Position numbers and translations under genes: made by a program
In this document: piece after piece, positions 1 to 33,115 of the stretch
How positions within the stretch are numbered: position 1 is the stretch's first letter
Layout: every line of letters starts with the position of its first letter
Notes under the pieces: generated by a model
The model's database searches: none
Seen by the model: only the letters and a program-made list of their open reading frames with translations
Told to the model about the DNA's origin: nothing
Source: Myxococcota bacterium
GTDB lineage: Bacteria; Myxococcota_A; UBA9160; UBA4427
Length of the DNA stretch: 33,115 bases
NCBI GenBank assembly: GCA_028284295.1
Contig: JANQSB010000528.1
Span: forward strand, 1-33,115
Direction: 5' to 3'

Positions 1-484
1 ACGCGAGCATCAGGGTGTCGCACATGACGCTCGTGCTCGAGACCAGGAAGGCCGGCGAGAGCAGTCCCGCGCAGGTCGCGAAGCCCGGCGAGACGCCCAG
101 CCGTTCCGCCAGCCGCCAGGTCGCGAGGCAGACGACGCCGGCGGGAAGCAGGAAGGCGAGGTGCAACGGGACCTCCCCCTCGCCGAAGAGCGCCCGCACG
201 GCCCCGATGAAGTAGCCCCCGAGTGGGGGGTTCTTCGTGACCTCGTGCATCGGCAGCGGCGTGCCGTACCAGTTCACGTCGAAGTCGAAGAACGCGATCG
301 GATCGTCCCGAAGGTGGTCCCCCAGCATCAGGAAGAGCGTGTCGTCGACGTTGAAGGCCTTGTCGACGAAGAGCGCCAGCACTCCGAGGACGAGTCCGCA
401 ACAGAGCCAGACGCCCCGGTCGGAGCGCGGCGATTCGACGGAACGCATCGCCGCCGCGGGCGGGCTGCTCGCTTCCGTGCTCAC
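1..484 (-). CDS. Partial (3' end outside window) GT39/ArnT-like membrane glycosyltransferase (dolichyl-phosphate-mannose mannosyltransferase-type)
   Basis: Manual minus-strand translation from GTG at 484: MSTEASSPPAAAMRSVESPRSDRGVWLCCGLVLGVLALFVDKAFNVDDTLFLMLGDHLRDDPIAFFDFDVNWYGTPLPMHEVTKNPPLGGYFIGAVRALFGEGEVPLHLAFLLPAG... Open to the window edge, so absent from the ORF track. Asp-containing first loop, NPPLGGY and TM-rich pattern are typical of GT39/PMT-like proteins. Confidence 0.7.
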   Translation of the reverse strand, partial: MSTEASSPPAAAMRSVESPRSDRGVWLCCGLVLGVLALFVDKAFNVDDTLFLMLGDHLRDDPIAFFDFDVNWYGTPLPMHEVTKNPPLGGYFIGAVRALFGEGEVPLHLAFLLPAGVVCLATWRLAERLGVSPGFATCAGLLSPAFLVSSTSVMCDTLMLA

Positions 485-493
485 CCGAGGAGC

Positions 494-1693
494 CTAGCGC
501 GGGCGGATCGACGCCTCGCCAGCCTCGAAGAGGCCCTTCAGCTCACCGGCGTCGGCCTCGATCAAGCGCTCGACCCAGCGATGGAAGCGGTGACCCCCGC
601 CTTCGTTGCGACCGAAGAGCACCTCGTCGAGCGTGCCAGTGCGGAGCGCCTGCTGCTGACGCAGACCCGTCGCGTAGTCCTCCTCGCGCACGACGTACTC
701 CAGCAGGTCGATCTGCTTCTGTGCCTCGGCGCGCTGCGCCTCGTCCGGTTCGTTGGCCATCAGGTAGTTCTGCACGGTCACGCTCTCGCCCGGCGTGCTC
801 CCGGGGAAGAGCTGCGACAGCAGGACCCCGGGTCCGCCCGCGTCGAAGGTGGCGATGGAGACGTGCGGGAAGACGGTCCAGACCCCACCCATCAGGACCG
901 AGTCCGGCCACTCTTCCTCGCTCAGCTCGTCCATCTGCGCCAGCCCCGGATGCGGGGACGAGACGCGCTGATGGGGTCCCCAGGCGTAGTAGTGGGCCTG
1001 GTTGGGGAACTTCGGGCCGAAGGTCTCCTTGTGGAGGATCGGCAGGTGGTACAGGTCCAGATACCCGTCGTAGGCGATCTTCCAGTTCGGCCCCTCGACC
1101 GAACGCTGCGACACGAGGTGCCAGTCCTCGAAGTGGAAGTGCGCGAGCATTTCGTCGTAACCGCCCAGGAACACGTCGATATCGAGCTCGGCGGCGGGGT
1201 CGAGATGGACCCACACGAGGCCCGCCCGCTCGGCCACCGGCAGGCGGGTGAGCCCCAGGCAGGACTTGTCGACGTCTCCGAACTCCGAAGCCGAGAGGAT
1301 GCCGACCAGGGCCCCCTCGTCGTCGTAGGCCCAGGCGTGATAGGGACAGATGAAGCGGCGTGCCTTGCCGCCGCCCGTCGGCATCAGCTGGGCGCCCCGG
1401 TGGCTGCACAGGTTCACGAAGGCGCGCAGCTCGCCGTCCCGTGCCCGAGCGATCAGCACCGGCACTCCCAGCACCTCGAGGGCCTTGTAGCGACCGGGCT
1501 CGCGCAGCTCCGCGGTGGTGGCCAGCAGCAGCGGGACGCGACGGAAGATGCCGTCGATCTCGCGCCGCCAGCGGCCCTCGTCCCAGTAGTTCGAGGCCGG
1601 CACGCGGAACACCTCGGGCTCCAGCTCCTGGGTGCCCGCCTTCGCGTGGTCGACGCAGTGGCGCATCATCTCGATCAGGCGTTTTCGACTCAT
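494..1693 (-). CDS. Rieske [2Fe-2S] aromatic ring-hydroxylating dioxygenase, alpha subunit
   Basis: 399 aa; Rieske motif CSHRGAQL...CPYHAW and mononuclear iron site NWKIAYDGYLDLYHLPILH (DxxHx4H). Confidence 0.93.
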   Translation of the reverse strand: MSRKRLIEMMRHCVDHAKAGTQELEPEVFRVPASNYWDEGRWRREIDGIFRRVPLLLATTAELREPGRYKALEVLGVPVLIARARDGELRAFVNLCSHRGAQLMPTGGGKARRFICPYHAWAYDDEGALVGILSASEFGDVDKSCLGLTRLPVAERAGLVWVHLDPAAELDIDVFLGGYDEMLAHFHFEDWHLVSQRSVEGPNWKIAYDGYLDLYHLPILHKETFGPKFPNQAHYYAWGPHQRVSSPHPGLAQMDELSEEEWPDSVLMGGVWTVFPHVSIATFDAGGPGVLLSQLFPGSTPGESVTVQNYLMANEPDEAQRAEAQKQIDLLEYVVREEDYATGLRQQQALRTGTLDEVLFGRNEGGGHRFHRWVERLIEADAGELKGLFEAGEASIRPR

Positions 1694-1822
1694 CTCGCGG
1701 TCCTCGAGGTCTCGCTCACCGTGCCGAGTCTACCGCCCCGCCCCCCGGTCCGGCTGTGTCGGATCCACCGGACCGTTGGTCGTCTTCTCGCCCGACCTGC
1801 CTGTCGCTTGCTCAGTCGCGTC

Positions 1823-2641
1823 TCAGCTGGCCGCCTTCATCGAGCCGACGGTCTGCCCCTGGATCGAGCTGCCGTCCTCGCTGAGCAGCCGGCTCTGGGC
1901 GTGGGCCAGGTGGTGCATGTCGAACACCGCCTGCATGGCGTTCCACTGCCCCATCTGGTCGAGGGTGCGGTTCACCGACTGCTTGGCCATGCGCAGGCCG
2001 AAGGGGTCCATGCGCGCGATCTTGCCCGCGACCTCGTAGGCCTTCTCCTCGAGCTTCTCGCGCGGCACGACGTGGTTCACCATGCCCAGCCGATAGGCCT
2101 CCTGCGCGTCCAGGAACTCGCCCGTGAACAGGAACTCCTTGGCCTTGCGGGCCCCGAGCTCCCACGGGTGCGCGAAGTACTCGACGCCACCGACGCCCAT
2201 GCGCAGCACCGGATCGCTGAAGAGCGCGTCTTCCGAGGCCACGATCAGGTCCATCGGCCAGCACAGCATCAGCCCGCCCGCGATGCACTTGCCGTGAACC
2301 GCCGCGATGGTGGGCTTGGGCAGATCGCGCCAGCTCTTCGTCTTCTCCAGGTAGTGGATCTGCTCCCAGCCGTAGTGGGAGTGGATGCCCGTCGAAGGAT
2401 CGATGACGTCCTTGAAGAGCTTCGCGGACTCCGGGCTGATGTCGTGCCCCGCCGACCAGTGGGGACCGTTCGCCCGAACCACGATCACGCGCACCTCCTT
2501 GTCGTCGACGGCCCGGTGCAGGGCCTCGTCGAACTGCTCCAGGAAGGGAGGATGCTGGGCGTTGCGGGCATCGGGACGATCGAGGACCACCGTCGCGATG
2601 GCGCCGTCGGTCTCGTATTGGATGAAGCGTTCTTCGGACAT
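1823..2641 (-). CDS. Crotonase/enoyl-CoA hydratase superfamily protein (catalytic Glu pair apparently absent)
   Basis: 272 aa; KPTIAAVHGKCIAGGLMLCWPMDLIVASEDALFSDP crotonase core. Confidence 0.9.
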   Translation of the reverse strand: MSEERFIQYETDGAIATVVLDRPDARNAQHPPFLEQFDEALHRAVDDKEVRVIVVRANGPHWSAGHDISPESAKLFKDVIDPSTGIHSHYGWEQIHYLEKTKSWRDLPKPTIAAVHGKCIAGGLMLCWPMDLIVASEDALFSDPVLRMGVGGVEYFAHPWELGARKAKEFLFTGEFLDAQEAYRLGMVNHVVPREKLEEKAYEVAGKIARMDPFGLRMAKQSVNRTLDQMGQWNAMQAVFDMHHLAHAQSRLLSEDGSSIQGQTVGSMKAAS

Positions 2642-2659
2642 GGGGCTCCTCCTGCGCGG

Positions 2660-4885
2660 TCAGCTGCGACTGCGCGGCATGCCCAGACAGGCCTGGGCGA
2701 CGATGCTCTTCATGATCTCGCTGGTGCCACCGTAGATGGCCGTCGCGGTCGAGAGGCGATAGGCGAACTCCACCGCAGCGACGCCGGCCGCGAAGCCGTT
2801 GTCCGGCCCTCGCAGCAGCGAGTCGGGGGCGCACAGATCCATCAGGTCGCTGGCGTCCTCGATGTAGCGGTCGGTGGAGAAGAACTTGGAGAGCGGTCCG
2901 AGCCCGGGCTCGGCGATCCCCTCGGCCCCGACGAAGAGCGCGCGCTGCGAGATCGCCTCGACGAGCTCGGTGTGGATGGCCACCCGAGCGAGGCGGGCGC
3001 GGGTGGTGGAGTCGTCCATCGGGAGGCTGCCGTCCGAGCGGGGTGTTCGGGCCCACTCGACGGCGCCCGCCAGCAACCGGCGCATCCCCCCGGCTCCTCC
3101 CCCACCGTGCTCGAGCTCAAGCGCGTAGGCGATGACCGACCACCCCCCGTCCACTGGCCCGACCCGATAGCGGTCCGGGACGCGCACGTCGGTGTAGTAG
3201 GTGCAGTTGGTCCGCTCGTCCGAGAGGGTGTGGACGGGCTGGATCTCGATCCCCGACAGATCCAGCGGCAGCATGAACATGGTCAGTCCCTTGTGCTTGG
3301 GGACCTCGGTGTTGGTGCGGGTGAGCAGGAAGACGTACTGCGCCAGGTTCGCGCCGCTGGTGAACATCTTCTGACCGTTGATGATCCAGTCCTCTCCGTC
3401 GCGCACGGCGCGGGTCTGGGCGGCGGCCACGTCCGAGCCGGAGCCGGGCTCCGTATACCCGAGACTCGAGATGGCGTCGCCGCGGGCGATGCGCTGGATC
3501 ACCTCCTGCTTCAGCTCCTCGCTGCCGAAGCGCAGCACGGTCTGGGCCACCATGCCGGTCGTCGTGATCGCGTAGCGCGACCAGCCGTACTCGTCGAAGA
3601 CGCGCGAGAGCGCGACCATCTCGTAGCGACCCCGCCCCTGGCCTCCGTACTCGACCGGCCAGCTGGGGTAGAGCAGCCCGGCCTCGGCGAGCTTGCGCTG
3701 GAAGCCGGGATGGTGTCCCTCCCACGCGAAGTGCCGATGCTCGCGCAGCTCGTCGTTCATGTTCTCTTCGAAGAATCGCCGCGCACGCTCCCCGAACTCC
3801 TCGGCCTCGGGCGGGAGGCCGTAGTCGAGGTGGATCTCGCCGGGGTCCGGCAGGGCGACGGGTGCGGACTCCCCCCAGAGCCGCTCCGCGGCCACCTGCA
3901 GCTCTCGCTGGGGATCGCCGTACGGGAGCGGAAGCGACTTGCCCCGGCGGTGATAGAGCTGGATGTCGTACTCGAGCGACAGCCCGTAGCCGCCGTGGGT
4001 GTGGAGCGCTCGCGCCACCGCTCGACTCGCGGCCTCCGCGGCCCACGCGAAGCCCATGGAGATCCAGGCCGCCGCGGCGGGATGCTCGTTGGCGAGTGCC
4101 CAGACCGTGCGTCGCGCCAACAGCCGTGAGCCCTCGATGTCCGCCACGGAGTCGGCCAGCGGATGGGCGATGGCCTGGAAGGTCCCGATCGGGCGGTCGA
4201 ACTGGATGCGCTCGCTCGCGTAGCGGGCAGCCATCTCGAGCGCCTCCCGCCCGAGCCCGGCCAGCGCGGAGCCGACCAGCAGCTTCCACTCCTCGCGGGC
4301 CGCCTGGTATCGCGCCCGCGCCTCCGGACCCGAGTCGAGGAGCTCGCCGTCCGCGTCGTCGAGCTCCCAACGTCCGATCGGGTCCGAGCCCAGGTTCGCG
4401 ACCGCCTGCCGCTCGGGCTCGGCACGGGTCAGCAGGACGAGCTCGTCGCCACGCAGGCCGACGACCGCACTCGCGACGGCGCCACCGGGAATCCACTGGC
4501 CGGGCTGCCGGGCCAGGTCGTGCAGGGCGAACGAGACCACGGCCGCGCCGCTGCCGAGCCGCTCCAGCCAGGAAGCGGCCGCGTCCGACTCGCAGGCCGC
4601 CAGCACCCGGGCCGCGACGATCGCCTCGACGAGGGGCGACGCGGCCAGCTTGCGCCCCGCCTCTTCCGCCAGGATCACGGCATCCAGCAGGCTGGCACCG
4701 GCGCCACCGGCGGCTTCGGGCACCCGGATGACCAGGGCCCCGGTCTCGGCCAGCTGCTTCCAGAGCGCCGGGTCGAAGCCGAGGGGCTCGGCGGCCCGCA
4801 CCCGGGCCGGGCTCGACTCGACGGCGAAGAGCTGCGAGAAGGTGTCTCTCAGGAGCTCCTGCTCTTCGGTGGGATCGAGCTGCAC
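2660..4885 (-). CDS. Two-domain (tandem fused) acyl-CoA dehydrogenase, FadE34-like architecture
   Basis: Track ORF extends to 5110, but homology-like sequence starts at GTG 4885 (MQLDPTEEQELLRDTFSQLF). First ACAD module ends in HTHGGYGLSLEYDIQLYHRR; second module runs MNDELREHRHFAWEG...GYTEPGSGSD...YGGTSEIMKSI. Confidence 0.9.
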   Translation of the reverse strand: MQLDPTEEQELLRDTFSQLFAVESSPARVRAAEPLGFDPALWKQLAETGALVIRVPEAAGGAGASLLDAVILAEEAGRKLAASPLVEAIVAARVLAACESDAAASWLERLGSGAAVVSFALHDLARQPGQWIPGGAVASAVVGLRGDELVLLTRAEPERQAVANLGSDPIGRWELDDADGELLDSGPEARARYQAAREEWKLLVGSALAGLGREALEMAARYASERIQFDRPIGTFQAIAHPLADSVADIEGSRLLARRTVWALANEHPAAAAWISMGFAWAAEAASRAVARALHTHGGYGLSLEYDIQLYHRRGKSLPLPYGDPQRELQVAAERLWGESAPVALPDPGEIHLDYGLPPEAEEFGERARRFFEENMNDELREHRHFAWEGHHPGFQRKLAEAGLLYPSWPVEYGGQGRGRYEMVALSRVFDEYGWSRYAITTTGMVAQTVLRFGSEELKQEVIQRIARGDAISSLGYTEPGSGSDVAAAQTRAVRDGEDWIINGQKMFTSGANLAQYVFLLTRTNTEVPKHKGLTMFMLPLDLSGIEIQPVHTLSDERTNCTYYTDVRVPDRYRVGPVDGGWSVIAYALELEHGGGGAGGMRRLLAGAVEWARTPRSDGSLPMDDSTTRARLARVAIHTELVEAISQRALFVGAEGIAEPGLGPLSKFFSTDRYIEDASDLMDLCAPDSLLRGPDNGFAAGVAAVEFAYRLSTATAIYGGTSEIMKSIVAQACLGMPRSRS

Positions 4886-5006
4886 GGCGGATCCTTCCTG
4901 CCTTCTCCGTGCTCGCGTCCGGGCTCGCGCACCGACGCGTGCGGCCGCGGCCGGGAAGGCCCGGGACTTGTTACCCCAGGAGCGGAGACGGCTCAAACGC
5001 CGTCCC

Positions 5007-5441
5007 TCAGGCGTCGGAGTCGCCCCAGCCACCGGGAATCGCCGCGTCGACGGTGACGCGGCGATGCGCGAAGAGCCAACGGTCGTCGACGCAACGATAG
5101 ACGTCGACATAGCGACCCCAGTGGTCCAGCCCCCGGTCCGTCAGGGCCGCGTAGTAGCAGCGCCCGCTCGCCTGGAGCGGACCCTGGAGGTCGATCTGGT
5201 GGGTGGCCGTGAAGTGGCGGATGAGGCGGGCCGCTCCGGCGTCGCCCGTTCGCTCCGCGGCTCCGACGAAGACACTCCGGATTCCGGCACCCGTCTCGCG
5301 CCGACCGCCCGGAAGCTCCAGGACCGCGTCATCGGTGAAGAGCGCCAGCAGCTCGTCGAAGCGGCCGGCATCGCCGCTCGCGTTGTAGCGAGCCACGAGG
5401 TCGCGAATGGCCTCGCGCGCCGAGAGCTCCCAGTGCTCCAT
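5007..5441 (-). CDS. SnoaL/NTF2-like fold protein (nuclear transport factor 2 family)
   Basis: Start taken at ATG 5441 (MEHWELSAREAIRDLVARYNASGDAGRFDELLALFTDDAVLELPGG...), a typical SnoaL_4-like pattern; the track ORF is over-extended to 5564. Confidence 0.82.
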   Translation of the reverse strand: MEHWELSAREAIRDLVARYNASGDAGRFDELLALFTDDAVLELPGGRRETGAGIRSVFVGAAERTGDAGAARLIRHFTATHQIDLQGPLQASGRCYYAALTDRGLDHWGRYVDVYRCVDDRWLFAHRRVTVDAAIPGGWGDSDA

Positions 5442-5497
5442 GGGCTCGCGATGGAATCGCCGCGCCAGTAACGTGTCAAGCCGACCGGAGGCCGAGC

Positions 5498-6703
5498 GTG
5501 CCCGACCACCCCACTCGCGACGAGATCCGCCTGCTCGACGGAGCCTTCTACGTCGACCGTCCACTCGAGCACTACGCGTGGATGCGCGAGCACGCGCCGG
5601 TCTACTGGGACGCCCGGGACGAGGTCTGGGGCATCACCCTCTACGACGACATCATGTCGATCTCGAAGCAGCCCGAGCTCTTCGGCTCCGGCAAGGGCTC
5701 CCGCCCGGACAGCTGGACGCCGTCCATGATCAACATGGACGATCCCGAGCACAAGCGTCGGCGCAACCTGGTCAATCGCGGCTTCACGCCGCGCCGCCTG
5801 CGCGACCACGAGGCGAAGATCCGCGGCATCTGCAGCCGCCTCATCGACTCGGTGTGCGAGCGGGGCGAGTGCGAGTTCGTGCGCGAGATCGCGGCACCCC
5901 TGCCCCTGATCATGATCGGCGACATGCTGGGGATGCCGCCCGGGGACTTCGAGACCCTGCTGCGATGGTCCGAGACGATGCTGAAGGCGACCTCGAACAC
6001 CGCCACCGACGCCGACCGCGACGCCGCCATGCAGGCGGGTGCCGAGTACTTCGGATACGCGATGAAGGCGATCGAGGAGCGCAAGCAGGCTCCGACCGAC
6101 GACCTGGTCTCCGTGCTGGTGCACGCCGAGATCGAGGGGCGCGGCCTGAGCGACGACGAGATCGCGCACGAGTCGCTCCTGATTCTCGTCGGGGGCGACG
6201 AGACCACGCGACACGTGATCGTCGAGGGGGCCCTGGCCCTGATGCAGCACCCGGACCAGCGCCAGCAGCTGATCGCGGATCCCGCGAAGCTCCCGACCGC
6301 CGTCGAGGAGATGCTGCGCTGGGTCTCGCCCATCAAGAACATGAACCGCACGGCCACCCGGGACACCGAGCTGCGCGGGCAGACGATCCGCGAGGGCGAG
6401 CGGCTGCTGCTCCTTTACCCGTCCGGGAATCGCGACGCGAGCGCCTTCCCCGACCCCGACCGTTTCGACGTCGAGCGGACTCCGAACAACCACGTCGCGT
6501 TCGGCGGCTACGGAACACATCACTGCCTGGGCGCGAGCCTCGCCCGCCTGGAGCTGCGGATCCTCTTCGAGGAGCTGCTCTCGCGCATGCCGGACCTCGA
6601 GCTCGCGAGCGAGGACCCGTTGCCCCTGCGGCCTTCGAACTTCATCGTCGGCGTCGAGGAGATGCCGGTGCGCTTCACGCCCTCGGCGCCCTCCGGCTCC
6701 TGA
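5498..6703 (+). CDS. Cytochrome P450, CYP124/125/142-like
   Basis: 401 aa; I-helix GGDETT, ExxR in EEMLRW, heme loop HVAFGGYGTHHCLGASLARLEL. Confidence 0.95.
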   Translation: MPDHPTRDEIRLLDGAFYVDRPLEHYAWMREHAPVYWDARDEVWGITLYDDIMSISKQPELFGSGKGSRPDSWTPSMINMDDPEHKRRRNLVNRGFTPRRLRDHEAKIRGICSRLIDSVCERGECEFVREIAAPLPLIMIGDMLGMPPGDFETLLRWSETMLKATSNTATDADRDAAMQAGAEYFGYAMKAIEERKQAPTDDLVSVLVHAEIEGRGLSDDEIAHESLLILVGGDETTRHVIVEGALALMQHPDQRQQLIADPAKLPTAVEEMLRWVSPIKNMNRTATRDTELRGQTIREGERLLLLYPSGNRDASAFPDPDRFDVERTPNNHVAFGGYGTHHCLGASLARLELRILFEELLSRMPDLELASEDPLPLRPSNFIVGVEEMPVRFTPSAPSGS

Positions 6704-6718
6704 GGGAGCTGCGACCCG

Positions 6719-7591
6719 ATGCCGGACCTGATGGCGGACACCCGGGTCGAACGAGCCGAGCCTGGACACTACGCGGCGAGCCTGTCTCCCGACTGGGCGG
6801 TATGGGGCCCGAACGGCGGCTACCTGGCCGCCCTCGCCCTGCGAGCGGCCCTGGCCGAGAGCCGCCTGTCCCGACCCGCGAGCTTCCACTGTCACTTCCT
6901 GTCGGTCGGCGAGTTCGCTCCCGTCGTCCTCGAGGTCTCGCGACTCGGGGGCGGCCGACGGGCGGAATCGCTCCGGGTCGACGTGCGCCAGGGCGATCGG
7001 CTGCTGCTGGCCGCGACGGTCTGGACCGCGGACGAAGGCCTGCAGGGCTACCAGCACGAGGCCGCGACGGCCCCCGGCGTCCCGGGTCCCGATGCGCTGG
7101 AGAGCTACGGGACCCTCGCCGGGGACGAGTACGCGGAGTGGTATCCCATCTGGAGGAGCATCGAGGGCCGACCGGTGCGCTGGCGCGAGCCACCGGGCGA
7201 GCCCACCTGGCACTGCTGGCTACGCCTGACCGACACGCCCATCGAGAGCATCGAGGCCGATGCGGTCCGCCAGCTCTTCTGGTTGGACATGCCGGGCTGG
7301 AACGCGACGATCAGTGCCCACGCCTGGCCCTTTCCCTTCCTGACGCCGAACCTCGACCTGACCGTGCAGTTCCATCGCTTCGACACCGGCGTGGACTGGC
7401 TCCTGGCCGACGGCACGGTGCCGCTCGCCGTCGACGGGCTCGTCGGCTGTGTGTCCCGGGTGTGGACGCCCGACGGAAGGCTGCTGGCCACGGGCACGTC
7501 CAAGCACACCTGTCGGCCGAACCCGGGTTACGAACAGGAGCTCGAGCAGGCCCGGGCCCAGGGCCTGCTGCCAACGGATTCCGAACCCTGA
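6719..7591 (+). CDS. Acyl-CoA thioesterase, TesB-like double hotdog
   Basis: 290 aa; WAVWGPNGGYLAALALRAA... and C-terminal DWLLADGTVPLAVDGLVGCVSRVWTPDGRLLATGTSKHTCRP, typical of TesB-like thioesterase family proteins. Confidence 0.85.
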   Translation: MPDLMADTRVERAEPGHYAASLSPDWAVWGPNGGYLAALALRAALAESRLSRPASFHCHFLSVGEFAPVVLEVSRLGGGRRAESLRVDVRQGDRLLLAATVWTADEGLQGYQHEAATAPGVPGPDALESYGTLAGDEYAEWYPIWRSIEGRPVRWREPPGEPTWHCWLRLTDTPIESIEADAVRQLFWLDMPGWNATISAHAWPFPFLTPNLDLTVQFHRFDTGVDWLLADGTVPLAVDGLVGCVSRVWTPDGRLLATGTSKHTCRPNPGYEQELEQARAQGLLPTDSEP

Positions 7592-7728
7592 ACCGGGTTC
7601 GCACGCCAGCCCGCGGGGGCGCTCCTCGCGTTGCGCGTCGCCTGCCGGACAGCGTCAGGCTGCACGTCGCCTTCCGGACACCGATAGTTCGCGTGAGAAT
7701 CGTTGCACCCCCTACCCAAGTCGCTCCG

Positions 7729-7750
7729 TCGGGGCTGTAATTGGCCCCGA
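7729..7750 (+). other. Perfect 7-bp hairpin (TCGGGGC-8 nt-GCCCCGA) in the thioesterase/pckG intergenic region
   Basis: Inverted repeat read directly. No following T-tract, so not a canonical intrinsic terminator. Confidence 0.5.
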
Positions 7751-7878
7751 TCCCCATTCGACACGAACGGTGCGGGTCACCGGGTCGCGCGTTGGGGGCA
7801 CATACCGGGGGGTGACGCCACGCGGCAAGCGAGCGGACCCCACTCGAACCGTCCAGCAGCTACACGCTCTACTCGACG

Positions 7879-7899
7879 CTCAACACTCAACATTCAACA
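7879..7899 (+). repeat. 3x 7-bp tandem repeat (CTCAACA, CTCAACA, TTCAACA) just upstream of pckG
   Basis: Direct reading: ...gctcaacactcaacattcaacatccgactgagagcccATG. Confidence 0.75.
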
Positions 7900-7914
7900 T
7901 CCGACTGAGAGCCC

Positions 7915-9717
7915 ATGACCGCCGACGCCCCTACCCGCAATCCCAAGCTCCTCGCTTGGGTCGATGAAGTCGCCTCCCTCACGCAGCCGGATCAGATCCG
8001 GTGGTGCGACGGCTCCCAGGCCGAGTACGACGAGATGTTCGAGATCATGCTGGCGTCGGGCACGGCGCAGCGTCTCGACGAGAGCAAGCGCCCGGGCTCC
8101 TACCTGGTGCTGAGCGATCCCGCCGATGTCGCACGCGTCGAGGACCGGACCTTCATCTGCTGCGAGAAGGAGGAGGACGCCGGGCCCACCAACAACTGGT
8201 GTGCTCCGGCCGAGATGAAGGAGACGCTCCGGGGTCTCTTCGCGGGATCGATGCGCGGACGCACCCTGTACGTGATTCCCTTCAGCATGGGCCCGCTCGG
8301 CTCGCACATCGCGCACATCGGCGTGCAGCTCTCGGACTCGCCGTACGTGGTGGCCAACATGCGCACGATGACGCGGATGGGGACGAAGGTCCTCGACGTC
8401 CTCGGCGACGACGGCGACTTCGTCCCCTGCCTTCATTCGGTCGGATATCCCCTCGAGCCCGGACAGGCCGACATCGCCTGGCCCTGCGACGGGGACAACA
8501 AGTACATCGTGCACTTCCCGGAGACCCGGGAGATCTGGAGCTACGGATCCGGCTACGGCGGCAACGCCCTGCTCGGCAAGAAGTGCTTCGCCCTCCGCAT
8601 CGCGTCGACGATGGCCCGCGACGAGGGCTGGCTGGCCGAGCACATGCTGATCATGAAGCTGACCTCGCCCGAGAGCGAGGTGCGCTACATCGCAGCCGCC
8701 TTCCCGAGCGCCTGCGGCAAGACCAATCTCGCCATGCTGGAGCCGACCCTGTCGGGTTGGAAGGTCGAGACCGTCGGCGACGACATCGCGTGGATGAAGT
8801 TCGGCGAAGACGGCCAGCTCTACGCCATCAACCCCGAGGCGGGCTTCTTCGGCGTCGCGCCCGGCACCAGCATGCAGTCGAACCCCAACGCCATGCGCGG
8901 CCTCGACGAGAACTGCATCTTCACCAACGTGGGCCACACGGACGACGGGGACATCTGGTGGGAGGAGATGAGCGAGCCGCCGGCCCACCTGACGGACTGG
9001 CGGGGCGACGACTGGACGCCCGAGAGCGGCACCCCGGCGGCCCATCCGAACGCGCGCTTCACGGCACCGGCCAGCCAGTGCCCGGTGATCGCTCCCGAGT
9101 GGGAGGATCCCAACGGCGTCCCGATCAGCGCGATCCTCTTCGGCGGACGCCGCGCGACGGTGGTCCCGTTGGTGCACGAGGCCCGCAGCTGGCAGCACGG
9201 CACCTTCCTCGGCTCGATCATCTCGAGCGAGAAGACCGCCGCCGCCGCGGGCAAGATCGGCGAGCTCCGCCGCGACCCGATGGCCATGCTGCCCTTCTGC
9301 GGATACAACATGGCCGACTACTGGGCGCACTGGCTGGAGATGGGCGCGCGGGAGGGAGCCCAGCTTCCCCGCATCTACTACGTCAACTGGTTCCGCAAGA
9401 GCAGCGGCGGTGACTTCCTGTGGCCCGGCTTCGGCGACAACGGACGCGTCCTCAAGTGGGTGTTCGAGCGCTGTGCGGGCAAGACGGACGGGCTCGAGAC
9501 CCCGATCGGCGTCGTCCCGGCGCCCGGCGAGCTCGACCTGGACGGGCTGGCGCTCGACGAAGAAGACGTGAAGGAGCTGCTCGAGGTGGACGTGGACGGC
9601 TGGCTCGCGGAGATCCCCCTGATCCGCGAGTACTACCAGCAGTTCGGCGTCCGGCTGCCGGCCACGCTGTCGAGCGAGCTCGACGCGCTGGAGGCGCGCC
9701 TCCGGTCCGACGGCTGA
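7915..9717 (+). CDS. pckG: Phosphoenolpyruvate carboxykinase (GTP)
   Basis: 600 aa; [14 protein letters not shown]-loop with the GTP-PEPCK hyper-reactive Cys; PTNNW; FGGRR; characteristic GTP-PEPCK sequence throughout. Confidence 0.97.
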
Positions 9718-9721
9718 ACCG

Positions 9722-10495
9722 TTGCCGGTCGAGTTCGTCGACTTCGAGGCCGCCCGCGATCGGGACGGCCTGCGGATGGTGGTCGTCCCCGGCGTGCCCA
9801 GTCCCTGGGGCGAAGCCGCCAAGGGCATCTTCCACGTCAAGCAGATCCCCTGGGTGGCCGTGCGCCTCGACCCCGGCAACGACGCCATGGCCGAGTGGAG
9901 CGGCGAGCGCAGCGGCCCGGTCGCGATCTACGAGGACGAGGCTCCGCGCGGCGGCTGGGCGCAGATCCTGCTGCTGGCCGAGCGGCTGGCGCCCGAGCCT
10001 GCCCTGCTTCCCCGGGATGCCGGCCAACGGGCCCTGGCCATGGGGATCGCGCACGAGCTCTGCGGAGAGATGGGCCTCGGGTGGTGCGAACGGAACGCCA
10101 GCGTGCACTCGGCGCTGAACGGGGGCCCGGGCTTCCCGAAGGGCGTCGCGAAGTACCTGGCCGACAAGTACCACTATCGGGAGTCCGAGGGCGAGCTCTA
10201 CCGCCAGCGCGTGGTCGAGATCCTCCGGGCGCTCGCCGCGCGCCTCGAGGCCCAGCGCGACGCGGGGAGCCGCTACTACCTCGGCGACTCCCTGACGGCC
10301 GTCGACATCTACAGCGCGACCTTCCTGGCGATGTTCGGACCGCTGCCGCCCGAGCAGTGCGCGATGCCCGACGCCATGCGCGCGGCCTTCGAGGCCAACG
10401 ACGAAGAGACGACGGCCGCCCTGGCGCCGATCCTGTTCGAGCACCGCGACCACGTCTACGCCGAGCATCTCGAGCTGCCCCTGACCCTCGCCTGA
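9722..10495 (+). CDS. Glutathione S-transferase-like protein
   Basis: 257 aa from TTG 9722, 4 nt after the pckG stop; C-terminal GST-like helix pattern (YYLGDSLTAVDIYSATFLAMF). Confidence 0.75.
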   Translation: MPVEFVDFEAARDRDGLRMVVVPGVPSPWGEAAKGIFHVKQIPWVAVRLDPGNDAMAEWSGERSGPVAIYEDEAPRGGWAQILLLAERLAPEPALLPRDAGQRALAMGIAHELCGEMGLGWCERNASVHSALNGGPGFPKGVAKYLADKYHYRESEGELYRQRVVEILRALAARLEAQRDAGSRYYLGDSLTAVDIYSATFLAMFGPLPPEQCAMPDAMRAAFEANDEETTAALAPILFEHRDHVYAEHLELPLTLA

Positions 10496-10538
10496 GGCGG
10501 CGACGGGACGCAGGGCCCGCTCGGCTCGCGACCGGGCG

Positions 10539-13500
10539 CTACCAGGTATCGACGTTGGGGCGCTTCTTGCCGCTGCGCGGTGCCGGCGGAGCCGCCGAGT
10601 CGAGCGCCGCCAGGATCCAGCGCCGCGAATCCACCGGGTCGATCACCTCGTCGATCTCGAAGTGCGAGGCCATGTTGACCGCCTTGCCGTGGGCGTACAT
10701 GCGATCGACCATCTCCTGGAAGAGCGCGCGGCGCTCTTCGGGGTCTTCGACGGCCTCGAGCTCCTTGCGGTAGCCGAGCTTCACGGCTCCCTCGAGCCCC
10801 ATTCCGCCGAACTCACCGGTGGGCCACGCGACAGTGAAGAGCGGGGCGTGGAAGCTGCCTCCCGCCATCGCCTGGGCGCCCAGGCCGTATCCCTTGCGCA
10901 GCACGATCGTGAAGAAGGGCACGCTCAGGTTCGCCCCCGTCACGAAGAGGCGCGAGCAGTGCCGCACCAGGCCCGTCTTTTCGACCTCCGGCCCCACCAT
11001 CATGCCCGGGGTGTCGCACAGGAAGAGCAGCGGCAGGTCGAAGGCATCACACAGCTGCATGAAGCGGGCCGCCTTGTCGGCCCCTTCACTGTCGATGGCC
11101 CCCGCCAGGTGGGTCGGGTTGTTGGCGACGATCCCCAAAGGACGCCCTTCCACGCGCGCGAGCGCGGTGACCATCCCGGGCCCGAACGCGCGGCGCAGCT
11201 CGAGCACGCTCCCGGTGTCGGCCAGGCCCTCGATCACCTTCCGGACGTCGTAGACGCGCAGGCGATTCTCCGGGACGGCGTGTCGCAGCGCGCGCTGATC
11301 CGCACAGCTCCAGGACTCCAGGGAGCCCTGGAAGTAGGACAGGTAGCGGCGGGCGACCGCGACGGCCTCCGCCTCGTCGGAGACCGGCAGGTCGACCACG
11401 CCGTTCGGGACCTGCACCGCCATGGCGCCGACCTCGTCGGGCCGGAAGACGCCCAGGCCACCTCCTTCGATCATGGCCGGGCCGCCCATCCCGATGTTCG
11501 AGTTCTCGGTGGCGATGACGACGTCGCAGCAACCGAGCAGCGCCGCGTTTCCCGCGAAGCAGCGACCCGAGTTGATGCCCAACAGCGGGACCAGCCCGCT
11601 CAGACGACCGAAGTAGTGGAAGGCCAGACAGTCCAGACCCGCGACTCCCGCCCCGTCCGTGTCGCCCGGGCGCCCTCCCCCGCCTTCGGTGAAGAAGACG
11701 ACCGGGAGTCGCTGCTGCTCGGCGATCTCGAAGAGCCGGTCCTTCTTGCGGTGGTTCTGCAGCCCCTGGGTACCCGCGAGTACCGTGTAGTCGTAGGAGA
11801 GAACCGCGCAGCGCGCGTCTCGGGGCCCGAACAGGTCGCCGTTGACCCGACCGATGCCCGAGACCAGGCCGTCGGCCGGCGTGTTCGCGACCAGGTCCTC
11901 GATCGCCCGGCGACGCCGCTGGGCGGCGATCACGAGCGACCCGTACTCGACGAAGCTGTCGGCGTCGCACAGGTCTTCGACGTTCTCGCGAGCCGTGCGC
12001 TGACCGGTCTTGCGCCTCCGCTCGACCGCCTGCGGGCGCGCCGCATCGCCGGTCGCAGCCAGTCGCTCTCGCAGCTCCTCGAGGTCGGGCCGCACCCGGG
12101 AGAGGTCGAGCGCCGCTTCCGGCGCGGCATCGCCCCGCGCGGCCTCGGTGGCCTCGATCCGCAGCAGCAGCGCGCCCTCGGCCACCGTGTCTCCCGCTGC
12201 GACGCAGACCTCGCGCACGACACCGTCCACCGGCGACTCGAGCACGTGCTCCATCTTCATGGCCTCGAGAACCGCCACGGCACCGCCCTGCCGGACGAGG
12301 TCCCCCACGGCCACCTCCAGCGTCGCCAGGGTGCCCTGCATGGGCGCCCGGACCGGCTGGCCGCTGCCGGGCGACTCCGTCGGCGCGGTCGGAGCTCGCG
12401 AGACCTCCGCGGAGCGTCCGTGCTCGAGCACCGCGAGCGGATCCTCGTCGTCCAGCCGCGCGCCCGTCGACCCCAGCGCGCGATCCGGTGGCGGCGCCAC
12501 CTCGGCATGCGCCGCAGCCGCCTCGACGAGCTCCGCGGCATGCCGCTCCACGAAGCGCGTGTCGACGCAGTCGGCCGCGACCTCCGGATGCGCGAGCAGC
12601 GCACGGAGGAAGGACGCATTCGTCTCGACGCCCCGAACGCCCAGCTCCCGCAGCGCCCGGTCGGCCCGACGCAGCAGCTCTCCATAGCGCGGAGTCGGAA
12701 CGTGGACGACGAGCTTGGCGAGGAGCGCGTCGAAGGCGGGGCTCGCCTCGTGCCCCGCGAAGGCCGCCGAGTCGACCCGGACGCCGGGACCCGTCGGCGG
12801 CTCCCAGGACTCGACCGTTCCGACTCTCGGGCGCACCGTGCCGTCCGGCTGCATGCTCTCGGTGTTGATCCGCAGCTGCATGGCCATGCCGCGAGGCACC
12901 GGGGGACGATCGGGATCCAGCCCCTGGTCCTCGAAGCGCTCGCCGGCGGCCAAGCGCAGCTGCAGCTGGACGAGGTCGACCCCGGACACCTCCTCGGTGA
13001 CCGTGTGCTCGACCTGCAGCCGGGGATTGGCCTCGATGAACGAGAAGGCGCTCGCGGACGGCTCCGCCCCGCCCTCCACCAGGAACTCGAAGGTGCCCAG
13101 ACTGCGGTAGTCCTCCGCCTTCGCCATACGCAGGGCGGCTCCCGTCAGCTGGTCCCGGAGCGCGTCCGACAGCCCGGGACTGGGCGCCAGCTCGACCAGC
13201 TTCTGGTGGCGCCGCTGCAGCGTGCACTCGCGCTCGCCGAGATGCATCACGCGGCCCGCACCGTCGCCGACGACCTGGACCTCGACATGACGCGCCGCGC
13301 GCACCAGCCTCTCGCAGTAGAGCGCCGGATTGCCGAAGGCGAGCTTCGCTTCGTGCTGGCAGCGCTCGAACGCGGACTCCAGCTCCCCGAGCTCCTCGAC
13401 CGCGCGCATCCCTCGGCCGCCGCCGCCCGCCACGGCCTTGAGGACCATCGCCTGGCCGGCCGGCAGGGACTCGAAGAAGGCACGCGCCTCGTCGAGCTCC

Positions 13501-13907
13501 ACGGCTCCGGAGCTGCCTCGAACCACCGGCACGTCGAGCCGCTGTGCCAGCCCGCGTGCCGACAGCTTGTCGCCGAAGAGCTCGAGCTGGACGGGGGTGG
13601 GACCCACGAACTGGACGCCCGCATCCTCGCAGGCACGCGCGAATGCGGAGCTCTCGCTCAGGAAGCCATAGCCGGGATGGAGCGCATCGCAGTCGGCGCG
13701 GCGTGCCGCCTCGACGACCTGGTCCACGTCCAGGTAGGCGCGGCCGCCGCGCCCGGGCAGGGCCACCGCCTCGCTCGCGAGCCGGACATGGAGGCTGTCC
13801 GCATCGTCCTCCGAGTGGATGGCCACGCCGCGAATCCCCAGCTCGTCGGCCGCACGCAGGACCCGGATCGCGATCTCCCCGCGATTGGCAACGAGCAGGC
13901 TCTTCAT
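10539..13907 (-). CDS. Single-chain acyl-CoA carboxylase (biotin carboxylase + BCCP + carboxyltransferase), long-chain/LCC-like
   Basis: 1122 aa; BC MKSLLVANRGEIAIRVLRA...GGGGRGMRAVE...FIEANPRLQVEHTVTEE; BCCP EAMKMEH; CT TEGGGGRPGDTDG...NSNIGMGGPAMIEGGGLG...CDTPGMMVGPEVE. Confidence 0.95.
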   Translation of the reverse strand: MKSLLVANRGEIAIRVLRAADELGIRGVAIHSEDDADSLHVRLASEAVALPGRGGRAYLDVDQVVEAARRADCDALHPGYGFLSESSAFARACEDAGVQFVGPTPVQLELFGDKLSARGLAQRLDVPVVRGSSGAVELDEARAFFESLPAGQAMVLKAVAGGGGRGMRAVEELGELESAFERCQHEAKLAFGNPALYCERLVRAARHVEVQVVGDGAGRVMHLGERECTLQRRHQKLVELAPSPGLSDALRDQLTGAALRMAKAEDYRSLGTFEFLVEGGAEPSASAFSFIEANPRLQVEHTVTEEVSGVDLVQLQLRLAAGERFEDQGLDPDRPPVPRGMAMQLRINTESMQPDGTVRPRVGTVESWEPPTGPGVRVDSAAFAGHEASPAFDALLAKLVVHVPTPRYGELLRRADRALRELGVRGVETNASFLRALLAHPEVAADCVDTRFVERHAAELVEAAAAHAEVAPPPDRALGSTGARLDDEDPLAVLEHGRSAEVSRAPTAPTESPGSGQPVRAPMQGTLATLEVAVGDLVRQGGAVAVLEAMKMEHVLESPVDGVVREVCVAAGDTVAEGALLLRIEATEAARGDAAPEAALDLSRVRPDLEELRERLAATGDAARPQAVERRRKTGQRTARENVEDLCDADSFVEYGSLVIAAQRRRRAIEDLVANTPADGLVSGIGRVNGDLFGPRDARCAVLSYDYTVLAGTQGLQNHRKKDRLFEIAEQQRLPVVFFTEGGGGRPGDTDGAGVAGLDCLAFHYFGRLSGLVPLLGINSGRCFAGNAALLGCCDVVIATENSNIGMGGPAMIEGGGLGVFRPDEVGAMAVQVPNGVVDLPVSDEAEAVAVARRYLSYFQGSLESWSCADQRALRHAVPENRLRVYDVRKVIEGLADTGSVLELRRAFGPGMVTALARVEGRPLGIVANNPTHLAGAIDSEGADKAARFMQLCDAFDLPLLFLCDTPGMMVGPEVEKTGLVRHCSRLFVTGANLSVPFFTIVLRKGYGLGAQAMAGGSFHAPLFTVAWPTGEFGGMGLEGAVKLGYRKELEAVEDPEERRALFQEMVDRMYAHGKAVNMASHFEIDEVIDPVDSRRWILAALDSAAPPAPRSGKKRPNVDTW

Positions 13908-14037
13908 CGGGACGGCTCACCTCCATGGACGGAACCCGGCGCGGATCCGAAGCGCGCCCCATGGTTGCAGGCCCTTCCGCGATCCGCGATCGCGCCAGCC
14001 CGGTCGACTCCCGGGCAGCTTCGAGTCGGAATGTCCG

Positions 14038-14072
14038 ATAATATTACGTTCTACTCAGAAACGTAATGTACT
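14038..14072. promoter_or_regulatory. Putative TetR operator and divergent promoter region: ATTACGTT-N9-AACGTAAT (14043..14050 / 14060..14067)
   Basis: Perfect 8-bp inverted repeat with 9-bp spacer in an AT-rich patch between the carboxylase and TetR genes. Confidence 0.7.
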
Positions 14073-14094
14073 GTCCCGAAGTCTGGAATTCGAG

Positions 14095-14667
14095 TTGAAC
14101 GTCGACACCCGGCAAGCGTCGGTCCTCCGGGATGGAGCGCGCCAGCGACTGCTCGCCGCTGGCGAACGCTGCGCACTCCGCAACGGCTCGCTGCGGATCC
14201 GGATCGCAGACGTGGCCCGCGAGGCCGGCGTCAGTCGCCCCACGGTCTACCGCCACTTCGAGGACGCCGACGCGCTCCGACGAGACACGGCAGAGCGACT
14301 CGCCGCACAGCTGGCGCTCGCGCTCGTCGCGGCCCGGATCGTCCACGCGGACCCGGCGCGGGCGGTCGTCGAGACGGTCCTGGCCTGGATCGGCCTGCTG
14401 GCTCGCGATCCCCGTCTCGAGCTTCTCGCGCGCGAGCGCCCCGAGGCGCTCACGACGCCGGCCTTCTTCGCCGCGCTGGCGCCGAGCCTGCCCGAGCTGC
14501 CCACGACCCCGTCCGTGCCCGGGGACGAGAGCACCGAGCTGGCGCTCCGCCTCGCCCTCTCCTTCGCGGGAGCTCCCCGAGTCCGGCAGGACGAGGCTGC
14601 ACTGCGCGGCCTGCTGATGCGACGCTTGCTTCCGGCCCTCGGCCTGCAGAAGCCCCGAACGAGATAG
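14095..14667 (+). CDS. TetR/AcrR family transcriptional regulator
   Basis: 190 aa from TTG 14095; HTH LRIRIADVAREAGVSRPTVYRHFEDADAL. Confidence 0.88.
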   Translation: MNVDTRQASVLRDGARQRLLAAGERCALRNGSLRIRIADVAREAGVSRPTVYRHFEDADALRRDTAERLAAQLALALVAARIVHADPARAVVETVLAWIGLLARDPRLELLARERPEALTTPAFFAALAPSLPELPTTPSVPGDESTELALRLALSFAGAPRVRQDEAALRGLLMRRLLPALGLQKPRTR

Positions 14668-14724
14668 CTCCGGCGACATAGCCCACGACGCAAATCGCAC
14701 TATCGTCGGTGCCCGGGAGGCCAG

Positions 14725-15711
14725 GTGTCCGACGGACTGCTGCTCGTGATCGGGCTGATGCTCCTGCTCGGCGGGGGAGAAGCCGTCGTGCGCGGTGCGG
14801 CATCGCTGGCGCGCACGATGGGCATCTCGAACCTCGCCATCGGGCTGCTGGTGGTCGCGTTCGGAACCAGCGCACCCGAGCTGGCCGTGAACGTCACGGC
14901 GGCCTTCAGCAACGAGACGGACCTCTCCTTCGGGAACATCGTCGGGTCGAACATGGCCAACGTCGGCATGGTCGTGGGAATCTGCGGCCTGATCCGCGCG
15001 TTGCAGATCGACAGCGTCGTCGTCTCGCGCGAGATCCCGATGATGCTGCTCGCCACGGTCGCGACCATCGTGATGGCCGCGGACACGGTGGTCGACGGCG
15101 AGCCGCCGCGCTTCGACCGCGGCGACTCGATCATCATGATGCTCTTCTTCGGGGTCTTCATCTACTACACGGTCGGGGAGCTGCTCCGCCAACGCACCGA
15201 ACACCCGACCCTGGAAGAGCTCGTGGCCAGCGAGCTTCCGGGCGTTGGTCCCAAGGTCACCGCCGCGCGCGACGTGCTCGTCACCCTCGCCGGCTTCGGC
15301 GCCCTGCTCTCGGGTGCGAACCTCACGGTCGACGCGGCCGTCGAGCTCGCGCGGATCTACGGCGTACCGGAGGTGGTGATCGGAATCAGCGTGGTCGCCA
15401 TCGGAACCAGCCTGCCCGAGCTCGCCACGGGCATCATGGCCACGCTCCGGGGCCACATGGAGATCGCGATCGGGAACGTGATCGGGTCGAACATCTTCAA
15501 CCTGCTCTTCGTGCTCGCGGCCACGGTCTTCGTCCGCCCGCTCGAGATTCCCAAGTGGGGGATGCTCGATCTCTTCGTCTCGGCCATGCTCTCGCTCGCC
15601 CTGCTGGTGGTGTCGATGTCCGCCGGCCGGCGGATCCTGCGCGCCGAATCCGCCCTGCTGGTCGTGATCTACCTCAGCTACGCGACCTGGCGGGCCGGCT
15701 GGGCGAACTGA
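14725..15711 (+). CDS. Calcium/sodium antiporter, CaCA family (YrbG-like)
   Basis: 328 aa; two alpha-repeats, FGTSAPELAVNVTAAF...GNIVGSNMANVG and IGTSLPELATGI...GNVIGSNIFNLL; GTG start with GGGAGG upstream. Confidence 0.93.
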   Translation: MSDGLLLVIGLMLLLGGGEAVVRGAASLARTMGISNLAIGLLVVAFGTSAPELAVNVTAAFSNETDLSFGNIVGSNMANVGMVVGICGLIRALQIDSVVVSREIPMMLLATVATIVMAADTVVDGEPPRFDRGDSIIMMLFFGVFIYYTVGELLRQRTEHPTLEELVASELPGVGPKVTAARDVLVTLAGFGALLSGANLTVDAAVELARIYGVPEVVIGISVVAIGTSLPELATGIMATLRGHMEIAIGNVIGSNIFNLLFVLAATVFVRPLEIPKWGMLDLFVSAMLSLALLVVSMSAGRRILRAESALLVVIYLSYATWRAGWAN

Positions 15712-16158
15712 GTGCCGGTGCCGCCGCGAACGGGGCGCTGCCTGTGTGAGGCCGTTCGCTACGAGCTGGGCGAAGAGCCCGGTCCGGTGGTGAACTGCCA
15801 CTGCCAGTTCTGCCGCCGGGCGCACGGGGCCGCGTTCGCCACGGTCGCCATGGTGCCGACCGCCTCCTTCCGGCTGACCCACGGAGCGGACGCGCTGCAC
15901 GAGCGCGTGACCGAAGGTGTCGGCTGCCGCGCCTTCTGCATTCGCTGTGGGACCCGGATCTACAATCGCCCCGAGTCCGCTGGCGGAATCACGATGCTGG
16001 TGGTGGCCAGCCTCGACGACCCGAGCGGGCTCGCGCCGGTCATGCACGTCAACGTCGAGTCGAAGGCGCCCTGGTACGAGATCCGCGACGAGCTGCCCCG
16101 CTTCCCCGGACTGCCGCCCGGAAGCGAAGCGGCCCTCGACCGGGGTCGCGACGTCTAG
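15712..16158 (+). CDS. GFA (glutathione-dependent formaldehyde-activating-like) zinc-binding family protein
   Basis: 148 aa; GRCLCEAVRYEL...NCHCQFCRRAHGAAFAT...FCIRCGTRIY. GTG start directly abuts the TGA of the antiporter. Confidence 0.9.
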   Translation: MPVPPRTGRCLCEAVRYELGEEPGPVVNCHCQFCRRAHGAAFATVAMVPTASFRLTHGADALHERVTEGVGCRAFCIRCGTRIYNRPESAGGITMLVVASLDDPSGLAPVMHVNVESKAPWYEIRDELPRFPGLPPGSEAALDRGRDV

Positions 16159-17062
16159 AGCTTCGATTGCAGCCAGTCGAGGGTGCGACGGTCCGCGCCC
16201 TCCTCGAGCGGCATGATGGCGGCGTTGAAGTCGGTCACGCCGACCTCGCGCAGCCGCTCGAGCTGATCGTCCAACGCACTCTCGTCGCCCACCATGGCGA
16301 TGTCCTCGGGGCCCTGGACCCCTTCGCGGTCGAGCATGGCGCGATAGGAAGGCAGGGTGCCGTACATCTCGATGGCCTTGGCGATCCGATCGCGCACGGT
16401 GTCGCGATCGTCGGTCACCACGATCGGGAAGCCCGCGACGATCCGCGGTGCGGGACGATCGGCGTCCCGCGCGGCCGCACCCAGACGCGGCGCGATGTGG
16501 CTCTCGATCGTCTTCGGGCCGGTCATCCAGAGGATGCTGCCGTCGCTCAGGGCCCCGGCGACCTCGAGCATCCGCTCGCCGAGCGCAGCGACCAACACCG
16601 GCACGGGGTCGGCGTCGGGGACCTGGAGCCCTCCGGCGACCCGGAAGAGGCTGCCCTGGAATCCCGCCGGCTCCCCCCGCAGGAGCGGGTTCAGCACCGA
16701 CAGGTACTCGCGCATGTGCAGCGCGGGCTTCTCGTAGGAGAGGCCCATCATGGACTCGATCACGACCTTGTGGGACAGCCCGATTCCCAGGCGGAAACGC
16801 CCCTTCGAGGCCGCCTGGGTGGTCAACGCGAGCTGGGCCATGGCCATCGGGTGCCGCGGATAGGTGGGCACCACCGCCGTACCGAGCTCGATGCGCTCGG
16901 TCTCCCGGCCCACGAGGCCCATCGCCGAGATCGCGTCGAGGCCGAAGATGTTCGCCATCCAGATGCTCGCGAAGCCGCGCGCCTCGAGCTCGCGACAGTG
17001 CGCGATCAATCCGTCGACGCTGCCTTCGGGACCGCTCGAGGCACCGCACATGACACCGATTC

Positions 17063-17066
<4 letters not shown>
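16155..17066 (-). CDS. LLM class F420-dependent oxidoreductase (luciferase-like)
   Basis: 303 aa; N-terminal MRIGVMCGASSG..., LGTAVVPTYPRHPMAMAQLALTTQAASKGRFRLGIGLSHK. Confidence 0.88.
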
Positions 17067-18106
<1,040 letters not shown>

Positions 18107-18300
18107 GGTCTTCTCCTCGAGTTCCGCTCTATCGGGTCCCGGGCGGCTGGCCGCGCGGACCGGAGCGCTGCGTCGTTGCAGCCGGGCCAGAGTCGATCGC
18201 CCCGGGGCCCGTGTCAATGCCCCGCGAAGCCGACTCCCGAGGCACGAGAGGGAAGCAGCGCCCCCGAGCACCGGAGGGGCCCGGGCCGCGCCCGTCCCGC

Positions 18301-18306
18301 TAGCCT
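18301..18306 (+). promoter_or_regulatory. -10-like TAGCCT 6 nt before GTG (putative leaderless promoter)
   Basis: cgcTAGCCTcgcaccGTGgagagc, read directly. Confidence 0.4.
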
Positions 18307-18312
18307 CGCACC

Positions 18313-18876
18313 GTGGAGAGCATCCGGTGCTTCGTGGCACTGCCGCTGCCCGAGTCCGTCCGGAGCCGGGTCGGGGCACTCCAGGAGGAGCTGCGCGCCA
18401 GCCCCTGGACGCAACGCGTGCGCTGGGTCCCGCCGGAGAACTTCCACGTGACGCTCCAGTTCCTGGGGCGGGTCCCGCCCAGCCGGCACTCCGGGATCGC
18501 CGCCGCGTTGGAGAAGCTCGCCGCTGCCCGAGCGAGCTTCGACTGGGTGGTCGGCGGCGTCACGGCCCTGCCCTCGCCGTCCCGCGCACGGGTGATCGTC
18601 GCCCGGGTCGAGGGCGACGACTCCGTCGGCGACCTGGCCGCCGGCGTGGCCCGGGCCCTCGCGCCGCTCGGCTTCCAGCGCGAGGCACGCCGCTTCCGTC
18701 CCCACCTCACACTGGGCCGGGTGCGCAAGCCACCGCTTCGCGGGGAGCGAATCGAGCGGCCCGGAGAAGCGATCGTCTGCCCCGCCGACGAGATCGTCCT
18801 CTTCGCCAGCGAGCTCGCTCCGAGCGGCGCGCGCTATCGGCGCATCGGGAGCTGGCCGCTCAGAAGTCGAGGGTGA
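18313..18876 (+). CDS. thpR: RNA 2',3'-cyclic phosphodiesterase (2H phosphoesterase)
   Basis: 187 aa; two HxTL motifs (FHVTLQFLG and PHLTLGRV); N-terminal RCFVALPLPESVRS. Confidence 0.92.
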   Translation: MESIRCFVALPLPESVRSRVGALQEELRASPWTQRVRWVPPENFHVTLQFLGRVPPSRHSGIAAALEKLAAARASFDWVVGGVTALPSPSRARVIVARVEGDDSVGDLAAGVARALAPLGFQREARRFRPHLTLGRVRKPPLRGERIERPGEAIVCPADEIVLFASELAPSGARYRRIGSWPLRSRG

Positions 18877-20164
18877 GGCCGACCAGCATGTAGAAGTCGT
18901 CCCGCTTCGGCTCGTCGCGGTTCTGGTCCACGTTGACGGGGCTCTCGATCCGGTCCCAGATGAAGGTGACGTCGAGATCGATGGGCCCCCACGCGTCGAA
19001 GGAGAAGGTCGATTCGGCGTGGTGATTGGTCTTGCCGAGGTCGGTGGCCACCAGCTGGAGCCGGTAGAGATTGTCCCACTCCGTGCCGCCCGGGAGGTCG
19101 AGGTCGATCCTCGTATGGTGCAGGATCGCGAAGTCGTGACTCGTCCGCGACTCCCGGACGTCGCTGTCGAGAGCCGTGAATTGATACGCCGCTCCGACGG
19201 ACGCGGTCACCTCGAGCCAGCTGTTGCGAACGAACTCGTAGCCCAGGGTGGTACCCGGGCTGATCCGGGCATCGATCTTCTGGATCTCGTCGGCGAAATA
19301 CTCGAAGGCGGGGATCGTCCAGTAGACGCGTTCGGTAAGGAAGTAGTCGAAATCCGAGTTGACGCGGTGGTTGCTCGCCGTCTTGCTGTTGTCGACCTCG
19401 GAGAAGACTCCTCGGTACTGATTGATGAAGCGGCTGACCGGCGTATCGCGACGCAGCCGGGCCAGACCCGAGAGGTCGACCTGATCGGTGTTGCCGCGTC
19501 GCGCGGACATGCTGGCATTGAGCGTGAAGGACCACCAGTCGAGCTCGCTCCCGCTGCCCTGCGCGATGCTGTCCACGTCGGATCGGTCGAACTCGAGGAT
19601 CTCCTCCGCAGTCCGGATCCGGAGCACCCGACCGCGCAGCTCGGCGGTACCGAAGACGACCCGCCCCGACACCCGGAACGAGTGTGGTGTCGGCAGGTAG
19701 AAGGCCGTGACCTTCTTCCAGTTGAGATTCAGCTTGTCGAACTCGTCGCTGTCGAAGTAGACGCGCTGGTCGCGCAGCCTCTCGAAGTTCCCCTTGAGCC
19801 ACTCGCCCGATCGCATCTGGATCCAGTCGAAGGCCTTCGCATCCGGCAGCGGCGGCGCCCACAGTCCGGGCACCGGCTCGGCAGCGCCCTTCGGGCCCGC
19901 GTCCTCGGCGGCCGCGGGCTCCGCCTCCTCCGGGTCGTCCTCTCCGGCCGCGGAATCCGCCTCGCCGAGCTCCGCCCCGTCCGGAGCCCCTTCTTCCTCG
20001 GAGCCGGCTTCTGGATAGGGCTCCGGGAAGGGCAGAGGCTGGCCACTCGGGTCTTCCCCGGTCTGCGCGAGGGCCCACGGCGCCGGCAGGGCACACGCCA
20101 GCAGCGCGAACAGCGCCACCACCCGCACCGGGTACGAGAAGCTCCTCCGAGCCGAGCGAATCAC
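18860..20164 (-). CDS. DUF481 domain-containing outer-membrane-type protein with acidic Ala/Glu/Pro-rich linker
   Basis: 434 aa; signal peptide (VVALFALLACALPAPWALAQ), then DUF481 pattern NASMSARRGNTDQVDLSGLARLRRDTP...YFLTERVYWTIPAFEYFADEIQKI..., ending in aromatic F (MLVGLTLDF). Confidence 0.87.
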   Translation of the reverse strand: MIRSARRSFSYPVRVVALFALLACALPAPWALAQTGEDPSGQPLPFPEPYPEAGSEEEGAPDGAELGEADSAAGEDDPEEAEPAAAEDAGPKGAAEPVPGLWAPPLPDAKAFDWIQMRSGEWLKGNFERLRDQRVYFDSDEFDKLNLNWKKVTAFYLPTPHSFRVSGRVVFGTAELRGRVLRIRTAEEILEFDRSDVDSIAQGSGSELDWWSFTLNASMSARRGNTDQVDLSGLARLRRDTPVSRFINQYRGVFSEVDNSKTASNHRVNSDFDYFLTERVYWTIPAFEYFADEIQKIDARISPGTTLGYEFVRNSWLEVTASVGAAYQFTALDSDVRESRTSHDFAILHHTRIDLDLPGGTEWDNLYRLQLVATDLGKTNHHAESTFSFDAWGPIDLDVTFIWDRIESPVNVDQNRDEPKRDDFYMLVGLTLDF

Positions 20165-20278
20165 CCACCCCTCCGGTTCTCGATTCTACTGGACGGGAGC
20201 GGGGCCGGCCGGCCGCAACCGCGGGTCCGAACGACTCGGCTAGATTTCAGAGTCCGCACTGGCCGCGAGGAGTCCGCC

Positions 20279-21013
20279 TTGATCGACCTGCACTACTGGC
20301 CCACGCCGAACGGAAAGAAGGTCACCATCCTGCTCGAGGAGGCGGCGATCCCGTACCGCATCGTCCCGTGCAGCATCGGCCAGGGCGATCAGTTCAAGGA
20401 CGAGTTCCTCGCGATCTCCCCGAACAACCGGATGCCCGCCATGGTCGATCCGGAGCCGGTGGACGGCGGAGAGCCTGTCGCCCTCTTCGAGTCGGGCGCG
20501 ATCATGATCTACCTCGCCGAGAAGGCCGATCGCTTCTACCCCCGGGATCTCCGCCCTCGCCACGAGGTGAACCAGTGGCTCATCTGGCAGATGGCCAACC
20601 AGGGACCGAAGACCGGTGAATGCGGCCACTTCCGTCGGCTCGGCGAATCCCAGGGCGACCAGTCTTACGCCGTCCGCCGCTTCAGCGACGAGGTCAACCG
20701 GCTCTTCGGCGTGATGAACAACCGGCTCTACGACCGACGCTACCTCGCGGGCGACGAGTACACGATCGCAGACATGATCTCCTACCCCTGGACCGTCCGG
20801 TACGAAGCGTACGGTCAGGACCTGGACGAGTTCCCCTACTTCAAGCGCTGGTTCGAGGAGCTCTCCGCCCGTCCGGGGGTGCAGCGAGGCATGGAAGTCG
20901 GCTCCGATCTGAGCGTGGACACCTCGAAGTTGGACGAAGCGGAGATCGCCCGCCTGCGCGCCCTCCTCTACAACCAGCGCGCGCGTCCCGCGCCGGAAGG
21001 CGGCCTCCTCTAG
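20279..21013 (+). CDS. Glutathione S-transferase family protein (YfcG-like)
   Basis: 244 aa from TTG 20279; IDLHYWPTPNGKKVTILLEEAAIPYRI...SPNNRMPAMVD...LFESGAIMIYLAEK. The longer track ORF (19019..21013) contains an antisense shadow. Confidence 0.9.
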   Translation: MIDLHYWPTPNGKKVTILLEEAAIPYRIVPCSIGQGDQFKDEFLAISPNNRMPAMVDPEPVDGGEPVALFESGAIMIYLAEKADRFYPRDLRPRHEVNQWLIWQMANQGPKTGECGHFRRLGESQGDQSYAVRRFSDEVNRLFGVMNNRLYDRRYLAGDEYTIADMISYPWTVRYEAYGQDLDEFPYFKRWFEELSARPGVQRGMEVGSDLSVDTSKLDEAEIARLRALLYNQRARPAPEGGLL

Positions 21014-21015
21014 CA

Positions 21016-21031
21016 ACGGTCCACCGACCGT
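21016..21031 (+). terminator. Possible weak hairpin ACGGTC-CACC-GACCGT after the GST stop
   Basis: Perfect 6-bp stem with 4-nt loop; no T-tract, so weak as a terminator. Confidence 0.25.
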
Positions 21032-21082
21032 CTGGAGGCGATGCGGGCATGCTAGTCTCCGGAACGAGCCGAGGAGGAGCCC

Positions 21083-23287
<2,205 letters not shown>

Positions 23288-23397
23288 CGGGGACGACCCG
23301 GTCGCACGGTCTTCGGCCGACTCGCATCGTGGTAGACTCGCCCGCTCCTGCGCCACCGCGGCACGGCCGCGTGATCCAACCCGGAGGAATCGTTCTC

Positions 23398-24873
23398 ATG
23401 GCCCTCGAGCCCCTTGCCCCCGAAACCCGCAACTACATCGACGGTCGGCTCGTCGAGGCCAGCAACGGGAATCGCTTCGAGAACGTCGACCCGACGACCG
23501 AGGAGGTGATCGGGACCTGCGCGGACGGCACCAAGGACGACATGCTGACCGCGGTGGCTGCGGCCCGACGCGCCTTCGACGAGAGCGAGTGGGCGGAGAA
23601 TCACGAGTTCCGGGCTCGCTGCATCCGGCAGCTCTACGAAGGAATGCTCGAGGAGAAGGAGCAGCTGCGATCGATCGTGGTCCACGAGTGCGGCGCTTGT
23701 GTCTCGCTCACCGGCTACATGCACATCGACGACCCGATCGAGATGATGCGCTACTGGGCCGACAAGGCGGAGAGCTACCCCTACGAGACGCGCATGAGCG
23801 ACATCCCCTTCCTGGGCGCGCAGCAGGGTCGGATCCTCCGCCGGGAGGCGACGGGGGTCGTCGGCGCGATCACGCCCTGGAACGTCCCCGTCTACCTCAA
23901 CATCGCCAAGATCGGACCGGCTCTCGCATCCGGCTGCACCCTGGTCCTCAAGCCGGCCCCCGACACGCCGTGGTCGGCGACCCACCTGGGCCGCATCGCC
24001 GCCGAGAAGACGGAGCTGCCGCCCGGCGTACTCAACATCGTCGCTTCCTCGGACCACCTCACCGGAGAGATCCTGTCGACGGACCCGCGCATCGACGTCG
24101 TGACCTTCACCGGGTCGACGGCCACGGGGCGCCGCATCATGGAGTGCGGAGCCGCCACCGTGAAGAAGATCTTCCTCGAGCTCGGCGGGAAGAGCGCGAA
24201 CATCATCCTCGACGACGCGGATCTCGGCGCTGCGCTCGGCATGGGCGCCATGTGCTGCGTCCACGGAGGTCAGGGCTGTGCCATCGCCACCCGCCTGCTG
24301 CTTCCCCGCTCGCGCTACGAGGAAGGCGTCGCCCTGCTCGAGACCGCCTTCCGGAATTGGCAGTACGGCGATCCGACGAACCCCGCGCATCTGCAGGGTC
24401 CGCAGATCAGCAAGCTCCAGCAGGAGCGCGTCCTCTCGTACATCGAACGGGGCGTCGAGGAAGGTGCTCGCCTGGTGGTGGGCGGCGGGGTCCCGAAGCA
24501 TCTGGACAAGGGATTCTTCGTCGAGCCCACGCTCTTCGTGGACGTCGACCCGGATTCGACCATCGCGCAGGAGGAGATCTTCGGGCCGGTCCTCAGCGTG
24601 ATCCCCTTCGAAGACGACGACGATGCCGTCCGGATCGCCAACAACTCGATCTACGGCCTGTCGGGTTCGGTCACCAGCGCCTCGGACGAGCGGGCCCTCG
24701 CCGTCGCGCGCCGGGTGCGGGCCGGCACCTTCTCGGTCAACGGCGCCATGTGGTTCCATCCCGACACGCCCTTCGGCGGCTATCGCCAGAGCGGTCTCGG
24801 GCGCGAGAACGGAGAGATGGGCTTCGAGGAGTACCTGGAGACGAAGGTCATCGCGGTCCCGGCACAGGGCTGA
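23398..24873 (+). CDS. Aldehyde dehydrogenase family protein
   Basis: 491 aa from ATG 23398; VTFTGSTATGRRI, LELGGKSANIILDDAD, catalytic Cys in GGQGCAIATR, QEEIFGPVLSVIPF. Embedded in the over-long track ORF 20620..24873. Confidence 0.95.
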   Translation: MALEPLAPETRNYIDGRLVEASNGNRFENVDPTTEEVIGTCADGTKDDMLTAVAAARRAFDESEWAENHEFRARCIRQLYEGMLEEKEQLRSIVVHECGACVSLTGYMHIDDPIEMMRYWADKAESYPYETRMSDIPFLGAQQGRILRREATGVVGAITPWNVPVYLNIAKIGPALASGCTLVLKPAPDTPWSATHLGRIAAEKTELPPGVLNIVASSDHLTGEILSTDPRIDVVTFTGSTATGRRIMECGAATVKKIFLELGGKSANIILDDADLGAALGMGAMCCVHGGQGCAIATRLLLPRSRYEEGVALLETAFRNWQYGDPTNPAHLQGPQISKLQQERVLSYIERGVEEGARLVVGGGVPKHLDKGFFVEPTLFVDVDPDSTIAQEEIFGPVLSVIPFEDDDDAVRIANNSIYGLSGSVTSASDERALAVARRVRAGTFSVNGAMWFHPDTPFGGYRQSGLGRENGEMGFEEYLETKVIAVPAQG

Positions 24874-24887
24874 CGCTCGGCACCTGG

Positions 24888-25721
24888 TCAGTCCAGGGCT
24901 TCCTCGACGGGAGGCTCCCGCGTCACGCGGTAGCGGCTTCGGAGCTCGCGGTGGAAGGCCGCCAGCTGCTCCTCCCGGTGCACGCTCTTCCATTCGGCGA
25001 GCAGGCGTTCGCGCAGCTCCGCGAAGGGCGGATCGCGGGGCGGCTCACGACGCGAGACTCGCACCAGGTGCAGCCCGTAGCTCGACGCGACGGGACCCTG
25101 CCAGGCACCGGGCTCCAGGTCCTCCACGGCAGTCGCGAACCCGTCACCGAAGAGCTGTGCCACCCGCTCGGTACTCGTCCGCTCGTGGCGGCGGGGAAGC
25201 AGCAGACGATCGCCGGCCGCCTCGTCCTCGCCGCTCGTCCGCAGGCGGGCGAGCAGTGCCCGCGCATCGGCCTCGACGCGTTCTCCTCGCTCGTCCCGGC
25301 TGAGGTAGACCTGCTCGAAGCTCACCAGCGCCGGCTCGCGAAAGCGGGCTCGATTCCGCTCGAGGAAGTCCACGAGCCGGGCGTCGTCGGGCTCCTCGGA
25401 GGAAGCGTCCGCGGCCAGGAACTCCATCTTCTGGGCCAGCCGTCGACGAACGATGGTGTCGTCCCGGTCCAGACCCAGGGCGAGCGCCTCCCGGTAGAGC
25501 ACCTCCTCACGCAGCCAGGAGTCGACCAGCGCCTCGAGCTCCTCCGGGGTGGGCGGCCGGTTCCACTGCGCCTGCCAGGTCGTCGCCAGCTGCCGTAGCC
25601 GCGCGCGGCTCACCACGATCTCGTCCGCGGGAGCGGCGCTTCCGAACACCTCGTAGACCGCGAAGGCGGCCGCGCCGAGCACCAGGAAGTGGACGAGCGG
25701 ATCGCGAGTCCATCGCTTCAT
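24888..25721 (-). CDS. Membrane-anchored parvulin-type peptidyl-prolyl cis-trans isomerase (PpiC/SurA-like)
   Basis: 277 aa; N-terminal TM anchor HFLVLGAAAFAVYEVFG; SurA_N-like RLRQLATTWQAQWNRPPTPEELEALVDSWLREEVLYREAL; parvulin end GAWQGPVASSYGLHLVRVSRREP. Confidence 0.85.
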   Translation of the reverse strand: MKRWTRDPLVHFLVLGAAAFAVYEVFGSAAPADEIVVSRARLRQLATTWQAQWNRPPTPEELEALVDSWLREEVLYREALALGLDRDDTIVRRRLAQKMEFLAADASSEEPDDARLVDFLERNRARFREPALVSFEQVYLSRDERGERVEADARALLARLRTSGEDEAAGDRLLLPRRHERTSTERVAQLFGDGFATAVEDLEPGAWQGPVASSYGLHLVRVSRREPPRDPPFAELRERLLAEWKSVHREEQLAAFHRELRSRYRVTREPPVEEALD

Positions 25722-25728
25722 CGACGCG

Positions 25729-26511
25729 TCAGGCTACCGCGCAGTCCGCCGCGCCTCCATCGACCCGCAGGTTCGCGCCGTTGATGGCGCCCGCCGGCTC
25801 GCCCGCGACGAATGCGACGAGGCTGGCGACCTCGCGCACCTCGGCCATGCGACCGATCGGACTGTCCCGAAGCGCCGCCGCCCAGCCGTCCTCCCGACCC
25901 TCGGCACGCGCGCGCTCCACCTGGGCGACGACCTCGGCGGTCGCGATCAGCCCGGGGCTCACGAGGTTGACGGTGATGCCACTGCCGGCGAGCTCCTTCG
26001 CGAGGCTCACGCACAGCGTCGGAAGCGCACCCTTCGAGGCGTAGTAGTGGGGCATCCGCGCGTTCGGCCGCACGGATCCGATCGTTCCCAGCCAGATGAT
26101 CCGTCCCCATCCGTGCTCGCGCATCGCCGGGGCGAAGGCGCGCACCATCCGAACCCCGGAGAGCACGTTCTTGTGGTAGATCTCGATCCACTCGTCGGTC
26201 GTGTCGTCCTGCCAGCGTCCCCGCTCGGCCACTCCGTAGTTGTTCACGAGCACGTCGACTCGCTCGTACTCCCGCAGGACCCGATCCGCGAGTGCCCGGG
26301 CGCCGTCGTCCCGCAGGATGTCTCCCACGACGGGGTGGGCATCGGCCCCGCCGGCGCGGATTCGAGCGACGACCTCGTCGGGCTGCCCCTCCTCGAAGCC
26401 GTGCACCAGAACCGTCGCGCCTTCCGACGCCAGCTGCTCCGCGATTCCGGCACCCGTCCCGCGATGGCTTCCGGTCACGAGTGCGACCCTTCCTTCCAGT
26501 CCGAGATCCAC
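25729..26511 (-). CDS. SDR family NAD(P)-dependent oxidoreductase
   Basis: 260 aa from GTG 26511; VALVTGSHRGTGAGIAEQLA, NNYG, YYASKGAL (YxxxK). Confidence 0.94.
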   Translation of the reverse strand: MDLGLEGRVALVTGSHRGTGAGIAEQLASEGATVLVHGFEEGQPDEVVARIRAGGADAHPVVGDILRDDGARALADRVLREYERVDVLVNNYGVAERGRWQDDTTDEWIEIYHKNVLSGVRMVRAFAPAMREHGWGRIIWLGTIGSVRPNARMPHYYASKGALPTLCVSLAKELAGSGITVNLVSPGLIATAEVVAQVERARAEGREDGWAAALRDSPIGRMAEVREVASLVAFVAGEPAGAINGANLRVDGGAADCAVA

Positions 26512-26523
26512 GCGCTCTCCTCT

Positions 26524-26591
26524 CTCCTTGATCAGCCCGGCTCCTTGATCGGCCCGGCTCCTCGATCGGCCCGACTCCCTGATTCGCTCGG
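26524..26591. repeat. Four imperfect tandem copies of a 17-bp unit (plus: CTCCTTGATCGGCCCGG; minus: CCGGGCCGATCAAGGAG)
   Basis: Copies: ctccttgatcagcccgg / ctccttgatcggcccgg / ctcctcgatcggcccga / ctccctgattcgctcgg. Confidence 0.85.
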
Positions 26592-26762
26592 GGCCCGCTC
26601 CAGGCCCTCTCGAAGCTCGCTCCCGGACCGCCCGGAGCCAACGCGCGCGCAGCCGAAGCGTGCGCAGGGAAAGAGGGTATCCGAAGCGTCGCCGGCTCGA
26701 CTTGACCGCGGGCGTCCGAGTCGGGACGCTTGCGACCCATCCGCACTCCGGAGGTCCTCCCG

Positions 26763-27584
26763 ATGACCACGACCCCGCTCGAGGGGTTCGACCACGAGCC
26801 CTTCGGCCACGACGGAATCGAGCGCGTGGTCTATCGCCGCGGGGAAGGTCCCGGCGTCGTGGTGATGCACGAGATCCCCGGCATCACGCCCGAAGTCGCC
26901 CGCTTCGCGCGCATCGTGGCCGACGAGGGCTTTCGCGTCTACCTCCCGCACCTCTTCGGAACGCCGAACCGGCCCCTGTCCAACGGCTACCTGCTGGGTC
27001 AGATGGCGCGCGCCTGCGTGAGTCGGGAGTTCTCGGTGCTGGCGCAACGGGCCTCGAGCCCCATCACCGACTGGCTCCGCGCGCTCTGCCGTCATGCGCA
27101 CGCGGCCTGTGGCGGCCCCGGAGTCGGGGCGATCGGAATGTGCCTGACGGGGAACTTCGCCCTGGCCCTGATGGTCGACGAGTCCGTGATGGCTCCGGTC
27201 CTGTCCCAACCGTCGCTGCCCTTCCCGGTGACGGCCAGCCACCGGCGAGCCCTCCACTTGAGCGACGACGACCTCGCTCGGGTGCGGACCCGGGTCGCCG
27301 GCGGCTGCCCGGTGCTGGGGCTCCGCTTCACGGGAGATCCCCTGGTGCCCGCGGAGCGCTTCGAGCGATTGCGGGAAGAGCTGGGCGAGGGCTTCGACGC
27401 CGTGGAGATCGACTCCGGACCCGGCAACCCCCACGGGCTCACCCGGGCGGCGCACTCGGTCGTGACGACCGAGCTGGTCGACGAGGCCGGTCACCCGACG
27501 CGCGAGGCACTCGACCGGGTGCTGGGCCTCTTCCGCGCACGTCTCAAGGATGCGCCCGCCGAGGGGAACACCCACGCCTCCTGA
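26763..27584 (+). CDS. Dienelactone hydrolase family protein (Cys nucleophile)
   Basis: 273 aa from ATG 26763; VVVMHEIPGITPEVARFAR...GAIGMCLTGNFAL, FTGDPLVP, PHGL. Confidence 0.9.
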   Translation: MTTTPLEGFDHEPFGHDGIERVVYRRGEGPGVVVMHEIPGITPEVARFARIVADEGFRVYLPHLFGTPNRPLSNGYLLGQMARACVSREFSVLAQRASSPITDWLRALCRHAHAACGGPGVGAIGMCLTGNFALALMVDESVMAPVLSQPSLPFPVTASHRRALHLSDDDLARVRTRVAGGCPVLGLRFTGDPLVPAERFERLREELGEGFDAVEIDSGPGNPHGLTRAAHSVVTTELVDEAGHPTREALDRVLGLFRARLKDAPAEGNTHAS

Positions 27585-29115
27585 TCCGGCGGCCCCGTCG
27601 GGCCCGAGCTCCCGCACGACGCGCTGGCCGCGTTCGGGGTCGGGGCCCGCGATCGCCCGCCTCTTCCATGGGCTTCTCGGGGCCTGCGGCCTGCTGGCCT
27701 GGCTCTCGCTGGGCGTGCAGGTGCGACTGCTGATCGGGTCCGACGGCCTGCTGCCCGTCGCGCCGCTCGTCGACTCCCTGGCCGAGGTGGAGGGAGCCTT
27801 CTTTCGGGGCTTTCCGTCCTTCCTGCTCCTCGATGCGAGCAACGCGACGCTGCTGGCAGGCGTCGGACTCGGAGCCGGTCTCTCGACGCTCGCCCTCCTG
27901 GGAGTCTGGCCGAGACCGTGCTTCGCGCTCTCGGCCGTTCTCTACCTCGGCTACGTGGTCGCAGCACGCGACTTCCTGTCCTTCCAGTGGGACAACCTCC
28001 TGATCGAGTGCATGGTGCTCGCGGCCTTCCTGCCGCGGGACGCTCCCTCCAACACCGCGCACTGGGTGATGCGAGGCCTGCTCTTCAAGCTGTACTTCGA
28101 GTCGGGCCTGGCGAAGGCACAGTCGCATCTCGGCGACTGGTTCGACGGCAGCGCCATGTCCTTCTACTACGAGACCGCTCCGCTTCCCGCATGGCCGGGC
28201 TGGTGGGCCCACCAGCTCCCCGAGGCCTGGCATGCCCTCGAGAGCTACGGGGCGCTCGGCCTCGAGACGCTGGGTGCCTGGCTGATCCTGGGGCCCCGCC
28301 CCGCGCGCCTGGCCGCGCTGGTGGGCTTCACGGGCTTCCAGCTGATCAACCTGGCGACCGCGAACTACGGCTTCTTCGTCTACCTGGCCCTGGCACTGCA
28401 CGTCTTCCTGCTCGACGACGACGACCTCGTGCGGCTCCGCGCCTGGCTCCGGGAGCGCGGGGTGCCCCGCCTGCCCCGGCCTTCCTTCCGCCCGTGGCTC
28501 CCGCGAGCTCCCGCGGCGACCCCCCGGTGGCAGGGACGCCTGCGGGTGTCGGGAGCCCTCCTCGCGATCGCCTGGGCGGCCGCCTCGTTCAACACGGCCA
28601 TCGCCCACTTCGGGGCGCCGTCGAAGACGGTCGACGCCGCGATCGCGCGACTCCAGCCCTACCGCGTCTACCGCGTGGCCAACGCCTACCACCTGTTCGG
28701 ACACATCACCCGGGAGCGCGTCGAGCCCGAGATCCAGATCCGAAGCGGGAGCCAGTGGCGCTCCCATGACCTGCACCACAAGCCCGGTCGACCCGAGCGC
28801 GCGCCCGGATTCGTGGCTCCCCACCAGCCCCGGGTCGACTTCCGACTCTGGTTCTACGGTCTCTCCTACGCACGAGGCGCACCGCGCTACGTCCAGTCCC
28901 TGCTCGAACGCCTCTGCAACCAACCCGCCTCCATGCAGCCGCTCTTCGTGGACCCGCTTCCGAACGACGCGGAGGCGGTGCGCATCGAATACTGGCGTTA
29001 CCACTTCACGACCCGAAGCGAACGGCAGGCGAGCGGCCGCTGGTGGCGGCGCGAATCCGTCGAGCGGACGCCCGACATCCCCTGCCGAGAGCTCGTGAGG
29101 CGGGACGCCGGCTGA
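27550..29115 (+). CDS. Lipase maturation factor (LMF1)-like integral membrane protein
   Basis: 521 aa; FLSFQWDNLLIECMVLAAFLPR, LLFKLYFESGLAKAQSHLGDW, NLATANYGFFVYLALALHVFLLDD, C-terminal YRVANAYHLFGHITRERVEPEIQ...DLHHKPGRPERAPGFVAPHQPRVDFRLWFYGL. Overlaps the DLH 3' end. Confidence 0.88.
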   Translation: MRPPRGTPTPPDPAAPSGPSSRTTRWPRSGSGPAIARLFHGLLGACGLLAWLSLGVQVRLLIGSDGLLPVAPLVDSLAEVEGAFFRGFPSFLLLDASNATLLAGVGLGAGLSTLALLGVWPRPCFALSAVLYLGYVVAARDFLSFQWDNLLIECMVLAAFLPRDAPSNTAHWVMRGLLFKLYFESGLAKAQSHLGDWFDGSAMSFYYETAPLPAWPGWWAHQLPEAWHALESYGALGLETLGAWLILGPRPARLAALVGFTGFQLINLATANYGFFVYLALALHVFLLDDDDLVRLRAWLRERGVPRLPRPSFRPWLPRAPAATPRWQGRLRVSGALLAIAWAAASFNTAIAHFGAPSKTVDAAIARLQPYRVYRVANAYHLFGHITRERVEPEIQIRSGSQWRSHDLHHKPGRPERAPGFVAPHQPRVDFRLWFYGLSYARGAPRYVQSLLERLCNQPASMQPLFVDPLPNDAEAVRIEYWRYHFTTRSERQASGRWWRRESVERTPDIPCRELVRRDAG

Positions 29116-29160
29116 GCCACCCGGGACCCGTGCGGTGCGACCTTCGCTACGGTCGCGCGC

Positions 29161-29853
29161 GTGCCGTATCTCGACCTCGCGAAGCTGCGGACGCTCGATC
29201 CCACGAGCTACCAGTCGCAGGACCCCTACCCCCACGTCCGTGCCCGGGGTCTGCTTTACGAGGACGCGTATCGCAGGCTCGTCGCGAATCCTCCCCCCCT
29301 CGAGCTCTTCGAGCAGAGCACGGGCAAGAAGCGCGCGCACGGCCAGACGCCCCACGACCGCCTGGCGCTCGAGTACCGCGAGGAGCTGCCCCTTCCCGCA
29401 CCCTGGGCGGAGTTCGTGGACGAGCTTCGGGCGGGGCCCTACGCAGAGGCCATGTGCCGCCTGATCGGCGTGCGCGCACTCGCGCTGCGCTTCCACTGGC
29501 ACTGGGCCACCCGCGGCAACTCGGTATCGCCGCACTGTGATGCGATCCACAAGTACGGCTCCCACGTCTTCTACCTGAACACCGAAGAGGACTGGAAGCC
29601 CGAGTGGGGCGGCGAGACCCTGGTGCTCGACGACGGCGGTCGCTTCCGCCGCAACTCGGCACCGGCCTTCGAGGACTTCGATCGGGTCATCCCCGCCGAC
29701 GCCGGGCCCAACCAGAGCCTCGTCTTCACCCGGCGGGGCGACTCCTGGCACGGCGTGCGGGAGATTCGCTGCCCGGAAGGCTACTGGCGCAAGGTCTTCA
29801 TCGTGGTGCTCGAGAAGGCCGGCTGGCGCGGACGCCTGGCGCGCCTGGTCTGA
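29161..29853 (+). CDS. 2OG-Fe(II) oxygenase family protein
   Basis: 230 aa from GTG 29161; HxD (SPHCDAIHKYGSHVFYLN), WGGETLVL, distal His DSWHGVREI and Arg in YWRKVFIVV. Confidence 0.85.
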   Translation: MPYLDLAKLRTLDPTSYQSQDPYPHVRARGLLYEDAYRRLVANPPPLELFEQSTGKKRAHGQTPHDRLALEYREELPLPAPWAEFVDELRAGPYAEAMCRLIGVRALALRFHWHWATRGNSVSPHCDAIHKYGSHVFYLNTEEDWKPEWGGETLVLDDGGRFRRNSAPAFEDFDRVIPADAGPNQSLVFTRRGDSWHGVREIRCPEGYWRKVFIVVLEKAGWRGRLARLV

Positions 29854-29862
29854 GCCGTCGCT

Positions 29863-31947
29863 TCAGCGGGCGCCGAGCGAATCGAGCAGCGGCGACGGGC
29901 GTCCGACCGAAGTCACCCACAGCTGGTGGATCGCCCGCGTGGCGCCGACGTGCAGCAGCCGCCGCGAAGCGGGCGAATCCGGATAGAGCTCTGCGTTCAC
30001 GTCGAGCAGGATCACGTAGTCGAACTCGAGGCCCTTGGCCTGGGCGACCTCGGTGACCTCGATTCCCGCCGTGAAGGTGAAGTCCTGGTCGGCGACGAGC
30101 CGGAGGCGGGGAAGATCGCTCTGCGCCAGGCCTTCGTAGTAGGCGTCGCGCACCGCCGGGGAAGGCGCCAGCAATGCGACCGAGGCGAGACGTTCGTGAT
30201 CGGCGAGATCGCGCAGCACGTCGGCCAGGAAGGCCACGCAGGCACCCGAATCGGTGAACGCGAAGTGCTCCACCGGCGGACCCTTCCGGGTCGTCAGCGG
30301 AGCCTCGTCCTCCTCCCGCAGGTCACCGAGCAGCTCCTGGGCGAAATCGACGATCTCGCTCGACGAGCGGTAGCTGATCTTCAGTGTCTCCACCTCGGTG
30401 CCCTGCACGCCGAGGTGGTCGAAGAACTCCTGCCACGAGGTGAATCCGCTGTGGTGCATGACGTGTTGCTGGGTGTCCCCGGCCATGGTGACCCCACTCC
30501 CCTGCTGCATGCACCCCAGCAATACCTGGACCTCGAGCGGTGAGAAGTCCTGGACCTCGTCGATCGCCACGTGCCCGAGGCGCAGGGGCGCCTTGCCGCG
30601 ACCCTGGAGGGGACCGACCCGGAGCTGCCAGGCCCGCAGCAGCAGCGCGTCGTCCTCTGCGTCCAGCTCGAAGGGGACGTGCTCGTCGCCCGCCATGCCG
30701 GCGAAGGTCTCGTCGACGCGACGGCGGTTGTAGTCGACGAAGCGGTCGAGCTCGGTCCCCGAGAACGCACCGGGCGCCATCCGCTGGCACACCCCCTCGA
30801 GCAGGGCACGCTGGGTCAGGACACTGGCCCAGTCGTCCACCGCCTGGTCGACCGTCGCGCCCCCGTCGACGCGCGCCACCTGCTCTTCGAGCGCCACGCC
30901 CAGGAAGGGGTGCAGCTTCATGCGCACGATCAGCCCGGGCGTGTCCTCCCGCTGCTGGGTCGGCAGCCTCGGGAAGTGGCGGCGCCGCAGCTCGGCCGCC
31001 CACTCGCGATAGGTGAGGATGCGAACCTTCTCGAGCCCCAGGGACGGCAGGACGTGGGCCACGTAATTCCGGAGTGCCGCCGAGAACACGATCACGAGGG
31101 TCCGGTCGCTGTCGATCGAGGCGTCGTCGTAGGCGAGGTAGGCGATGCGATGGAGCGCCACCGTGGTCTTGCCCGAGCCCGCGGTGCCCCGCACCACCAG
31201 CACGCCTTCGGAGGGCCGTGTGATGAGATCGAACTGCTCGGGATCGATCAGTCCGGTGATCTCGGGCAGACGCTTGTCGGCGCGATAGGGGAGACCGTGG
31301 TGGTCGCTGCCCATGCGCCGGGCTTCGCCCTCTCCGCCCGCCCAGGCCCGGACGGCGACGGCCTCTCCACCCGAGAGTCGCGCCGGTGCGTGAAGCTCGC
31401 GCCGCCATCCACCCGGTGCATCGGCGTCCGCCTGGAAGTCGCCCTCGGGTGCCTGGATCCGATCGAGACGACCGTCCTGGATGCGCAGCATGCGGCGCAC
31501 CACCACCTCGCCGATACGCTCCCGCCCCGCGATCTCCTCGTCGAACTCCTCTCCCTGCTTGTAGCTGTAGAAGATCCGACTGATGGGCGCGTCCCTCCAG
31601 TCGACGATGCGAACGCCGCGCTCGATGCAGGTGGCCTTGCCCAGGCACAGGTCCCGCTCCTGTCCCTTCTCCCGCAGGCGCAGGTGGGCAAAGTAGGGAG
31701 AACGCGGATCGACCTTGGCGGCCGCGCCGGCGTTTCGAAGCTGACGCAGGATCGAGCTCTGGTTGTGCCACTGCTCGGTGAGCGCGGAGAGGTCCTTGTG
31801 CTCGTCGCCGGAGAGCATGGCGCTGCGGATCCGTTCGAGCTCCCGGACGATCGGCTCCTCGGACGCCGTCCGGGGCTGGGGCAGCTGCACGAGCTGCGCG
31901 GACACGCGCGCCAGCAACGCCAGCTCGTCGGCGACGACCGGATCCAT
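29863..31947 (-). CDS. HelD/UvrD-like superfamily 1 helicase (ATPase)
   Basis: 694 aa from ATG 31947; HelD-type RIVDWRDAPISRIFYSYKQGEEFDE; Walker A VRGTAGSGKTTVALHRIAYLAYDD; VAIDEVQDFS; KISYRSSSEI; VAQAKGLEFDYVILLD; HVGATRAIHQLWV. Track ORF extends to 32076. Confidence 0.9.
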   Translation of the reverse strand: MDPVVADELALLARVSAQLVQLPQPRTASEEPIVRELERIRSAMLSGDEHKDLSALTEQWHNQSSILRQLRNAGAAAKVDPRSPYFAHLRLREKGQERDLCLGKATCIERGVRIVDWRDAPISRIFYSYKQGEEFDEEIAGRERIGEVVVRRMLRIQDGRLDRIQAPEGDFQADADAPGGWRRELHAPARLSGGEAVAVRAWAGGEGEARRMGSDHHGLPYRADKRLPEITGLIDPEQFDLITRPSEGVLVVRGTAGSGKTTVALHRIAYLAYDDASIDSDRTLVIVFSAALRNYVAHVLPSLGLEKVRILTYREWAAELRRRHFPRLPTQQREDTPGLIVRMKLHPFLGVALEEQVARVDGGATVDQAVDDWASVLTQRALLEGVCQRMAPGAFSGTELDRFVDYNRRRVDETFAGMAGDEHVPFELDAEDDALLLRAWQLRVGPLQGRGKAPLRLGHVAIDEVQDFSPLEVQVLLGCMQQGSGVTMAGDTQQHVMHHSGFTSWQEFFDHLGVQGTEVETLKISYRSSSEIVDFAQELLGDLREEDEAPLTTRKGPPVEHFAFTDSGACVAFLADVLRDLADHERLASVALLAPSPAVRDAYYEGLAQSDLPRLRLVADQDFTFTAGIEVTEVAQAKGLEFDYVILLDVNAELYPDSPASRRLLHVGATRAIHQLWVTSVGRPSPLLDSLGAR

Positions 31948-32106
31948 GACCTCGCCTTCACCCGACAGCCGGTCGTCGATCGCCCCGTCTCCCCCACCCG
32001 CGAAATCAGCGGGTTCGGGAAGGTACCACTCCCGCGCGGAGCTGGCAGTCGAGCGAACGCCGACGCGGTGAACCACCGTTCTCCGGGCATCGCCTCGGAG
32101 CGACCC

Positions 32107-32400
32107 TCAGCGTTCGGAGAGATCCGCCCCGGCACGTCGCTGTCGACGCCGCGGACCCGAGGAATCCGGCGGGCGCACTCGCGCCACGCGCAGCGACTCG
32201 AGCTCCTCGACGAGGAAGGGACGCGGGCCACCCGTCTCCCCGTCGATGTCCACGTAGTAGCCGAGGGGCACCCCGGCCTCCCCGTCGGGAACCGAGTACG
32301 GAGACGGCGCGACCGTGCCCCGGCAGCCCGTGTAGTCGTTGCCGCTGGCGATGATCCGGACCCGGTCGCCGATGGCCAGTTGCGCGCGAGACCGGCTCAC
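32107..32400 (-). CDS. Small uncharacterised protein with SH3/KOW-like beta-barrel pattern
   Basis: 97 aa from GTG 32400: MSRSRAQLAIGDRVRIIASGNDYTGCRGTVAPSPYSVPDGEAGVPLGYYVDIDGETGGPRPFLVEELESL... GTGA overlap with the upstream gene's stop. Confidence 0.6.
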   Translation of the reverse strand: MSRSRAQLAIGDRVRIIASGNDYTGCRGTVAPSPYSVPDGEAGVPLGYYVDIDGETGGPRPFLVEELESLRVARVRPPDSSGPRRRQRRAGADLSER

Positions 32401-32981
32401 GGGGCCGCCGCCATCGACGCGCCCATCGGCTCCTCGCCCTCCGGCTCCGGATACACGGCCCAGGGCGAGATCGGTGCGAAACGCGCGTCGATGGTGAACG
32501 GCGTCACCGGCAGCACCCACGGTAGCCAGGCGGGGTTCTCGGCCAGGGGATTGCGCGCGTCGACGAGCAGCTCGCCGCTCCGGAAGACGTTGAACTCTTC
32601 CGGCACGTCGGTGTTCGGAAAGGGAAAGAGCACGAGACCCGGTACGAGCTGCACGGCACCCACGACGACCCGCAGCACCCCCTGGCTGGCCTGGAGAAAG
32701 GTCAGACCCAGCCAGCCGGGGACCGCGTAGAGGCCCTGCAGGGCCGCATGGTCCGAAACGGACTCGAGGTTCTGCGCCGTGGCGACACCTCCCGTGACGG
32801 GCGACGCGACGATGTCGGCTGCCCCGAAGGCGATGTCCTCGAGCGCCACCCGCAGCGTGTCGGGCGACGCCGTGGCGACGCTCGGCGCGGTCAGCGCGAA
32901 GGCGCAGACCAGGGTCGCTAGCGCGCGGAGACCGCGCGAACGAAGGCGCGCAACGCGATCGCGGGGGTGGCAACGGGTCAC
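32397..32981 (-). CDS. Secreted uncharacterised protein (signal peptide; possibly exosortase-associated TIGR04073-like)
   Basis: 194 aa from GTG 32981 with AAGGAG 7 nt upstream; ALATLVCAFALTAPSVATASPDTLRVALEDIAFGAADIVASPV...VVVGAVQLVPGLVLFPFPNTDVPEEFNVF. Family guess is by architecture only. Confidence 0.6.
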   Translation of the reverse strand: MTRCHPRDRVARLRSRGLRALATLVCAFALTAPSVATASPDTLRVALEDIAFGAADIVASPVTGGVATAQNLESVSDHAALQGLYAVPGWLGLTFLQASQGVLRVVVGAVQLVPGLVLFPFPNTDVPEEFNVFRSGELLVDARNPLAENPAWLPWVLPVTPFTIDARFAPISPWAVYPEPEGEEPMGASMAAAP

Positions 32982-33115
32982 GGGCGGGCTCCTTCCAGGG
33001 TCGGGGGGAAGGTCGGCGACGGAGACACGGGCGTCTCGCGGATCAGCCGCAGGGTAACGCAGCCGCCCGCGGGGGTCATCGTGTCGACCGGGCACGCCCC
33101 GGGACGGCCGGCTGC

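Follow-up and report, generated by a model that had tools for sequence, protein, structure and literature searches.

Terminal oxidation of sterol side chains by CYP125 and CYP142 is regarded as an actinobacterial trait. Orthologs of CYP125/142 were not found in Proteobacteria in a 2016 genome survey, in which this absence was offered as the reason for failure on cholesterol (PMC4810484). A six-gene block in a metagenome-assembled genome (MAG) of an uncultured deltaproteobacterial lineage raises the question of whether such a pathway has a non-actinobacterial relative, as the original prediction held on the basis of a fused acyl-CoA dehydrogenase (ACAD) likened to FadE34/ChsE3 and a CYP125-like P450. 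The window, meaning the whole 33,115-nucleotide stretch that was analysed, is one entire contig (G000:C355) of this 5.85-Mb MAG, which comprises 718 contigs and is 90 % complete. All genomes behind the reading of the block are MAGs.

Gene content and conservation of the block

Gene calls and profile searches recovered the six predicted genes together at positions 494-7591. These are listed below with the region that separates the two units and a further oxidoreductase gene of the window.

494-1693, minus strand: Rieske non-heme iron oxygenase alpha subunit, 399 aa (Pfam Rieske and Ring_hydroxyl_A)
1823-2641, minus strand: PRK08290-type enoyl-CoA hydratase (ECH), 272 aa (NF006140, 381.7 bits against a cutoff of 280)
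2660-4885, minus strand: fused two-domain acyl-CoA dehydrogenase, 741 aa, GTG start (profile matches, alignment and tree)
5007-5441, minus strand: SnoaL_4/NTF2-fold protein, 144 aa (Pfam PF13577, E 1e-21)
5442-5497: divergent intergenic region, 56 bp (gene coordinates)
5498-6703, plus strand: cytochrome P450 of the CYP142 clade, 401 aa, GTG start (best PDB match CYP142A2, 2yoo; identity; trees)
6719-7591, plus strand: 4HBT_3/TesB-fold acyl-CoA thioesterase, 290 aa (Pfam PF13622 and PF20789)
17063-18106, minus strand: LLM flavin/F420 oxidoreductase of the Rv3520c subfamily (TIGR03559, 388 bits against a cutoff of 335)

The six genes form two divergent units rather than a single run, with SnoaL-ACAD-ECH-Rieske running leftward and P450-thioesterase rightward, and the 56-bp gap between them would hold the promoters of both. 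For the ACAD, the GTG at 4885 (741 aa) is a more likely start than the ATG at 5110 (816 aa), since similarity to the protein of another species of the genus (the genus-mate) is confined to residue 76 onwards, and the 816-aa form would extend into the SnoaL gene. No ferredoxin, thiolase or CoA ligase is encoded within the block, in agreement with the original prediction, nor is a redox partner. Scanning the window for Rfam families and tRNAs gave no matches.

The block was confirmed as real, with a gene order that is not due to chance, because five of its six genes keep the order Rieske-ECH-ACAD-SnoaL-P450 in the genus-mate (L054; genome 98 % complete), at 78, 88, 77, 69 and 84 % amino acid identity, respectively, and dN is well below dS for all five, indicating purifying selection. 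The two species differ in the thioesterase, which is missing from the corresponding place in the genus-mate, in a second Rieske gene located between the Rieske and ECH genes of the latter, and in a glycoside-hydrolase-like gene inserted in the region. The P450 branch is found in 41/80 genomes of the order, and outside the genus the orthologs have varied neighbours, never including the fused ACAD in the neighbourhoods examined.

The Rieske protein is distantly like GbcA/CntA and benzoate-type oxygenases (best NCBIfam match GbcA, 96 bits against a cutoff of 670; best PDB match carnitine monooxygenase, 6y9c), and an ortholog occurs only in the genus-mate. Its identification as KshA was ruled out, with KshA appearing among the PDB matches only at E 1e-4 and no match of at least 36 % in a reference set containing KshA. 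The best PDB matches of the ECH are 3t3w/3ome, and relatives at 44-55 % identity are encoded near related fused ACADs in sphingomonads. Neither the ECH nor the Rieske protein matched mycobacterial regulon genes beyond ~30 %. The SnoaL protein shares 39 % identity with a protein encoded near a mycobacterial P450/ACAD cluster (L267), while the thioesterase scores 41 bits against TIGR00189 (cutoff 293).

Affiliation of the P450 and the fused acyl-CoA dehydrogenase

By convention, P450s sharing >40 % identity belong to the same family and those sharing >55 % to the same subfamily. The block P450 is 52 % identical to CYP142, defined by synteny with FadE26/27, FadD17, FadD19 and EchA19, which lies above the family and below the subfamily threshold. 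It is 34 % identical to CYP125, the family whose genes neighbour fadE28-29/chsH/ltp2/fadA5. Its best PDB matches are all CYP142, and among 135 diagnostic positions, 69 side with CYP142 and 27 with CYP125. Phylogenetically, it falls within a 22-row clade with characterised CYP142 (support 100/97). CYP125 and CYP124 are both placed outside this clade, and the CYP124 reference in one of the P450 trees grouped with three mycobacterial P450s. Orthology to CYP125 could thus be ruled out on identity and placement, and orthology to CYP124 on placement outside the supported CYP142 clade. The P450 does branch among steroid P450s, as anticipated, with CYP142 taking the place of CYP125, and the combined evidence supports its prediction as a close relative of the sterol C26 hydroxylase CYP142. 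The Rv3520c-subfamily oxidoreductase, encoded ~10 kb from the P450 gene, is 46 % identical to the product of a mycobacterial gene two genes from CYP142 (L262), and is a possible partner.

In the alignment, the N-terminal half of the ACAD resembles the non-catalytic subunits FadE27/32/33 and the C-terminal half the catalytic FadE26, with Glu592 as candidate catalytic base. The matching fused architecture and similar length would speak for orthology to FadE34/ChsE3, with a role once the side chain is down to C5. This reading is highly improbable, and the orthology itself was rejected, given an identity of 28 % to FadE34 (defined by kstR adjacency), the placement of the two proteins in separate, well-supported clades and the rejection of a joint clade (AU test, p 5e-8). 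Furthermore, the MAG has a FadE34-clade member of its own (40 %) on a separate contig (C22), and fused ACADs of Dietzia and Halieaceae fall in other clades. The proposed kinship with FadE34/ChsE3 thus comes down to general ACAD homology, with the block enzyme branching far from the steroid FadE34 clade. On these trees the fused two-domain architecture is one that arose several times, in the block apparently independently of FadE34, and it is unsafe as a FadE34 marker. We know of no characterised member of the clade of the block ACAD. Outside the order, its closest non-actinobacterial relatives are encoded in sphingomonad clusters alongside BVMO-like oxygenases, hydrolases, a CoA ligase or AtuA-like genes, with steroid ring genes not adjacent. 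For the relatives found in Sphingobium TomTYG strains, whose clusters encode BVMO-like proteins, hydrolases and ligases, an explanation through tomato steroidal-alkaloid catabolism was considered and dropped.

Steroid catabolic genes outside the window

The MAG carries ipdABC-echA20-fadE31/32 outside the window, with ipdA (61 %), ipdB (52 %), ipdC (51 %), echA20 (50 %) and fadE31 (51 %) in one operon, while FadE26/27-type pairs (50-58 %) and an EchA19-like protein are also encoded on other contigs. In the genus-mate, the full HIP (C/D-ring) set occurs on the contig of the block, ~50 kb away, with FadD3, EchA20, IpdF and FadA6 exceeding the NCBIfam cutoffs. The Ltp2-like thiolases adjoining the HIP clusters are weak matches (29-32 %). 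Taken at the level of orthology, the genomes are shown to encode C/D-ring (HIP) catabolism. Across the order, ipdA is present in 64/80 genomes, including 38/41 with a strong P450 homolog and 26/39 without one (p 0.005 in a Fisher test that makes no correction for ancestry).

In genome searches that included positive controls, neither HsaC nor KstD was found in the MAG (90 % complete) or the genus-mate (98 %), nor was a KshA ortholog, with KshA matches at 27-33 % and the best in the MAG at 33 %. The HsaC query had 90 % identity to the mycobacterial locus, and a repeat with the sequence of that locus was likewise negative in both genomes. For aerobic 9,10-seco cholesterol catabolism, the HIP set is thus present, whereas the HsaC/KstD/KshA set was not recovered in these searches, and because of this a steroid is named here only as the presumed substrate. 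HsaC-HsaA-HsaD clusters do occur in some relatives within the order. The original prediction of a non-actinobacterial relative of the sterol side-chain pathway is therefore upheld in part: the CYP142-clade P450 favours it, as do the HIP genes and the FadE26/27-, FadE34- and EchA19-like proteins encoded elsewhere in the MAG, while the CYP125 and FadE34 assignments fell and HsaC/KstD were not found.

Proposed role of the block and comparison with known systems

With a probability of roughly 55 %, the block would serve the opening steps in the breakdown of a sterol-like side chain in this uncultured deltaproteobacterial lineage. Judging from its clade, the P450 would hydroxylate an isoprenoid side chain at its terminal methyl and oxidise this group to the carboxylate, and the resulting acid would be activated by a CoA ligase encoded elsewhere. 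The ACAD-ECH pair probably takes this CYP142-type oxidation product further as acyl-CoA. As the alignment suggests, the N-terminal half of the ACAD would be structural, while the C-terminal half, with FAD and Glu592 as base, would form the alpha,beta-unsaturated acyl-CoA, which would then be hydrated by the neighbouring PRK08290-type hydratase. The SnoaL protein and the thioesterase may be accessory, the Rieske oxygenase may act oxidatively on the same substrate class, and ring carbon would pass to the HIP (IpdABC-EchA20-FadE30/31/32) pathway of the same genomes.

The failure to find A/B-ring steroid markers in the MAG and genus-mate would also fit a block acting on another branched isoprenoid (a hopanoid, triterpenoid, sesqui/diterpenoid or phytol-like acid), with a P450 for another terminal-methyl substrate and HIP genes serving a different or shared polycyclic route. 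The sphingomonad ACAD relatives, with their BVMO-like, hydrolase, CoA ligase or AtuA-like rather than steroid ring neighbours, point the same way, as does the acidimicrobial sponge symbiont Ca. Hopanoidivorans, which has a CYP142-clade P450 and ipdABC without HsaC or KstD. We consider this rather unlikely, as the methyl-hydrindane of HIP is what ipdABC-echA20-fadE31/32 degrades where it has been characterised (PMC5380842) and true hsaACD genes occur in some relatives of the order. It is likewise unlikely that the P450-thioesterase and Rieske-ECH-ACAD-SnoaL units merely adjoin and serve different substrates. Chance adjacency is likely in a genome with P450s at ~40 places and 91 ACAD matches, and both the varied neighbours of the P450 orthologs and the thioesterase missing from the genus-mate locus are consistent with it. 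However, the divergent layout is common to both species of the genus, even though other parts of the region differ between them.

The block may be tentatively placed in the front end of a wider scheme, in which the order would keep a near-universal HIP pathway and often a CYP142-clade P450, with most members lacking the known 9,10-seco A/B-ring enzymes. Such genomes could possess an undescribed first-ring route, scavenge partly degraded steroids, HIP among them, from other bacteria, or use the HIP pathway for a different polycyclic lipid. The CYP142 branch across this uncultured deltaproteobacterial order, beside its nearly universal HIP pathway, adds to the range of likely sterol consumers, and the patchy A/B-ring genes pose the concrete question of the source of HIP in these genomes.

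Among known systems, the HIP pathway of the KstR2 regulon of Mycobacterium tuberculosis has its ipdA, ipdB, ipdC, echA20, fadE31 and fadE32 orthologs clustered here too, with fadA6, fadE30, fadD3 and ipdF also clustered in the genus-mate, although the genes here lie outside the window and the searches recovered neither HsaC/KstD nor a KshA ortholog alongside. FadE34/ChsE3 shares two ACAD domains per chain with the block ACAD, but differs in clade and, at 28 % identity, in sequence. The closest solved structures are the heteromeric steroid ACADs FadE26-FadE27 (ChsE4-ChsE5) and Tcur3483-Tcur3481, the two subunits of which align to the ACAD halves, including the catalytic Glu, whereas the block enzyme joins both in one chain that starts with the FadE27-like half (identity ~33 % for the C-terminal and 28 % for the N-terminal half). 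Compared to the steroid C26-monooxygenase CYP142 (M. tuberculosis Rv3518c, M. smegmatis CYP142A2), the block P450 has an uncultured deltaproteobacterial host, an identity below 55 % and no adjacent FadD19/EchA19, but it shares the clade of CYP142 with full support at 52 % identity, the heme-ligand and I-helix acid-threonine motifs, and an Rv3520c-subfamily oxidoreductase in the neighbourhood.

Organisation and conservation of the gene block

The window constitutes an entire contig (G000:C355) of a 5.85 Mb metagenome-assembled genome (MAG) comprising 718 contigs and estimated to be 90 % complete. Using codon usage-based gene calls and Pfam/NCBIfam domain searches, two divergent units could be distinguished in the block, and the gene inventory of the original prediction was found to be correct:

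494-1693, leftward, Rieske oxygenase
1823-2641, leftward, PRK08290-type enoyl-CoA hydratase (ECH)
2660-4885, leftward, fused acyl-CoA dehydrogenase (ACAD)
5007-5441, leftward, SnoaL_4 protein
5498-6703, rightward, P450
6719-7591, rightward, 4HBT_3-type thioesterase

For the ACAD, a 741 aa form is more likely than one of 816 aa, as homology with the genus-mate (G040) begins at residue 76 and the longer form overlaps the SnoaL gene. The order Rieske-ECH-ACAD-SnoaL-P450 is maintained in the genus-mate (78, 88, 77, 69 and 84 % identity, respectively), with a PEPCK-GST-carboxylase flank common to both after the conserved genes, and dN is far lower than dS for all genes compared between the two. The thioesterase is absent from the genus-mate block, where a glycoside hydrolase-like gene and another hydratase occupy its place, while a second Rieske gene is inserted between the Rieske and ECH genes. 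Among the eighty genomes of the order, P450 homologs occur in forty-one (E ≤ 1e-140) and fused ACAD homologs in ten (E ≤ 1e-150), with no neighbouring P450 and fused ACAD observed outside the genus in the regions examined. The window further encodes a single-chain acyl-CoA carboxylase (10539-13907; BC-BCCP-CT, 1122 aa), the closest solved relative of which is the long-chain acyl-CoA carboxylase 4rcn (1097 bits).

Phylogenetic placement of the P450 and the fused ACAD

Reference proteins were defined by synteny on a Mycobacterium contig that carries the KstR regulon (G080:C55; L262, L302-L306). All genes on it were named from their order and length in line with established knowledge, so that CYP142 is the P450 located among fadE26-fadE27-fadD17, fadD19 and echA19, and CYP125 that adjoining fadE28/29, chsH, ltp2 and fadA5. 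The original prediction described the window P450 as CYP125-like, but it shares only 34 % identity with CYP125, as opposed to 52 % with CYP142, and all of its best solved relatives are CYP142 proteins. It forms a single clade with its orthologs in the order, CYP142 and the P450s of Ca. Hopanoidivorans (bootstrap 100, SH-aLRT 97), with CYP125 and CYP124 placed outside this clade; a larger tree likewise supports its membership. At 135 positions discriminating CYP142 from CYP125, the window P450 matches the former at 69 and the latter at 27. Sequence comparison thus assigns it to the CYP142 clade. An Rv3520c-subfamily LLM oxidoreductase, above the TIGR03559 cut-off, is encoded at 17063-18106; the counterpart in Mycobacterium is found two genes away from CYP142, and an 84 % homolog occurs near the P450 ortholog in G005 (L105). 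Amidohydrolase-like proteins recur near CYP142-clade P450s in G020 and Ca. Hopanoidivorans (L101, L264), as well as beside relatives of the window ACAD (L123, L269, L260, L293-L295).

The proposed kinship of the ACAD with FadE34/ChsE3 could likewise not be upheld. Identity to FadE34, defined as the fused ACAD adjoining kstR (L306), is 28 %, and each half has a closer relative, FadE26 for the C half (33 %) and FadE33 for the N half (33 %). In the C-domain tree the window ACAD falls, apart from FadE34, in a clade of thirty-one sequences made up of fused ACADs of the order, sphingomonads, Burkholderia, Acidocella and Verrucomicrobia, with split ACAD pairs of Mycobacterium and Frankia nearby. A joint clade with FadE34 was rejected (p 5e-8), and the window ACAD is thus placed by its sequence in a non-FadE34 clade. 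FadE34 groups instead with a paralog from the window's own MAG (G000:C22, L275; 40 % identity to FadE34), which is encoded close to another P450. Fused two-domain ACADs of Dietzia (L150, L184; with FadE29) and Halieaceae (L156-L178) belong to still other clades, and the fusion has therefore arisen repeatedly. Glu592 of the window ACAD is aligned with the FadE26 catalytic Glu. Sphingomonad relatives of this protein recurrently occur near PRK08290-type hydratases (44-55 % identity to the window ECH), which suggests that an ACAD-hydratase pair is the functional core. Plasmid pBSY17_1 of Sphingobium sp. RAC03 (12380-18023; L293) carries a cluster of P450, ferredoxin, SDR, fused ACAD and hydratase genes, with a thiolase/OB-fold pair next to it. 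This strain is culturable, and the locus is a tractable one for learning the function of the window ACAD clade.

Steroid ring catabolism genes

HIP, what remains of a steroid as its C and D rings, is broken down by the enzymes of the HIP cluster (PMC5380842). Genome searches with Mycobacterium protein queries identified IpdA (61 %) in both the window's MAG and the genus-mate. In the former it occurs in an operon with IpdB, IpdC, EchA20 and FadE31- and FadE32-like ACADs; FadE26/27-type pairs (50-58 %) are encoded elsewhere in that genome. The two HIP clusters are as follows:

G000:C10 (L276), 1296-7106, window's MAG: ipdABC-echA20-fadE31-fadE32-DUF35-thiolase
G040:C39, L331 7279 to L332 4658, genus-mate: ipdABC-echA20-fadE31-fadE32-DUF35-thiolase, with fadA6, fadE33, ipdF, fadE30 and fadD3

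The genus-mate cluster, which begins with IpdA, shares its contig with the block and includes FadE33-like and Rv3548-like SDR proteins; its FadD3, EchA20, FadA6 and IpdF exceed the NCBIfam cut-offs. By homology, HIP genes are thus encoded in the genome. HsaC had no match at E ≤ 1e-10 in the window's MAG or in three relatives, one of them the genus-mate. KstD had none at E ≤ 1e-20 in the window's MAG and the genus-mate, where KshA gave only 27-33 % matches; positive controls were recovered in each of these searches. Across MAGs that are 90 and 98 % complete, this argues strongly, if not conclusively, for the absence of these markers.

In the order, ipdA is present in 64/80 genomes and HsaC-like proteins in 22/80, mostly at 35-44 % identity. 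C/D-ring catabolism thus appears far more common than the known A/B-ring route. Some members do have 9,10-seco ring genes, with HsaC clustered with HsaA and HsaD in four genomes examined (G059, G070, G020 and G056):

G059:C20 (L396): HsaC-HsaA-HsaD, with HsaF/G
G070:C136 (L398): HsaC-HsaA-HsaD
G020:C267 (L406): HsaC-HsaA-HsaD

The P450 and ipdA are associated across the order (Fisher p 0.005, shared ancestry ignored).

Putative pathway and substrate

The P450 probably oxidises the isoprenoid terminal methyl of a sterol-like lipid, and the fused ACAD and hydratase would carry the CoA ester through a β-oxidation step; the roles assigned to the Rieske, SnoaL and thioesterase proteins are putative. 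The suggestion that the block is akin to the side-chain catabolism of mycobacteria, but lies outside the actinobacteria, therefore holds in direction, given the CYP142-clade P450 and HIP genes, but not on its CYP125 and FadE34 grounds, the ACAD being of a non-FadE34 type. The substrate could also be a hopanoid or another terpenoid instead of a sterol, as the Acidimicrobiales sponge symbiont Ca. Hopanoidivorans cymbastelae (G085; L264, L333), a member of another phylum, shows the same gene set as the window's genome: a CYP142-clade P450 and ipdABC, with neither HsaC nor KstD found.
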